From Kangiella geojedonensis (GTDB lineage Bacteria > Pseudomonadota > Gammaproteobacteria > Enterobacterales > Kangiellaceae), in NCBI RefSeq assembly GCF_000981765.1, contig NZ_CP010975.1, positions 1,178,001 to 1,242,000 of the forward strand: a DNA stretch of 64,000 nt, given 5' to 3'. A model generated the notes under the pieces. That model had not been told where the DNA came from, did no database searches, and worked only from the letters and a program-made list of their open reading frames with translations. The translations under genes and the position numbers were made by a program. This document shows positions 1-64,000 of this stretch, one piece after another (position 1 is the first letter of the stretch; each line of letters starts with the position of its first letter).

Positions 1-1422
<1,422 letters not shown>

Positions 1423-1455
1423 TCAGAACTTGTTTGGTCGAGGAGTGGATTAAGG

Positions 1456-3609
1456 TTAATGGGCTAAGTTAATTTGGTTTTTGCCCTGATCCTTGGAAGC
1501 GTATAGTGCTTTATCCGCTTCTCTAATTAGTTGCAGCCTATCTTTTGTGTCTGGTTTTAATTCAGAAACCCCGATGCTGATGGTGTATTCGCACCTTTGA
1601 TTCTCTACCACCATTGGGATGATTCTATCACTGACTATGGTTAGAAAGTGCTTTGCTTCAAGCTTGTTAATTTTTGGCAGTATGACTAAAAACTCATCAC
1701 CTCCATAACGTCCGATAAGACTGTTCTTAGGGAGTTCATCAATGAGTAATTGAGCAAGGTTCTTCAAGCATCTATCACCTGTTTCGTGCCCAAACCTATC
1801 GTTAACACTTTTAAAGTTATCAACATCAACAAAAGCAATGGACAGATCATCTTTATTGCGTTGGGCCCTTACTAAGTTTAATTCTAACCTCTCAAGAATA
1901 GCTCCACGGTTAAGTAAGCGCGTTAGATCATCGGTCTCGGCTTTCGTCTTAATTAATCTCAAGCTTTCAATGTTGAGCAGGCAACGAGTTAACTCTGTGG
2001 CGTAATGTTGTAAAAAGTCGAGCATAGAAGGTGTCGGCCTAAACTCATCATCTACTTCTAGAATCAAGCAACTCCACTCATGCCTTCTCATCGCAACGGG
2101 GATGATGAACATATCCTCATAGATAATGTCAGCTTCTAGTCGCTTTGGAATTTTTAAGTCGCATATTCTTTTAATTTGCAAAGAGTTATCTCTAATAACT
2201 TGAGAGAACTTCTGCCTTTCCTGTCCAGAGGCTGCGTAAATATGGACCTTTGCATCCATCTGATAAATAGCCGCGGCACTAACAAACTTAATGCGTCTAC
2301 GTAAGTCTTTTAGGAAAGTGGATACGACAATAGTTTCATAATCATGGCTTTTCGTATTATGTAGCTTTTGAGTTATGTTGTTGAGCAATGTCGAGAAATT
2401 TTTCTGCAGCTCATACGCTTGAGTACTTTCTAGAAATTCTTTTTGTGCGGTATCTCTTTGAGCTTTTATCTGAAGAACTCTGTCCGCTAATCCTAACGTG
2501 AAAATAGTTGCTTCAAGCAAAGAGGCAATGGCAAATCCATGACTAAACAAAAAGTTCATGGGTAGAATACCAAAAGTGGCTAAAATTCTGCATACGCCAG
2601 CAATAATAAGCAGCGCAAAGGCAATAGCAAAGAAAAACGCTTGTCGATTACCTTGTCGAAGAAGCTTGATGACCAACCAAAGGTACAAAGGAAATGCTAG
2701 TACAAGAGTAAGGTTGGTCATACTGACAACCAACTGCGGTACCGGTGATAGGATAAATCCTGCTGCAAAGAACACCAGCATCGATACTCGGAAAACGTTT
2801 AAAAACTTATGTTCAATTGGGGCTAATTTTTTTGTGGATAGAAAGGCTTGAGTAAAGTTGTAGAGAGCGTACATGCTTAAGCATAAAAAAATGAATAGAG
2901 CATTCTTATTATTAGCCAGAATAGACAAGGCAGGGAACTGATAAATATATCCCGTACTGCCCATGAGAAATATTAGAAAAGTACTGTTATAAAAAATATA
3001 CAGTAAGTACTCTTTTCGTTTAATGATTAAGTAAAAAAATGTATTAACTAATATTAATAATATTATGCCAAAGAAGATGGCTGTAAATAGTTGATTGTAC
3101 TGGTTATCAACTCGGTTAAAGGTTTCATACTCCCAAATTTCAACTGTTGGGACAACTTTCCGGTAGTGCTTTACTTGTAGGTAGAGCTCTTCTTTGGCAT
3201 GGGAGTGCAACTTATATTCGTGTTGAAATCCCATAAATTCAGGAGCGGCTTCAAAGTCATATCGAGAGCTTTTGCTAATTAACTCAAGGCGTCCATTATT
3301 TAGCTTGTAGAGGCTAGTTTCATTGAGGTGACCTGGCTTTACTACTAATAGAGGGTGGTCAGGTTGCTGAATATTATTAGGAAGACGATAAAGTAAGTTT
3401 GTCGTGTCTTTATCTGCAGCTGAAAGAACTCCTAAGTTTTCAATTCGTCTTAATGATTCTGGGGAGTCATCTTTATTTAAGTCGTGATAAGTTACCGTTG
3501 CTTTCAGTGGCGCAAGGTTTTGTTTAGTAACGATTTTGGATGCCGTAAGCAAAATAGCCACAAGCAGTACGCTAATGGCTATTGTTGCGTAGTGGAGGCG
3601 TCCGATCAT
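1456..3609 (-). CDS. Membrane diguanylate cyclase (7TMR-DISM + GGDEF)
   Basis: Predicted to make cyclic di-GMP from two GTP in response to an extracytoplasmic signal. The 717-residue protein has an N-terminal membrane segment (about 8-25), a periplasmic 7TMR-DISMED2-like domain (about 40-170), a seven-helix membrane block (about 175-385), a linker with a poorly defined GAF-like region, and a C-terminal GGDEF domain with an intact RYGGDEF active site. The position of the usual RxxD inhibitory site, just before the active site, reads PKNS, so product inhibition at that site is unlikely. The start overlaps the end of the upstream hydrolase gene by 4 bases, which suggests translational coupling. 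The signal it senses cannot be told from sequence. Confidence 0.9.
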   Translation of the reverse strand: MIGRLHYATIAISVLLVAILLTASKIVTKQNLAPLKATVTYHDLNKDDSPESLRRIENLGVLSAADKDTTNLLYRLPNNIQQPDHPLLVVKPGHLNETSLYKLNNGRLELISKSSRYDFEAAPEFMGFQHEYKLHSHAKEELYLQVKHYRKVVPTVEIWEYETFNRVDNQYNQLFTAIFFGIILLILVNTFFYLIIKRKEYLLYIFYNSTFLIFLMGSTGYIYQFPALSILANNKNALFIFLCLSMYALYNFTQAFLSTKKLAPIEHKFLNVFRVSMLVFFAAGFILSPVPQLVVSMTNLTLVLAFPLYLWLVIKLLRQGNRQAFFFAIAFALLIIAGVCRILATFGILPMNFLFSHGFAIASLLEATIFTLGLADRVLQIKAQRDTAQKEFLESTQAYELQKNFSTLLNNITQKLHNTKSHDYETIVVSTFLKDLRRRIKFVSAAAIYQMDAKVHIYAASGQERQKFSQVIRDNSLQIKRICDLKIPKRLEADIIYEDMFIIPVAMRRHEWSCLILEVDDEFRPTPSMLDFLQHYATELTRCLLNIESLRLIKTKAETDDLTRLLNRGAILERLELNLVRAQRNKDDLSIAFVDVDNFKSVNDRFGHETGDRCLKNLAQLLIDELPKNSLIGRYGGDEFLVILPKINKLEAKHFLTIVSDRIIPMVVENQRCEYTISIGVSELKPDTKDRLQLIREADKALYASKDQGKNQINLAH

Positions 3610-4502
3610 TTAAGTTTTATGTCACCAATGTGTACTAACTCTGGACAGTGACGTAATAAGTCGCCAGGGGTAACAAACATTGAAGACTGTGCTTGTAGGA
3701 TTGCTATTCCTTGCTTTGGATCGGCTTTTTCTAGCTCGACTTGATGACTGACGCCATGCAAGACTTGAGCGAAATCGTGAATCGCATCAAGCAATTCATC
3801 TGCTACGGTTCCTGATGCTAGTAAGGTCTCATCGTTCATTGCTTCGTACAGCTCTTTAGCCAACTCTTCATCCGATGTATTGTCAGACTGCAAACCGCCT
3901 AGTTGGCTTTGTTGACGCTTATGCTTAAATGCTTTACTGAGCAGAGTGGGTCGATTGCTATCTCCCAGCAAGCTACCGTTTTTGATTGTCAGCTGATAGG
4001 CTTTGCCTGCTTCTTGATAACACTCAAACACAAACTGTGAACAAACCATCGGGTGTTTGTCAGGGTATTTATGCTGATTAATAGCGTCTAGTAGCTTTTC
4101 GGTTAGTCGCTTCAATATGCGTAGAATAATCTTCTGAGTTGTATCGCTAGGAGTAAACTTCTTATAAATTAAAAGCATTCCTACTAGATAGAGATTGTTC
4201 ATAGCATAGGGCGCTTCGCCATTTAAATACTTCGCAGCTATATCCATGACAGGTTTAAAATCATCGATTGTCGTTTTATTTAATCGCATGACATGGACGG
4301 TTCTGCCTGGAAAGCGCATCGTAGCCTCAGCTATGCGTACCGCAGGTGGGGTTTCTTCGACCATTTTAGTCGGAATTTGATAAGTCATGGCTGCATGACT
4401 GACGGGGGCGTCAGTAAGCCATGTGATAGCTTTTGATATCCAACTACCTTCTTCTGGAGAAAAAAGTAAGACATCACCAGCTTTTAAGTCTCTAACGTGC
4501 AT
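3606..4502 (-). CDS. YiiX/YaeF-like permuted papain-fold cysteine hydrolase
   Basis: A 298-residue protein resembling the circularly permuted NlpC/P60 group (YiiX/YebB/YaeF). It opens with a 'GDVLLFSP' strand typical of the fold. A candidate catalytic His lies in PVSHAAM (about residue 37) and a candidate Cys in MVCSQFVFE in the middle of the protein. This order (His first, Cys later) is the permuted one. Family members are thought to act on lipid- or peptide-type amides, but the substrate is unknown here. No clear signal peptide is seen. It is the first gene of a two-gene unit with the diguanylate cyclase (4-base overlap). The assignment rests on motif spacing seen by eye. Confidence 0.7.
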   Translation of the reverse strand: MHVRDLKAGDVLLFSPEEGSWISKAITWLTDAPVSHAAMTYQIPTKMVEETPPAVRIAEATMRFPGRTVHVMRLNKTTIDDFKPVMDIAAKYLNGEAPYAMNNLYLVGMLLIYKKFTPSDTTQKIILRILKRLTEKLLDAINQHKYPDKHPMVCSQFVFECYQEAGKAYQLTIKNGSLLGDSNRPTLLSKAFKHKRQQSQLGGLQSDNTSDEELAKELYEAMNDETLLASGTVADELLDAIHDFAQVLHGVSHQVELEKADPKQGIAILQAQSSMFVTPGDLLRHCPELVHIGDIKLK

Positions 4503-4624
4503 TGTAACTCCCTCTTTTTGAAGTTAAATATAGCGATTTAATGCAATAATGTATAGTGTTTGTCAAAGCTAAGCCATATAGATTAGCATAGGGTGTCAAG
4601 TCCAACATAAGCTGAGGAGAACTT

Positions 4625-5200
4625 ATGAGACGATTAATTACAGCGACAGTCTGTTTGGCCACCATGGTTTTGTCACCAAAAGTAATGGCTCTTGATGAGA
4701 AGAGTGGGTGCAATGATTATGATGTTTTTGTTTTACGACATCTAGAAAAAGCCAATGATGGAACTCGAGACCCAAGTTTAAATTCAATAGGCAAGAAAAA
4801 TGCTAAAACACTAGCTGCATTACCGATAATTAAAGAGGCTAGTCATAGTTTTTATACCCCTTATAAAAGGACCTACGAAACACTAGAATTTATTGATACC
4901 GAAAAGTCAGTCTACGATCCTATGCAAACGGAAAAATTAGTGCGTAAGATCAAAGATCAGCATTGTGGTGAAACTGTACTCGTAGTAGGACACTCAAACA
5001 CGGTACCAGCTATTATAAAAGCATTGGGCGGGAGTTTTGATATTAGATATGCAGGTCAGAAGTTGTCTTCTGATCCCGTTATTATGCTCAACGAAAAAGA
5101 TTATGGAAGTGTGTTTCGAGTGACCTTCCACAATGAACGAATTCATCAGCAACTGTATCACATCAATTCCAGCAGTGAGCAGACAAGAAAAAAGCGGTAA
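4625..5200 (+). CDS. Secreted histidine phosphatase (phosphoglycerate mutase/SixA-like)
   Basis: A 191-residue histidine phosphatase. It has an N-terminal signal peptide (about 1-23, ending in VMA), the phospho-accepting RHLEK motif near residue 38, and a second His in VVGHSNT around residue 122. These are the two histidines the superfamily needs. RHxEK rather than RHGE is seen in SixA/Ais-like small members. It is predicted to be periplasmic, with an unknown phosphorylated substrate. The ribosome-binding site GAGGAGA lies just before the ATG. It is divergent from the YiiX-like gene. A hairpin terminator overlaps its stop codon. Confidence 0.82.
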   Translation: MRRLITATVCLATMVLSPKVMALDEKSGCNDYDVFVLRHLEKANDGTRDPSLNSIGKKNAKTLAALPIIKEASHSFYTPYKRTYETLEFIDTEKSVYDPMQTEKLVRKIKDQHCGETVLVVGHSNTVPAIIKALGGSFDIRYAGQKLSSDPVIMLNEKDYGSVFRVTFHNERIHQQLYHINSSSEQTRKKR

Positions 5201-5216
5201 CTGATACCGCTTTTAC
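5188..5216 (+). terminator. Terminator of the histidine phosphatase gene
   Basis: AAAAGCGGTA, a 5-base loop, then TACCGCTTTT. The stem includes the end of the coding sequence and the stop codon. Arms are about 5190-5199 and 5205-5214, followed by a short T run. Confidence 0.75.
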
Positions 5217-5244
5217 TTGCAGAAACTTCTATAAGACAGTGCTT

Positions 5245-5268
5245 TGCCCCTAATAAAGCTTAGGGGCA
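5245..5268. repeat. Perfect 9-bp inverted repeat after rne
   Basis: TGCCCCTAA (5245-5253), 6-base loop, TTAGGGGCA (5260-5268). It lies 15 bases past the rne stop and could terminate or protect the rne mRNA 3' end. Neither strand has a T tract after the stem, so a Rho-independent terminator is not certain. Confidence 0.5.
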
Positions 5269-5282
5269 TTTCAAAGGCTAAA

Positions 5283-8252
5283 TCAAGAAGTCGTTTTTGC
5301 TGCTGTCGATGAGCTATGTTCACGCGAAGCATCTTCAATGGAGCGAGTTACAGCGCCATCAAAGCTATGAGGCTTTGGTGTAAATGCAATCGGCTCAATA
5401 GAACTTTGTGTAGTTGCTCTGCTCGCAGGGGCGCTGGCACTTGAAGGTAGATTGCCTTTAGAGACAGGTTTTTTGGCGACTACTTTCGGGGCCACTGTTT
5501 CTTCAGAAGCTGGGCTTTCAGGAGATTTCTCTTTAGAAGTCGCTTCACTTTGCATTTCTACAGACTTAGTCTCTTTCTGGGTATTGTTATCAAGGGCAGT
5601 TTGGCTAGATACAGGCTTTTCTGTCGTATCAGGCTTATTTTCTTGGTTCTGCTGCTCTTGACTGACACCTTCGTGGGCTTCAGGTAGCGGAGGTTGCTCA
5701 GTTGCAGTTTGCTCCTCTTTTACTTCTGAGAACTCAGATTCAGTGTCTTTGTCACTTTTTACTTGCTCTGCGTCTACCTTCTTAGAGACTTCTTTCTCGG
5801 AGACTCTTTCTTCAGAGTCTGCGTTCTTAGAAACAGGTACTTCCACTGAAGTTTCAGCGGTATTATCCACTGGGTTTTCAATGACTTCAGGTAAATCTTC
5901 GTCTTTTAGAACATCGCTAACCGTTCTTTCAAGTGACTTATGAGCTTTATACACCATGATATCTTCAGGCTTAGCCTTTGAGCGGTGTTGTTGCTTGTCC
6001 TGCGCTTGTGGCTTTTGCTGTTTAGCCTGTTGATTATCTTGGCTGTTACTCTTTGCTGCCTGTTCTTGCGGTTTAGGCTGCTGCGTATTCTCATTTTTTT
6101 GCTGTTGAGCTACTGGCTTTTGTATTGACTCCATGCGCTCAGCACGAGACTTACGTGGCGGACGTTGTTCAACTTGCTGTTGAGCTGGTTGCTGCTGCCC
6201 TTTTTGCTGGCCGCGGTTTTTATTGCGGTTGTTTTGCTTGTGATCATGCTGCTGACGATTGCCACCTTTTTGCTGCTGACCTTTTTGTTGGCCTTGCTTT
6301 TGCTGGCGGTTATCTTGCTCATTGCTTTTGTTACGATTGTCCTGGCCACGCTTATCTTGATGGCGAGGGTCTTGCTTTTGGTTGCTTTGATTGCGGTTGT
6401 CTTGGCGACGATCATTGCGACGACGGTTGCCTTTATAGTTTCCGCGACGATTGTTCTGATTACGATTGTCTTGACGATCGGAACCATGGCGACCTTTGCC
6501 TTTATAGTTTTTACTGTGTTTCTTGTTGCCTTTACCTTTTGACTTTTTCTTATCGTCACCAAATAAGGCTGTCCACAGACGCTTGAACAAGCCTGGTTTT
6601 TCTTTCTTAGACTTACTCTTCTTCTTTTTAGGTTTCGGGCTTGGAGCTGGAGGAGGTGTGCTGTGCTTTAACCCTTTAAGCGCAGGCTCATCTAATGGCT
6701 GCACAGGTTGGGTTGTGCTTTTCACAAGCTCGGCTTCAGGAGCTTTACCGATTAGTGAGTAACTATTGTCCTCAAGAGTTTCACCACCTTTGACGCGTAA
6801 CACTTCGTAATGAGGTGTTTCCATGTGAGGATTTGGCACAACGACTAAACGAACTTTTTGGCGCTTCTCGATTTGCTCAATCTTGCGACGTTTTTCGTTC
6901 AATAAGAATGTTGCTACTTCAACAGGCAGTACAGCTTGTACTTCTGCCGTAGATTCTTTCATGGCTTCATCTTCCATCAAGCGAAGAATAGATAATGCCA
7001 ATGAATCAGTACCACGAATCACGCCAGAACCGCTACAGCGTGGACATACGTGTTGGCTTGATTCTTCTAGAGAAGGACGCAAGCGTTGGCGTGACATTTC
7101 AAGTAAGCCGAAGCGAGAAATACGACCAATTTGAATGCGTGCACGGTCACGTGCGACGGAATCTTTTAGAACTTTTTCAACTTCACGCTGATTGCGAGGA
7201 GGGCCCATATCAATAAAGTCGATAACAATTAAGCCACCAATGTCGCGTAGACGTAGTTGACGAGCGATTTCTTCTGCCGCTTCTTTGTTGGTATGTAATG
7301 CTGTTTCTTCGATATCGCCACCCTTTGTTGCTTTCGCGGAGTTGATATCGATAGATAGCAATGCTTCAGTTTGGTCAAAAACGACTGAGCCACCAGACGG
7401 TAAACGTACTTCACGTTGGAAGGCGCTTTCAATTTGGCTTTCGACCTGATAACGATTGAATAGAGGGATTTCGTCTTTATAGAATTTCACTCGATTGACG
7501 AAATCTGGGCGCTGGTAACCTAGTTCAGTTTTAATACGGTCATAAACTTCTTTACGGTCAACGATAATTTCACCGATGTCCGGACGTAAATAGTCACGAA
7601 TCGCGCGAGTAATGACGTCTGACTCTTGCGTGATTAAAAAAGGAGCAGGGCGGGTGTTTGATACTTCTTTGATGTTCTTCCAGAACTCTAACAAGTAGCC
7701 GAAATCGTAATTGATTTCTTCAAGGCTTTTACCAACACCAGCTGTTCTGACGATACAGCCCATGCCTTTAGGAACAGCAAGCTGTCCCATGATTTGCTTT
7801 AGATCAGAACGTTCTTCACCTTCGATTCGACGTGAAATACCGCCAGCGCGAGGGTTGTTAGGCATTAAAACAAGATAGCTACCCGCCAAACTGACAGAAG
7901 TGGTCAACGCAGCACCTTTATTACCACGCTCTTCTTTGTCAATCTGAACAATAATTTCTTGGCCTTCTTTTAGGGCATCTTTGATAGTTGGGCGACCCTT
8001 GTGAGGAGGGTTGTGCATATACTCACGGGCCACTTCTTTTAAAGGAAGGAAACCATGACGTTCAGCGCCATAGTCTACAAAGGCAGCTTCCAAGCTTGGT
8101 TCGATTCGGGTAACTTTACCCTTATAGATGTTGCCTTTTTTCTGCTCTCTACCTGCTAACTCAATATCCAAATCATATAAGCGCTGGCCATCGACCATCG
8201 CAACACGCAACTCTTCATTGTGGTTAGTTGCGTTAATTAACATACGTCTCAT
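5283..8252 (-). CDS. rne: Ribonuclease E
   Basis: The main endoribonuclease for mRNA decay and rRNA/tRNA processing, and scaffold of the degradosome. The 989-residue protein starts MRRMLINAT, matching the family start MKRMLINAT, which fixes the start codon. An S1 domain covers about 38-120. The DNase I-like catalytic part carries the metal-binding Asp302 and Asp345 (E. coli D303/D346). The Zn-link CPRC is at 403-406. After residue 520 the protein is low complexity: a Lys-rich stretch, an amphipathic [13 protein letters not shown] segment at 553-565 resembling the membrane-anchoring segment A, a long Arg/Asn/Gln/Gly-rich RNA-binding region (about 575-735), then an acidic Pro/Glu/Ser-rich tail. 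GAGAG is the ribosome-binding site. Confidence 0.97.
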
Positions 8253-8650
8253 TGTATAAAAACTCTCTTTTTTAAACTGCGAACACAGTGAGAGCGAGAA
8301 CAGAAATTTTAGGAATAGGCTGAGGTATACTACCTAACTTGTTGTTTAGGCAGTACTTTCTTGCTTAATTGTGACAAACATATTTATGACTAAAGAGTCT
8401 TTCATGCAGTTGTCTTTCCACGCTTAAAATTAATCAGTTTTTTCCTGTTTGGCTATTCTATGTCTTACCGCTTTTGTGCATAAAAGAAGCCAAACCAACC
8501 GAGCCAATTAGAATACTTTAAGGCTCTACTATTCTGTTACTTCACCATGTTCGGTGTTATTACATAAATTCTTTTGGGGGTGTCAGTATAACCATGCGTT
8601 TGTCGCTAAAGCGTTACGCGATTTGGGTTTACATCTAACACCAAGGTGTT

Positions 8651-8695
8651 GAGGCACTATTCTTGATTGGTATTGTTCTTATACCAATTTGCCTC
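8651..8695 (-). promoter_or_regulatory. Bipartite hairpin in the rne 5' leader
   Basis: The outer arms GAGGCA (8651-8656) and TGCCTC (8690-8695) enclose the inner perfect arms ATTGGTAT (8666-8673) and ATACCAAT (8681-8688). The loop is 7 bases, with a 9-base bulge on one side. A second small inverted repeat, AACACC/GGTGTT, adjoins at 8637-8650. It would lie about 30 bases from the rne transcription start. This resembles the bipartite autoregulatory stem of the E. coli rne leader in position and shape. The functional match is inferred. Confidence 0.5.
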
Positions 8696-8730
8696 ACTTC
8701 TCATCGGAGCACTATAGACTCCGTGAGGGT

Positions 8731-8759
8731 ATTATAAACAGATATATAGATTCCAGCAA
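8731..8759 (-). promoter_or_regulatory. rne promoter
   Basis: On the minus strand TTGCTG (8759-8754), a 17-base spacer, then a perfect TATAAT (8736-8731). This predicts transcription from about 8724 and a leader of about 470 bases before the rne ATG. Confidence 0.7.
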
Positions 8760-8823
8760 TCGTTATTCTGCTTAAGTTCTTGATTTGAGGTGCATTAAGG
8801 TGTTGTTTCTAGGTGATTTAGGG

Positions 8824-8829
8824 TATAGT
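8824..8829 (+). promoter_or_regulatory. -10 element of rluC, placed for a near-leaderless mRNA
   Basis: TATAGT ends 8 bases before the rluC ATG at 8838, with a GC-rich TGCGCCCG discriminator between. Transcription would begin at or just before the start codon. The -35 is poor (TTGTTT with a 15-base spacer), so this is less certain than the yceD case. Confidence 0.4.
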
Positions 8830-8837
8830 TGCGCCCG

Positions 8838-9797
8838 ATGAGTAATGATTCCCGCCCAAAAGTTCGATTTGTCGAAGTCAGTGCCGAAGAAGAAGGGCAG
8901 CGCATTGATAATTACCTGGTCAAGACGCTTAAAGGCGTCCCGAAGTCGCGTATTTATAAAATGGTGCGCAAAGGGGAAGTCCGCGTTAACAAAGGCCGTA
9001 TTAAGGCTGAGTATAAAATTAAAGCTGGTGACTTTATTCGTATTCCGCCGGTTCAGACTGCTCAGCGAGACCAAGAAGTTCCGGTAAAGCTTAATGTTGT
9101 GCAGTCGCTTGAAGACGCCATTATTTACGAAGATGAGCGTATTATTGTGCTCAACAAGCCATCTGGTATGGCTGTTCATGGTGGTAGTGGTATGAGCTTT
9201 GGTGTGATTGAAGCGCTACGCGCATTACGGCCGACGGCACCTTTTCTCGAGCTGGTTCATCGCCTTGACCGTGATACATCAGGCTGTTTGATGATTGCTA
9301 AGCGCCGTAGCACGTTGCGCTTTATCCATAAGCAATTACAAGAAAAGAAGATCAGCAAACGTTATTGGGCATTAGTTACCGGGCACTGGCCTGCGAAGCA
9401 AAAGTTTGTTGATGCGCCATTACGGAAATTCCAAGTAAAGTCTGGCGAACGCTTGGTTCGAGTCAGCGATGACGGCAAACCCTGTTTGACCAGCTTCAAA
9501 GTGGTAGAGCGATTTAAAGAGTTAACCTTAGTATCGGCTGAGCCGATTACGGGGCGAACGCACCAAATCCGAGTGCATGCACAGTCTGTGGGGTGTAGCT
9601 TGGTGGGTGATGATAAGTATGGCGATGATGCGTTAAATCAACAGTTTAAGCGCGACGGCCTCTGTGAGCGACTTTTCCTTCATGCGTATTCTTTAGAGTT
9701 TAAAGTTCGTCCGGAAGACAAGAATCGAATCAAGGTCGAAGCTCCTTTGCCTGATGATTTGCAACATACTGTTAATCAATTGAGAAAACAGACATAA
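8838..9797 (+). CDS. rluC: 23S rRNA pseudouridine synthase RluC
   Basis: Converts specific uridines of 23S rRNA to pseudouridine (955, 2504 and 2580 in E. coli). The 319-residue protein has an N-terminal S4 RNA-binding domain (about 15-75). The RluA-type catalytic domain carries the HRLDRDTSG motif with its catalytic Asp (about residue 145) and the GRTHQIRVH motif near 245. I chose the ATG at 8838 because it follows the promoter -10. A TTG three codons upstream is possible but would fall inside the promoter. No ribosome-binding site is seen. It is divergent from rne, as in enteric bacteria, and probably co-transcribed with the HAD gene 14 bases downstream. Confidence 0.95.
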   Translation: MSNDSRPKVRFVEVSAEEEGQRIDNYLVKTLKGVPKSRIYKMVRKGEVRVNKGRIKAEYKIKAGDFIRIPPVQTAQRDQEVPVKLNVVQSLEDAIIYEDERIIVLNKPSGMAVHGGSGMSFGVIEALRALRPTAPFLELVHRLDRDTSGCLMIAKRRSTLRFIHKQLQEKKISKRYWALVTGHWPAKQKFVDAPLRKFQVKSGERLVRVSDDGKPCLTSFKVVERFKELTLVSAEPITGRTHQIRVHAQSVGCSLVGDDKYGDDALNQQFKRDGLCERLFLHAYSLEFKVRPEDKNRIKVEAPLPDDLQHTVNQLRKQT

Positions 9798-9811
9798 AGC
9801 CTTTTAAAACG

Positions 9812-10456
9812 ATGCTGACACTCGACACGCCACTCATTGTTTTTGATTGGGATGGAACCTTAATGGACTCAACCGGAAGAATCGTTTCAGCGATGCAAAC
9901 TACCGCTCGAAATCTTAAACTTCCGATCCCTAGCGATGATGAGGTTCGAGCTATTATTGGTCTAAGCTTAGGAAACTGTTATCGTCAATTATTCCCAGAA
10001 GTGGACGATCATGACTGGATTACAGAAGAGTACCGCTACCAGTATGTTGAAGGTGATAAAACACCAAGCCCGATGTTTGAAGGTGTGGAAGACGTTCTTA
10101 CCAAGCTCAAAAATGATGGTTATTACCTGACGGTTGCGACAGGAAAAGCGCGCCATGGCTTAGATCGAGTGTTGAATGAGTCAAAACTTAAGCACTTTTT
10201 CGATACGACGATTGCCAGCGATGAGTCGAACAGTAAGCCTGATCCGGCTATGTTGCATACGTTAATGAAACATTTTGATGTAAAGCCTGAGGAAACGGTC
10301 ATGGTAGGCGACACGACCCACGACCTGAAAATGGCACAGAATGCTGGCACGCATAGTGTTGGAGTGACTTATGGAGCGCACAAGGTTGAGTTGTTAAAAC
10401 AGCACGCTCCACTCGCCATTATTGACGATATCCGCCAATTGATAAAACAGAAGTAA
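9812..10456 (+). CDS. HAD-family phosphatase (Gph/PGP-like)
   Basis: A 214-residue haloacid-dehalogenase hydrolase. Motif I is FDWDGTLMDS near residue 11, with both catalytic Asps. Motif II is TVATGKARHGL. Motif III/IV is SKPDPAMLHT followed by VMVGDTTHDLKMA. The helical cap between motifs I and II fits subfamily IA, phosphoglycolate- or nucleotide-phosphatase type. It lies 14 bases after rluC on the same strand, a pairing common in gammaproteobacteria. The substrate is not known. Confidence 0.85.
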   Translation: MLTLDTPLIVFDWDGTLMDSTGRIVSAMQTTARNLKLPIPSDDEVRAIIGLSLGNCYRQLFPEVDDHDWITEEYRYQYVEGDKTPSPMFEGVEDVLTKLKNDGYYLTVATGKARHGLDRVLNESKLKHFFDTTIASDESNSKPDPAMLHTLMKHFDVKPEETVMVGDTTHDLKMAQNAGTHSVGVTYGAHKVELLKQHAPLAIIDDIRQLIKQK

Positions 10457-10467
10457 ACCTTCTATAC

Positions 10468-10493
10468 AAAGAACTAGCTGGCCAGTTCTTTTT
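10468..10493 (+). terminator. Terminator after the rluC-HAD unit
   Basis: AAAGAACT (10468-10475), 8-base loop, AGTTCTTT (10484-10491), then further Ts. It overlaps the 3' end of the convergent peroxiredoxin gene. Confidence 0.7.
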
Positions 10494-11001
10494 GTAGCTT
10501 TTTCAATTGTTCAAATACTTCTTCGGCATGTATATCTGGATCCACGTCAGAATAGTGGTAAACGATATTGCCTTTAGGGTCGATGATAAAGGTTTCACGC
10601 TCAGCATATTCCATCGGTCCAAAGCCACCCAACACCTTATAGGCTTTACTGGCTTCTTGGTCGACATCAGCTAAGATCGTAAAAGGTAGTTTGTAAGCAT
10701 TCGAGAAATCTTTATGAGAACTGACGTCGTCTAGAGAAATACCCACGATTTCGGCATTCAACGCTTTGTACTCAAGGTATTTATCACGAAAGTTTTTAGC
10801 TTCAGTAGTGCAGCCTGGAGTATCATCTTTGGGATAAAAATATAAAACGACCCACTGACCTTTAAAGTCTTTTAAGCTTTTTGTTTCACCATTCTGATCT
10901 TTCAGTTCGAAGCTTGGCGCTAAAGCACCGACCCAATTGGAGTTTGCCGCGACATTTGCTGAAAGAAAGAGGCCAAAAAGTACTAATAAAATACGTGACA
11001 T
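10474..11001 (-). CDS. Exported peroxiredoxin (PrxQ/BCP-like, one cysteine)
   Basis: A 175-residue thiol peroxidase of the AhpC/TSA group. Residues 1-19 form a signal peptide ending in ANVAA, so it should act in the periplasm. The peroxidatic motif TPGCTTEA holds the only cysteine in the mature protein. The usual BCP resolving Cys five residues later is a Lys, so it must work as a 1-Cys enzyme with an external thiol donor. I chose the start at 11001 because AAGGAAAA precedes it and it places the signal peptide at the N-terminus. A longer frame reading upstream lacks that signal. It is divergent from the GNAT gene. Confidence 0.88.
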   Translation of the reverse strand: MSRILLVLFGLFLSANVAANSNWVGALAPSFELKDQNGETKSLKDFKGQWVVLYFYPKDDTPGCTTEAKNFRDKYLEYKALNAEIVGISLDDVSSHKDFSNAYKLPFTILADVDQEASKAYKVLGGFGPMEYAERETFIIDPKGNIVYHYSDVDPDIHAEEVFEQLKKLQKELAS

Positions 11002-11099
11002 AAGTTTTCCTTTATTTAAGATAGGACTGTTAATACACATAGGATAGCAAGATATCATCAATTTTGCGTGAATCAAGCCATCATAGTAAGGACTTAGAA

Positions 11100-11642
11100 A
11101 TGGATTTATTTGATGTAATAAAAATTCCAGTATTACAAACTAAACGTCTTATTTTACGCTCCTATCAAGAAAGCGACCTAGATGCTTATTATGAAATGAT
11201 GGCAGACCCCGACATTACGCGTTATTTGGTGCCTGGCCATCCAATGTCTCCTCGAGAGGCATGGCGAAGTATTGCTGGCATGGCGGGGCACTGGGTCTTG
11301 CGTGGTCATGGGCAGTGGGCGCTTGAAGAAAAAGAAACCGGAGAGTTCGTCGGGCGTTGTGGCATTATCGAGCCTGAGGGCTGGCCGGCTAAAGAAATCG
11401 GCTGGGTGCTTCATCCCAAAGCTTGGGGTAGAGGCTACGCTACAGAAGCTGCCGAAGCCGCGCTTGGTTTTGCTTTTAAGACCATGCGTCTTGAAAAAAT
11501 TATCAGTCTCATTCAGCCCGGAAATGATGCCTCTGTTGCTGTGGCTAAACGAATTGGCGAGACTTTTGAAGATCGGATTAGTATTTATGATAAAGAAGCT
11601 GATGTTTATTCGATTACAGCGAAGGAGTACTTTAGTCGTTAG
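11100..11642 (+). CDS. GNAT-family N-acetyltransferase (RimJ/RimL type)
   Basis: A 180-residue acetyltransferase of the Acetyltransf_3 group. It has the opening TKRLILRSYQESDLDAYYEMM, the central IGWVLHPKAWGRGYATEAA acetyl-CoA-binding loop, and a C-terminal strand. The relatives acetylate protein N-termini or small amines; the substrate here is unknown. The ATG at 11100 follows an AAGGA site at the right distance, and a TTG further upstream is less likely. It is followed 37 bases later by the kinase-like gene. Confidence 0.88.
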   Translation: MDLFDVIKIPVLQTKRLILRSYQESDLDAYYEMMADPDITRYLVPGHPMSPREAWRSIAGMAGHWVLRGHGQWALEEKETGEFVGRCGIIEPEGWPAKEIGWVLHPKAWGRGYATEAAEAALGFAFKTMRLEKIISLIQPGNDASVAVAKRIGETFEDRISIYDKEADVYSITAKEYFSR

Positions 11643-11679
11643 GAATATTTCTCAGTAACTATTGGATAAGCTTTAATTT

Positions 11680-12432
11680 ATGAGCTTTATAAAACACAAT
11701 GCCTCACGCTTTAAAGATCAGTTGTTAAAAGAAGTGGCTGGGTTAGAGCGATTAAGGGGTGTCATAGAATCTAACGACATTAAGTTACGAATTCCTCGTG
11801 TTATCAATGTGTCTGAACACCAGTTAGAACTAGAAAGAGTCAAGAGGGTTAGCCCTAACTCAGAAATGATGGCTACTTTCGGCAAAGAATTAGCCAAGCT
11901 CCACAGTATTCCATCTAAACGAGCTGGCCTTGAAGAAGATAACTATATTGGTTTAAACCCGCAGGAGAATGGTTTGTACCAAGACTGGGGAAGCTTCTTT
12001 TATGAAAAGCGGCTCAAGTTTCAAGTAGAGATGGTCACTTCGCCAAGAGTGCGAGAGAGTTTTCTTGAGGTCTTGAGTAACAATCGGGAACGTCTGATTC
12101 GCTGGTTAAACGAGCACTGCGAGCATGCGAGTCTTGTGCATGGTGACTTATGGTCAGGAAACGTTATGTTCGATGAGCAAAATGTTTGGCTAATTGATCC
12201 TGCGGTTTATTTCGGCGATAGGGAAGTTGATCTCGCCATGACCGAAATGTTCGGGGGCTTTAATCATCATTTCTATGATGCCTATGATGACATATTACCT
12301 AGAAGCCAGGAATATGGTACAAAGAAGGTGATTTATAACCTATATCACTACTTAAATCACTATAACTTGTTTGGGGATGGGTATTTATCCGCTTGTCAGC
12401 GGGGGATAGAGTTAATTAAGGATTTAAAATAA
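11680..12432 (+). CDS. Fructosamine-kinase/aminoglycoside-phosphotransferase family protein, short N-lobe
   Basis: A 250-residue member of the fructosamine kinase family, which phosphorylates sugar-derived adducts on protein amines so that they fall off. The catalytic loop VHGDLWSGN and the metal-binding LIDPAVYFGDREVDLAM are intact. By recall, E. coli YniA has about 286 residues. Here the first 35-40 residues, with the first strands and the glycine-rich turn, are missing, and the protein begins at the equivalent of the ATP-binding lysine strand (MSFIKHN). The upstream bases contain stops in this frame, so this is not a start-choice artefact. It may be a real short form or a decaying gene. 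Confidence 0.75.
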   Translation: MSFIKHNASRFKDQLLKEVAGLERLRGVIESNDIKLRIPRVINVSEHQLELERVKRVSPNSEMMATFGKELAKLHSIPSKRAGLEEDNYIGLNPQENGLYQDWGSFFYEKRLKFQVEMVTSPRVRESFLEVLSNNRERLIRWLNEHCEHASLVHGDLWSGNVMFDEQNVWLIDPAVYFGDREVDLAMTEMFGGFNHHFYDAYDDILPRSQEYGTKKVIYNLYHYLNHYNLFGDGYLSACQRGIELIKDLK

Positions 12433-12636
12433 AGAAAGAAAAGCATTTAATTTTATTGGCTGTATGCTCTTTTTTGCTTTTTTTGTGCTGTCTATATCAC
12501 TGCGCTGAGTAGTCAAAATGATTGGCCCGACAACTTTGCAGGCTTGATAATACTATTCCTTAGCTGGAAGTGGAGTTAATCATACATTTGGTTGTAGATA
12601 AGCTACTATTTCAATTATTGTGGGGGAGCGGGTGTT

Positions 12637-13272
12637 GTGAATACTATCTTTAAAGAGAAACGTTTTTTATTCGTTTTTTGTTTAGTAGCATGGTTAGGTG
12701 TGCTGTTACAGCTATATCTGTCTATGGAAACATCGGTGACCAACGACAAGCCATTTACCCACGGCTTAGTCATGTACACGGGGTACTTTACGGTTTTAAC
12801 CAATATTTTTGTGGCTGTACTTTTGCTTTTGAAGCTTACAGGAAGTCACTTGAGTTGGTCTAATGACTCCCTTAGAGGCTGTGCAACCACCGCTATTCTT
12901 TTGGTGGGCATTGTGTATCACGTAGTGTTAAAAGATATTTGGGAGCCACAAGGGTGGCAGTGGTGGGCTGATGTCATCCTACACTATGTTACTCCGATTT
13001 TATCACTACTATATTGGCTGCTATTTCCCGGTAACAAGTCTTTCTCAATAATGGAGCCGGTTAAGTGGATCGTATATCCATTGATTTACATCATTTATAT
13101 TTTGATAAGAGGAAAGGTTGTTGGGTTGTATCCTTACCCTTTCTTAGATTTGAGCTCTATTAGTATTGAACAGTTTGCGTTAAATTCGCTAGGAATTCTC
13201 GTTGTGTATGTTGTTATTGGTGGCGCTTTGGTACTGATTGCTAAATGGGTGACAAAATCCAAAATATCTTGA
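12637..13272 (+). CDS. Pr6Pr-family integral membrane protein
   Basis: A 211-residue protein with about six hydrophobic helices. It fits the Pr6Pr (FAR-17a/AIG1-like) family: the YFTVLTNIFVAV segment after helix 1-2, a conserved H in VGIVYHVVLK, the DVILHYVTPILSLLYWLLF segment, and a final helical block before a Lys-rich tail. The start is GTG, supported by a strong GGGGGAG ribosome-binding site 10 bases upstream. Distant eukaryotic relatives include hydrolases of fatty acid esters; the bacterial role is unknown. It appears to be transcribed alone. Confidence 0.75.
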   Translation: MNTIFKEKRFLFVFCLVAWLGVLLQLYLSMETSVTNDKPFTHGLVMYTGYFTVLTNIFVAVLLLLKLTGSHLSWSNDSLRGCATTAILLVGIVYHVVLKDIWEPQGWQWWADVILHYVTPILSLLYWLLFPGNKSFSIMEPVKWIVYPLIYIIYILIRGKVVGLYPYPFLDLSSISIEQFALNSLGILVVYVVIGGALVLIAKWVTKSKIS

Positions 13273-13330
13273 ACTGTCGGAGTAAAGCACTAAAGGAGCT
13301 GCTAAGATTACATACTAATGTCATTTCATC

Positions 13331-13927
13331 TTAAATAACCTGAACTCCAAGCTTTCTCAGGCTTTGCGCTAAAGTAATCAGTGGTAGCCCAATCAAGGCA
13401 GTGGGGTCTTTTGAGGATAAAGATTCAAATAGGGCGATACCAAGGCCTTCGCATTTAAAGGAGCCTGCGCAGTCAAGCGGTTGTTCGCGCTGCACATAAC
13501 GCTCGATTTCGTCTTTTTCTAGCACTCTGAATGATACTTCTGTAACCACCACATCAATAGTTTTTGCTTGCTGACCACTTTCTAGTACGCATAGCGAGGT
13601 GTAGAAGATGACGGTTTTACCACTACAAGCTTGAAGCTGTTCGATAGCTTTTGTTTCAGTATGGGGCTTCCCAAGGATTTGGCCGCCTAATACGCAAATT
13701 TGGTCTGAGCCGATAATAATACTGTCTGGGTGATTGAGCGATACGGTCATTGCTTTCTGTTCAGCTAAACGCGCGACATGCTCAACGGGTTCTTCATCGG
13801 GGAAGGGCGTTTCATCGATATCTGGCGACTCACAGCTAAAGTCATTCAGAACGCGACTGAGTAGCTCCTTTCTGTAAGGTGAAGAAGAAGCGAGAACAAT
13901 GTTTTTGCTATTTGTTGATTTTGTCAT
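13331..13927 (-). CDS. maf: Maf-family nucleotide pyrophosphatase (YceF type)
   Basis: A 198-residue Maf/YceF protein that hydrolyses non-canonical or modified nucleoside triphosphates (m7GTP in E. coli YceF) to the monophosphate. The IVLASSSPYRKELL opening, DIDETPFPDE, the central IIGSDQ and the LGKPHTE motif are present. I used the ATG at 13927 because it gives the usual family length. Another ATG lies eight codons upstream. It is divergent from yceD, as in enteric genomes. Confidence 0.9.
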   Translation of the reverse strand: MTKSTNSKNIVLASSSPYRKELLSRVLNDFSCESPDIDETPFPDEEPVEHVARLAEQKAMTVSLNHPDSIIIGSDQICVLGGQILGKPHTETKAIEQLQACSGKTVIFYTSLCVLESGQQAKTIDVVVTEVSFRVLEKDEIERYVQREQPLDCAGSFKCEGLGIALFESLSSKDPTALIGLPLITLAQSLRKLGVQVI

Positions 13928-14070
13928 ATGAGTGCTTGTTGTATGGTTCAAATACCGTTAAAATTTGACTTAGAAACAAGTAGTTAGCCTACATTTTGTG
14001 TGATTTAGCCAAGAAATCAACCAAATCTTCGATTTCAAAGCAAAAAAACGCCAAAAATAGTGGGTTTGCT

Positions 14071-14099
14071 TTGACTAAAACCCAAGATATCTGTATTAT
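14071..14099 (+). promoter_or_regulatory. yceD-rpmF promoter giving a leaderless or near-leaderless mRNA
   Basis: TTGACT (14071-14076), a 17-base spacer, TATTAT (14094-14099), then a GC-rich TGCGCGCC discriminator and the ATG at 14109. Transcription should start at about 14106-14109. No ribosome-binding site is present before the ATG. GC-rich discriminators are typical of promoters under stringent control, which suits a ribosomal protein operon. Confidence 0.7.
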
Positions 14100-14108
14100 T
14101 GCGCGCCT

Positions 14109-14633
14109 ATGTCAAGTCGCAGGTTACCGGCGTCTGTTGATCCCTACAAGTTTGCGGATCAAGAGAAAGAAATAAACGCCACACTCGATCTGGAATACTT
14201 AGACCGATTTCGTCAGGAGCTAGCCTCCGATAAAGGTGAAATTGTCTGCAGTATTAAAGGGGATAGAGTAGAAGATACTCATGTCACTTTACTTGAGCTT
14301 AGCCTCAAGGGTGAAGTTGAATTGATTTGTCAGGGCTGTTTAGAGCCTTTTCCATATCAGGTTGACCACCAAGTGATTATCTATCCATGTTACTCGGAAG
14401 AGCGAATGGAGCATGTGCCTGACGACGGCGACCCGGTTTTAGTCGATGACGACGGTTTGCATTTGAAAACAGTCGTAGAAGATGAATTGATTTTGTCTTT
14501 GCCTCCCGTAGCATTATATGGGGAGTGCATGGATATGGATGCTTACGAAAGTGGTGAGCTTCCACGAGAAAGTATTGAAAAAGCGGAAAAGGATAATCCT
14601 TTTAACGCATTGAAAGATTTAAAGTTTGATTAA
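14109..14633 (+). CDS. yceD: YceD (DUF177), 23S rRNA accumulation protein
   Basis: A 174-residue DUF177 protein. The family is always found next to rpmF and, in plants and E. coli, is needed for normal 23S rRNA levels. The CxxC in [16 protein letters not shown] near residue 77-80 and the acidic loop [13 protein letters not shown] are typical. It is the first gene of the rpmF-plsX-fab unit and has no visible ribosome-binding site (see the promoter entry). rpmF starts 14 bases after its stop. Confidence 0.92.
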
Positions 14634-14647
14634 GCAGGAGATTTAGA

Positions 14648-14812
14648 ATGGCTGTACAAAAGAATCGCAAAACTCGCTCTACGCGTGGTATGCGTCGCTC
14701 GCACGACTCTTTAACTGCACCTACGTTGTCAGTAGAGAACGAAACAGGTGAAGTTCATCGTCGTCACCACGTGACTAAAGATGGTTTCTACAAAGGTCGC
14801 AAAGTAGTTTAA
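14648..14812 (+). CDS. rpmF: 50S ribosomal protein L32
   Basis: A 54-residue basic protein beginning [20 protein letters not shown] and ending [11 protein letters not shown], the standard L32 pattern of the zinc-free type. AGGAG precedes the ATG. It sits between yceD and plsX, its conserved position, coupling ribosome supply to lipid synthesis. Confidence 0.97.
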
Positions 14813-14858
14813 TAGTCTTCTATTAAATTCACTTGGTTTTTGATCAGTCGGATTTTCC

Positions 14859-15887
14859 GTGACAAAAACGCTAGCGATTGATTGCATGGGGGGCGATTAT
14901 GGCCCCTCTGTTATTATTCCGGCAGCAATTTCTGCGCTGCAACAACACTCTGATCTTCAAATATACCTTGTTGGCCCTCAACAAGATATTCAAAATCACC
15001 TAAAGCAGTTTCCCAATTTTGGCTCTCGTCTAAAGATTCAGGCTGCGTCTGAAGTCATTGGTATGTCAGAAAAGCCGTCAGCGGCGATTCGACGTAAACC
15101 TGACTCATCAATGCGTAAAAGTCTTGAGTTAGTGCGTGATGGCCAGGCTGATGCCTGTGTGAGCTCAGGAAATACTGGGGCTTTGATGGCCTTGGCTACT
15201 GTACTGTTAGGTACATTACCTGGAATAGAGCGTCCAGCTATAACTGCAGAATTGCCGAACCGTAAAGGTTCTGTCACCAATATGCTGGATCTGGGCGCCA
15301 ATATTGATGCCAGCGCTGAGCAACTAACAAGTTTTGCCATTATGGGCCATGTTCTCAGCGAACGTGCTGATGGTATCGAGAATCCTCGTGTTGCATTATT
15401 AAATATTGGCGAAGAGGCGATAAAAGGTCGAGATAGCATTAAACTTGCTGGTGATATGCTGTCTAACCAATCAGAGATTGATTATGTGGGCTACATTGAA
15501 GCTAATGAAATCTTTGACGGTGATGTTGATGTCGTCGTGTGCGATGGCTTTACAGGTAATAATGTGCTTAAAGCCTGCGAAGGAATTACGCGCTTCCTGT
15601 ATGATCAATTAAAAACTGAGTTTACGAGCAATTGGTGGAGCAAAGCTGTTTCGGCTTTGGTGTGGCCTTTGTTAAAACGTTTTCAGCGTCGTATCAACCC
15701 CGACCAGTATAACGGTGCAAGTCTGTTAGGATTACGCGAAATCGTTATTAAGAGTCACGGTTCTGCGGATAGTAAGGCAACTTTGTTTGCAATTAATAAA
15801 GCTATCACAGAAATCGAAAGACAGGTGCCACAGGCTATTCAAGACAAGGTTGCTCAGTTACTATTAAATACTGATAATGAAGAGTAA
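14859..15887 (+). CDS. plsX: Phosphate acyltransferase PlsX
   Basis: Makes acyl-phosphate from acyl-ACP, the first step of the PlsX-PlsY route to phospholipid. The 342-residue protein has the opening TLAIDCMGGDYGP, the ADACVSSGNTGALMA loop, and the GFTGNNVLKACEG motif expected of the family. The start is GTG with only a weak ribosome-binding site, and lies 46 bases after rpmF. fabH follows 48 bases on. Confidence 0.96.
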   Translation: MTKTLAIDCMGGDYGPSVIIPAAISALQQHSDLQIYLVGPQQDIQNHLKQFPNFGSRLKIQAASEVIGMSEKPSAAIRRKPDSSMRKSLELVRDGQADACVSSGNTGALMALATVLLGTLPGIERPAITAELPNRKGSVTNMLDLGANIDASAEQLTSFAIMGHVLSERADGIENPRVALLNIGEEAIKGRDSIKLAGDMLSNQSEIDYVGYIEANEIFDGDVDVVVCDGFTGNNVLKACEGITRFLYDQLKTEFTSNWWSKAVSALVWPLLKRFQRRINPDQYNGASLLGLREIVIKSHGSADSKATLFAINKAITEIERQVPQAIQDKVAQLLLNTDNEE

Positions 15888-15935
15888 GACTCTGATTTGA
15901 CGATTCAATGAGACGAATAAATAAAGGTAGATAGT

Positions 15936-16898
15936 GTGAAACATTCTCGAATTTTAGGCATGGGAAGTTACTTGCCAGAAAAGGTGTTAACTAACGCCGA
16001 TCTGGAAAAGATTGTAGAGACTTCAGATCAGTGGATTACTGAGCGTACTGGTATCAAAACTCGCCACATAGCTGCCGATGACCAATCAGCGTCACATTTA
16101 GGCGTTGAAGCGGCTAAGAAAGCCATTGCGGATGCAGGCATTGAGGCAAAAGATATCGATATGATTGTTGTCGGTACGGCCACTCCAGACAAAATGTTCC
16201 CGAGTTCAGCTTGCTATATTGGACATGAACTTGGTATTGGTGGCGTTCCTGCTTTTGATATTACAACTGCTTGCCCAGGCTTTGTTTATGGCTTGAGTAT
16301 TGCTGATCAGTTTATTAAAACAGGCCATCGTAAGAATGTATTAGTGGTCGGCACTGAGGTGCTTTCTCGTTTAGTTAACTGGGAAGACCGTACGACTTGT
16401 GTCATTTTTGGTGATGGTGCTGGTGCTGCAGTTGTGACTGCCAGTGACGAGCCAGGTATTTTATCAACGCATATTCATGCAGACGGTGGTTACGGCGATT
16501 TATTGTATTGTAACAATGGTTTACGTGATCAGTTGGGTGATTTCCCAGAGCCACAAATTGTCATGCGTGGTAATGAAGTCTTTAAAGTTGCAGTAAAAAC
16601 ACTGAGCAGCATTGTTGATGAAACGCTTGAAGCAAATAACATGACAAAAGACGATATCGACTGGTTGATTCCACACCAAGCGAATATCCGTATTATCCAA
16701 GCTACGGCCAAGAAACTTGGTGCTGGTATGGATAAAGTCGTGGTTACCGTTGATAAACACGGTAATACATCAAGCGCGTCGATTCCGCTAGCCATGTGCG
16801 AAGCGATTGAAGACGGTCGTATTAAGCGGGGCGATATTTGCTTGCTTGAAAGCTTCGGTGGTGGATTTACATGGGGTTCGGCCTTAATTAAGTATTAG
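15936..16898 (+). CDS. fabH: 3-oxoacyl-ACP synthase III (FabH)
   Basis: Starts fatty acid synthesis by condensing acetyl-CoA with malonyl-ACP. The 320-residue protein has the catalytic Cys in [11 protein letters not shown] (about 112), His in IPHQANIRI (about 247) and Asn in HGNTSSAS (about 277). The start is GTG, with AAAGGTAG upstream. Its stop is followed within 2 bases by a long nested hairpin that separates it from fabD. Confidence 0.97.
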
Positions 16899-16900
16899 AA

Positions 16901-17020
16901 AAAAGAGCTAATACTTCGCTGAGACTTTGTTATCAGACTTTGAAATATTCGTTATTTAGTGGACTAAACGCCTCATATTTCAAAGTCTTCTGCCTCGCCT
17001 CAGCGTTGTCTAGCTCTTTT
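16901..17020. repeat. Long nested inverted repeat between fabH and fabD (element A)
   Basis: A 120-base structure built of three pairs of perfect arms around one centre. AAAAGAGCTA (16901-16910) pairs with 17011-17020. CGCTGAG (16917-16923) pairs with 16999-17005. The 14-base arm 16935-16948 (AGACTTTGAAATAT) pairs with 16975-16988. A further small palindrome (TTTAGTGGACTAAA) lies in the middle. The arms are separated by unpaired internal segments of similar length on each side. The left one contains GACTTTGTTAT (16923-16933), also present in element B. The right end is T-rich, so it might act as an attenuator or 3'-end stabiliser. Confidence 0.8.
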
Positions 17021-17107
17021 ATTATCTTCATAAGTTTAAATTTAACTTTAAAAAGCAATCTTAACTGATTGATATAAAACAAAATAGATTTTAAGTTGAG
17101 CAGTATT

Positions 17108-18034
17108 ATGAGTAAAGCAGCATTTGTATTTCCGGGTCAGGGTTCGCAAGCGCTAGGTATGCTGGCAGATATTGCGGCGACGACGCCATTAATTGAATTA
17201 ACCTTCGCTGAGGCGAGTGAAGGTTTGGGCTATAACTTGTGGGATTTGGTTCAAAACGATGAAGAAAAGTTGAACCAAACTCAATACACCCAACCAGCGT
17301 TATTAACAGCAAGCATTGCTGTGTGGCGTTTATGGTTAGAAAAAGGGGGCGAAAAGCCTGCTTTTCTAGCTGGCCACAGCTTAGGTGAGTACAGCGCTTT
17401 AGTAGCGTCAGGTGTTTTATCATTAAAAGATGCGGCGGCTTTAGTTCAAGCTCGTGGAGAGTTTATGCAAGCGGCTGTACCTGCGGGCACAGGAAAAATG
17501 GCGGCTATCATTGGCTTAGACGATGATAAAGTCCGTCAAGCTTGCGCTGATAGCGCCAATGACGAAGTGGTAGAAGCGGTAAATTATAATTCGCCAGGCC
17601 AAGTGGTTATTGCAGGTAGCGCTGACGCTGTTGAGCGCGCCATGGAAGCTTGCAAAGAAGCGGGAGCAAAGCGTGCTTTACCACTGCCGGTTAGCGTTCC
17701 GTCGCACTGTGCACTGATGAAGCCTGCAGCGGAGAAGCTCGCAGAGAGACTGGAAACGATTAACTTTAATAATCCTGACATACCAGTGATTAATAATGTT
17801 GATGTTTCAGCAGAAGCCACAGCGGATGCGATTAAAGATGCTTTAATTCGTCAACTGTATAACCCTGTTCGTTGGACAGAAACGGTACAGCGCTTGAAGG
17901 ATGAGGGCGTAGAAACATTGTATGAGTGTGGACCAGGGAATGTATTGTGTGGTCTTGCTAAGCGCATTGATCGTGCATTAGCAGGCAAGCCATTAGGCAC
18001 GTTAGATAAATTTGAAGCTGCATTAGCAGACTAA
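17108..18034 (+). CDS. fabD: Malonyl-CoA:ACP transacylase (FabD)
   Basis: Moves malonyl from CoA to acyl carrier protein. The 308-residue protein opens with FVFPGQGSQ, has the nucleophile motif GHSLGEYSAL (Ser about 92), the QxxR-type AALVQARGEFMQ, and the His in VPSHCALM (about 200). I used the ATG at 17108; a TTG four codons upstream is in frame. The ribosome-binding site is weak. fabG starts 27 bases after the stop. Confidence 0.96.
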   Translation: MSKAAFVFPGQGSQALGMLADIAATTPLIELTFAEASEGLGYNLWDLVQNDEEKLNQTQYTQPALLTASIAVWRLWLEKGGEKPAFLAGHSLGEYSALVASGVLSLKDAAALVQARGEFMQAAVPAGTGKMAAIIGLDDDKVRQACADSANDEVVEAVNYNSPGQVVIAGSADAVERAMEACKEAGAKRALPLPVSVPSHCALMKPAAEKLAERLETINFNNPDIPVINNVDVSAEATADAIKDALIRQLYNPVRWTETVQRLKDEGVETLYECGPGNVLCGLAKRIDRALAGKPLGTLDKFEAALAD

Positions 18035-18061
18035 TAATCGCTTAGGTAGGTAGATAACTCT

Positions 18062-18808
18062 ATGAGTATTGAAGGAAAAATCGCGCTAGTTACTGGCGCA
18101 AGTCGTGGCATTGGTCAAGCCATTGCCCATAACTTATCTCAGTCTGGAGCCGTTGTGTACGGTACAGCGACATCTGAATCTGGTGCTGAGAAAATCACTG
18201 AAAATTTCAAAGCGGCTGGTCTTAATGGACAGGGCTTATGCCTTAATGTCACGGACGCTGATAGTATCAAGAATGTTCTTGATGCCATTAAAGACGAGCA
18301 GGGCAAAACACCAGAAATCCTAGTGAACAATGCTGGTATTACCCGTGATAACCTTCTGATGCGTATGAAGGATGACGAGTGGGACAGTATTTTAGAGACT
18401 AATTTAACGTCAATCTTCCGCCTGTCTAAAGCATGTTTGCGTGGCATGATGAAAAGCAAATGGGGACGTATCGTGACCATTGGCTCTGTTGTAGGAACCA
18501 TGGGCAATGCGGGACAAGCTAACTATTCAGCAGCAAAAGCAGGCTTGATTGGTTTTTCTAAATCACTCGCTCGTGAGGTTGGTTCGCGTGGGATTACGGT
18601 GAACGTTGTCGCTCCAGGCTTTATTGATACTGACATGACAAAAGCGCTGAACGATGATCAGCGTCAGGCGATGTTTGACCAAATCCCAATGGCGCGTTTA
18701 GGCCAGCCGGAAGAAATAGCTAATGCTGTGGGCTTCTTGACGTCCGATCAAGCGGGTTATATTACTGGCGAAACGATCAACGTTAATGGCGGGATGCATA
18801 TGATTTAG
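18062..18808 (+). CDS. fabG: 3-oxoacyl-ACP reductase (FabG)
   Basis: NADPH-dependent reductase of the elongation cycle. A 248-residue short-chain dehydrogenase with GASRGIG (cofactor), NNAGI, a catalytic Ser in TIGSVVG, and the YSAAK Tyr/Lys pair. The C-terminus GGMHMI is typical of proteobacterial FabG. The stop codon lies inside the left arm of the next long inverted repeat. Confidence 0.97.
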   Translation: MSIEGKIALVTGASRGIGQAIAHNLSQSGAVVYGTATSESGAEKITENFKAAGLNGQGLCLNVTDADSIKNVLDAIKDEQGKTPEILVNNAGITRDNLLMRMKDDEWDSILETNLTSIFRLSKACLRGMMKSKWGRIVTIGSVVGTMGNAGQANYSAAKAGLIGFSKSLAREVGSRGITVNVVAPGFIDTDMTKALNDDQRQAMFDQIPMARLGQPEEIANAVGFLTSDQAGYITGETINVNGGMHMI

Positions 18809-18932
18809 AGACATTTTTGGGATGTCTGACTTTGTTATAAGAAAAACTTTAAAGCATCATGTGTTAAAAACACACTCAGACTCTACAGTTTTTTCTTACG
18901 TCTTTTCAGACAACAAAAATAAGGTCTCTAAA
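18804..18932. repeat. Long nested inverted repeat between fabG and acpP (element B)
   Basis: A 129-base structure with five concentric arm pairs. TTTAGAGAC (18804-18812, including the fabG stop) pairs with 18924-18932. ATTTTTG (18813-18819) pairs with 18914-18920. GTCTGA (18824-18829) pairs with 18906-18911. AAGAAAAACT (18839-18848) pairs with 18887-18897 with one bulge. GTGTT (18861-18865) pairs with 18869-18873. GACTTTGTTAT at 18828-18838 is identical to a segment in the same structural place of element A, so the two look related. Confidence 0.75.
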
Positions 18933-19183
18933 TACTTAATAAAGACTAGTAACGTTATTTGATAAATTAAGTTTTAACCATAACCTTAGGTTTTTTAAGT
19001 AGAAATTTTGTGAAAGGCAGGTGATTTTTGTTATTATCTGCTTTTAATTTTACACCAAAAGTTGTAACTTATGCGTGGTCTGACCTTTAGCTAAAAAGGT
19101 AATTTGCACTTGCAACTTTGGTTCAGTTAACTAAACTACCCACGCAGTGTGATACTGTGGAAATAAATGAGGAATTTAAACAG
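18809..19183 (+). other. fabG-acpP intergenic region and acpP leader
   Basis: 375 bases without a gene. It contains element B, the acpP promoter and an acpP leader of about 140 bases. The leader can fold: ACCTTT/AAAGGT near 19084-19100 lies inside AAAGTTG/CAACTTT near 19060-19120. No small coding sequence is evident. Confidence 0.6.
19008..19037 (+). promoter_or_regulatory. Candidate acpP promoter
   Basis: TTGTGA (19008-19013), an 18-base spacer, TATTAT (19032-19037). A separate strong promoter suits acpP, whose product is needed in large molar excess. Confidence 0.5.
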
Positions 19184-19423
19184 ATGAGTACTATCGAAGA
19201 ACGTGTAAAAGGTATCGTTGTTGAACAACTAGGTGTTAAAGAAGACGAAGTTACAGCTGAAGCTTCTTTTGTTGACGATCTAGGTGCTGATTCATTGGAT
19301 ACAGTTGAGTTGGTTATGGCTCTTGAAGAAGAGTTCGATACTGAAATCCCAGACGAAGAAGCTGAAAAGATCAACACTGTTCAAGCAGCTATTGATTACA
19401 TTAAGGCTAATGTTGACGCGTAA
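19184..19423 (+). CDS. acpP: Acyl carrier protein
   Basis: A 79-residue acidic carrier of growing acyl chains. The phosphopantetheine serine is Ser37 in [13 protein letters not shown] used the ATG at 19184 ([12 protein letters not shown]), which follows TGAGGAA and matches the family start. An upstream in-frame start near 19118 would add an unlikely extension. It lies between fabG and fabF as in E. coli and is followed by a terminator. Confidence 0.98.
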
Positions 19424-19443
19424 GCCAACTCGTCTGCAAACTG

Positions 19444-19485
19444 TTCGTTATACTATCAAGACATCTTATTGTCATAGTTAACGAA
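19444..19485. repeat. Inverted repeat after acpP
   Basis: TTCGTTA-ACTAT (19444-19456) pairs with ATAGT-TAACGAA (19474-19485), with one bulged base and a 17-base loop. It lies just before the acpP terminator and may protect the abundant acpP mRNA from 3' decay. Confidence 0.55.
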
Positions 19486-19488
19486 TAC

Positions 19489-19525
19489 AATGGGTGAAAT
19501 ACGAAGGTATTTTGCCCATTTTTTT
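19489..19525 (+). terminator. acpP terminator
   Basis: AATGGG (19489-19494) pairs with CCCATT (19515-19520), and AAATAC (19497-19502) with GTATTT (19507-19512). The loop is GAAG and a run of seven Ts follows. It would separate monocistronic acpP from fabF. Confidence 0.85.
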
Positions 19526-19642
19526 AAGTAGGTTATTAGTCATCACATACCGTATGGGTTCGGTCGAGCTCAATAAGAAGCATTCGCCACATACCGATAT
19601 CTAGAGTCTAATAACCCAAGAAATTGATCGAGAGGTGTTTCC

Positions 19643-20881
19643 TTGAGTAAGCGTAGAGTTGTTGTTACTGGTCTTGGAATGTTAAGCCCGTTAGGTAATA
19701 ACATTAAAGATTCATGGGAAGGTATTCTAGCGGCTCGCAGTGGTGCAGGCCCTATTGAAGATTTCGATGTTAGCGACTTCAATACTAAGTTTGCCTGTTC
19801 CGTCAAAAATTTTGACTCTGAGCCAGCGGTTTCAAAGCGTGATGCACGTCGTATGGATAAGTTTATCCAGTACGGTATTGTTGCTGGAGCTCAGGCTTGG
19901 GAAGATTCTGGTCTAGAAGTTACTCCTGAAAACGAGCGTCGAATCGGTGCATGTGTTGGCGCAGGTATTGGTGGCTTGGAAACTATCGAGAAGAATACAC
20001 TACTTTGGGATAAGTCAGGCCCTCGTAAAATTTCACCATTTTTCGTGCCAGGCTCTATCATCAACATGATTTCTGGTCACTTGTCGATTAACTATGGCTT
20101 GAAAGGGCCTAACATTGCGATCGTCACGGCTTGTACGACAGGTGTTCATACCATTGGACATGCGGCTCGTATGATTGCTTACGGCGATGCTGATGCGATG
20201 CTAGCCGGCGGCGCTGAAAAAGCCAGCACTCCAACAGCATTAGGCGGTTTCGGTTCTGCAAAAGCATTATCGACGCGCAATGACAACCCTCACGCAGCGA
20301 GTCGTCCTTGGGACAAAGATCGTGATGGTTTTGTGATGGGTGATGGTGCTGGTGTGATGATGTTAGAAGAGTATGAGCACGCTAAAGCACGTGGCGCTAA
20401 AATTTACGCTGAGTTAACAGGCTTTGGCATGAGTGCTGATGCTTACCATATGACGTCTCCGGCGCCTGGTGGCGAAGGTGCTGCGTCAGCGATGGAAAAT
20501 GCATTGAACGATGCTCAATTGAATCCTTCTGATATTCAGTACATTAATGCTCACGGCACCTCGACGCCAGCTGGAGATATAGCTGAAACCGATGCTGTAA
20601 AATCTATATTTGGAGACCATGCTAAAAAGGTCATGGTGAGCTCAACAAAGTCGATGACTGGGCACTTACTTGGTGCCGCTGGTGCTGTGGAATCTATCTT
20701 CAGCGTGATGGCTTTGGTTGATCAGGTAGCCCCACCAACAGTCAATCTGGATAACCCAGGCGAGGGCTGTGATTTGGATTATGTCCCTCATACTGCCAGA
20801 CAGGCTGAGTTAAAGCATGTGCTGTGTAACTCTTTTGGTTTTGGTGGCACTAATGGCTCATTATTATTTAGTAAACTATAA
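19643..20881 (+). CDS. fabF: 3-oxoacyl-ACP synthase II (FabF)
   Basis: Elongating condensing enzyme, important for cis-vaccenate synthesis. The 412-residue protein has the catalytic Cys in [11 protein letters not shown] (about 163), His in [11 protein letters not shown] (about 304) and His in GHLLGAAGA (about 341). The start is TTG, with GAGAGGTG eight bases upstream and the normal [12 protein letters not shown] opening, so the unusual codon looks real. It ends before a strong terminator. Confidence 0.97.
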
Positions 20882-20900
20882 TTAGTTCGTTTGTTGTATC

Positions 20901-20932
20901 AAAGCCCTTGCCTCAACAGCAAGGGCTTTTTT
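20901..20932 (+). terminator. fabF terminator
   Basis: AAAGCCCTTGC (20901-20911), 7-base loop, GCAAGGGCTTT (20919-20929) and a T run. Confidence 0.92.
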
Positions 20933-20992
20933 CGTTGAATTATCAGTGAATTAGGATAACCTAAGGGGAGTTCTATTTTACCTAGGATAAAT

Positions 20993-21799
20993 GTGCATAT
21001 TGTTAACGGTATCTCCACAAAGACTATCAGTGCCGATGATCGTGGCTTAATGTATGGTGATGGCTTCTTTTCAACACTAAAAGTTCGTCATAACCAAGTT
21101 GAGCATTGGGCACTGCATGTGGACAGAATTCAGTTCAGTGCTGAAAAACTCCAGTTCCCAGTGGTTGATATATCCAAAATTGAGGAAGAGCTTGAGACGC
21201 TTATCGGTGCCCAGTCATCTACAAATGGCGTTATTCGTTTGACCATCACCAGAGGAAGCGGTCAGCGGGGCTATAAGCCATCTAACCTATCATCGCCTTC
21301 TACAATATTAAGCTGGAGTGAGACTTCAGAGGCTTTGCTCGCAGACTTGAGTCATGGTGTTGAGTTAGCGGTGTGCTCTGTTAATGAAAGCTCAAACCCG
21401 GCATTGGCTGGGGTTAAGCATTTAAATCGACTGCCTCAAGTTTTAGCCTCGAGTAAGATCCCAGATGACTGTTTTGATGGTATTATGCTGGCGGATCAAC
21501 ACATCATTGGTGGGAGTAAAACCAATATCTACTTTTACCGAGAGGGGGGGTGGCAGACGCCGAGTGTTACTCGCGCGGGGGTAGATGGAACCGTGCGGCG
21601 TTGGCTATTAGCTGCACAGAAAAATGTGAAAGAGGCGAGTTTAGGGCTGGAAATTTTGCACGATGCGCAATACTGTATGGTTTCTAATGCGCTTTACGGT
21701 ATGATTCCTGTTACTAAAATTTTGCAGCATCGGTATGATATATCTCCAGAGATTGCCAACTTTCAGCAGCAATACCGAGACAGCGCATTAACCGAATAA
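20993..21799 (+). CDS. pabC: 4-amino-4-deoxychorismate lyase (PabC)
   Basis: Releases pyruvate from aminodeoxychorismate to give p-aminobenzoate for folate. A 268-residue fold-type IV PLP enzyme with the YGDGFFSTLKV opening, the PLP Lys in GVKHLNRLPQV (about 142), and the GGSKTNIYF phosphate-binding turn. The start is GTG at 20993 with AGGATA upstream. An ATG two bases before it is in another frame. Its place between fabF and mltG is the conserved one. Confidence 0.93.
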   Translation: MHIVNGISTKTISADDRGLMYGDGFFSTLKVRHNQVEHWALHVDRIQFSAEKLQFPVVDISKIEEELETLIGAQSSTNGVIRLTITRGSGQRGYKPSNLSSPSTILSWSETSEALLADLSHGVELAVCSVNESSNPALAGVKHLNRLPQVLASSKIPDDCFDGIMLADQHIIGGSKTNIYFYREGGWQTPSVTRAGVDGTVRRWLLAAQKNVKEASLGLEILHDAQYCMVSNALYGMIPVTKILQHRYDISPEIANFQQQYRDSALTE

Positions 21800-21862
21800 C
21801 GCTTATAACTATTTCTAAAAACTTAATTATTACTAAAAACTTAACTATTACGAAAAACTTTA

Positions 21863-22864
21863 ATGAAAAAATTCTTTATCTTCATACTGATAGTATTAAT
21901 TGCATTTGCTGGAGTTACGGCTTATTTGTGGCAGGGTTTTCAAACCTTTGTCGAGAGGCCTTTAGGCTTAGAGCAAGAGCTCGAAGTTAAAAAAGGTGAA
22001 AGTGCTTTCGGTCTAGGGCAACAATGGTATGACCAAGGTCGAATCGAGAACTACTATTACTACCAAATTTTAATGCGCTTAAAACCTGAGCTACGAGATA
22101 TTCGAGCAGGGAACTATGCGGTCACACCTGACATGACTGCGATTGATGTACTGGAAAAGCTGGTCGCTGGCGATGTCATCACTTATCGGGTGACTCTAGT
22201 CGAAGGTGCGAATATCTATGAAGTTTTAGCTGCTCTTGCTAGTAACCAAGATTTAGTGCAGACGATTGATGACCAACAGGAGTTCGCTAAAATCTGGCAT
22301 CAGTTAAAGTTTACCGGCAAGGATTATCCTGAGGGTTTGTTCTTTGCTGATACCTACCAGTTCACAAAGGGCGATACGGACGTTGATATCCTTAAGCGTG
22401 CTCATAAACGTCTTAACGACGTGCTTGAGGAGGAATGGGCCAGCCGCGCACAAGGCTTGCCTTATGAACAAGCATATGAGGCTTTGATTATGGCATCCAT
22501 TATTGAGAAAGAAACAGCGGTGCCTAGTGAGCGAGCCCAGATTTCAGGCGTTTTTGTACGTCGTTTAGAACGCGGTATGCTACTACAAACAGACCCAACG
22601 ATCATTTACGGCCTGTTGCCTGAGTTTGATGGTAATATTCGTCGTAAAGACATTAGAAATCCACACGAGTGGAATACTTATGTTCACAAGGGCTTGCCGC
22701 CAACGCCTATTGCTATTGTTGGTCGCGACGCCATCCACGCAGCTTTGAATCCAGCCGATGGCGATACGTTATATTTTGTAGCCAAAGGTGATGGTAGTCA
22801 TCACTTTAGTAAAACACTAGCCGAGCACAATCGTGCTGTGCGCAAATATCAGTTAAAGCGGTAA
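21863..22864 (+). CDS. mltG: Endolytic murein transglycosylase MltG
   Basis: Cuts nascent glycan strands and may set their length. The 333-residue protein has one N-terminal membrane helix (about 4-24), a LysM-like subdomain, and the YceG catalytic domain with ASIIEKETAVPSER (catalytic Glu about 217) and LLQTDPTIIYGL. The tmk ATG follows after 4 bases, so the two are probably translated together. Confidence 0.95.
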   Translation: MKKFFIFILIVLIAFAGVTAYLWQGFQTFVERPLGLEQELEVKKGESAFGLGQQWYDQGRIENYYYYQILMRLKPELRDIRAGNYAVTPDMTAIDVLEKLVAGDVITYRVTLVEGANIYEVLAALASNQDLVQTIDDQQEFAKIWHQLKFTGKDYPEGLFFADTYQFTKGDTDVDILKRAHKRLNDVLEEEWASRAQGLPYEQAYEALIMASIIEKETAVPSERAQISGVFVRRLERGMLLQTDPTIIYGLLPEFDGNIRRKDIRNPHEWNTYVHKGLPPTPIAIVGRDAIHAALNPADGDTLYFVAKGDGSHHFSKTLAEHNRAVRKYQLKR

Positions 22865-22868
22865 TGTT

Positions 22869-23513
22869 ATGAGTTTACTTAAAGGTCGCTTCATTACCGT
22901 TGAGGGTACCGAGGGCGTTGGGAAATCAACCAATATGGCGTTCGTTAAACAATGGTTAGAGGCTAAGGGGCATGACGTTATCCATACCCGAGAGCCAGGA
23001 GGAACGCCTTTCGCAGAAGAAATTCGTGAGCTATTGCTGAGTAAGCGCGATGAAACTGTTAATGGCCAAACGGAGTTATTGCTCATGTTCGCTGCTCGTT
23101 GCCAACATGTTTATCAGAAAATACAGCCTGCATTAGCGCAAGGGACCTGGGTGTTATGCGACCGCTTTACGGACGCCAGCTACGCCTATCAAGGCGCTGG
23201 CCGTGGCTTAGGCTATGAGAAGTTGCGTGAGCTTGAACAATGGTCGTTACAAGGATTTAAACCCGATTTAACGCTGATGCTGGACTTGCCGATTGAAGTT
23301 GGACTTGAGCGTGCACGAAAGCGCGGGCCAGCAGATAGATTCGAAGAAGAAAAAATTGAGTTCTTCAATAAAGTTCGCCAAGGGTACTTGGATATTGCAG
23401 AGTCAGAGTCTGAGCGCATGAAAGTCATTAACGCTGAAGGTTCGATAGAAGACGTTCAGAAACAAATCGAACACACATTAGGAGTGTTCTATCAGCAGGT
23501 GGTTTCGGCATGA
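22869..23513 (+). CDS. tmk: Thymidylate kinase
   Basis: Phosphorylates dTMP to dTDP. The 214-residue protein has the P-loop EGTEGVGKST (about 12-19), the DR(F/Y) motif in VLCDRFTDASYAYQGAGRG, and the LID region RARKRGPADRFE. It overlaps holB by 4 bases (ATGA), indicating coupling. Confidence 0.97.
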   Translation: MSLLKGRFITVEGTEGVGKSTNMAFVKQWLEAKGHDVIHTREPGGTPFAEEIRELLLSKRDETVNGQTELLLMFAARCQHVYQKIQPALAQGTWVLCDRFTDASYAYQGAGRGLGYEKLRELEQWSLQGFKPDLTLMLDLPIEVGLERARKRGPADRFEEEKIEFFNKVRQGYLDIAESESERMKVINAEGSIEDVQKQIEHTLGVFYQQVVSA

Positions 23514-24532
23514 GTCTATTTGGCGACAATCAGCTCACGCCGTGGCAACAGGAACCATTTGAGCAGATTGCAAAACAGTACGCACAAGAGCAGTTACCGC
23601 ACTCTATTTTAATGCTGGGTGAAGAGGGCGTTGGTAGAGACGATTTCGCGGTGTTTGTGGCGCAGTGGATGCTGTGTGGCGCGAGTGAAAAGCAGGTTGG
23701 CGCTTGTGGCCAGTGTAAAAGTTGTCAGTTATTCAAAGCCGGTAGCCACCCTGACTATCATTATCTTGATGTAGAAGAGGGGAAAACCCAGATTTCAGTC
23801 GCTCAGGTGCGTGAACTGATTGAGCATATGCAGGAATCGTCGCATCAAGCTGGCTGGAAAGTTGCTAATATCACCAATGTTCATGCGTTGAATGCCAGCT
23901 CCTTTAATGCACTTTTGAAAACTCTTGAAGAACCGCAGCCCAATACATTGCTTATTTTACAAGCGGAACAATTACAAGGAGTTCCTGCGACGATTAAAAG
24001 TCGGGCCCAGTTGCGCAAGGTCGGCGTGACTGATAGCGCAATGACCCGGCAGTGGCTTGAACAACGTCATGATTTTATTAGCCGTGAAATGGAAACAGGC
24101 ATTCAGTTATTTCCGACGGCACCTTATAAGGTCGAGAGCTTTGTTGAAGAGGGCGAAGCTTTTAAAAGCGGCGAGTTTATTTATGACTACGCTGACATTG
24201 TCCAGGGCAAACAAACACCGATGGACATTGCGGAACGCTGGCAGAGTGAACTCGAGAACTGCGTTTTTTGGTGTCAGCTGATGTTTCATGACGTGCTATA
24301 TATACAGCAAGGTGCGGGAGAGGACGATGTCCAACTCAAAGCTCAGTTTGGCGCGACAGCACCCATTGCTGACGCTATTTCGCCGAAAGGTGTTATGCTA
24401 CTGTTAACGAAAATAATTGAATTGCAGCGGTTGATTAAGCTTAAAAGTCCAGCTAATCTAATGGCATCTTGGCAAAGTTTTTTAATTTACAGCTCGCAAA
24501 TTGCCATAAAATACAAAAACATAGCGAGCTAA
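23510..24532 (+). CDS. holB: DNA polymerase III delta-prime subunit (HolB)
   Basis: Part of the clamp-loader complex. The 340-residue AAA+-like protein has a zinc-binding set of cysteines (CGASEKQ...CGQCKSC, about 63-79), the HSILMLGEEGVGRDDFA degenerate P-loop, and the SFNALLKTLEEP sensor stretch with its arginine-finger region after it. A pilZ-type gene follows 35 bases later, as in many gammaproteobacteria. Confidence 0.95.
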   Translation: MSLFGDNQLTPWQQEPFEQIAKQYAQEQLPHSILMLGEEGVGRDDFAVFVAQWMLCGASEKQVGACGQCKSCQLFKAGSHPDYHYLDVEEGKTQISVAQVRELIEHMQESSHQAGWKVANITNVHALNASSFNALLKTLEEPQPNTLLILQAEQLQGVPATIKSRAQLRKVGVTDSAMTRQWLEQRHDFISREMETGIQLFPTAPYKVESFVEEGEAFKSGEFIYDYADIVQGKQTPMDIAERWQSELENCVFWCQLMFHDVLYIQQGAGEDDVQLKAQFGATAPIADAISPKGVMLLLTKIIELQRLIKLKSPANLMASWQSFLIYSSQIAIKYKNIAS

Positions 24533-24567
24533 CTTAAAGCTACATTACTTTTTTAAGGAATTCTTAG

Positions 24568-24918
24568 ATGAGAATTGAAAGAACCGGTCCGGGGATTTTA
24601 ACCATTCATGTAGAAGATAAAGAAGATCTCTACGCAGCATATATGCCGTTTGTGGTTAATGGCGGTCTTTTTATTCAAACCAATAAGCAGTATGACTTGG
24701 GTGATGAAGTTTTCATGTTGTTAGCTTTAGTGGACGAGCCTGAGAAGCTACCCATTGCCGGTAAAGTGGTGTGGGTAACTCCTATCGGTGCTCAGGGTAA
24801 CCGACGCGCTGGTATTGGTATTCAGTTTAGTGACCAAGATAAAGGGAAAGCTAAGAACACCATTGAAAACATTCTCGCTGGAAAGCTGGAGTCTGACAAA
24901 CCAACGCATACCATGTAA
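24568..24918 (+). CDS. PilZ-domain protein
   Basis: A 116-residue single-domain PilZ protein of the type-IV-pilus PilZ kind (MPFVVNGGLFIQT, VVWVTPIGAQGNRRAGIGIQF). The N-terminal RxxxR of c-di-GMP-binding PilZ domains is not evident, which fits the group that works through protein contacts with pilus ATPase regulators. AAGGAA precedes the ATG. It is located between holB and tatD as in Pseudomonas. Confidence 0.85.
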   Translation: MRIERTGPGILTIHVEDKEDLYAAYMPFVVNGGLFIQTNKQYDLGDEVFMLLALVDEPEKLPIAGKVVWVTPIGAQGNRRAGIGIQFSDQDKGKAKNTIENILAGKLESDKPTHTM

Positions 24919-25009
24919 CATCAGGCTTGAAGCCTCCTAGCCCATATAATTTTATGGGCTTCCATGTTACTCTACGCCGCTGAATAAATTGCTTTAATAC
25001 TCTTAATCT

Positions 25010-25795
25010 ATGCTGATCGATTCGCATTGCCATTTAGACCGCCTTGACTTAGAACCGTTTGATGGGAAGCTTGATAGTGCTTTAGCACACGCTCGCGAGC
25101 AGGGCGTTAAGCACATGCTGTGTGTTTGTATTACTTTGGACAAATTTAAAGACGTTCTTACAATCGCTGAGCAGAATGATGATATTTCTTGCTCAGTGGG
25201 CGTTCACCCCTTGTATGATGGTGTTAAAGATACTGATATTGATGCTTTGGTCGAGAGCTCGAAGCATGAAAAAGTAGTGGCGATTGGAGAGACCGGCTTG
25301 GATTATTTCTACAACAAAGAGCCGGGAAATCACCAGTTACAGCAAGAAAGCTTTCGCAAGCATATTCAAGCAGCAAACCAAGTGAACTTGCCTATCATCG
25401 TGCATACTCGAGATGCCCGCGAAGATACCATTCAAATCTTAAAAGAAGAAAATGCACAGAAGTGTGGCGGAGTTCTTCACTGCTTTACTGAAAGCTTAGA
25501 GATGGCTGAAGCGGCTATGGAGCTAGGTTTCTACATTTCCTTCTCGGGAATCGTGACGTTTAGAAATGCCGAAGAGTTACGCGAAGTCTGTCGTCGAGTA
25601 CCTTTGGAGCGTATTTTAATCGAGACGGACTCACCGTATTTAGCACCAGTACCGCACCGCGGAAAATCCAATCAGCCAGCGTTTGTTAAAGAGGTTGGGC
25701 AGTTTGTTGCGGATTTACATGGTTTAACGTATCAAGAACTGTGTGAGATTACGGCTAACAATTACCAACGACTATTCTCAAAATCGAATATTTAA
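25010..25795 (+). CDS. TatD-family metal-dependent DNase/hydrolase (YcfH type)
   Basis: A 261-residue TIM-barrel hydrolase. Metal ligands are visible in DSHCHLDRL (HxH, residues 6-8), GETGLDYFY (Glu about 92), VHTRDA (His), LHCFTES (His) and ETDSPYLAP (Asp about 206). Its position after holB-pilZ is the conserved one. Relatives remove nucleotides from DNA 3' ends or act on D-aminoacyl-tRNA. The exact substrate is not certain. Confidence 0.92.
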   Translation: MLIDSHCHLDRLDLEPFDGKLDSALAHAREQGVKHMLCVCITLDKFKDVLTIAEQNDDISCSVGVHPLYDGVKDTDIDALVESSKHEKVVAIGETGLDYFYNKEPGNHQLQQESFRKHIQAANQVNLPIIVHTRDAREDTIQILKEENAQKCGGVLHCFTESLEMAEAAMELGFYISFSGIVTFRNAEELREVCRRVPLERILIETDSPYLAPVPHRGKSNQPAFVKEVGQFVADLHGLTYQELCEITANNYQRLFSKSNI

Positions 25796-25837
25796 GCTTT
25801 GTCTGATTGCTTGTTCCAATAATGCACTCTTCATGAT

Positions 25838-25870
25838 GCCGCATGCGCTAGGTGCTATGCGGCGCATTTT
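25838..25870 (+). terminator. Terminator after the tatD-family gene
   Basis: GCCGCAT (25838-25844), 12-base loop, ATGCGGC (25857-25863), then GCATTTT. It ends the fab-tmk-holB-tatD block, one base before the protease promoter motif. Confidence 0.65.
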
Positions 25871-25885
25871 CTAGGGGTTTTCCCC
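25871..25885 (+). promoter_or_regulatory. Palindromic regulatory site, copy 1 (protease 1)
   Basis: CTAGGGG-TTTT-CCCC, 11 bases before a TTATAT -10-like hexamer and 66 bases before the protease ATG. The spacing would put the palindrome over the -35 position, as for response-regulator boxes that replace a -35. Confidence 0.65.
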
Positions 25886-25951
25886 AATATTATTCTTTAT
25901 ATGGTTTGTTCATAGTGGTTAGCGTTAAATAAATAACGATAGGACCAAACT

Positions 25952-28012
25952 ATGAAAACTAAATTTAAAATGCTTTCAGCTTGTGTATTAACAGCGTTAG
26001 CCGGGGGTGCTCAAGCAGACGCGATTATTGGCCCAGATCTACAAGAAATGTTGCCAAATTTGCTTGAAAGCAAGAAAGTAATTATCACGACTCATGATCG
26101 TAGTGACCTTGATTCTGTGATGCTACAAGTTAATGCTCCTTACTTGAGCATGCAGGCTTTGCCGATGGCAGGCGCTTCGCTTAATAAGTTGCAAATCATG
26201 AATCTGGCGAACGATGATCGTGTTAAAAGCATCTACTACAACAAACCACTTGAGTATTTCAATTACACTTCTGCAGAAGTCACTGGTGGCCACTATGTGC
26301 ACGACGTGGAAGGTGTTACTGGCCAAGGGGTTACAGTTGCAATCCTAGATTCGGGTGTTGATGGTACCCATCAAGACTTACCTATGGGCTCTAAAGTTAT
26401 CGAGAATGTTAAAATCTTAAGCGACTTAGACTTGCTCGGTGGTAGCAACTACTTTATTGAAGGTGTTCCAAACACAGATACAAGCTCTGGTCACGGTACT
26501 CACGTGGCAGGCACAGTAGCGGGTTCTGGTGCGGCATCTGCGATGGATGCACGTCGTGCGAATTACCATGACGGTATTGCTCCTAATGCTAATTTAGTGG
26601 GCTTGGGTGCTGGTGAAGGTATCGCAATGCTGCAAACAATCGGTGGTTTTGATTATGTTATTGCTAACCGTGAACGTCTAGGCATTGATATTGTGAATAA
26701 CAGCTGGGGTACTAGTGCTGGAGCTTTTGATCCAAACAACCCAGTGAACCAAGCATCATACGAAGCTTATAAGAAGGGTATTGTTGTAGCATTTGCGGCA
26801 GGTAACGATGGTCCGGGTGATGACACTGTTAACCCATACGCTATCGCTCCTTGGGTGATCAACGTTGGCGCAGGTAACCCTGATAAAGAATTAGTCGACT
26901 TCTCAAGCCGTGGTGTTGAAGGTGATACGTTCAAGCATGTTGATATTATTGCTCCAGGTAGCGGTATTATTTCAACCCGTGCTGCTAATACACCACTTCC
27001 TGCGCTTAGCCCTGTAATTGAGCCTGATTACCCAGATTACTACTTACACTATGCAGGTATGAGTGGTACGTCTATGGCGACGCCATTTATCGCTGGTGTT
27101 GCGGCATTATTACTTGAAGTGAACCCTGATTTATCGCCTGACCAGGTTGAAAGTATCATTCGTGACTCAGCTGATGAGATGCCTGGGTATAAGTTCCATG
27201 AAGTTGGTGATGGCTATGTTAATGTCAAAGCAGCAGTTGAGCTTGCGCGAAATACAGAAGGGAATCGCCGTGACTTCTTGAATGGTCAAACGGCTTGGTC
27301 TAGCCAAGGTTATTGGAGAGATGTCGATCAGTCGGACTCAAATATCGACTATACATCACGCTGGAAGCTTGTGAACTCAAGCGATAGCTTCGGTGGTTCT
27401 TACTTACAAACCAAGAAGCGTGGCTCTAAGGCGATGTTCGACTTCATGGGCGAAGGCATGCAACTTGTTTATCAAGCTAACGAGCAAGGTGGACGTGGCG
27501 AGCTTTTTGTTGACGGTCGCAGTTACGGTATTGTGGACTTTTATAGCCAGTCGCCAGAGACTCGTACATTTGCTGTACGCGATCTTTCAGCGCAAGATAT
27601 TCATTCAGTAGAGCTTCGACATGTTCAAGGTAAAATTAACCTTGATGCTTTAAAAGTTGACGGTCAGTTGATCGATAACGGTATGTCAGTGGTAACTGAA
27701 GAGTTTTATGTTGAAGGTACGATTGGTCCATCAGCTGAAAACGTTCAAACACAAGACTTCCGCTTCTATGCTGACGACTCAGTTGCTTTTATTGAGTCAG
27801 ATCTAAGCTGGGAAGGCGTTGCAGACCTTGACTATGAGCTTATTGACCCAAATGGTGAGTCGGTAGCTTCAAGCGCAACATTGGGCAACCCTGAAGTCAT
27901 TGGGTATTCGCCAAATGAGGCTGGTTATTACACGCTTCGTGTGAATGGCTACGCTAGTGTGTTGACGAACTATCGTATTAACACAACCTTATCTAAGTTG
28001 GTACAAAACTAG
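25952..28012 (+). CDS. Secreted S8 subtilisin-like protease 1
   Basis: A 686-residue exported serine protease. The signal peptide covers about 1-23 (ending AQA) and an I9-like prodomain about 35-110. The peptidase S8 domain has the catalytic Asp133 (LDSGVDGTH), His181 (SSGHGTHVAG) and Ser374 (SGTSMATP). After residue 430 comes a beta-rich region (about 440-570) that looks like a carbohydrate/lectin-like accessory domain, then a PPC-like C-terminal domain (about 590-683). Unlike proteases 2 and 3 it has no SLH-like repeats. A strong terminator follows. Likely role: extracellular protein digestion. Confidence 0.93.
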   Translation: MKTKFKMLSACVLTALAGGAQADAIIGPDLQEMLPNLLESKKVIITTHDRSDLDSVMLQVNAPYLSMQALPMAGASLNKLQIMNLANDDRVKSIYYNKPLEYFNYTSAEVTGGHYVHDVEGVTGQGVTVAILDSGVDGTHQDLPMGSKVIENVKILSDLDLLGGSNYFIEGVPNTDTSSGHGTHVAGTVAGSGAASAMDARRANYHDGIAPNANLVGLGAGEGIAMLQTIGGFDYVIANRERLGIDIVNNSWGTSAGAFDPNNPVNQASYEAYKKGIVVAFAAGNDGPGDDTVNPYAIAPWVINVGAGNPDKELVDFSSRGVEGDTFKHVDIIAPGSGIISTRAANTPLPALSPVIEPDYPDYYLHYAGMSGTSMATPFIAGVAALLLEVNPDLSPDQVESIIRDSADEMPGYKFHEVGDGYVNVKAAVELARNTEGNRRDFLNGQTAWSSQGYWRDVDQSDSNIDYTSRWKLVNSSDSFGGSYLQTKKRGSKAMFDFMGEGMQLVYQANEQGGRGELFVDGRSYGIVDFYSQSPETRTFAVRDLSAQDIHSVELRHVQGKINLDALKVDGQLIDNGMSVVTEEFYVEGTIGPSAENVQTQDFRFYADDSVAFIESDLSWEGVADLDYELIDPNGESVASSATLGNPEVIGYSPNEAGYYTLRVNGYASVLTNYRINTTLSKLVQN

Positions 28013-28032
28013 AATCCCTGCGGTAATCAATT

Positions 28033-28055
28033 AGGGCCTTCGGGCCCTTTTTTTT
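28033..28055 (+). terminator. Terminator after protease 1
   Basis: AGGGCC, a TTCG loop, GGCCCT, then eight Ts. Confidence 0.93.
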
Positions 28056-28105
28056 GTGATGTCAGTCACGGTTTGTTGGGTTTTGGGGCAAATGGTGCTG
28101 TTTGT

Positions 28106-28120
28106 CTAGGGGATATCCCT
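28106..28120 (+). promoter_or_regulatory. Palindromic regulatory site, copy 2 (protease 2)
   Basis: CTAGGGG-ATAT-CCCT, 11 bases before TATCTA and 85 bases before the protease 2 ATG. Same arrangement as copies 1 and 3. Confidence 0.62.
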
Positions 28121-28205
28121 CATTCCAAATGTATCTATTCTCAGGTCAAATAATAAATATTAATAACAACGATAACTATCGATAATCTAAGTGGAGCTAG
28201 ATACT

Positions 28206-30674
28206 ATGAATAAATCTTTATCAACATTGGCTTTATCTGCTGCTTTAGCAGGTTTTAGCCTTAATGCTGCAGCTGACGCCGTTATTGGTAGTCAACTTCA
28301 ACAAGACCTTTTGAATATAAACCCTACCGATTCTGTCATGGCCGTTGTCACCTTTGACCAAATGGACAAAGTAAACAGTAGCCAAATGCAACAACTATTA
28401 AATTTAGGCCTAAGCGAAGGGGTGCAGTTCCAGTCGTTACCTATCGTTGGTGTACAGGCCACGCCTGCACAAATTCAAGCGATTGCACAGCTAGACGGCG
28501 TTCGTTCTGTATTCGCTAATCGTAGCCTAGAGTATTACAACGCAGAATCTCGAGTGATTACTGGCGTTGACCGTGTACAAAGTGATGAGTTCAGAGCACT
28601 GAACGGTACAACTTACACGGGTAAAGGCGTAACGATTATGGTGAACGACTCTGGTATCGACGCAACTCTTGATGATCTGGAGTTTGGCACCAAAGTCGTA
28701 CAAAACGTCCAAGCGATTACACACGCGCAAGCATTAACCCTAACGCCAGTTCGTGGTACTTGGATTGAAGATCAATTGAACACTGACTTGAATGTTGGCC
28801 ATGGTACTCACTGTGCAGGTACAGTGGCAGGTACTGGCGCACACTCAGACGGCAAGCATAAAGGTGCTGCACCAGATGCTGACCTTGTTGGTTACGGTTC
28901 GGGCGCTGGATTATCAATTCTAGATGCTCTCGGTGGCTATGATTACGCACTGACTCACTTATACGATTTCAACAGCCCAATACGAATCATGAGTAACTCA
29001 TGGGGCTCAAGCGGTAAGTACGAGCCAGACGGCCCAATTTCAGTATCATCTTATATAGCTTACAAGCAAGGGATGCTGTCGGTGTTTGCTGCTGGTAACT
29101 CAGGTCCTGGTGAAGATACCAACAATCCATACTCTCAAATCCCTTGGGGTATGTCGGTTGGTGCTGGCACTAAGAGCGGCACGCTAATTGACTTCTCTTC
29201 CCGTGGTAAAAAAGGTGAAGAGGGTACCTTCACAATGCCAGATGGTGAAGAGTGGACTTATAAAAATGAAGTTTCTATCGTTGCTCCTGGTGTTGATATT
29301 ATTTCAACACGCGCTAAGACAAACGTCGTGTCCAACGGTGGCGCAGACGATGTGGACGCTATCGAAGCTGAATACCTCCCTTATTACACCATGATCTCAG
29401 GTACATCGATGGCAACACCTCATGTTGCAGGTATTGCTGCGGTCATGTTGGAAGCCAATCCAAACTTGACGCCAATCGAGATTAAAAGGTTGATGATGGA
29501 AACAGCGACTAACATGCCGGGTTATGAAAAATGGGAAGTTGGTGGCGGTTACGTTAACGCAGAAGCAGCAGTAGCTGCGGCGTTGAGCTTCGACACTGAT
29601 TACGACGTTACGGTTAATAACCTTAATGAATTTAACGCTAACGCAATTTTGATCCCTTCAGATGAGCCCATCCCATTCTCGGTTAACTATATTCCGGTGG
29701 GTAATCCTGATGAGTATGAGTTTTATGTTGGTAAAGACGTGGCCTTTATTTCTGCCTCAGCAGAAAACCTCGCGAATACTACCAAATTAAAATTAACAGC
29801 CCCTGATGGTACTGAATACTTTGGTAACTTAACACTTCCGGTGTTAGATACCGCTATGCGTGTTTCAGCTCCTGGTCAGCAAGGTATTTGGAGTATTTCT
29901 GGTTACGGTATGACTTCGCTTTCAGGCGTAGAACCCGATCCACTAGGGATTACGAATGGTCCGGGTGTCCCTGATGTGATTTCTGGTGAGATTACTCTGA
30001 TTGAATCTGGCGGTTTCGAAGGTCTTAATGATATTTCTGGCCACCCTGCAAAAGGTGCTATTGAGTTTGCAGTGAGTGAGCGTCTGGTTGACGGCAACAC
30101 TGACGGAAACTTCCTTCCAGGTGCCGCTCTAACTAAAGGTGACCTATCGAAATACCTAGTGATGGGTGCAGCTGTTAGACAATATCGTGATTTATTGAAC
30201 CAGCCAAGCATCGGCTTTACCGATGTATCTGGTAGTGATGCCGCGTTTGCAGAAGCAGTGAGCGCACCAGCTGGAGCTCTTAAAGACGCACAGCGTACAC
30301 AGGATGCCGTAGTGAGAACTTCTGGTTTTGAGTTTGATGCAAATGCCACCGTTAACCGTGCTGAACTAGCGTACTCTTTAGTACAGACCCTAGGTTTGCA
30401 AGCAGAGGCAGAGCAGTATGCAGATAGTGATATTACTGTTCAATATAATGGTCAAGCGGTACCAGTGGTTGACCAGAACTCTATTCCTATGGAACTGCGA
30501 GGCCACGTACAGGCGGCGTTGAACTTGTCACTGCTGAGCGTTGAGTTTGATATTGAACAAGGTCCGTTTGACCTGCAACCCACTTTGGTTGCTCGCTTCA
30601 AACCTTCAAACACAATAACCCGTGGTGAGTATGCCGTAATCATAGCTAGAACTTACGATAGCTACTACCAGTAA
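28206..30674 (+). CDS. Secreted S8 protease 2 with SLH-like C-terminal repeats
   Basis: An 822-residue protease. The signal peptide covers about 1-24 (ending AAA) and an I9-like prodomain about 35-115. Catalytic residues are Asp148 (NDSGID), His199 (VGHGTHCAG) and Ser401 (SGTSMATP). A beta-rich linker follows, then three SLH-like repeats between about 605 and 818. The clearest reads GHPAKGAIEFAVSERLVDG; the last covers the final 60 residues. It is paralogous to protease 3 along its whole length. The ATG at 28206 gives a normal signal peptide, and an upstream GTG would spoil it. Followed by a long hairpin. Confidence 0.93.
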   Translation: MNKSLSTLALSAALAGFSLNAAADAVIGSQLQQDLLNINPTDSVMAVVTFDQMDKVNSSQMQQLLNLGLSEGVQFQSLPIVGVQATPAQIQAIAQLDGVRSVFANRSLEYYNAESRVITGVDRVQSDEFRALNGTTYTGKGVTIMVNDSGIDATLDDLEFGTKVVQNVQAITHAQALTLTPVRGTWIEDQLNTDLNVGHGTHCAGTVAGTGAHSDGKHKGAAPDADLVGYGSGAGLSILDALGGYDYALTHLYDFNSPIRIMSNSWGSSGKYEPDGPISVSSYIAYKQGMLSVFAAGNSGPGEDTNNPYSQIPWGMSVGAGTKSGTLIDFSSRGKKGEEGTFTMPDGEEWTYKNEVSIVAPGVDIISTRAKTNVVSNGGADDVDAIEAEYLPYYTMISGTSMATPHVAGIAAVMLEANPNLTPIEIKRLMMETATNMPGYEKWEVGGGYVNAEAAVAAALSFDTDYDVTVNNLNEFNANAILIPSDEPIPFSVNYIPVGNPDEYEFYVGKDVAFISASAENLANTTKLKLTAPDGTEYFGNLTLPVLDTAMRVSAPGQQGIWSISGYGMTSLSGVEPDPLGITNGPGVPDVISGEITLIESGGFEGLNDISGHPAKGAIEFAVSERLVDGNTDGNFLPGAALTKGDLSKYLVMGAAVRQYRDLLNQPSIGFTDVSGSDAAFAEAVSAPAGALKDAQRTQDAVVRTSGFEFDANATVNRAELAYSLVQTLGLQAEAEQYADSDITVQYNGQAVPVVDQNSIPMELRGHVQAALNLSLLSVEFDIEQGPFDLQPTLVARFKPSNTITRGEYAVIIARTYDSYYQ

Positions 30675-30689
30675 GCTATTGTTATATAT

Positions 30690-30719
30690 AGTAAAGCAGG
30701 GGGTTATCCCTGCTTTACT
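30690..30719. repeat. 12-bp perfect hairpin carrying a copy of the protease palindrome
   Basis: AGTAAAGCAGGG (30690-30701), GGTTAT, CCCTGCTTTACT (30708-30719). It may be the terminator of protease 2, though the T run after it is poor. Its centre reads GGGG-TTAT-CCCT (30700-30711), matching the core of the palindrome found before the three proteases. It is 137 bases from the ATG of the next gene. Confidence 0.6.
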
Positions 30720-30848
30720 GTTGGTTTTAAAGAGTAAGAACTTGTTGCAAAAAGAGTTAAATAAAAGTATTTTGATTGCATGCTCTTTATTACAAAAAGT
30801 AATGTTGTTTATGTAGTAAAGAGCGTTTTAGCTCACTGGAGGTACATA

Positions 30849-31679
30849 ATGTCAAATTTCCTTAGCCGCTTAGCGGTTACCATTGTTGCGTGCGGCATAT
30901 TTATGAGTGCACAAAGTTCACCGGTTGAATTGACCATCAATGGAGGAAAGAAAGTAGAAGCAGTTATTGAACTTGCTGGAGGCATCGAAGCCGATTTTAC
31001 GATCAGTTTTGAGAATGCCATTGGTTTAAACGAAAACAGCATAGGGTTAACGGCTGAAGTTATTGATATAACCGACCTCAGTATTCTAAATCGCTTGCCA
31101 TCAAGCCTTAATACAAACCTATTGTCGGCTTTTCCAATGCTAATCACTGTAGAGCCACCTTCAGGTCAAGGCTTATCTTTTGAAGGATTAGTTACGGTTG
31201 ATATCCATACACACAACCTAGAATATACCGCTGGAACTCCGCTGAGGTTGTTTAAAGCGCCACTGGGTGGTCAGTTTAAAGATATCACCATGACTATGGG
31301 CTCGGGCAGCTATCGTGCTCGTGGTACCACCGGAAAATTCTCGCAATTCTTGATTTTGGCGGATCTTAGATTGCCAATCACAGTTGTGAATACGAAGATG
31401 AGTAACTTATCGAGTGCGTTGAGCGGTTTTTCATCACAAATGTCTTCCGTAACCTATACGTCACTCAACGCCAAATTAACAGAAGTACAGCAGTTGATTA
31501 CTCAGCAAAACTACACTCAAGCTAGCAACAAACTGAATGAATTTAAGCAGTTAGTTGAAGCCTCTAGCGGCGTTGATATTCCAGATGTGTGGCGTTCAAG
31601 CCGCGATATCGACAATGTGGCGGGTGAGTTGATGGCGTTAGCGAATACGCTTCGCTTTAGTTTGCGTTTGATTAATTAG
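30849..31679 (+). CDS. Secreted protein of unknown function, first gene of the kinase operon
   Basis: A 276-residue protein I do not recognise. It has a signal peptide (about 1-22, ending SAQS), a beta-rich first half containing SFENAIGLNENSIGLTAEVID and a GLSFEGLVTVDIHTHNL strand pair, and an alpha-helical C-terminal third (about 180-276) with heptad-like Leu spacing, suggesting a coiled coil. The ATG at 30849 follows CTGGAGG. The next gene begins 15 bases later, so it is probably co-transcribed with the FHA-GAF, kinase and two-component genes. Exported and so placed, it could be a sensor ligand or a co-regulated factor; this is inference. Confidence 0.8.
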   Translation: MSNFLSRLAVTIVACGIFMSAQSSPVELTINGGKKVEAVIELAGGIEADFTISFENAIGLNENSIGLTAEVIDITDLSILNRLPSSLNTNLLSAFPMLITVEPPSGQGLSFEGLVTVDIHTHNLEYTAGTPLRLFKAPLGGQFKDITMTMGSGSYRARGTTGKFSQFLILADLRLPITVVNTKMSNLSSALSGFSSQMSSVTYTSLNAKLTEVQQLITQQNYTQASNKLNEFKQLVEASSGVDIPDVWRSSRDIDNVAGELMALANTLRFSLRLIN

Positions 31680-31694
31680 TGAGGTGTTGAGATT

Positions 31695-32594
31695 ATGCCA
31701 GCCAGAATAACGGCTTGTTATCCTGATATGCCGGCTAAGGAAAGCGTACTTTTTGAGAACTCGCAGTATCAGGTCGGGAGAGACCATGATTGCGAGGTCA
31801 GGCTAAATCATCCTAGTGTGTCGAGAAAGCATGCCTTAGTGAATGCCCGTGATGAGCATTGGTATTTAAAAGATGGCTTAAGTTCAAATGGCGTTCGTAT
31901 TAATGGGAAACCGATTGAGGGTGGTCAATTGTCTTCAAACGATGTCATCTCATTGGGTGAAATCGATTGTTTGTTTGAGCTTAAGACTAAACAGCAGCTT
32001 GACTCTATAACTGCCCATAATGAGTGGAGAATTCAGCAATCTAGAAAGTCGTATAATGAGTTAGCTCGTCAATCGTTGCTTGATGCGCTTGATGAACAAC
32101 TCTATTCACTGCTTAATCTGACAGGCACTCAACGTGGCTTGGTTATGCTAGGAAACTCGCCTGAAACTTTAACTGTTTGCGCGTCCAAAGGTATGACGCA
32201 ACAAGATTTTCATAGCAAATCTTTTGAGGGTAGCGTCGGCGCGATGCAACGAGCCTTACAACAGCGTAGCCCAGTGCTTGCTATGGACGTAAAGTTAGAC
32301 CATTTATTGGCCTCGCGAGAAAGTATTCAGCGTAAGCAAATAGCAGCGCTAGCTTGCATCCCGTTGCTGGCTGATAATAACTTAGTTGGAGTGGTTTATA
32401 CTGACAGTAAAGAGTCCAACAAGGTTCTAACTGAACTTGATTTAGAAATCCTCAACTTAGTTTCTGAGCAAATCAAAATAAATTCTGAAGCTATTGTTTT
32501 ACAAAACGAAATATCTGCTATATTGAGTAATATTCCGGAACATATATTTGCCGAACAACAACCAATTAAAGAGCAAATATTAGCAGTACACTAG
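31695..32594 (+). CDS. FHA-GAF domain protein
   Basis: A 299-residue soluble protein. The FHA domain (about 1-95) has the phosphothreonine-binding residues Gly28, Arg29, Ser43, His46 and Asn65-Gly66. A GAF domain (about 125-275) follows, with GLVMLGNS and LACIPLLADNNLVGVVYTDS strands. FHA domains read Ser/Thr phosphorylation and GAF domains often bind small molecules. Directly before a Ser/Thr kinase gene, it is a likely partner or reader of that kinase. There is no membrane segment. Confidence 0.88.
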   Translation: MPARITACYPDMPAKESVLFENSQYQVGRDHDCEVRLNHPSVSRKHALVNARDEHWYLKDGLSSNGVRINGKPIEGGQLSSNDVISLGEIDCLFELKTKQQLDSITAHNEWRIQQSRKSYNELARQSLLDALDEQLYSLLNLTGTQRGLVMLGNSPETLTVCASKGMTQQDFHSKSFEGSVGAMQRALQQRSPVLAMDVKLDHLLASRESIQRKQIAALACIPLLADNNLVGVVYTDSKESNKVLTELDLEILNLVSEQIKINSEAIVLQNEISAILSNIPEHIFAEQQPIKEQILAVH

Positions 32595-32654
32595 AAAGAG
32601 TCGTACTTCCTGAAAACTACTATTTTTGGCTATTAGCCACAGGAGCGCAGATTA

Positions 32655-35600
32655 ATGGGGCATGATGACTTAGATCAAAATACTAAGTCCGGTTCGTTAA
32701 AAGAAACGCAGATATTATCCAAACCAGCGACCCTCGAGACTGACTCTGTTTTGGTGGGGCGTTTTAAAATTCAATCACTTCAGGGTTGTGGTCGGTTTGG
32801 ATGCGTCTATAAAGCTACAGACTTACAGCTTGACTCCAATGTCGCTATTAAAGTGCTTCACCAGCACCTAGTATCTGAAGCTTCCTTACGCGTATTTAAG
32901 AATGAAATTCTGACACTTCGACAACTGTCGCATCCCAATATAGTCCGCGTTCATGAGTATTATGAAGATGAGCATATCCACTTTATCACCATGGACTGGA
33001 TTCAAGGGGATACGTTAAAAGACTGGATAGAGCAACATACAGTCACCGAAGAGACCCTAAATGACTTTACCGGGCAGATCTTGTCTGCGTTAGAGGTCAC
33101 AGAATCTAAAGCCATTAGCCACAAAGATCTCAAGCCAGAGAATATCCTAATTGATAATAATCAGCATCTTTATATTGCTGATTTCGGGATCGCTAGCGCG
33201 GTGGGTGATAAGGCTTCTGCTGTCATCACAGGTACACCGCTGTATTCACCCCCTGAGTACCTTGAGTCAGGCAAATCAGTAGCGTCGATTGATATTTATG
33301 CTTTCGGCTTGATCCTGTATGAGCTGATTACAAAAAAGCTGCCATACCATGCCCAAACTCAAGAAGAGCTGATTAAAGAAAAGCTTTCGTCACAAAAAGT
33401 TAAGTTTGAGAAAAGGTTTACCCGATACGAAAAGCTTGTACAACGCTGCATCGCTCCCTTGGCGGATTCACGACCAAAAACTGCTTCAGAAGCAAGAAAG
33501 CTCATTGATGCAAGCCAAGATAAGGGTATGAGTCGACAATCAAAGCTAACAGCTATCAGCGTAGCTACAGTGTTATTGGCTTTGATTGCATCAGGGCTAT
33601 ACTTTTTTCGTGCTGATAATTTGGGGGGAAAGAAGCTGATAGGCGCTAAGCAATTAATAGAGGCGCAACAAGAGGGTGTGCAGTCATTAGCTGTGTTACC
33701 TTTTGACACCAAATCGGCGGAAGCCTGGTTAATTGATGGCTTACCACATTTGCTCTCCGATGAACTCTCCCAAATTTCAGACTTAAGAATTGTGGGGTAC
33801 GAGCGTTCACGAGAGACTATGGATTTGCTCGGCTATCAAACACCTTTGGATGAACAAAAACTAAAAGTCATTAGTGATCTTACGCAGAGCACTTACTTGC
33901 TGAACACCAAATTAGTTCCAATTGGCCCCAACCGCTACCAAGTTAATGCTGAGTTAATACGAGTGGCTGGTAACACGGTCGAAACGTCCGATATTATCCA
34001 GTTCCAATCGAACAAGGAAAGTTTAGCGCAAGAGTTTTCGTCATTGGTCGTTGCTGTGAATGAACAGTTTGGACTGGAATCTCTTGATACAGAGTTATAC
34101 CTTCCTCAAGGTGTTCACCTTGAAACTATTTCTGAGGTAGAAGTTCTGTTGAAAAATGGCGAGGATGCTAGAGCAAAGGAGCTGCTAGAGAAATTATTAA
34201 ATTCTGAGGCTGAGTACAGTAAAGGCTGGCTATTACTAGGGCAGCTTGAAGCATCGATAGGCAGTATTTTAGAAGCGGAATCTGCATTTCAAAAAGCAGT
34301 AGAAACGTCGCCACAAAACTCACTGGTTCGTAATCAGGCGCAAGCAGAACTACAGTTGCTGGCTGGCGACATTGACTCAGCCATAGAGACTTATCGCAGC
34401 ATTTTACAACGACTTCCAAACAATAGTGATATTCGTCTAGAACTAGCGCAGCTTCTTATCCAGCAGCAGTCACTTGAAACGGCCAAGCAAGAGTTAATTA
34501 CCGTTGTAGAAAGCGACGAGAATCACCCTATAGCCTGGTATGAACTATCAAAAGTTGCTATCTGGCAGGGAGAGACTCAGGAAGCAGTTGATAATTATTT
34601 GGTAAAAGCCTTAGTCACTGCAAAGAAGCTTAAAAATACTCAACTTCAAGGTGATGTGCTTAATGCCTTTGGTGTTGCCCATCATCGCCTGGGGCAGCTG
34701 GATCTGGCTTTGGACTATTACAAGCAAGGATTGACCGACCGAAAAAAGGTGAATGATTCTCGGGGTATTGTTACAAGTCTCTCTAACTTAGCTTCTGTTT
34801 ACGCGGTAAAAGGTGAGTATCAACAAGCAGAGCAAAACTTGTTACAAGCATTAGAAACAAACAAGTCTAGAAACGACGCTGTAAAACAGGCTGACTTATT
34901 TAATGAACTCGGGGTCATTGCTGAGGAGCAAGGTCTATACTCGAAAGCATTGGAGCACTTTCAATCTTCTCTGAGTATTCGTATGAAGCTTGATGATGAT
35001 TGGTTGAAAGCTGAAAGCCTGAATAATGTCGCTTATATTTTCTTCCTACTTTCCGATGAAGAGCAAGCCACTATTTATTGGGAACAAGCTAAAGCTTATT
35101 ATGAAAAGGTTGATGACCCGGTAGGCGTGGTTCGTGTTAATGAAAACATGGCACAGCTTGAGTTACAAAAGGGCAATTGGCAATCGGCTTACCGCATGTA
35201 TCAGTCTGCTTTAGAGAAGTCTGAAGAGTTGAACCTGACGGAAGAAACCATTGTTGCACAAGCTTATCTCGCAAAAATTGCTTTCTTGCAAGGCAATTTT
35301 GAGCAGCCTCCATTACAACTCAATGATATTAAAACTGAGCTTAAAGATCGCCAAGATGTACGAGGGCAGGTGGAGTTTGGATTGTGGTTGACCGACTGGT
35401 CTATATCTACTGGCGCATACCAACAGGCAGAATCGATTCTAGCGGAACTGATGCCTCTCATGGAGCAAGAAAAAAATCGTTCTCAACAATTAATCTACAA
35501 CACGTTGGCTTCAAGGCTAAGCTTATATCAAGGCGATGACTTGCCAATTGCTTCGAATCAAGAGTTTGAGCAAGTGACTTCAAAAGCGGCGCTGGAGAGC

Positions 35601-36062
35601 TTAGTTCTTCAGCTAGAGGCGCTGTTATTCAGTAACACAATGCAGGAAGGTGCGAGCGATAAGTTTTTAGTGGTTAGTCAAGAGTTTGACCAGTATGATT
35701 TAGACTTACATCGCTATTTCTTACTGAGAAAACTCATTCTGTTGGGCTACTACCATGCACAATCCGGTGATGATGAGGCGCTAAAAACGGTATTAGACCA
35801 ATTAACTATGCTAAAGCGTGGCGTTGGTACTTACTGGAGAAATTATCAAATAGAACGATTAGAAAGTATTTATTACGGCATGATAAAAAATTCAGAAAAA
35901 GCCCGCGAAAGTGCACTAAAGGCGTTAAAAAGTTTTACCGAATTAAAACAACAATTACCAGAGCAACAACAGCAACATATTATTTCATTGCAAGGACGTT
36001 ATTTTTCAGCAGATCAATCGAAAGATGATTTTTTTATGGAGCAAGTCAATGACAAAGAATGA
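32655..36062 (+). CDS. Membrane Ser/Thr protein kinase with FlgO/TolB-like and TPR sensor region
   Basis: A 1135-residue protein. The Hanks-type kinase domain covers about 36-290: glycine loop GCGRFGCV, Lys66 (VAIKVL), HKD catalytic loop His156-Asp158 with KPEN, Asp176 of DFG, and GTPLYSPPEYLE. A single membrane helix spans about 298-317. The outside part opens with a TolB/FlgO-like strand (SLAVLPFDT, about 343) and then carries many TPR repeats up to about 900. All key kinase residues are intact, so it should be active. Its end overlaps the histidine kinase gene by 14 bases, which ties the two signalling types into one unit. Confidence 0.93.
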   Translation: MGHDDLDQNTKSGSLKETQILSKPATLETDSVLVGRFKIQSLQGCGRFGCVYKATDLQLDSNVAIKVLHQHLVSEASLRVFKNEILTLRQLSHPNIVRVHEYYEDEHIHFITMDWIQGDTLKDWIEQHTVTEETLNDFTGQILSALEVTESKAISHKDLKPENILIDNNQHLYIADFGIASAVGDKASAVITGTPLYSPPEYLESGKSVASIDIYAFGLILYELITKKLPYHAQTQEELIKEKLSSQKVKFEKRFTRYEKLVQRCIAPLADSRPKTASEARKLIDASQDKGMSRQSKLTAISVATVLLALIASGLYFFRADNLGGKKLIGAKQLIEAQQEGVQSLAVLPFDTKSAEAWLIDGLPHLLSDELSQISDLRIVGYERSRETMDLLGYQTPLDEQKLKVISDLTQSTYLLNTKLVPIGPNRYQVNAELIRVAGNTVETSDIIQFQSNKESLAQEFSSLVVAVNEQFGLESLDTELYLPQGVHLETISEVEVLLKNGEDARAKELLEKLLNSEAEYSKGWLLLGQLEASIGSILEAESAFQKAVETSPQNSLVRNQAQAELQLLAGDIDSAIETYRSILQRLPNNSDIRLELAQLLIQQQSLETAKQELITVVESDENHPIAWYELSKVAIWQGETQEAVDNYLVKALVTAKKLKNTQLQGDVLNAFGVAHHRLGQLDLALDYYKQGLTDRKKVNDSRGIVTSLSNLASVYAVKGEYQQAEQNLLQALETNKSRNDAVKQADLFNELGVIAEEQGLYSKALEHFQSSLSIRMKLDDDWLKAESLNNVAYIFFLLSDEEQATIYWEQAKAYYEKVDDPVGVVRVNENMAQLELQKGNWQSAYRMYQSALEKSEELNLTEETIVAQAYLAKIAFLQGNFEQPPLQLNDIKTELKDRQDVRGQVEFGLWLTDWSISTGAYQQAESILAELMPLMEQEKNRSQQLIYNTLASRLSLYQGDDLPIASNQEFEQVTSKAALESLVLQLEALLFSNTMQEGASDKFLVVSQEFDQYDLDLHRYFLLRKLILLGYYHAQSGDDEALKTVLDQLTMLKRGVGTYWRNYQIERLESIYYGMIKNSEKARESALKALKSFTELKQQLPEQQQQHIISLQGRYFSADQSKDDFFMEQVNDKE

Positions 36063-36777
36063 TGAAATAAGCAAGATGCTTGATGCGTTAAGTCTTAAAC
36101 AAAATCAAATTGCAGAAAATTTAGCCAGCGGCAACACTCAAATGCGTAGCCTGGCTAAGCGAGTCTGGCGTGTACAAGAAGATGAACGTAAACATATTGC
36201 ACGCGAATTACATGATGGTGTTGGGCAGCTACTTACGGCGCTAATCAACCAAATTGAGTTGACTGCCAAAGAAGAAGCGTCTGATGAGACTTTAAAAAGC
36301 TTGCACGACAGTTTGGATTTGGCTCGTCAAGCTTTAAGCGATACACGAAAAATTTCTCGACTGATGCGACCAAGAATCTTAGATGATTTAGGTTTAGAGC
36401 CTGCGCTTAAATGGTTAACACGAGTTATGCGTGAGGAAGAAAAAGCTGATATTGCGTTAGAAACTCAGTTATCTCATGAGCTTGATGGGGAAACTCAAAC
36501 ATTGGTATTTCGTGTTGTTCAAGAGTCTATTACGAATGCGATTAAGCACGCTGAGGCTGAACATATCAAAGTACAGGTTGTGTCTCAACCGAGTTTATTA
36601 ATGGTTAAAGTTACTGATGATGGCGTTGGTATGGATACCGAAGTTGCTTTAGGGCCCGATGGTTTTGGTTTATCTGCGATGCAAGATCGCGTTGCTGCCT
36701 TTGGTGGGCAATTAATGATTCAATCAAAACTTGGTGAGGGCAGTGAAATTAAAATGTTACTAGTGGGGAATAACTAA
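36049..36777 (+). CDS. Soluble NarL-type sensor histidine kinase
   Basis: A 242-residue histidine kinase with a HisKA_3 domain, phospho-accepting His55 in RKHIARELHDGVGQ, and a HATPase_c domain (QESITNAIKHAEAEH N-box, DDGVGMD G1 box, GFGLSAMQDRV). It has no membrane or recognisable sensor domain, so input must come from another protein, probably the FHA-GAF protein or the membrane kinase. I used the ATG at 36049 with GGAG upstream; it overlaps the kinase gene. The response regulator starts 2 bases after its stop. Confidence 0.92.
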   Translation: MTKNDEISKMLDALSLKQNQIAENLASGNTQMRSLAKRVWRVQEDERKHIARELHDGVGQLLTALINQIELTAKEEASDETLKSLHDSLDLARQALSDTRKISRLMRPRILDDLGLEPALKWLTRVMREEEKADIALETQLSHELDGETQTLVFRVVQESITNAIKHAEAEHIKVQVVSQPSLLMVKVTDDGVGMDTEVALGPDGFGLSAMQDRVAAFGGQLMIQSKLGEGSEIKMLLVGNN

Positions 36778-36779
36778 CT

Positions 36780-37415
36780 ATGATCCGTGTGCTACTAGCC
36801 GATGATCACACTATATTGAGGCAAGGTTTGGTCAGTATTCTTGCTAAAGATGATGACTGCATGGTGGTTGGAGAAGCGTCCAACGGTGTTGAGGCGGTCG
36901 AGAAAGCATTCGAGCTAGAGCCACAAATTGCTGTTATCGATATTAGTATGCCTGAGTTAAACGGTATGGAGGTGGTAAAACGTATCCATCAAAAGCTTCC
37001 CGATTGTCGAATATTAGTGTTAACCATGCATGAAGAAGAAGAATATGTCATTCACATGGTAAGAGCCGGAGCATCAGGCTATTTATTAAAAGATAGTGCA
37101 AGTGAGGAATTAATCCAAGCAGTCAAAACACTGGCTAGTGGAAAAAGTTATTACAGTCAATATGCCGCTCAAGTATTGGCCAACCAATACACGCAGCCAG
37201 ACAAATGGAGTGATCCATACAAGAATTTGACCAAACGCGAGCGTGAGGTTTTTCACCTTGTGGTCGATGGTAAAACCACCAAAGAAGTTGCTAAAGCTCT
37301 CGACATCAGCGTTAAAACTGCTGAAAACCATCGAGGCAAAGTCTTGGACAAGCTCAAGGTGGCAAATTCTGCGGAATTAGTTAAGTATGCGGCGCAGCAT
37401 AAATTGTTGATCTAA
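36780..37415 (+). CDS. NarL/FixJ-family response regulator
   Basis: A 211-residue regulator with a receiver domain (acidic pocket Asp8-Asp9, phospho-acceptor Asp54, Lys about 104 in LLKDSA) and a C-terminal LuxR-type helix-turn-helix (LTKREREVFHLVVDGKTTKEVAKALDISVKTAENHRGKV). It is the cognate partner of the adjacent histidine kinase. It is the best candidate to bind the CTAGGGG-N4-CCCY palindromes before the three proteases, since regulators of this family bind short inverted repeats. This link is inferred from location. Confidence 0.94.
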   Translation: MIRVLLADDHTILRQGLVSILAKDDDCMVVGEASNGVEAVEKAFELEPQIAVIDISMPELNGMEVVKRIHQKLPDCRILVLTMHEEEEYVIHMVRAGASGYLLKDSASEELIQAVKTLASGKSYYSQYAAQVLANQYTQPDKWSDPYKNLTKREREVFHLVVDGKTTKEVAKALDISVKTAENHRGKVLDKLKVANSAELVKYAAQHKLLI

Positions 37416-37474
37416 AAGGACTTTTCAAAGAATATTGGTCGTACCTCTTTAACTAGGTAGTAACGATAATTTTT

Positions 37475-37489
37475 CTAGGGGTTTTCCCC
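37475..37489 (+). promoter_or_regulatory. Palindromic regulatory site, copy 3 (protease 3)
   Basis: CTAGGGG-TTTT-CCCC, identical to copy 1 over 15 bases. It is 11 bases before CATCTT and 49 bases before the protease 3 ATG. It lies 60 bases after the response regulator gene. Confidence 0.65.
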
Positions 37490-37538
37490 GATACCCAGCT
37501 CATCTTGTTTCATGGCATGCTCATTTAGGAATTACTAA

Positions 37539-40031
37539 ATGGGTAAACAAAACATGAAAACAACATCACTTTTTAAATCAAAACCGTTACAGGCAGCAAT
37601 GCTTGCAGCGGGACTTGGCGTCACTTCTTTAGGCTTGTCAGCAAAATCACTAGGTCCTCAATTAAGCGAAATGCTTCCTACAGCATCTGAAGCTGAAGTG
37701 TTTGAGGTCATTGTTACTTTTGAAGGCGAAGGTCCTGCATCACCTCTTCAGTTAAACGCACTAGAACAGCTAGGCGTTACTTCGGGAGTGAGCTTACAGA
37801 ATGTTCCTATTGTGGGTCTTTTAGCCACAAAATCACAAATTGATGCGATTTATTCACGAGATGACGTTCGCTCGGTATGGCATAACTCTGAATTGACTTA
37901 TGACAACCAAGGCGCAACACAAATCACGGGTGTGGATCGCTTACGTGCTGATAGAAGCTTACGTAGTCAAGGCATGCCATTCTCAGGCCGTGGTATTGGT
38001 GTTGTAGTTAATGATTCTGGTGTTGATGGAACTCACCCAGACCTAAAATATCCTAACCACGTTGTACAAAACGTGTTAGCACAAACTAACTTACGCTCGT
38101 TTAGCGATCTAGCTCCAATTACGTATCAAGAGAACATCGCCAACACTGATATCGGTGGCGGTCATGGTACACACGTTGCAGGTACTATCGGTGGTAATGG
38201 TAGTATGTCGAGCGGTGAGCAAGAAGGTGTTGCTCCTGGTGCTAAAATCATTGGTTATGGTTCTGGCGCTGGTTTATTTATTTTAGATACGCTTGGCGGC
38301 TTTGATTACGCGCTTAGTCATCAATTCGAGTACAACATCCGTGTGATTTCGAACTCTTTCGGTAGTACTAGTGATGTTGGCTCTGACTTCAACCCAGACC
38401 ATCCAACAAACGTCATCACTAAGAAACTAAGTGATAACGGCGTCATCGTTGTGTTCTCTGCCGGTAACTCAGGTAACGGCGAAGGTACTATTACAGGTAA
38501 CTTCAAAAAAGCACCATGGGTCGTAACCGTTGCGGCAGGGGATAAAGATGGTAATTTAGCAGATTTCAGTTCACGAGGCGTGAAAGGTAAGGGCGGCACC
38601 GTTGAAATAGACGGCGAAACGTTTGAATGGGTTGATCGCCCAACTATCACAGCGCCAGGTGTTGATATTGCTTCAGCTCGTGCATCGCTAGGCAGTACTT
38701 CATGGTTAAGTATTGATAGTGATATTGATTTACTACCGCCAGCACAAGTTCCTTACTATACACACTCTAGTGGTACCTCAATGTCAGCGCCACATATTTC
38801 TGGCGTAGTTGCTTTGATGCTAGAAGCTGACCCTTCATTGAATTGGAGAGATGTGAAACGCATTCTTCAAAATACCGCTACTAACATGCCTGGTCTAGAG
38901 CCATGGGAAGCTGGTGCGGGTTATGTAAACGCATATGCAGCAGTAAAAGCAGTCCTTGAAGAAAGCCAAGATTTTGGTCAAACGACCAAGATTAACCGTG
39001 ACTTCAACGCGGCTTCATTAACGTCTTTAGCGCGTGACTTTCCGACTAGCGTTCCATTTGCTCCAGCAGGAGATAACCCTGGAACAACTTTCAACGTAGA
39101 CGGTGATATTTCACTGGTTATGGCGAGTGCACAAGTTCCTGATAACACCGTTGCTCTTACGTTAACCAGCCCTACAGGCAAGCGTTATGGTTCAAGCATT
39201 GCTCTTCCAGTATTGGGTGAAAACATTGCTGTCGTTGCTCCTGGCGAGCCAGGCGAGTGGGTTATTAAAGCAGGCGGTATTGGTTCTGTATCTGGCGTTG
39301 CTCTTGACCCAGCAGGTGTGACTAATGGTTACGCTGCTCCAGGCACTATCCAAGCGAATATCAAAATGATTCGTACTGATGGTTTTGTTGGTCTAGATGA
39401 TGTTGTAGGTCACCCAGCGCAAGGCTTCATTGAGCATGCGGTAAGCGAGCAACTGGTTGATGGTACTGCCAATGGCTTCAAACCGGATCGTTTATTAACT
39501 CGTGCTGAAATGGCTGACTTCCTGACACTAGGTGCGGGTATCCGTCAGTCGAATGACGCTGCGGACAAAACATTTATTGATGTCAAAGCTGCTAACTCAG
39601 CAAGTGTCAACGCTGTGACGCAGACGGGTGGCGCATTAAAAGACCGTGAGCAAACACAAGCTCCTGTAATGTCTGGTAGCGCCTCAACCTTTGACCCTAA
39701 AGGAAAAGTCAGCAAGCTTGACGTGGCTTATTCATTAATGCAGTCACTAGGTTTAGAAGGCGTTGACTCTAGTTACGATGGCACCAACCTAACAGCAACA
39801 TTTGGTGATGAGCGAGTTGTCATTGCTGACCAAGATATGGTTCCAGAAGGTCTTAAGCATTATGTACAGCATGCGATTGACCGTGGTGTGCTAGGAGTAA
39901 GCTTCAGTGTTGAGCAAGGACCGTTTGACCTAGAGCCTACTATCGTTGCTCACTTCTCTCCTCAAGAGTTGATGAGCCGCGCAGACTTTGCGGTAGCAAT
40001 GAGCCGTTACTACTTGTCGCAAAGCAATTAA
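37539..40031 (+). CDS. Secreted S8 protease 3 with SLH-like C-terminal repeats
   Basis: An 830-residue protease, paralogue of protease 2. The signal peptide covers about 1-36, with a long basic n-region. An I9-like prodomain precedes the S8 domain with Asp159 (NDSGVDGTH), His209 (GGHGTHVAG) and Ser414 (SGTSMSAP). A beta-rich linker follows, then SLH-like repeats (about 614-675, 687-745, 767-827). One reads GHPAQGFIEHAVSEQLVDG. AGGA sits eight bases before the ATG at 37539; a second ATG five codons in is possible. Directly downstream of the two-component genes but with its own regulated promoter and terminator. Confidence 0.93.
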   Translation: MGKQNMKTTSLFKSKPLQAAMLAAGLGVTSLGLSAKSLGPQLSEMLPTASEAEVFEVIVTFEGEGPASPLQLNALEQLGVTSGVSLQNVPIVGLLATKSQIDAIYSRDDVRSVWHNSELTYDNQGATQITGVDRLRADRSLRSQGMPFSGRGIGVVVNDSGVDGTHPDLKYPNHVVQNVLAQTNLRSFSDLAPITYQENIANTDIGGGHGTHVAGTIGGNGSMSSGEQEGVAPGAKIIGYGSGAGLFILDTLGGFDYALSHQFEYNIRVISNSFGSTSDVGSDFNPDHPTNVITKKLSDNGVIVVFSAGNSGNGEGTITGNFKKAPWVVTVAAGDKDGNLADFSSRGVKGKGGTVEIDGETFEWVDRPTITAPGVDIASARASLGSTSWLSIDSDIDLLPPAQVPYYTHSSGTSMSAPHISGVVALMLEADPSLNWRDVKRILQNTATNMPGLEPWEAGAGYVNAYAAVKAVLEESQDFGQTTKINRDFNAASLTSLARDFPTSVPFAPAGDNPGTTFNVDGDISLVMASAQVPDNTVALTLTSPTGKRYGSSIALPVLGENIAVVAPGEPGEWVIKAGGIGSVSGVALDPAGVTNGYAAPGTIQANIKMIRTDGFVGLDDVVGHPAQGFIEHAVSEQLVDGTANGFKPDRLLTRAEMADFLTLGAGIRQSNDAADKTFIDVKAANSASVNAVTQTGGALKDREQTQAPVMSGSASTFDPKGKVSKLDVAYSLMQSLGLEGVDSSYDGTNLTATFGDERVVIADQDMVPEGLKHYVQHAIDRGVLGVSFSVEQGPFDLEPTIVAHFSPQELMSRADFAVAMSRYYLSQSN

Positions 40032-40086
40032 GAATTTAAATCTCCAGTGGGAGGCTTTTAGCCAGGGACGGTTTTTTTATTCTCAT

Positions 40087-40112
40087 AAGCCAGCTTTCTA
40101 GCTGGCTTTTTA
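40087..40112 (+). terminator. Terminator after protease 3
   Basis: AAGCCAGCT (40087-40095), TTCT loop, AGCTGGCTT (40100-40108), then Ts. Confidence 0.9.
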
Positions 40113-40221
40113 TGCTTACAGCAGTCTTCACTGGGCTCTCATCAGACCAGTCGCTATGAACTGGTTAAATTTGCTAAGATTGCGTATATTCCTTTCAACA
40201 TTTATTAGAACTAAAACGAAT

Positions 40222-41400
40222 ATGTCTAAAGCCTTATTAGAACATTGGGATGACATCCTACTACTTGATGAGCAGTTAACGGAAGAAGAGCGATTAATTC
40301 GTGATACCGCTCGTGACTATTGCCAAAATAAGTTGATGCCTCGTGTGCTTGAGGCTAATCGCCATGAACACTTCCATCGTGAAATTATGACGGAATTAGG
40401 TGAGCTTGGGTTACTTGGTTCGACAATTGATGGCTACGGCTGTGCCGGCGCATCTTACGTTGCCTATGGTTTGGTAGCGCGTGAAGTAGAGCGCGTAGAC
40501 TCCGGTTATCGTTCGGCGCTGTCTGTTCAGTCAAGTTTAGTCATGCATCCCATTAATGAGTACGGTACTGAGGCTCAAAAGGAAAAATACTTACCTAAAC
40601 TCGCTACGGGCGAATGGGTCGGTTGCTTTGGTCTGACAGAACCTGACTCAGGCTCAGATCCTGCCAGCATGAAAACTCGTGCTAAAAAGGTAGAGGGCGG
40701 TTATTCATTGAGCGGCACTAAAATGTGGATCACCAACTCACCAATCGCCGATGTTTTTGTGGTGTGGGGGAAAGATGATGAAGGTGATATCCGTGGCTTT
40801 GTCCTTGAAAAAGGCATGGAAGGTCTATCGGCACCTAAAATTGATGGTAAATTCTCTCTACGAGCCTCTACAACCGGCGAAATCGTTATGGATGGTGTGT
40901 TTGTACCTGAAGAGAATATGTTCCCTGAAGTTAAAGGCTTAAGAGGGCCATTCGGTTGTCTGAATCGTGCACGTTATGGTATCGCTTGGGGTGCTATGGG
41001 TGCTGCTGAGTTCTGCTGGCACGCTGCTCGCCAATATGGATTAGATCGCAAGCAGTTCAATAAACCTCTGGCCGCAACTCAGTTATTCCAAAAGAAACTG
41101 GCTGACATGCAAACGGAAATCACCATTGCCTTACAGGCGGCTTTACGTGTGGGGCGTTTAATTGATGAGAAACGATTTGCACCAGAAATGATTTCTTTAG
41201 TGAAACGTAACTCTTGTGGCAAGGCGCTCGATATAGCCCGTATGGCACGTGATATGCATGGTGGTAATGGTATTTGCGATGAGTTCCATGTTATTCGTCA
41301 TGCGATGAACTTAGAGGCTGTGAACACCTATGAGGGTACGCACGATATCCATGCGCTTATCCTAGGACGCTCACAGACAGGCCTGCAAGCATTCATGTAA
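40222..41400 (+). CDS. gcdH: Glutaryl-CoA dehydrogenase
   Basis: FAD enzyme that oxidises and decarboxylates glutaryl-CoA to crotonyl-CoA in lysine/tryptophan breakdown. The 393-residue protein has the acyl-CoA dehydrogenase fold with [10 protein letters not shown] (FAD/substrate), the [17 protein letters not shown] strand, and the catalytic Glu in [20 protein letters not shown] near residue 367, typical of GcdH. I used the ATG at 40222, which gives the normal length. An upstream in-frame ATG would add 22 residues. Confidence 0.93.
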
Positions 41401-41427
41401 TAACTTTGTAGTGTTTGAATTTTATAC

Positions 41428-41453
41428 AAAAGGGGCTCGTTGAGCCCTTTTTT
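41428..41453 (+). terminator. gcdH terminator
   Basis: GGGCTC (41433-41438), GTT loop, GAGCCC (41442-41447), flanked by As and followed by six Ts. Confidence 0.92.
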
Positions 41454-41580
41454 CGTATGAGAATTAGGATAATCACACTTTTTAACACTATAAGACTTGT
41501 TTTTTACGTAAATTTACGCAACCTTAGGAGTGTAAGGCAGTCTATTTGTAAGACGGTGGCAATAAAACAAAGGTTATTGA

Positions 41581-43770
41581 ATGATAGATAAGAAGTGGCT
41601 GTTAGCCGTATTCACCCTAAGTATTTCTTTTGGCGCAGTGGCAGACGCTGGTGCCGACAAATCTCCTAAGAAATTTGATAAGGCATTACACGAAGAAGTG
41701 TACTCGCTACCTGCACCAGCAAGTCTGGACATGGAGCCGGAAACTAAGTTTCGTGAAACAGGACGTTTGATAGCTTTTATATTAAACCAAAGCCATTACT
41801 CACACCCTAAATTCAATGATGAGTTATCCAAAGAAACGTTCAAGCAACTCATTAAAACGTTTGATCCCAACCGCAGTTACTTTTATGAAAGTGATATTGA
41901 GCAACTAAAAGTTTATGAAGATAAACTCGATGATGCCCTTAGAACGGGAAAAATTGAAGTTGCCTATTCCTTTTTCGAAATATTTGAACAGCGTTATCGC
42001 GAACGCTATCAGTATGCTCTGAAGTTACTTCAGAAGCCCTTGGATTTCGAGAAAGACGAAAATTATGTTTACGACAGAACAGAGGCAGATTGGGCTACCA
42101 GCGAAGCTGAGCTGAATGATATTTGGCGTAAGCGGGTCAAAAATGATGCTCTAAATTTAAAATTAGCAGAGCAAACTGACGAAGAAATAAAAGAAAAGCT
42201 GAACAGCCGCTATCGCTCTGCCATTAGACGTTTATCGCAGTCTAACAGCGAAGACGTTTTCGGCTATTTTATGAATGCCGTGAGCTCTGCAATTGATCCT
42301 CATACTTCTTACTATACGCCTCGTCGCTTTGAAAACTTCGCCATCAATATGAGCCTTAAACTGCAGGGTATTGGTGCTGTTTTAACACAAGAAGACCAGT
42401 TTACTAAGATCGTTTCTGTGGTGAACAAAGGGCCAGCACAAAAGTCAGGTCAAATCCACAAGAACGATAAAGTGATTGGTGTTGCTCAGGGTGATAAAGG
42501 AGAAATGGTGGATGTGATTGGTTGGAGAAATGACGATGTTGTTGATCTAATCCGTGGCGAAGCCGGAACTGTCGTAAGATTACAAATTATTCCATATACC
42601 GAAGCCGGTGATGGAATGCCTAAAGTGGTCAGAATTGTTCGTGAAGAGATTAAACTCGAAGACCAAGCGGCCAAATCAAATACCATTGAAGTTGAGCAAA
42701 ACGGTAAAAACGTTAATTTAGGCATTATTGAATTGCCTTCTTTCTACTCAGAAGCAGCGGCTCGTGAAGGAGAGGAAGGCAAAGAGACTACCAGCACGAC
42801 TCAAGACGTTGCTCGTTTAATCAAAAAGTTGAAGAAAGAAAGCGAGATTGATGGTCTTATTATTGATTTACGTAATAACGGCGGTGGTTCGCTAACCGAA
42901 GTGGTCAACCTCGTTGGACTTTTTATTGATAAAGGTCCTGTAGTACAAGGTCAAAGCAGTGGCGGGCAATTACGAGTTTTAGAAGACGAAGATGGTGTAA
43001 CGCTCTACGATGGACCACTAGCGGTCATGGTCAATGGTTCGAGTGCGTCTGCCTCTGAGATTTTCGCTGGAGCAATCCAGGACTATGGCCGAGGCTTAGT
43101 TATTGGCGACAATACATTTGGTAAAGGTACCGTGCAGAGTATTGCTGATTTGAACCGTTATTTACGCAACCCAGAACTTAACGTCGGAGCCTTAAAGCTT
43201 ACCATTGAAAAGTATTACCGCGTGACTGGTGAAAGTACTCAAAATAAAGGGGTGCAACCAGATATTAAATTCCCAACGATTTTCGATCCTGAAAAGTATG
43301 GTGAGAGTTCGTATGACAATGCTCTAGAGTGGGATACTATCGATTCGGCAAGTTTTGAGCGAGCAGGTGAGCTTAGTGAGTTCATGCCATACCTTCAGTA
43401 TCGCCATGAAAAGCGTAAGGAGTCTAATGAGGAATTTGCATTTTTTGTAGACGATATCGAGCGAGCTAAAGTTGAACGTGACAACAAAGTCGTTTCACTA
43501 AACTATGAAAAGCGCCTTGCTAAGCAAAAGAAGAATGACACACTTCGTTTGCAGCGCGAAAACATCAAGAGGAAAATGCAAGGATTAGAGCCTTTGGCAG
43601 AGCTTGAGGATGAACAAGAGAACGAAGAAGATACTAGCTCTGAGGAAGAAAGCACAGATGAGCCTGATGTCTTATTGAAAGAGGCAGCGAACATTTTGGC
43701 TGACTTAATCGCTATTAAGGCAAAACCAGAGCTTATTGCAGCATTTGAGAAAGCAAACAAAGACATCTAA
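41581..43770 (+). CDS. prc: Tail-specific periplasmic protease Prc (S41)
   Basis: Degrades periplasmic proteins with non-polar C-termini and processes cell-wall enzymes and their regulators. The 729-residue protein has a signal peptide (1-22), an N-terminal helical domain, a PDZ domain (about 255-340), and the S41 protease core with Ser490 (GSSASASE) and Lys515 (TFGKGTVQ), the same 25-residue spacing as E. coli S452/K477. A charged Glu/Ser-rich stretch (about 680-700) near the C-terminus makes it somewhat longer than E. coli Prc (682). Confidence 0.95.
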   Translation: MIDKKWLLAVFTLSISFGAVADAGADKSPKKFDKALHEEVYSLPAPASLDMEPETKFRETGRLIAFILNQSHYSHPKFNDELSKETFKQLIKTFDPNRSYFYESDIEQLKVYEDKLDDALRTGKIEVAYSFFEIFEQRYRERYQYALKLLQKPLDFEKDENYVYDRTEADWATSEAELNDIWRKRVKNDALNLKLAEQTDEEIKEKLNSRYRSAIRRLSQSNSEDVFGYFMNAVSSAIDPHTSYYTPRRFENFAINMSLKLQGIGAVLTQEDQFTKIVSVVNKGPAQKSGQIHKNDKVIGVAQGDKGEMVDVIGWRNDDVVDLIRGEAGTVVRLQIIPYTEAGDGMPKVVRIVREEIKLEDQAAKSNTIEVEQNGKNVNLGIIELPSFYSEAAAREGEEGKETTSTTQDVARLIKKLKKESEIDGLIIDLRNNGGGSLTEVVNLVGLFIDKGPVVQGQSSGGQLRVLEDEDGVTLYDGPLAVMVNGSSASASEIFAGAIQDYGRGLVIGDNTFGKGTVQSIADLNRYLRNPELNVGALKLTIEKYYRVTGESTQNKGVQPDIKFPTIFDPEKYGESSYDNALEWDTIDSASFERAGELSEFMPYLQYRHEKRKESNEEFAFFVDDIERAKVERDNKVVSLNYEKRLAKQKKNDTLRLQRENIKRKMQGLEPLAELEDEQENEEDTSSEEESTDEPDVLLKEAANILADLIAIKAKPELIAAFEKANKDI

Positions 43771-43791
43771 TACCAAAAACTTGGTTTATGC

Positions 43792-43826
43792 AAAAGCCTT
43801 AGCTAACAAATAGTTAAGGCTTTTTT
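43792..43826 (+). terminator. prc terminator
   Basis: AAAAGCCTTA and TTAAGGCTTTTTT surround an AT-rich loop. An inner CTA/TAG pair extends the stem. Confidence 0.85.
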
Positions 43827-43887
43827 ATTGTACAAGGAATTATTAATATTTTATGATTGTGACTAACATCAATAATGGTTCCGAACG

Positions 43888-44799
43888 ATGCAAGAATTGC
43901 TTTCCAAACCTTTATTTTCAATTGGCGACAAGTTTGATGTGACGATGTCACAGTTACTTCTTGCGATATTGTTCATCATCCTTGCTGGATTGTTCAGCCA
44001 TTATTTTTCAAAGTTCATCACTAGAAAGATCTTAACCAAATTTAAGCTAGCTGAAGATAACCTGGTTATTATAAAGCGACTCATATTTTTTATCTTGCTC
44101 GCGATAATTACCGTGACGGTCCTATCGTTCTTTAATGTGCCTTTAACGGCCTTTGCGTTTATGTCGGGTGCTGTAGCGATAGGCGTTGGCTTTGGTGCCA
44201 AGACAGTCATGGATAACTTTATCAGTGGTTGGATATTGATGTCTGAGCGCCCAGTTAGAATCAACGACATTGTTGAATACGAAGGACATTTAGGGCGTGT
44301 CATTGAAGTGGGCAACCGTTCGACCATGATTCGTCGCATTGATGGTGCCCACATGGTGGTTCCTAACAGTAGTCTACTTCAGGCAAACCTTATCAACTGG
44401 ACCTTGGTCGATCCTAATATCCGAACCTCGGTCAGAGTCGGAGTCGCTTACGGCAGTGATGTTGAAAAAGTAAAAGAGATACTTGAAAAGGTCCTAAAAG
44501 ATCATGAGGCCGTCATCGATGACCCTGCACCAATTGTCATATTCGAAGACTTTGGAGACAGTGCGCTAACCTTCGACCTTTGGTTTTGGGCTCGTGTCGG
44601 AGCCGTTAGAGAGTTGCGTGTGATTAGAAGTGATATACGCTTCAGCATTACCAAGCATTTCGAGGAAGCTGGTATTGTTATTGCATTCCCTCAACGAGAT
44701 TTGCATTTCAAATTCGACAATCAGTCTAGCTTTCCTGTAACTATCAACCGGAGTAGTAAAGCTGATAATTCGAAAGACAATGAAAAGGGTGATAGCTAA
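43888..44799 (+). CDS. MscS-family mechanosensitive channel
   Basis: A 303-residue membrane protein with three N-terminal helices. The pore helix is rich in Gly/Ala (FAFMSGAVAIGVGFGAKTVMDNFISGW). The MscS beta domain follows (MSERPVRINDIVEYEGHLGRVIEVGNRSTMIRRIDG...VVPNSSL), then a C-terminal alpha/beta cage. It would release solutes on osmotic downshock. The final base of its stop is the first base of the zntB start (1-base overlap), so they are co-translated. Confidence 0.92.
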   Translation: MQELLSKPLFSIGDKFDVTMSQLLLAILFIILAGLFSHYFSKFITRKILTKFKLAEDNLVIIKRLIFFILLAIITVTVLSFFNVPLTAFAFMSGAVAIGVGFGAKTVMDNFISGWILMSERPVRINDIVEYEGHLGRVIEVGNRSTMIRRIDGAHMVVPNSSLLQANLINWTLVDPNIRTSVRVGVAYGSDVEKVKEILEKVLKDHEAVIDDPAPIVIFEDFGDSALTFDLWFWARVGAVRELRVIRSDIRFSITKHFEEAGIVIAFPQRDLHFKFDNQSSFPVTINRSSKADNSKDNEKGDS

Positions 44800-45734
44800 T
44801 GGAACATTATGATATATCGAATAAAGGTGGGCTGATCACCGAAACCGATGATGCTCCAAGAGCCTACCGTTGGTATAGGATGAATTATTCATCTGATGAA
44901 GATTGCCAGTGGTTGGATGAAAACCCTCTGCTCAATAATTTATTTAAAGAGCAACTGTTAAAAGCAGAAACACGGCCTGTTTTTTATCAAGATGAAGAAT
45001 CCTTATTGATCTGCTTACGTGGCGTTAATCTAAACAAGAATGCTGATCCAGAAGATATGATTTCGATACGTTTGTGGGCAAACAATAACACCGTGATCAC
45101 CAGTTGCAATCGGTCGAGTTTATCGCTTCAAGATATCTTTAAAAACTTAGAGAATGATATCGGCCCTAAAACACCGGGAGAGTTCCTTGCTGTGTTGATT
45201 GAGAGGCTGGCTATTCGAATTGAGGACTTTTTTGAGCAGTTTGAAGAACAGTTGGACGCTCAAGAAGATAGCATCGAAACAGCTGATAGTAGGGGGCTTG
45301 GAACCGAGCTTGGTAATTTGCGTCGTCAAGCGGCCACCGTAAGACGTTACTTAACCCCACAAAAAGATGCGCTCGATAAACTAAGCCGAGCGGCTAGTCC
45401 ATTGCTCACAGAGGACTTGCTGGAAGAAATGCGGGATGACCGTGACAAAATTGCACGTTTACTCGAAGATTTAGAGTTATCCCGAGAACGCTCCATGGCG
45501 TTACAAGAACAGTTATTAGCCAAGATTGGTTATGAGCAAAACAACCGTTTATACGTACTGGCCATTATTTCTGCAATTTTCTTGCCGCTGACGTTTCTTT
45601 CAGGTTTACTCGGAATGAACGTCGCCGGACTACCGGGAACGCAAGACTCTAACGCTTTCTGGTTTGTGTCGGGACTGTGTTTATTGATAGCGATCGGTTT
45701 AATGGTGTGGTTTAAGTTTAAAAAATGGTACTAG
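44799..45734 (+). CDS. zntB: CorA-family zinc transporter ZntB
   Basis: A 311-residue divalent-cation transporter with a long cytoplasmic domain, a charged coiled helix, and two C-terminal membrane helices. The GMN signature is in LSGLLGMNVAGLPG. The ZntB-type GMNVAGLPG context and the N-terminus suggest zinc rather than magnesium. Overlaps the MscS gene by one base and the convergent moeB by four. Confidence 0.85.
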   Translation: MEHYDISNKGGLITETDDAPRAYRWYRMNYSSDEDCQWLDENPLLNNLFKEQLLKAETRPVFYQDEESLLICLRGVNLNKNADPEDMISIRLWANNNTVITSCNRSSLSLQDIFKNLENDIGPKTPGEFLAVLIERLAIRIEDFFEQFEEQLDAQEDSIETADSRGLGTELGNLRRQAATVRRYLTPQKDALDKLSRAASPLLTEDLLEEMRDDRDKIARLLEDLELSRERSMALQEQLLAKIGYEQNNRLYVLAIISAIFLPLTFLSGLLGMNVAGLPGTQDSNAFWFVSGLCLLIAIGLMVWFKFKKWY

Positions 45735-46474
45735 CTACATACAGAGCAGCTTGGGTCTTTCATAATATTAAAACGTTGGAATGCTGTATCTAGGCTGTCA
45801 TATGTGAGCAAGAAACTCGTATCCGCTTTATTGAGCCCAAGTATAATTTTCAAAGCCTCTGTAGCTTGTAAAGTACCCATGGTTCCAACGACTGGCGATA
45901 AAATCCCCTGATCTGCACAATTACCCTCTGGTAAGTTCATATTGGAGTACAAGCATTGGTAGCAAGCATGTTGTAGCTTTTGATTGAACACGGCCAACTG
46001 AGCTGAGAAGGCTACAGCTGTTGCTGAAACCAATGGAATCTGATTAGAGACCGACCATTCATTAATCAAAAACCGGCTGGTAAAGTTATCGGTGCAGTCT
46101 AAAACTAAGGTGAAACGCTCTGAATCCAGTTTATTTAAAACTTCAGGACTTGCCTTTTGGGTGAGTAAGTTGACTTTAATGGTTGGTGATAGGGACTCTA
46201 GGCTAGCTTTCGCTGACTCTGTTTTTGGCGAACCGATAGTTTCTATTCGATGAATAATTTGTCTTTGTAAGTTTGAGCTTTCGACTAAGTCATCGTCAAC
46301 AACCGTAAGTTCACCAACACCTGCCGCGACTAAATAAAGTGCAGCAGGGGAGCCAAGTCCGCCCAAACCTATAATCAAAACATGACTATCTTTTATAGCT
46401 TCCTGTCCTTCGATATCAATCTCAGGCAAGATAATGTGGCGACTGTATTGGAGTAGCTCTTCTTTACTAAGCAT
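45731..46474 (-). CDS. moeB: Molybdopterin-synthase adenylyltransferase (MoeB/ThiF family)
   Basis: Adenylates the C-terminal glycine of a ubiquitin-like sulfur carrier (MoaD or ThiS). The 247-residue protein has the ATP loop GLGGLGSPAALYL (about 34-46), the VDDD strand, SNLQRQIIH, DCTDNFTSRFLIN, and two CxxC zinc pairs (CYQC, about 175, and CSVC at the C-terminus). There is no rhodanese domain. No moa or thi genes are nearby, so MoeB versus ThiF cannot be settled here. Confidence 0.88.
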   Translation of the reverse strand: MLSKEELLQYSRHIILPEIDIEGQEAIKDSHVLIIGLGGLGSPAALYLVAAGVGELTVVDDDLVESSNLQRQIIHRIETIGSPKTESAKASLESLSPTIKVNLLTQKASPEVLNKLDSERFTLVLDCTDNFTSRFLINEWSVSNQIPLVSATAVAFSAQLAVFNQKLQHACYQCLYSNMNLPEGNCADQGILSPVVGTMGTLQATEALKIILGLNKADTSFLLTYDSLDTAFQRFNIMKDPSCSVCS

Positions 46475-46608
46475 AATAGCTTTTGAGGGTGAATATGAAG
46501 TGATTATCGCATAGCCATAAGTTTATAGCCAAGATAGTCCTTTTCGAAATTGCACTCTCATGCATCCGCTGATAATCTTAGACCTTTATAAATATTGATA
46601 AAAATACT

Positions 46609-47790
46609 ATGTCTACAATCGGAACTCCTTTCTCATCCACTTCTAAGAAGGTCATGTTGCTCGGCTCAGGTGAACTTGGTAAAGAAGTCGCTATTGAGTT
46701 ACAGCGCTTTGGCGTTGAAGTTATTGCCGTTGACCGCTATGAGCACGCCCCAGCGATGCAGGTGGCTCATAAAAGCTTCACAATCAATATGTTGGATGGC
46801 GCTGCTTTGCGGCAGTTAGTGGAGCAGGAGCGTCCTGACTTAATAGTGCCTGAAATTGAAGCTATTGCGACATCAACTTTGTTAGAGCTAGAAAGTGAAG
46901 GATTTACCGTTATTCCAACTGCTAGAGCGACAAATCTTACAATGGACCGAGAAGGTATTCGTCGCTTGGCTGCCGAGGAGCTTGGGCTTAAAACATCACC
47001 GTACCAATTCGCTGATACCTACGAAGAGTATCAGGCGGCGGTTAAAGAAGTCGGTATTCCGTGTGTAGTAAAACCAGTGATGAGTAGCTCCGGTAAAGGA
47101 CAGTCGACCATCAAGTCAGAGTCCGATATCGATAAAGCTTGGCAATACTCACAAGAAGGTGGTCGCTCAGGCGAGGGTAGAGTCATTGTCGAAGGTTTTG
47201 TGGATTTTGATTACGAAATTACCTTGTTAACAGTCCGAGCCGTTAACGGTACCCAGTTCTGCGAACCAATTGGTCACACCCAAGAAGATGGAGATTATCG
47301 CGAATCTTGGCAGCCACAAGCGATGTCACCGCAGGCTTTACAACAAGCACAATACATGGCTAAAGCTGTGACGAATGACCTGGGTGGACGCGGTCTTTTC
47401 GGTGTTGAAATTTTTATTAAGGGCGATGAAGCTATTTTCAGCGAGGTCTCACCACGACCACATGATACTGGACTAGTCACATTAGTCTCTCAAGACTTAT
47501 CTGAGTTCGCACTACATGCGAGGGCGATTCTGGGCTTGCCGATTCCAGTCATTCGACAAAATGGCCCTTCAGCCTCAGCCGTTATTTTAGTTGAAGGGGA
47601 GTCAAAAGAAGTGAGCTTTAGCAACCTTGAAGAGTCACTTTTAGAGCCTGATACTCACCTTCGCTTATTCGGAAAACCTGAAGTCAAAGGCAAGCGTCGC
47701 ATGGGTGTTGCTTTAGCTAATGCAGACTCTATTGATAAAGCACGAGCAAAAGCTCGTGGTGTTTCATCTTCAGTAAAAGTTACACTTTAA
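46609..47790 (+). CDS. purT: Formate-dependent GAR transformylase (PurT)
   Basis: Uses formate and ATP to formylate glycinamide ribonucleotide in purine synthesis. The 393-residue ATP-grasp protein has the [15 protein letters not shown] opening, [32 protein letters not shown] (ATP loop), and the [10 protein letters not shown] motif. Length and order match the family. Convergent with the pirin gene, with 8 bases between stops. Confidence 0.97.
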
Positions 47791-47798
47791 GACAGGAC

Positions 47799-48710
47799 TC
47801 AGGGGAGGGGAATAAACTCCTCCTCATCTCCAGGAACTTTAGGAAAGCGCCCGGCTTTCCAGTCCTCTTTAGCTCTTTCAATTCGTTCTTTAGAGCTAGA
47901 AACAAAGTTCCAATCAATATAACGTTTTCCAAGGTTTTCGCCGCCTATGATAGCTAACCGTGTGTTTTCCTGCGCAAGAACGCTTACATTCAGGTCTGTA
48001 TTAATGACGGCCATAGAGTGTTCATTTACGACGGTACCGTCTACGGTTGCGCTGCCTTTCGCCACATAAATCGCTAGTTCTTCCGCTTTGGGTAACGCCA
48101 AAGACTGCTCGGAAGCGAAGTCTGCTTCTACATACAAGGTTTCAGCAAAAGTTTTGACCGGCGAGGATTCGCCGTAAGCTGTGCCCATCATAATTCGAAG
48201 TTTAATATTCTCATCCGTGACGCATGGTATGTTTTCGGCTGGGTAGTGGTGAAACTCTGGCTCCATCTCTTCTTTATCTTCGGGGAGTGCAAGCCATAAT
48301 TGCAGAGCATGAAGGCTGTGGGCTGTGCTGCTAATTTCGGGCCGCTCTCTTTCCGAGTGCACGATGCCTTTACCCGCAACCATTAAGTTGATATCACCCG
48401 GCGTAATCGTTTGGTGGCTGCCTAAAGAGTCGCGATGAAGAATTTCACCTTCGAAAACATAGGTCACTGTCGCGATGCCAATATGAGGGTGGGGGCGAAC
48501 ATTAATGCCTTTTCCAGCCTTAAAACTAGCTGGTCCCATATGATCAAAAAACACCCAAGGCCCAACCGCTTTTCTGCCCACCGTAGGAAATAGTCGCCTT
48601 ACCGAAAAGCCGCCAAGGTCTTTCTCTTTGGGCCCAATGAGTTGCTCTACCGCAGGGCAAGGAGATTCGGTGCACTCGTTATTGGGTTTTGCTTCTAGTA
48701 AGTTGCTCAT
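47799..48710 (-). CDS. Pirin family protein
   Basis: A 303-residue bicupin. The N-terminal cupin has the metal ligands RPHPHIGIATVTYVFEGE (two His) and GKGIVHSE (His), with a Glu between. The C-terminal pirin domain follows. Bacterial pirins include quercetinases and regulators of pyruvate dehydrogenase; the role here is unknown. The ATG at 48710 is used; an in-frame GTG lies three codons upstream. Confidence 0.9.
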   Translation of the reverse strand: MSNLLEAKPNNECTESPCPAVEQLIGPKEKDLGGFSVRRLFPTVGRKAVGPWVFFDHMGPASFKAGKGINVRPHPHIGIATVTYVFEGEILHRDSLGSHQTITPGDINLMVAGKGIVHSERERPEISSTAHSLHALQLWLALPEDKEEMEPEFHHYPAENIPCVTDENIKLRIMMGTAYGESSPVKTFAETLYVEADFASEQSLALPKAEELAIYVAKGSATVDGTVVNEHSMAVINTDLNVSVLAQENTRLAIIGGENLGKRYIDWNFVSSSKERIERAKEDWKAGRFPKVPGDEEEFIPLP

Positions 48711-49011
48711 AGTGTTCACCCGGTAAGACTGTTTAGTTCAAATTAGCAACTTTCTAATAATTAAACAAATTCAAAACATCGATATTTTGTATAACAGTTA
48801 ATTATAACCAGCGTAAAAAATGAGCTTGTTAAAAATTCAACAAAACACCTCAAAGCAAAGAAACTAATGGCTCAGGAGCTTTATCCACAAGCTTATTAAC
48901 TGATTTTGTGGAAATGACGTTTAGTAAAGCTTGGTAAAGGTGATGGCTTAATATTTGCTACATTCACTCTGGTGAAATACAATATCTGTGTATTTGAATA
49001 ATGGTTAAACT

Positions 49012-49362
49012 ATGAGCTTAAAAGTCATTCGAATGATTTTACTGTTTACGTTACTTTCCGTAGCGGGGCAGCTTATGGCTTTTAATCAGCATTGTGACAT
49101 GAGCTCAATGCCTGCAACCACAAGTATGAGCATGGACCATAGCAACATGGACCATAATAGTCATAGTTCCGATGAAGTGGTTACAATGCCGTGCTGTGAT
49201 ATGGCATCCGGCTGCGATATGGCAACCTGTGTTGCTTTGATGTTGAATTCATCAGTTAGCCATTCAGATTTTTTCAGCCAGTCAAGCCTTGTAAGTTCGT
49301 ACATTAATAACTTTCATTCTTTAGCGTTACACTCTCTCTATAAGCCACCAATTCTCAGTTAA
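49012..49362 (+). CDS. Small secreted Met/His/Cys-rich metal-binding protein
   Basis: A 116-residue protein with a signal peptide (about 1-23, ending LMA). A dense metal-ligand region follows (CDMSSM, SMSMDHSNMDHNSHSS, MPCCDMASGCDMATC), then a plain tail. It lies just before the RND efflux genes. Short proteins of this type lead copper or silver operons in marine gammaproteobacteria. Likely a periplasmic Cu(I)/Ag(I) binder. The exact family is not recognised. Confidence 0.75.
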   Translation: MSLKVIRMILLFTLLSVAGQLMAFNQHCDMSSMPATTSMSMDHSNMDHNSHSSDEVVTMPCCDMASGCDMATCVALMLNSSVSHSDFFSQSSLVSSYINNFHSLALHSLYKPPILS

Positions 49363-49491
49363 CCCAGGATAGATCTATCCATTTGAAGTTGGTGAGCGTT
49401 TATATCTCTTTTCTACACCGTTATAAATAGCTCAACCTGAATCTAAAAGACGTTCCGCGTCGAAGTAATGTTAATTCAGTAGAGAAAGGTT

Positions 49492-50886
49492 ATGAGTACC
49501 CTTAAAAGCGCAATATTATTAGTAGCTGCTTTATTGTTTAGCTCTGTGACGAACTCACAGGCTGAAACGAATGGCTATGGATACACACTCGAGTCGACAT
49601 TAATCATGGCTATAGAAAATGATCCATGGTTGAGAAAAAGTCAGTTTAAAGAATTGTCACTGTTATCACAGGCTGAGTCACAAGCCAGTCTGCCTGACCC
49701 GAAAGCCTCAATTAATCTAGCAAACCTACCGGTAGATGACTTTAGTTTTAACAGCCAGCCTATGACTCAGTTTAAATTAGGATTCAGCCAGACTTTTGCA
49801 AGGGGCGATTCACTCGACTTAAAGCGAGAAATAAATCAGCTTCAAGCCAGTGTCGAACCTACCATGAGGATAAACCGTAAAAACCAATTAATTATGGTGG
49901 TTGGAGCCTTGTGGCTTGATGTGCATAAAGCTCAACAAAGTATTGCGTTGATTAATGATAAGAAGTATTTGTTTGAAGAACTAAGAGAAGCGGCAGAAAT
50001 TAGCTACACATCAGCATTATCACAAACCAGTCAACAAGTAATTATTCGTGCAGATTTAGAGTTAGCAAAGCTGGATGACCAAGTTACCGTTTACTCAGAT
50101 AAGTTACACACTTCGATACGTCAACTTAGCGAGTATATTCAGCTCCCGCAGAGCTACTTAAGCGATAGAGAATACGGGAGTGTCTCCTTTGTTAGCCAAT
50201 CATTACCACGAATGACTTTAATCGAAAAAAAGGATGGTTTTCAGCAGCACCCGCTGATTAAGTCGGTCGATCAAAGTATCAAAGCTTCACAAAAGGTGGT
50301 CAACTTAAAAAAACAAAGTTACAAACCCCAATTTACTGTAAATGGTAGCTATGCTTTTCGAGAAGATGCAGCTGATGGAATGCAACGTCCGGACTTCTTT
50401 AGCTTAGGCGTGAGCTTTGATATTCCGTTGTTTACTGGAAACAAACAAGATCTTGATGTGCAAAGCGCTGTTTACGATAAGGAAGCTAAGCTTGAAGAAA
50501 AAGCATTGCTATTGAATCACTTGATGTCCGCTTATAACACTGAACTTTCACGATTGAATAAGCTAAAAGAACGACACAAACTTTACAGCGAGTCAATCCT
50601 GCCCCAAGTTAAGCACCAAGGCGAAGCTTCTATGAACGCATATAGCAATAACGAAGCTGACTTTGCTGAGTTAGTGCGAGCACGTATTGATGAAGTTAAC
50701 GTTCAACTCACAGCATTGGATATTGCAGTTGAAATCGAGAAAACAAAATTACGCGCTAACTACTACCAGGCTAAAACACCTTCTGAACTGTTAGCTCAGA
50801 TAAGCTCTTCATACAAAACTACTGACGTCACTGATGAGTTGAGTCCCTCCAACAACCCAATCAACTCAGGAGATCGACATGAATAA
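49492..50886 (+). CDS. cusC: TolC-family outer membrane channel of the metal efflux system
   Basis: A 464-residue outer membrane factor with a signal peptide (about 1-24, ending SQA), two long helical OEP repeats, and a beta-barrel segment (QFTVNGSYAFREDAADGMQRPDFFSLGVSFDIPLF). It would provide the exit duct for the CusBA-like pump. The ribosome-binding site is GAGAAAGG. Overlaps the adaptor gene by 8 bases. Confidence 0.85.
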   Translation: MSTLKSAILLVAALLFSSVTNSQAETNGYGYTLESTLIMAIENDPWLRKSQFKELSLLSQAESQASLPDPKASINLANLPVDDFSFNSQPMTQFKLGFSQTFARGDSLDLKREINQLQASVEPTMRINRKNQLIMVVGALWLDVHKAQQSIALINDKKYLFEELREAAEISYTSALSQTSQQVIIRADLELAKLDDQVTVYSDKLHTSIRQLSEYIQLPQSYLSDREYGSVSFVSQSLPRMTLIEKKDGFQQHPLIKSVDQSIKASQKVVNLKKQSYKPQFTVNGSYAFREDAADGMQRPDFFSLGVSFDIPLFTGNKQDLDVQSAVYDKEAKLEEKALLLNHLMSAYNTELSRLNKLKERHKLYSESILPQVKHQGEASMNAYSNNEADFAELVRARIDEVNVQLTALDIAVEIEKTKLRANYYQAKTPSELLAQISSSYKTTDVTDELSPSNNPINSGDRHE

Positions 50887-52369
50887 AAAATCTATTGCTT
50901 ATGCCGGTGTTGGCTTCTTATTTGGGGGGGTGGTTGTGTTGACTATGCTCCAGCTTTCTCCTGACAATACGGAGGGCAGCGCTAAAGCAAGCAAAGAACC
51001 TCTATATTGGGTTGCACCAATGGATGCTAGTTATCGTCGTGATAAGCCTGGTAAGTCGCCTATGGGTATGGATTTAGTGCCTGTCTATAAGGAGGGTGAC
51101 GATTCTGGTGATAGTCTTGGCACCGTAAAAATTGCTCCCAATATCATCAATAACCTTAGCGTTAAAACGGGCAAGGTTTCGAAAAGTCACTTAGTTGACC
51201 AGATTAATACCGTTGGCTATGTTGCATATGATGAAACCACATTAACCCATATCCACTCGCGGACAGATGGTTGGGTAGAAAAGTTATATGTTAGCCATAA
51301 CGGTGAGTATATCGAGGCAGGACAACCTCTTTATACCCTTTACTCACCAACCTTAGTCAACGCTCAGCAAGAATATTTATTAGCAAAAAAGCGAAACAGT
51401 CAAAGTTTAATGAACGCTGCAAAACAACGTTTACAATCGTTGAACTTTGGAGCTGAAGAACTTAAAAAGTTGGTTCGTACTGGAAGGCCGCTCCAAAATG
51501 TCACCTTTTATGCTGAGTCGGCGGGTCTTATTGATAACCTCAATGCAAGAGAAGGTGTGTTTTTACAGCCGGGTACGCGCTTAATGACCATCGGAAACCT
51601 AGACAGAGTCTGGGTTGAGGTGGAGTTGTTTGAGCGACAACTTCCTTATGTTGCTGTGGGGCAAAAGGTTGAAATGACGTTAGATTACTTACCATCCAAA
51701 ATGTGGTCTGGTGAAGTTGATTATATTTATCCGATGGTCGACTCCGTCAACCGAACAGCAAAAGTGCGGCTGGAATTTGGTAACTCTGAACATCAACTCA
51801 AACCAAATATGTTCGCTAATATTAGCATTAATACAGAGTCTCATGAGCAGGTACTTCAGGTTCCGCATCATGCTGTGATTCGCACTGAAAATAATGATCG
51901 TGTTGTGCTTGCGCTGGGGGATGGGAAGTTCAAATCCGTTAGTGTGGAGCTTGGGCGTACCACCAGTGACTCAATTGAAGTTTTGAGCGGTTTGGTTGAA
52001 GGCGATGAAGTGGTGCTAAGTGGGCAGTTCTTAATCGATTCAGAGTCGAGCATAGAATCTGACTTTAAGCGCTTTACTGATAGTGATACTGGTCATGATG
52101 ATCACGAAATGGCAAGCGCACCTCCATCAGCTAAAGTTACAGGAACCATCAATTCTGTTGATGCCGAGAGCCAAACGGTCAATATTTCACGTGGTCCTAT
52201 TGAGAAGTGGAACCGAGGACCAATGACCATGGATTTCGACTTGGATGAATCTCTATCCATTGATGACTTCATGATTGGCGGCAACATAGAGTTCACATTT
52301 GAAGTACGTGACAGCGGCTTTTTTATTACTGAAATACACCAAGCGGTGAAGGAACATCAGCATGATTAA
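50879..52369 (+). CDS. cusB: RND efflux adaptor with heavy-metal-binding and C-terminal CusF-like domains
   Basis: A 496-residue periplasmic adaptor. It has a signal/anchor (about 5-28), a heavy-metal-binding domain (YWVAPMDASYRRDKPGKSP), the CusB-type hairpin and barrel domains, and then a fused CusF-like barrel (about 415-490) with the MTM methionine pair. By eye against CusF, the ligand Trp44 position is Arg and His36 is not conserved, though a Trp lies two residues away. In E. coli CusF is a separate chaperone. Overlaps cusC and cusA by 8 bases each. Confidence 0.88.
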   Translation: MNKKSIAYAGVGFLFGGVVVLTMLQLSPDNTEGSAKASKEPLYWVAPMDASYRRDKPGKSPMGMDLVPVYKEGDDSGDSLGTVKIAPNIINNLSVKTGKVSKSHLVDQINTVGYVAYDETTLTHIHSRTDGWVEKLYVSHNGEYIEAGQPLYTLYSPTLVNAQQEYLLAKKRNSQSLMNAAKQRLQSLNFGAEELKKLVRTGRPLQNVTFYAESAGLIDNLNAREGVFLQPGTRLMTIGNLDRVWVEVELFERQLPYVAVGQKVEMTLDYLPSKMWSGEVDYIYPMVDSVNRTAKVRLEFGNSEHQLKPNMFANISINTESHEQVLQVPHHAVIRTENNDRVVLALGDGKFKSVSVELGRTTSDSIEVLSGLVEGDEVVLSGQFLIDSESSIESDFKRFTDSDTGHDDHEMASAPPSAKVTGTINSVDAESQTVNISRGPIEKWNRGPMTMDFDLDESLSIDDFMIGGNIEFTFEVRDSGFFITEIHQAVKEHQHD

Positions 52370-55300
52370 TCAAACCATTAAGTGGTCAATAAAAAACCGC
52401 CTGCTGGTATTGTTAGCCACTGTCATCATTGCAGGCCTCGGTATTTATTCTTTTAAAAATACCCCAGTTGATGCGCTGCCTGATTTATCGGATGTTCAGG
52501 TTATCATTAAAACCAACTACCCTGGTCAGGCTCCACAGGTTGTTGAAGATCAGGTGACGTACCCTTTAACTACCGCCATGCTGTCAGTACCCGGAGCACA
52601 GACCGTTCGAGGCTTTTCATTCTTTGGTGACTCGTATGTGTACGTGATTTTTGATGAAGAGACTGACCTTTATTGGGCACGAAGTAGAGTACTGGAATAC
52701 TTAAGTCAGGTTGCACCTAGACTACCTGACACTGCAAAACCACAGCTAGGACCTGATGCGACAGGTGTAGGCTGGGTGTATTTATATGCCTTAGTGGATA
52801 AAACCGGTAAGCACGATTTAAGTGAGCTGAGATCAATACAAGACTGGTTTTTAAAGTATGAATTACAAACAGTTGCAGGTGTGTCTGAAGTCGCTCCAGT
52901 CGGCGGTATGGTCAAACAGTACCAGGTAAAAGTCGATCCTGAAAAACTGAAAGCTCTAAACATTCCACTTGAGATGATTAAGGTGGCCATACAGCAAGGT
53001 AACCAAGAAGTGGGAGCCTCTGTGGTAGAGTTGGCCGAAGCAGAGTATATGGTCAGAGCAAGTGGTTATATCGACAGCACTGATGACCTTAAAAATATAC
53101 CTCTCGGCACAAACATCAAAGGAACTCCGTTGTTGTTAGGCGAACTTGCTGAGATTACTACTGGCCCACAAATGCGCCGTGGCGTGGCAGATTTGAACGG
53201 GCAGGGTGAAGTGGTTGGCGGCATCGTGGTTATGCGTTATGGAGAAAATGCTCAAGCTACTATTGATGGGGTAAAAGCTAAGCTCAAAGATCTCAAGAAA
53301 GGTCTTCCTGACGGCGTCGAAATCGTAACCGTCTATGATCGCTCAGGTTTAATACAAGATGCCGTGAGCAATCTGTGGATTAAACTGCTGGAAGAGTTTG
53401 CGGTCGTAGCGTTAGTTTGTATATTGTTTTTGTTCCACATTCGCTCTTCCCTTGTAGCAATTATCAGTTTGCCAATAGGAATTCTAGCGGCATTTATTAT
53501 CATGAAGTTGCAAGGTTTAAACGCTAACATTATGTCTCTTGGGGGAATCGCTATTGCTATCGGTGCCATGATTGATGGCGCGATCGTTATGATAGAAAAT
53601 ATGCATAAGCATATGGAGCGAACGCCTTTAACCAAGAAAAACCGGTGGGAAATTGTTTATAACTCAGCCAAAGAAGTGGGGCCGGCATTGTTCTTTAGCT
53701 TGCTAATCATTACCGTGAGTTTTATCCCTGTTTTCACCTTGGAGGCGCAAGAGGGCAGGATGTTTTCACCTCTAGCCTTTACCAAGACTTATGCCATGGC
53801 GGCATCAGCTGCACTTGCGATCACTTTAGTGCCAGTATTGATGGGGTATTTTGTTCGAGGGAAAGTTCGTGCAGAGCATGCTAACCCAGTAAACCGCATA
53901 CTTACATTTATCTACAAGCCAGTACTGCGAACGGTGTTAACTTACCCTAAAACAACACTTTTGGCTGCTGTGGCTGTGTTGCTAATTGGTTTATGGCCCG
54001 TCAACAAAATTGGCACCGAGTTTATTCCTCCTCTCGACGAAGGCGATCTCATGTACATGCCAACAACTTATCCAAGTTTGTCGGTTGGCGAGGCTCGAGA
54101 GATTTTGCATAAAACCGATAGGCTAATTAAAACGGTTCCTGAAGTAAAAACGGTGTTCGGTAAAATTGGGCGTGCTGAAACAGCAACGGATCCAGCGCCA
54201 TTAACCATGATCGAAACCTTTATCCAGTTTAAACCAAAGTCAGAGTGGAGAGAGGGTGTTACTACTGACACCATAAAAGATGAGCTGAACGCATTAGTAA
54301 AGTTCCCCGGGCTCACAAATGCTTGGGTTATGCCGATCAAAACGCGTATCGATATGCTCGCGACGGGCATTAAAACACCTGTTGGTATCAAAGTTTCAGG
54401 CCCTGACTTATCCAAAATTGAGGACATTGGTAAGCAGCTAGAAATTATTCTAAAAGATATTCCTGGGACAAGCTCAGTTTACTCAGAGCGTGTTGCAGGT
54501 GGGCGCTATATTGATATTGATATTGATCGAGTTAAAGCCGCTAGGTTTGGTTTGAGTGTCCAACAAATACAGAGTGTTATCGGCGCTGCTATTGGTGGTA
54601 TGAACGTCTCTTATTCGGTTGAGGGCTTAGAGCGTTATCCGATAAATGTGCGCTACCCACAAGAGTATCGAAACTCGCCTGAGAAGTTGGCAGAGTTACC
54701 GATTGTAACGGCAAGCAAGCAACGAGTAGCTCTTGGGGATGTGGCCGATATCTCTGTTAAAGATGGACCGCCCGGTATTAAAAGTGAAAATGCTCGATTG
54801 AATGGATGGACGCTGGTAGACATCGAAGATGTTGACCTTGGCTCTTATGTTGAACATGCACAACAAGTCGTATCTGAAAAACTTGATCTCCCAGCAGGTT
54901 ATGCCATTAATTGGTCTGGGCAGTACGAGTACATGTTACGAGCGAAAGAAAAGTTAAACTATGTTATACCGCTAACATTAGTTATTATCGTGTTACTGCT
55001 TTTCTTAAACTTCAAAAGTTTTGCCGAAGTCGCCATTATTATGGGCACATTGCCCTTAGCCATGGTCGGTAGTATTTGGCTGATGTACTTACAGGGATTT
55101 AATTTCTCAGTAGCGGTAGGCGTAGGTTTTATCGCTTTAGCTGGAGTCGCTGTTGAGATCGGTGTCATTATGTTGGTCTATTTGAATCAGTCGTATCAAG
55201 CAATGCTCAAAAACTCTCGCGAGATAGGAACATCACCAACTATTGAACAGTTAAAAGAGGTTGTTGACGCGGGAGCGGGGCAGAGAGTGCGTCCTGTAAT

Positions 55301-55484
55301 GATGACTGCTTTATCAATTATCGTCGGCTTATTACCAATTCTTTACGGAACAGGTACCGGATCAGAAGTCATGAGCCGTATTGCAGCGCCAATGGTCGGT
55401 GGTATGGCAAGCTCAGTCATTCTGACGCTCCTTGTGATTCCCGCAGTTTTCTATTTGTGGAAAAAGACATCATTAAAACTTTAA
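52362..55484 (+). CDS. cusA: Heavy-metal RND efflux pump (CusA/CzcA family)
   Basis: A 1040-residue inner-membrane proton antiporter with 12 helices and two large periplasmic loops. The helix-4 motif IGAMIDGAIVMIEN holds the proton-relay Asp. The LATGIKTPVGIKVSG stretch matches CusA, including the Met in RIDML corresponding to CusA M672. The positions I recall for M573 and M623 of CusA are not Met here, so the substrate may be Cu/Ag or another metal. Upstream genes favour copper or silver. A strong terminator follows. Confidence 0.92.
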   Translation: MINQTIKWSIKNRLLVLLATVIIAGLGIYSFKNTPVDALPDLSDVQVIIKTNYPGQAPQVVEDQVTYPLTTAMLSVPGAQTVRGFSFFGDSYVYVIFDEETDLYWARSRVLEYLSQVAPRLPDTAKPQLGPDATGVGWVYLYALVDKTGKHDLSELRSIQDWFLKYELQTVAGVSEVAPVGGMVKQYQVKVDPEKLKALNIPLEMIKVAIQQGNQEVGASVVELAEAEYMVRASGYIDSTDDLKNIPLGTNIKGTPLLLGELAEITTGPQMRRGVADLNGQGEVVGGIVVMRYGENAQATIDGVKAKLKDLKKGLPDGVEIVTVYDRSGLIQDAVSNLWIKLLEEFAVVALVCILFLFHIRSSLVAIISLPIGILAAFIIMKLQGLNANIMSLGGIAIAIGAMIDGAIVMIENMHKHMERTPLTKKNRWEIVYNSAKEVGPALFFSLLIITVSFIPVFTLEAQEGRMFSPLAFTKTYAMAASAALAITLVPVLMGYFVRGKVRAEHANPVNRILTFIYKPVLRTVLTYPKTTLLAAVAVLLIGLWPVNKIGTEFIPPLDEGDLMYMPTTYPSLSVGEAREILHKTDRLIKTVPEVKTVFGKIGRAETATDPAPLTMIETFIQFKPKSEWREGVTTDTIKDELNALVKFPGLTNAWVMPIKTRIDMLATGIKTPVGIKVSGPDLSKIEDIGKQLEIILKDIPGTSSVYSERVAGGRYIDIDIDRVKAARFGLSVQQIQSVIGAAIGGMNVSYSVEGLERYPINVRYPQEYRNSPEKLAELPIVTASKQRVALGDVADISVKDGPPGIKSENARLNGWTLVDIEDVDLGSYVEHAQQVVSEKLDLPAGYAINWSGQYEYMLRAKEKLNYVIPLTLVIIVLLLFLNFKSFAEVAIIMGTLPLAMVGSIWLMYLQGFNFSVAVGVGFIALAGVAVEIGVIMLVYLNQSYQAMLKNSREIGTSPTIEQLKEVVDAGAGQRVRPVMMTALSIIVGLLPILYGTGTGSEVMSRIAAPMVGGMASSVILTLLVIPAVFYLWKKTSLKL

Positions 55485-55499
55485 GTTCTTATACCTAAT

Positions 55500-55522
55500 G
55501 CCACCTTATTGGTGGCTTTTTT
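55500..55522 (+). terminator. Terminator of the efflux operon
   Basis: GCCACC, TTATT loop, GGTGGC, then six Ts. Confidence 0.92.
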
Positions 55523-55602
55523 AGTCATTGTTATTGTTATTACTAGTGGCTTCTCAAGGGGCCAAAGTCCATAATTTTAGTTAAACAACCATTTACACAT
55601 CA

Positions 55603-55628
55603 AAATGATATGATGTATCATATCATTT
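55603..55628 (+). promoter_or_regulatory. Zur box (near-perfect palindrome) before zur
   Basis: The arms AAATGATATGAT (55603-55614) and ATCATATCATTT (55617-55628) are perfect 12-base inverted repeats with a GT centre. This fits the AT-rich dyad bound by Zur-type Fur proteins. It lies 24 bases before the zur ATG, so repression would be autoregulatory and would cover the whole zur-merC-folE2 unit. Confidence 0.75.
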
Positions 55629-55652
55629 ATGTTGATAAGGATAAGTGCGTGT

Positions 55653-56126
55653 ATGCGAAATCTGAATGAAGTTATCGGCCATGCTGACCAATTCTGCAAG
55701 CAACAGGGTGGCAGGTTAACGGAGAAGCGTAAAGAAATACTTTCTCAGTTGATTAAGTCGAATAAAGCTCTGTCGGCATATGAACTTATCGATGCTTATA
55801 AGCAGGAGAGTGGTTCTGATATTCCACCCATGTCAGTTTATCGAATATTGGATTTTCTCGAAGAAGCTCAATTGGTTCATAAGTTGAAGTTGGCTAATAA
55901 ATATGTCGCTTGCTCACATATCTGTAGCGATCATAAGCATGAAGTACCACAGTTTTTAATATGTGGAAATTGTAGTCGAGTAGAAGAAATCAGTGTTAGC
56001 CACACAACCATCAGTGACATCAAAAAAAGTGTTAAAAACGCCGATTTCAGTTTGGTTTCTCCCCAGCTTGAGATCAATTGTATTTGTAACCGTTGTATTC
56101 CTGATAAGGACTTGATGCAGGACTAA
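55653..56126 (+). CDS. zur: Zinc uptake regulator Zur (Fur family)
   Basis: A 157-residue Fur-family repressor with the N-terminal winged helix (GGRLTEKRKEILSQL, MSVYRILDFLEEAQLVHKL) and C-terminal Cys pairs CGNC and CNRC for structural zinc. The HHxH-like region (SHICSDHKHEVPQ) supplies regulatory ligands. Zur rather than Fur is supported by co-transcription with folE2. The ATG at 55653 leaves the palindrome upstream. An ATG eight codons earlier would start immediately against the palindrome. Confidence 0.85.
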   Translation: MRNLNEVIGHADQFCKQQGGRLTEKRKEILSQLIKSNKALSAYELIDAYKQESGSDIPPMSVYRILDFLEEAQLVHKLKLANKYVACSHICSDHKHEVPQFLICGNCSRVEEISVSHTTISDIKKSVKNADFSLVSPQLEINCICNRCIPDKDLMQD

Positions 56127-56130
56127 AATC

Positions 56131-56538
56131 ATGCAAAATCCACAACCCATCTCTGACAAAATTGCGATTAGCCTTTCGTTGGCTTGCGCAGTACATTGTT
56201 TAATCACGCCGTTCCTTTTAGTCGCTATGCCTAGTTTGGCGGTGCTAGGGCTTGGTGATGAATTATTTCATAAAACTATGGCCATCTTAGTGATACCAAC
56301 CAGTATCATTTCATTGACCATAGGGTGTAAAACACATAAAAAATACCGTTTGTTAATGTTGAGTTTCATAGGTTTAACACTATTGATTTCTGCTTTAATG
56401 CTTCACGAAAACCTAGGTGAAATAGGAGAAAAGCTTTTAACAGTTATTGGTGCTGCGTTTATCTCCTATAGTCATTACTCTAACTTCAAGCTTTGTCAGG
56501 CCATTAAACACTGCCCCTGCAGTGAAGATAGTAAATGA
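56131..56538 (+). CDS. MerC-domain membrane protein
   Basis: A 135-residue protein with four predicted helices. The family-typical opening LSLACAVHCLITPFLL places Cys/His in helix 1, and a Cys-rich tail (HCPCSED) ends it. MerC-type proteins move mercury in mer operons. This subtype sits in zinc-starvation operons, so a zinc or related metal role is inferred. It starts 4 bases after zur and overlaps folE2 by 4 bases. Confidence 0.82.
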   Translation: MQNPQPISDKIAISLSLACAVHCLITPFLLVAMPSLAVLGLGDELFHKTMAILVIPTSIISLTIGCKTHKKYRLLMLSFIGLTLLISALMLHENLGEIGEKLLTVIGAAFISYSHYSNFKLCQAIKHCPCSEDSK

Positions 56539-57470
56539 TAGAGACCGATATGATAAAAGAACAACTTCCTGACATAACGAGTGATACATCAAGCCAAAAG
56601 AGCTACAGCTTACGGTGGGTAGGCATGGAAGGCATCGCCGTTCCTTTACACTTAAGCGACAAAGATGCTGTAGGGCAGGTTATTAATTCATCAACATCAA
56701 TCTATGTAAGCCTGGACAGTGTAGAATCGAAAGGCATTCACATGTCTAGGTTGCATAAAAACATTAATCAATTATCAACCTTAAAACTGGCTAAGCAGTC
56801 TCTGGATAAACTATTAAGATCTGCTATTAAGTCCCAAGAGGGTATAAGTTGTAATGCAAAGGTTAGATTGGAGTTTGATGTAACTTTTGAGAAGTCTTCA
56901 TTACTCAGTAAAAATAGTGGTTATCAGAGCTATCCAGTTGCGATAAATGGTGAAGCGTCATTAGATAATACGGATTATGAATACGAACTGACAATACCAT
57001 ATTCTAGCACTTGCCCGTGCTCTGCAGCCTTAGCCCGTCAGCTGTATAGCCAGCAAATTGATCAAAGGTTTGAGGGCGAGAGTATTAGTAAGCAAGAATT
57101 ACTTAACTGGGTTCAATCAGCACAAAATAGTTTTGCAACACCGCACAGTCAACGATCTTACGCTTACTTAAAGCTCAAACTTAAACAGGGTGAGTTGTTG
57201 TCCCTGAAGTCTTTAATTACAGTGTTAGAAGATGTTATCGGGACTCCAGTACAAACAGTCGTTAAACGAGTCGACGAGCAAGAGTTTGCGAGACTGAATG
57301 GTCAAAACTTGATGTTTTGTGAAGATGCCGCAAGAAAGTTAAAGCAGTATCTAGAGCAAAATGATTCTATAGTTGATTATTGGATAAAAGTCGAGCACCA
57401 AGAAAGTTTGCATGCGCATAATGCAGTAGTTATGGACCAAAAACAGCAAGTATTAGACACCAAACTATAA
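56535..57470 (+). CDS. folE2: GTP cyclohydrolase IB (FolE2)
   Basis: Makes dihydroneopterin triphosphate from GTP for folate or queuosine, without needing zinc as the standard FolE does. The 311-residue protein has the family stretch YELTIPYSSTCPCSAALARQLY with the metal-binding Cys, and C-terminal TVVKRVDEQEFARLNGQNLMFCEDAAR. Bacteria with a second, Zur-controlled GTP cyclohydrolase use it to keep making folate in zinc shortage. Overlaps the MerC-like gene by ATGA. Confidence 0.93.
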   Translation: MIETDMIKEQLPDITSDTSSQKSYSLRWVGMEGIAVPLHLSDKDAVGQVINSSTSIYVSLDSVESKGIHMSRLHKNINQLSTLKLAKQSLDKLLRSAIKSQEGISCNAKVRLEFDVTFEKSSLLSKNSGYQSYPVAINGEASLDNTDYEYELTIPYSSTCPCSAALARQLYSQQIDQRFEGESISKQELLNWVQSAQNSFATPHSQRSYAYLKLKLKQGELLSLKSLITVLEDVIGTPVQTVVKRVDEQEFARLNGQNLMFCEDAARKLKQYLEQNDSIVDYWIKVEHQESLHAHNAVVMDQKQQVLDTKL

Positions 57471-57479
57471 ATACAATGT

Positions 57480-57534
57480 TTTATATTAACCAACTTAGAC
57501 CTGAACCAGCCTTCGGGATGCGTGTTAATATAAA
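57480..57534. repeat. Structured inverted repeat between folE2 and the DedA-like gene
   Basis: The outer arms TTTATATTAAC (57480-57490) and GTTAATATAAA (57524-57534) are perfect over 11 bases. An inner CCTGAA (57500-57505) pairs with TTCGGG (57512-57517) with one wobble. No T run follows, so the function is unknown. Confidence 0.5.
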
Positions 57535-57579
57535 TCATAAATATTGTTTATAACAATCTATTATAGAGTAGGGGCTTGA

Positions 57580-58014
57580 GTGGAGTTTTTAGCAGATTAT
57601 GGCTATCTTGGACTTTTTATATCTGCATTTTTAGCAGCGACGATTTTACCTTTAAGTTCAGAACTCGTATTAACTGGGCTTCTACTTAATGGCTTATCGC
57701 CTGCAAAACTTTTGCTGGTTGCTACCCTCGGCAATGTTCTCGGCTCTTTAACCAATTACGGACTTGGATTTTGGGCAAGTAAAGCCGTTGTGCAAAAGTG
57801 GCTCAGAATGTCTGAGCCGGAGTTTGAAAAAGCAGAGGGGCGGTTTAATAAATACGGTCTTACCGCATTACTCTTTGCGTGGGTACCGATTATTGGCGAT
57901 CCTTTAACGGTTATCGCAGGAATCTTGCGTGTAAACCTTCTATGGTTTGTCATTCTTGTCACAGCAGGGAAGTTCTTACGATACTTTGTCGTGGCGAGCA
58001 TCGTCATTAGCTAA
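57580..58014 (+). CDS. YqaA-like DedA-superfamily membrane protein
   Basis: A 144-residue membrane protein of the short YqaA type. The GNVLGSLTNYGLGFW and AWVPIIGDPLTVIAGILRVN segments carry the conserved Gly, Asn and Asp-Pro of the SNARE-associated/DedA fold. DedA relatives flip or transport lipid carriers; YqaA's own role is not known. The start is GTG (57580) with GGGG upstream. Confidence 0.85.
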   Translation: MEFLADYGYLGLFISAFLAATILPLSSELVLTGLLLNGLSPAKLLLVATLGNVLGSLTNYGLGFWASKAVVQKWLRMSEPEFEKAEGRFNKYGLTALLFAWVPIIGDPLTVIAGILRVNLLWFVILVTAGKFLRYFVVASIVIS

Positions 58015-58110
58015 AACCACAACAAAGATTGTCCTATAAATACAGGCATACTTAATATAGGTTGCAGCTATAAAATTATAGTAATAGGTAGAGCAGGCTG
58101 TGCATTGAAG

Positions 58111-58138
58111 CTGCTAAATAGACTTACAAATTTAGCAG
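58111..58138. repeat. Inverted repeat in the gap before the DUF1328 gene
   Basis: CTGCTAAAT (58111-58119), 10-base loop, ATTTAGCAG (58130-58138). No T tract follows. The rest of the gap (58015-58262) shows nothing I can name. Confidence 0.4.
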
Positions 58139-58262
58139 TTACACCATTTTCTATTTGACATTTTTTAACAACTCATTATTTGTATTGGACCTAGAACTTG
58201 GTTATTGTGGGATTCAGCAAACGGGTGACCACACATCAATTTTAAATGTATAGGAGATACTT

Positions 58263-58427
58263 ATGTTACGTTATGCCTTGATATTTTTAGTTATCGCATT
58301 AGTTGCTGCGGCATTAGGGTTTGGTGGTATTGCTGGTTCAGCAGCAGGAATTGCAAAAATTATTTTTTATATCTTTCTAGTGCTGCTAGTTATTTCTGCA
58401 GTTATGCATTTAATAAAAGGGAAGTAG
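58263..58427 (+). CDS. DUF1328 small membrane protein (YtjA-like)
   Basis: A 54-residue protein, [20 protein letters not shown]..., with two membrane helices joined by [12 protein letters not shown], the usual DUF1328 pattern. The ribosome-binding site is TAGGAG. It is followed by a hairpin terminator. The role of the family is unknown; it is widespread and often stress-linked. Confidence 0.88.
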
Positions 58428-58453
58428 CTATACAAGCTAGAATAAATCAAGAA

Positions 58454-58477
58454 GAAGGGCATTAACTTGCCCTTTTT
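58454..58477 (+). terminator. Terminator after the DUF1328 gene
   Basis: AAGGGCA, TTAACT loop, TGCCCTT and Ts. Confidence 0.85.
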
Positions 58478-58547
58478 ATTTGTAAACAAATAGTATTATT
58501 TGGCCCCCAAAAACACTTTCAATGTGCTTTATTACGCCTAGCTATCA

Positions 58548-59171
58548 CTAACCCAACGCCAACCAGAAACCAACAGCAATCATTAAACTTCCTGAGAGGC
58601 GGTTAATTAATCGTACATTGTCGCTGCGCTGCAAAACTCGTCTTAAAGTCTTTCCACCTGTGGCATAGAGCATCAAAAAAGTAAATTCACTTAACAGTAT
58701 GATTACAACCAAGGCCGCGAGTTGTGGTGGCATCGGCAGTTCGGGGTTGATAAATGAAGGTAATAAAGACACGGTAAAAGCCCAGCCTTTAGGATTGGCT
58801 ATCGCAGTAACAAAGCCTTGCGTCGCCAATTGGCGTCCCGACACACTCTTAGGACTGTTGTCGCCTAGCTCAATGGCCATCTTTCCGCGAGAACGCCACA
58901 TCTGTATCCCAAGGTAAATTAGATAAGCGCCGCCACCGTACTTTAAAATCAAAAATGCCGATGGGTAATTCAGCATGACGCTAGCAACGCCAACAACAGC
59001 TAACACTGAAACCAACGCTACGCCAATCAATTCTCCCCACATCATGTACATGGTACGCCGAACACCAATACTCATACCAAGCGTTAGTGATAGGGTCATA
59101 CACATTCCTGGTGTAGCAGAAATGACAAGAAACGTTGGAATAAACAGCAATAATAATGTTGTATCTAGCAT
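58548..59171 (-). CDS. LysE/RhtB-family amino acid exporter
   Basis: A 207-residue protein with six helices. The family signature is near the start (ATPGMCMTLSLTLGMSIGVRRTM), followed by NPKGWAFTVSLLPSFINPE with its conserved Asn-Pro-Lys. Members export amino acids such as homoserine, threonine or lysine; the substrate is unknown. Transcribed alone. Confidence 0.9.
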   Translation of the reverse strand: MLDTTLLLLFIPTFLVISATPGMCMTLSLTLGMSIGVRRTMYMMWGELIGVALVSVLAVVGVASVMLNYPSAFLILKYGGGAYLIYLGIQMWRSRGKMAIELGDNSPKSVSGRQLATQGFVTAIANPKGWAFTVSLLPSFINPELPMPPQLAALVVIILLSEFTFLMLYATGGKTLRRVLQRSDNVRLINRLSGSLMIAVGFWLALG

Positions 59172-59336
59172 CTTATGTGCGTGAACTTATGTAGAAACAT
59201 GTGTTTTTCGATTAGCTAACCTATTGAAACTTTGTATAAATATGACTCAAATGATGACTTTTAGTTGTATTATTTGCAAGTGAATCTCTTAAAAAAATGT
59301 GTAATACAACAACTTCTCAATATAATCTCTGTTCTA

Positions 59337-60068
59337 CTAACTGGAGCAAAAGGTATAGAGGCCAATTAGCAGCAGTAAAGCATTTATTAGTCGCAAAAAG
59401 GTTACTTTATTCACTCTTACCTGTAAAAAGACGCCAAACTGGTTGCCCCAAAGTGCAAAGGGTAAAAACGGTAATGCTGTTGTAAATTCACTTAGAGTCA
59501 GGATGCCTAAGACTGAAAAGCCCAATAGTTTGAATACATTCATAGCTGCAAAAAAAACGCTGGCGGTAGCAATAAACTTTTTTGGGCTGAACCCTTTTGC
59601 AGAGAGGTACATCATTAATGGCGGGCCTCCAGCATGAACTAAAGTACTGCTAAAGCCTGACAAACTGGACATAAATAAACTTCCAGCTTTGCTGCTTAAT
59701 AGAGTCCATTTTGAGTTACCGAGTATTAAACCTTTAAGTGAGAAAATGATGCAGGTTGCAGCGATAACGATCTTAAGGTGGCTTATTGATACATAACTGA
59801 CAACCGCATGAGCAATGAGTATTCCCATAACAGCTCCAGGAATGAGACTGTAGAGCAACTTGCTGTCCCATTTCATCCAGTAGCTTTTTACACTAAAGAT
59901 GTCGGCTATAATTAAGATCGGGAGCATTAAAGCTATGGCTTGAGTAGCAGGGAGCTTTAACATTAGAAGGGGCACGGCGAAAACACCTAATGCCCCTGCA
60001 AAACCTGACTTAGAAACACCTGTAACGAAAACAACAAAAGCAATTAAGATGATTGTCATTAAATCCAT
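59337..60068 (-). CDS. TauE/SafE-family anion exporter
   Basis: A 243-residue membrane protein with about eight helices and the family stretch GVSKSGFAGALGVFAVPLLML near the start. A matching GFSSTLVHAGGPPLMMYLSAKG repeat starts the second half. Family members move sulfite, sulfoacetate or other organosulfur anions. It lies 21 bases downstream of the pirin gene, same strand, so the two are probably one unit. Confidence 0.87.
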   Translation of the reverse strand: MDLMTIILIAFVVFVTGVSKSGFAGALGVFAVPLLMLKLPATQAIALMLPILIIADIFSVKSYWMKWDSKLLYSLIPGAVMGILIAHAVVSYVSISHLKIVIAATCIIFSLKGLILGNSKWTLLSSKAGSLFMSSLSGFSSTLVHAGGPPLMMYLSAKGFSPKKFIATASVFFAAMNVFKLLGFSVLGILTLSEFTTALPFLPFALWGNQFGVFLQVRVNKVTFLRLINALLLLIGLYTFCSS

Positions 60069-60089
60069 AGGTTCGATACTGGGAGTTTC

Positions 60090-60785
60090 CTAGTGAACCA
60101 AAGGCAAGTCAAACCACAGAGCCTCTATACCTTCTAAAGCTTCTATGACGACCATATCGTTTTGCTCTAATGCAAACGCATCACCAGCGGAAAAAACTGT
60201 ATTTCCAACCTTTATCGTGCCTTCGACTAAATGCAAATACCCTATGCGGTCTTTGGTCTTGAGCTCGTGGCTTTCAGAACGGATCAACCTTAAACGATAG
60301 AGGCTCGCATCTTGGTTTATTGATAGTGAATCATCAAGACCATTTGGTGTAACCAATGGGGTTAAGGGGCCATTCTGTTCAATCCGCTTTTGCTCATAAC
60401 TCGGCTTGATACCTGTAATTTTTGGTTGAATCCATATTTGAAGAAAGTTCACAGTTTCTTCATCTGAAGCATTATACTCAGAGTGGGTTACACCACTTCC
60501 TGCGCTCATTCGCTGAACTTCGCCAGCAGGAACAGTGTATTTATTACCAGTGCTATCTTTGTGCTCTAATGCACCGTTAATGACATATGAGATAATCTCC
60601 ATATCACGGTGACCGTGAGTTCCAAAGCCTTCTCCCGGTTGAACGATATCATCATTTATTACTCGTAACACAGAGACTCCCATGTGATTTGGATCATAGT
60701 AGCTTCCAAATGAAAAGCTGTGGTTACTCTGTAACCATCCCATATCAACGCGACCGCGTTCGTTTGATTTGCGAATATATTTCAT
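60090..60785 (-). CDS. Pirin family protein (YhhW-like)
   Basis: A 231-residue bicupin with metal ligands in GFGTHGHRDMEIISYVINGALEHKDS and GSGVTHSEYN, the YhhW/quercetinase type. The short start (MKYIRKSNERG) at 60785 has GGAG upstream, and a longer in-frame start exists. It is followed at once by the TauE gene. A LysR regulator gene lies just upstream on the same strand and may control it. Confidence 0.9.
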   Translation of the reverse strand: MKYIRKSNERGRVDMGWLQSNHSFSFGSYYDPNHMGVSVLRVINDDIVQPGEGFGTHGHRDMEIISYVINGALEHKDSTGNKYTVPAGEVQRMSAGSGVTHSEYNASDEETVNFLQIWIQPKITGIKPSYEQKRIEQNGPLTPLVTPNGLDDSLSINQDASLYRLRLIRSESHELKTKDRIGYLHLVEGTIKVGNTVFSAGDAFALEQNDMVVIEALEGIEALWFDLPLVH

Positions 60786-60890
60786 GGTTAAACTCCACAT
60801 TTAATCTGATGGAGCTAGTCTAGTATGGTTTAAACCATTTAAAAATTAGTGTTTTTAGCTTTAATTGTTCTTATTTAAAGAATGGTCCAG

Positions 60891-61793
60891 TTAAACACTT
60901 TCGGAGGTAGGTAATGACAAAGTCTTGTGCCGTAATTCGCCAATAAAGCTTCTAGCTGCAGGGCCAAGGCGATCACCATCTTTAAAAACTAAATGCAACT
61001 GTACATTTCTAATACGACCCTGCTTGAGTTTTAAAGGAATAAGTGACCCGTTGACTAACTCTTGATCTATTGAGCTCACAGGTAACCATGCAAAGCCTAG
61101 GCCTTTGGTGATCATATCAATAGATGTTCTCATATGACTGACTGTCCAGCGCTGATTAGCCCCAAGCCAACCTTCATCTTTTTCATGAGAAACGGCAGAG
61201 TCTCTAACAACTATTTGTCTAAAGGAACGTAAATCCTGAAGCTCAAGCTCTCTATCAAGCTGATGTAGTGGATGACTTGGGCAGGCCACTGCCATCATTT
61301 CTAGTTGGCACAACTCTTCACTAAAACTATCGCCCAACTCTATAGGTGATACGGCAATATCCGCTTCGCCACTTTCTAATAACTCATTAGCGCCTGCCAG
61401 AACAGACTCCATTATCTCGATATTGAGTAGCGGGTATTGTGAAGAAATACTGTCGAGTACCTCGTAAAGTATGCGTTGTGGGAACACCTCATCAACAGCC
61501 ACTCTCAACTGAGCTTCAATGCCTTCACCAAGTGTTTGACCTACGGCTTCTACTTTTGCCGCCTCATCTAATAGGTAATTCGCTCTACGCAGCATCATCT
61601 CACCGGCTTTGGTGATTTCAGTTTTTCTACCAACAACCTTAAAAAGCTTTACGCCAAGTGTGTCTTCAATCTTGCCTACTGCGTTATGTATGCTGGACTG
61701 ACTTTTATTTACACCCTCAGAGGCCTGATTGAAGCCACCGTACTCGACAACAGATTTAAACATTCTCCACTGTTCTAAAGTAATTCGTAACAT
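60891..61793 (-). CDS. LysR-family transcriptional regulator
   Basis: A 300-residue regulator with an N-terminal winged helix (TLEQWRMFKSVVEYGGFNQASEGVNKSQSSIHNAVGKIEDTLGVKLF) and a C-terminal periplasmic-binding-like effector domain. Same strand as the pirin-TauE pair, 105 bases upstream, so either co-transcribed or acting on a promoter between them. The effector is not known. Confidence 0.92.
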   Translation of the reverse strand: MLRITLEQWRMFKSVVEYGGFNQASEGVNKSQSSIHNAVGKIEDTLGVKLFKVVGRKTEITKAGEMMLRRANYLLDEAAKVEAVGQTLGEGIEAQLRVAVDEVFPQRILYEVLDSISSQYPLLNIEIMESVLAGANELLESGEADIAVSPIELGDSFSEELCQLEMMAVACPSHPLHQLDRELELQDLRSFRQIVVRDSAVSHEKDEGWLGANQRWTVSHMRTSIDMITKGLGFAWLPVSSIDQELVNGSLIPLKLKQGRIRNVQLHLVFKDGDRLGPAARSFIGELRHKTLSLPTSESV

Positions 61794-62117
61794 TTGTTAT
61801 CCTGTACTATTGATGATCATTTATGGTTATTTGAGTGGTGTAAACTGCCTGTTTGAGGAACTTCCACCATTATTTGTTTAAGGGTATTGCCGTCGATTTG
61901 TTTTATTTAATATAGATTGAGCTCTAACAAGATACAACCACAATCATTCTTATAAATCGAATAAAAGATATTGAATTATCGAGTTTTAATTGAAATCAGC
62001 AAATTATATTATTACAAGCATAGTTAACCTGAAACACATTCTTAAGTAACAATATTTCAAAGAGTGGGTGTAACTTAAACAAGTGAGTTTCATCGATATT
62101 CGTTTTAGGAGAGTCAA
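61794..62117. other. AT-rich intergenic region between lysR and the HD-domain gene
   Basis: 324 bases between divergent genes. It must hold both promoters, but I see no clear -35/-10 pair, repeat or small gene. The only strong signal is the AGGAGAG ribosome-binding site at its right end. Confidence 0.5.
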
Positions 62118-62674
62118 ATGACTGTAATTACTCTCCAACTTAAACGTCAACGAGTAGAAGAGCTTCTAGTCCGGTATAAAAACGTTTCGGCAAGGACTTC
62201 TATGGCTATCGCAATCATGTCTATAGAACCATTACCTATGCTATGCATTTCCTCAACAATGAACCAAAATTTGAACAGCTTGTTGAAACCGCATTTGTTT
62301 ATCACGATATAGGGCTTTGGACAGATCATGAATTGGTTTATCTTGAGCCATCAGAAGCGGTAGCGCTGGCTGACAATGAAAAGTATGAATGGGAGCTTGA
62401 CGCTGATGCACTAAGAGGTGCAATTCATTGGCACCATAAAATTTCACCAAAAGGGCCTCACCAGCAAGTTATCGAAGCTTGCCGAAAAGCTGACTGGATA
62501 GACGCATCAAAAGGCTTCCTTCGAAAAGGGCTAAGTAAAACAACAATTAAGGAAGTTGAGGCAGCATTTCCAAACTTAGGTTTTCACGACACATTATTGC
62601 GACTTGCAAAAGAGTATGGTGGTTCAATGCTGGCGGGAGGTATAAAGGTTACTCGTGGTATAGTAAAGTGGTAG
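62118..62674 (+). pseudogene. HD-domain phosphohydrolase gene with a frameshift
   Basis: Reads as an HD-superfamily protein split across two frames. The first frame starts at the ATG 62118, which has AGGAGAG upstream, and gives MTVITLQLKRQRVEELLVRYKNV. The second frame, beginning near 62187, gives GKDFYGYRNHVYRTITYAM, YHDIGLW (HD pair) and IHWHHK. Adding one T in GTTTC near 62184-62188 would restore a single protein of about 185 residues. A start at 62243 would lose the first conserved His. This is either a real inactivation or a base error in the sequence. Confidence 0.7.
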
Positions 62675-62713
62675 TGAGTAACCAGTTAAACAGCAAAGCT
62701 AACTTCAGCAGCA

Positions 62714-63676
62714 TTAATTTTTATCGCTGGTGATAATATCACTACCACAGTTATCACATTTTAATATGGGCAATTTCTGTGCCTTATAATTAGAAATGAT
62801 TTGTTCTAGTTCACTTCCTGAGACCCCCATTGATGAGCAAATTTTATCGATTGATTGTTTTTCAGAGCTCGTTATCACTCCATCATCTAATGCGGTTGCG
62901 ATTTCTTTTTCAAGGTGCTGTCTACGTACACGCAATTCATCACCAAACTTTGCAGCTAGCATTGCCGCTGGCAATGCAACAATGCCGACGCCAAGTAACA
63001 TAATAAAAATGGAGATAAATTTTCCAAGAAAAGTGACAGGAACAACATCACCATATCCTACTGTTGTCATAGTCACGACAGACCACCAAATTGCATCTGG
63101 TATGCTTCCAAACACATCAGGTTGTACATTATGCTCAACGCTATACATTACGCTGGCAGAAAGAATAACAAGAACGCTAACTATAAAAACTGCGGCTCCA
63201 ATGCTAGGTAACTCTTTCTTCAAAACATCACCAAACAATTTCAACCCTTTGAAATAATGGGTTAGCTTCAGTAAACGCAACATTCTTAACATTCTCAAAT
63301 AGCGTAGATCTATTGGGATTATAAATGCTAGATAGAATGGAACAATAGCAACGAGATCAACAAGCGCTACCGGTGTGAAAAAATACTTTATACGTGATCG
63401 AGTTGGTGTTGACTCATCGAGATCTTGATGCTCAGTACAAGCCCATAAACGAGCAAAATACTCAACTGTAAAAATAACTACCGAAAAGATATTGAAGTAG
63501 TAGAGTTCAAGATGATACCTCTGACTAATTGGAGCATATGACTCTAAAACTACTGCAACAACATTGGCAATAATTAATAATACAATAAAGCTGCTCAATA
63601 TTTTGCTTAGCGAAGATCCATCGAACCCATCTTCAAGAACTTTAAATGTCTTTTGTTTATTGATGATTGAATTCAT
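62714..63676 (-). CDS. Voltage-gated-type potassium channel
   Basis: A 320-residue ion transport protein with six membrane helices. The fourth is an arginine-rich voltage-sensor helix (RYLRMLRMLRLLKL, about 125-138), followed by a pore with the selectivity filter TMTTVGYGDVVP (about 203). A C-terminal cytoplasmic helical part ends in CDNCGSD. It would conduct K+ and influence membrane potential. GGTAGTGA precedes the ATG. Confidence 0.9.
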   Translation of the reverse strand: MNSIINKQKTFKVLEDGFDGSSLSKILSSFIVLLIIANVVAVVLESYAPISQRYHLELYYFNIFSVVIFTVEYFARLWACTEHQDLDESTPTRSRIKYFFTPVALVDLVAIVPFYLAFIIPIDLRYLRMLRMLRLLKLTHYFKGLKLFGDVLKKELPSIGAAVFIVSVLVILSASVMYSVEHNVQPDVFGSIPDAIWWSVVTMTTVGYGDVVPVTFLGKFISIFIMLLGVGIVALPAAMLAAKFGDELRVRRQHLEKEIATALDDGVITSSEKQSIDKICSSMGVSGSELEQIISNYKAQKLPILKCDNCGSDIITSDKN

Positions 63677-63713
63677 GCTTCACTACCTATGAGTGTATAT
63701 TATATACTTAAAC

Positions 63714-63995
63714 TCAAAGACCCTGAGCCTGCTCTTCTTTTATAAAAGTAAAGTAAGCACGTGTTACAGGGATAGCAATTTGAGAAATAAGTGCGCTCCC
63801 CCAAAGAAGGTTACCTACAATGGAAGGAACATGAGGTAAAACTGCTAATGTGAATAGTGCTAAAGCAACCCCAACCATACGGACTTTAGGGGTAGCAAAC
63901 CGGTGTGCGACACGCGTTTCAATATTGAATTGAATCCACAATAAACAAAGTAAATAAGATGCCAGTCCGAGACAGCCAATCACACCGTACTTCAA
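63714..63995 (-). CDS. Hydrophobic membrane protein, 5' end uncertain at window edge
   Basis: About 93 residues with at least two or three hydrophobic segments (GVIGCLGLASYLLCLLWIQF, VGVALALFTLAVLPHV, LLWGSALISQIAIPVTRAYF). The frame is open to the end of the window, so more may lie beyond; a TTG at 63995 is the last possible start seen. I do not recognise the family. Downstream on the same strand is the potassium channel gene, 37 bases on. Confidence 0.5.
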   Translation of the reverse strand: MKYGVIGCLGLASYLLCLLWIQFNIETRVAHRFATPKVRMVGVALALFTLAVLPHVPSIVGNLLWGSALISQIAIPVTRAYFTFIKEEQAQGL

Positions 63996-64000
63996 AGGAT

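Follow-up and report, generated by a model that had tools for sequence, protein, structure and literature searches.

A palindrome preceding three S8 subtilase genes of Kangiella geojedonensis is the predicted operator of a NarL/FixJ-type regulator encoded in the same island

A 64,000-nucleotide stretch of DNA from the marine bacterium Kangiella geojedonensis (hereafter the window) carries three separate genes for S8 subtilases, each preceded by the same short palindrome, and a response regulator gene lies among them. What does the palindrome do, and which protein would read it? The initial annotation proposed that it overlies the -35 region of three protease promoters and is bound by that regulator. 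We examined the composition of the island, the distribution of the palindrome in related genomes and its position relative to conserved promoter-like elements.

Results

The island and its genes

All the features described here are on the + strand. The three proteases, S1 (25952-28012, with a PPC domain), S2 (28206-30674, with an SLH match) and S3 (37554-40031, also with an SLH match), were assigned to the S8 subtilases with Pfam; that they are secreted, as first annotated, is probable, judging by eye from their signal-like N-termini. For S2 and S3 the Pfam matches were obtained on open reading frames starting at 28191 and 37539, respectively. The S2 start is most likely the ATG at 28206. The S3 start is, from comparison with relatives, most likely the ATG at 37554 and not that at 37539, because the first ATG of clade 2 genomes meets a stop at once and the later start removes stops in three relatives.

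Between S2 and S3 lies a regulatory operon, also characterized with Pfam. Its first gene codes for a DUF6689 protein (30840-31679, probable start, matched on a frame open from 30780), for which the literature search returned no papers and whose structure was predicted with a mean pLDDT of 88.2. It is followed by genes for an FHA-GAF protein (31695-32594), a Ser/Thr kinase with TPR repeats (32655-36062), a histidine kinase with HisKA_3 (PF07730) and HATPase (PF02518) domains and no matched sensor domain (36025-36777), and the response regulator (36780-37415). The latter combines a receiver domain (PF00072, 2.8e-28) with a LuxR/GerE helix-turn-helix (PF00196, 3.5e-18), both over the cut-off, and its gene adjoins that of a HisKA_3-type kinase, as in NarL/FixJ-HisKA_3 pairs. 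Its nearest solved chains are DevR, VraR and NarL, the closest by sequence being DevR (3c3w). It scores below the NCBIfam cut-offs of both the NarL equivalog NF007935 (161.4 bits versus 250) and the MctR equivalog NF052445 (199.9 bits versus 300). The KTAENHR string of the recognition-helix region was retained in 18 of the 20 usable regulators, the exceptions being L163 and the distant homologue L038; this count used 4 of the 12 Kangiella regulators and left out row L268.

The palindrome in the window

Mismatch-free copies of CTAGGGG-N4-CCCY lie at 25871-25885, 28106-28120 and 37475-37489 and nowhere else in the window; the initial annotation was thus right that (nearly) identical copies precede the three proteases. 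Only exact matches stand out, as with up to two mismatches there were 10 matches against 8.7 expected. The GGGGNNNNCCCY pattern gave six strand-matches at four places in the window versus 0.57 expected, and none of 100 shuffles reached six. A matrix was built from 37 sites (36 from Kangiella, including the three of the window, and one from genome G027). It scored 27.4 for the S1 operator CTAGGGGTTTTCCCCAA (25871-25887), 25.3 for the S2 operator CTAGGGGATATCCCTCA (28106-28122) and 26.9 for the S3 operator CTAGGGGTTTTCCCCGA (37475-37491); the opposite-strand readings of these sites scored 12.5-13.8, and no other place in the window exceeded 8.2. The presence of TAGGGG-N4-CCCY-N-A palindromes before the three subtilases is therefore a real observation. 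With the revised starts, their distances to the start codons, first given as 49-85 bases, become 66 (S1), 85 (S2) and 64 (S3).

The initial annotation had noted no other intergenic copy in the window apart from a weaker one at 30700-30711. This one did not stand as an operator, since a terminator-like hairpin 3' of S2 (30688-30721, 15-pair stem, T-rich tail) supplies it with its loop and the upper part of its stem. In close relatives a GCAGGG...CCCTGC hairpin persists after S2, its loop changed, and in more distant Kangiella the place is taken by other hairpins. No operator was found in the 260 bases before the DUF6689 gene in 13 genomes (12 Kangiella and G027), where the best matrix score, 11.8 in G014, was given by the hairpin itself. 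Rheinheimera, unlike Kangiella, has a site before DUF6689, and weaker palindromes precede this gene in all six loci examined, mostly from Xanthomonadales. The Xanthomonadales sites are weaker (12.6-20.6 by matrix, another place scoring slightly higher in L169), and G425, with a regulator 58% identical and DUF6689 present, gave no site scoring at least 4 within the 3.9 kb examined.

Conservation of the palindrome together with the regulator

The island was found in 12 of 20 Kangiella genomes. The same 12 have a regulator orthologue (83-100% identical) and the S8 subtilases, which are absent from the other eight. The initial annotation had proposed searching related genomes for the motif: TAGGGGN4CCCY was present in 35 of the 36 island promoters of these 12 genomes, and S1 is preceded by a site in all 12 islands. 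Across the 20 genomes TAGGGGNNNNCCCY gave 60 strand-matches, 35 of them assigned by position to island promoters; the remaining 25 (19 in the 12 island genomes and six in the other eight) compare with 40 for a reversed control pattern. Beyond the genus, a site precedes the S2 and/or S3 orthologue in seven of seven islands (Cognaticolwellia, Colwellia, two Pseudoalteromonas, Marinicella, Rheinheimera and Arsukibacterium), the S2 site being kept in Kangiella, Colwellia, Pseudoalteromonas and Marinicella and the S3 site likewise across genera. Orthologous subtilases are also preceded by a site in G475 and G406, where the gene order is changed. At S8 loci outside islands (22 loci, five genomes), 20 had no site scoring at least 12; the remaining two are further S8 genes in G027.

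That the palindrome is a chance occurrence or a repetitive extragenic element is improbable in the extreme. GGGGNNNNCCCY does occur at 24 places in the genome, of which five outside the island score 13.1-21.5 by matrix, but the excess over shuffles in the window, the genus-wide extra-island matches not exceeding the control pattern and the conservation across genera all argue against it.

In a sample of 394 genomes of the order, an S3-type subtilase was found in 14 and a regulator match in the same 14 (83-100% identity in 11 Kangiella, 66% in G027, 64% in G475 and 42% in G406); the two sets coincide, so that the sample offered no S3-bearing genome without regulator against which to check the link. 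Co-occurrence, conservation and position, all from sequence comparison, lend good support to the proposal that the NarL-type regulator is the binding protein. Binding by a different, unlinked regulator is part of an unlikely alternative, taken up again below; against it, the site, the regulator and the proteases are present or absent as a set, and among the island proteins Pfam gives a DNA-binding regulator domain to the regulator alone.

Promoter geometry and the tandem site

The hexamers TTATAT, TATCTA and CATCTT, first annotated as -10 elements, do exist 11 bases past the three palindromes. They were rejected as such, because N-A-N-N-N-T at offset 11/12 was found in only 2/12 S1, 0/17 S2 and 3/19 S3 promoters, and conservation lies instead at offset 25/26 (12/12 S1, 19/19 S3 and only 2/17 S2). 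The putative -10 of S1, CATAGT (25911-25916), lies 25 bases past the palindrome core and is identical in 12/12 genomes when counted from the proximal site. That of S3 would be an extended -10, TG-G-CATGCT (37513-37521), with its hexamer 26 bases past the core (N-A-N-N-N-T in 19/19, TGn in 17/19). Many S2 promoters have a GATAGY-like hexamer at 23 instead, and both Xanthomonadales S2 promoters examined break the 25/26 rule. Over 18 representatives, a generic -10 consensus profile did only moderately better than chance (its maximum was reached in 18 of 500 shuffles); being weak alone, it was set aside in favour of orthologue conservation and of promoters outside the above tallies. Six of seven such promoters obey the rule. 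The seventh, G475 S3, does not when measured from the chosen site and was counted as a miss; a weaker site 23 bp further downstream, noticed afterwards, would fit.

Because the conserved -10-like hexamer sits at 25/26, the centre of the palindrome would fall near -43 at S1 and S3. Rather than being centred on the -35, as first thought, it would there abut the -35 position from upstream, and no recognisable -35 was seen in 11 representatives. In class II activator promoters the activator site lies near -41.5. The S1 and S3 palindromes would thus occupy a class II activator position, where the 25/26 rule does not place that of S2.

A second, degenerate copy of the operator (CTAGGT...) is predicted 23 bp upstream of the main site at S1 (25848-25864) and 22 bp upstream at S3 (37453-37469). 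In a spacing test on 18 representatives, the tandem site at 22-23 bp of S1 and S3 was matched in none of 1000 single-base shuffles, and no distal site was found at S2 in the same test, which included the G006 distal S1 site, itself one of the matrix sites. In the five clade 2 genomes the distal S1 site is a full palindrome and is the exact match. The proximal one is imperfect (T-R-GGGG-CTTT-ACCY); the -10 was counted from it, and these five proximal sites are not in the matrix.

These features bear on whether the palindrome could act in RNA, as a leader hairpin or attenuator. GGGG-TTTT-CCCC can pair, and the leader regions contain other inverted repeats further downstream. That GGGG and CCC are invariant in the 37 matrix sites was not counted as evidence, as the selection pattern demands these letters. 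An RNA stem would, however, permit paired changes, and the GGGG-N4-CCCY core was still mismatch-free among the promoters listed when one mismatch was allowed; the distal CTAGGT, which does not pair, has a constant spacing of 22-23 bp; and with the conserved -10 downstream, the palindrome should not be transcribed from this promoter. An RNA role therefore appears very improbable.

Other matches in the genome

A candidate fourth target is a lipoprotein gene at position 1793502 of the K. geojedonensis genome, with a strong site in G000, G001 and G005 and a weaker one in G014 and G002. Its membership of the regulon is unproven, because G002 (55% complete) has the site and no regulator was found there. 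The other extra-island matches inspected had no common target.

Discussion

We conclude that the palindrome is very probably the operator of the NarL/FixJ regulator 36780-37415, which would activate the subtilases together through a site near -43. The main site (TAGGGG-N4-CCCY-N-A), with its centre near -43, would be bound by a dimer of the phosphorylated regulator. At S1 and S3 another dimer, or a half-dimer, would occupy the weaker site 22-23 bp, i.e. two helical turns, upstream. Together the bound sites would recruit RNA polymerase to promoters whose -10 is weak or extended and in which no -35 can be recognised, and the subtilases would be switched on together. Phosphorylation, the transcription starts and the parts played upstream of the regulator by the Ser/Thr kinase, the FHA-GAF protein and the histidine kinase are presumed in this scheme.

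The alternative already mentioned, an operator through which the regulator would repress the proteases or to which an unlinked protein would bind, we consider unlikely, although less so than the others. The operator role is read from sequence, and NarL-type regulators are able to repress as well as to activate; the position near -43, the lack of a -35 and the extended -10 at S3 fit an activator.

We predict an activator regulon, and one whose kind is already known. DevR/DosR promoters have closely packed boxes, of which the one nearest the start overlaps the -35, and binding to them is cooperative (PMC3029386); Ser/Thr kinases also act on DosR (PMC12919924). The likeness lies in a NarL-subfamily regulator and, at S1 and S3 only, in tandem boxes 22-23 bp apart; operator sequence, organisms and targets (here subtilases) differ and, unlike in DevR/DosR, the histidine kinase has no matched sensor, the GAF domain is on a separate FHA protein and the Ser/Thr kinase is in the same cluster. 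NarP sites are given as 7-2-7 inverted repeats (PMC7380067, PMC1802743). The Kangiella regulator is of the same family by its domains and its site can be written as two TAGGGGW heptamers with a 2-bp spacing, although the regulator falls below the NCBIfam NarL cut-off. The NarL heptamer differs from TAGGGGW. No description of this system was found among the matches listed from the literature searched, mostly outside subscription journals, and a search with the operator string returned, among those listed, only matches to the short CTAGGGG.

A broader reading, which we put forward tentatively and hold to be somewhat less probable than its opposite, is that of a self-contained protease switch common to several families and orders of Gammaproteobacteria. 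There, the Ser/Thr kinase and the FHA-GAF protein would feed the sensorless histidine kinase and the regulator, and a tiny regulon of secreted subtilases would be found by one tandem operator wherever the genes lie, including the S8 genes of G027 on other contigs and possibly the Kangiella lipoprotein promoter (at a class I distance).

To conclude, the analysis names a predicted operator together with its probable regulator and target genes. The system, in which a two-component pair and a Ser/Thr kinase are encoded side by side, occurs in Kangiella, in Pseudoalteromonas and Colwellia and probably also in Xanthomonadales; the operator would provide a simple reporter with which to seek the signal of the system.

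The island and its palindromes

In the single 2.5-Mb contig of the Kangiella geojedonensis genome, the island lies between a TatD nuclease gene on one side and an acyl-CoA dehydrogenase gene on the other, in the order S1 (25952..28012), S2 (28206..30674), DUF6689, FHA-GAF protein, Ser/Thr kinase-TPR, histidine kinase, NarL-type regulator (36780..37415) and S3 (37554..40031), where S1, S2 and S3 are probably secreted S8 subtilases. Pattern matching in the window recovered, at the same positions, the three palindromes (predicted operators) that the initial annotation had seen before the subtilases; the core pattern gives 6 strand-matches there where 0.57 would be expected, a number that none of 100 shuffles reached. 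Regulon, operator and cluster are not described among the matches listed by a literature search that had most subscription journals outside its coverage.

Two neighbouring genes deserve mention. The DUF6689 gene (30840-31679) accompanies the regulator across families (20 aligned copies, 37-85% identical to that of the window), and its product has a confident predicted structure (pLDDT 88.2) that would combine a strand-rich part and long helices. The Ser/Thr kinase-TPR protein (32655-36062) is far less conserved within Kangiella than the regulator (38-84% versus 83-99% identity).

Co-occurrence within Kangiella

Of 20 Kangiella genomes, 12 carry the regulator at 83-100% identity; in the other 8 the matches are far lower (at most 36% identity among the matches listed). 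The subtilases occur in the same 12 genomes and are absent from the other 8, the exceptions among the 12 being G005, without S2, and G003, whose contig stops inside S3. In seven island-less genomes (95-100% complete) the TatD and dehydrogenase genes are 0.1-4.1 kb apart and no island genes were found between them; the eighth, G002, carries little weight at 55% completeness. In the motif search across related genomes that the initial annotation proposed, TAGGGGNNNNCCCY gave 60 strand-matches in the 20 genomes, 35 of them at island promoters (assigned by position), and the 36th island promoter, S1 of G005, has TGGGGG instead. Outside island promoters there were 25 matches (19 in the 12 regulator genomes, 6 in the other 8) versus 40 for a reversed control pattern. 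Clade 2, a subgroup of five genomes, has two sites before S1, and the match falls on the distal one; the proximal one is imperfect. In G005 (L105), the S2 gene is lost and its operator and leader are kept (contig C1:183008-183021), now upstream of the DUF6689 operon.

Conservation beyond the genus

Searching named genomes with the regulator placed its nearest relatives all in Kangiella and revealed further islands in Cognaticolwellia, Colwellia, two Pseudoalteromonas, Marinicella, Rheinheimera and Arsukibacterium. In 7/7 of these, a site precedes whichever S2 and/or S3 orthologue the contig contains, as an imperfect tandem pair for Rheinheimera S2. An S3-type subtilase was found in 14 of 394 genomes sampled from the order (11 Kangiella, G027, G406 and G475), all 14 with a regulator match (lowest 42%, in G406). 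Gene order is altered in G406 and G475, where the subtilases are still preceded by sites scoring 13.5-20.4 (better strand). In Xanthomonadales and one other relative, the region before DUF6689 contains a site in 6/6 loci (scores 12.6-20.6), which is the top score of its locus in five; L167, which does not contain the region, is outside this count. The G425 locus (L233) has no site scoring at least 4.

Promoter anatomy

Promoters were anchored at the gene-nearest palindrome, offsets being counted from the base after CCCY. CATAGT is found at offset 25 in 12/12 S1 promoters, and N-A-N-N-N-T at offset 25 or 26 in 19/19 S3 promoters, with TGn directly before it in 17. The -10 that had initially been proposed 11 bases from the palindrome was not upheld, N-A-N-N-N-T being found at offset 11/12 in only 2/12 S1, 3/19 S3 and 0/17 S2 promoters. 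Six of seven promoters outside these tallies (G475, G406, G027) conform to the 25/26 rule, which fails in two Xanthomonadales S2 promoters. The rule is weakest at S2, where 2/17 promoters have the pattern at offset 25/26 and many have a GATAGY-like hexamer at 23. A generic -10 profile of 18 representatives has its maximum at offset 24, equalled by 18/500 shuffles. No recognisable -35 was found in 11 representatives (mean best TTGACA match 2.7/6 versus 3.0 in shuffled spacers). If the hexamer starts at -12, the palindrome centre is at about -43.

An upstream score scan of 18 representatives, which shares one clade 2 distal S1 site with the matrix, had a narrow maximum at 22 and 23 bp (0/1000 shuffles as high), contributed by S1 (23) and S3 (22); S2 gives none. 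Clade 2 genomes have a complete palindrome as their distal S1 site.

The leaders contain inverted repeats that vary by clade, CGTTA...TAACG before S1 (25923-25938) and AAGTCA...TGACTT before S2 in other Kangiella; these are possibly mRNA stem-loops.

Specificity

Thirty of the 81 listed S8 domain matches, from five genomes, were fetched. A strong site was present in 8/8 island genes; 20 of the 22 non-island loci had no site scoring at least 12, a count that could miss farther-upstream promoters because the loci extend only 1.5 kb past the domain match. Both exceptions are S8 protease genes of G027, a genome from a related genus; they lie on other contigs and have upstream sites on the gene strand scoring 15.4 and 15.0 (L266 about 1417, L293 about 3606); the regulon there may therefore be dispersed. 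Scores above 12 also occur outside the island: of the 24 GGGGNNNNCCCY matches in the K. geojedonensis genome, five at non-island positions score 13.1, 13.4, 16.8, 19.0 and 21.5, the last being a lipoprotein promoter.

This small lipoprotein gene has the strong copy CTAGGGGAAAACCCTTA upstream (L082 1501-1600; genome position about 1793405-1793505), also seen in G001 and G005 and, weaker, in G014 and G002. The copy is followed by TTGCAT-16-TTATAT, so that its centre would be near -61, a class I distance.

Proposed mechanism

A NarL-type regulator with a palindromic operator and a small regulon is a well-known kind of system. The island palindrome can be parsed as a 7-2-7 inverted repeat, the arrangement that PMC7380067 and PMC1802743 give for NarP. 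The nearest solved sequence relative of the regulator is DevR. In the proposed mechanism, a regulator dimer would bind the predicted operator for class II activation, aided by a helper dimer two turns upstream. The layout resembles that of DosR/DevR promoters, in which, according to PMC3029386, the start-proximal box overlaps the -35 and closely packed boxes are bound cooperatively. DosR is modulated by Ser/Thr kinases (PMC12919924), and by analogy the Ser/Thr kinase of the cluster may modulate the island regulator.
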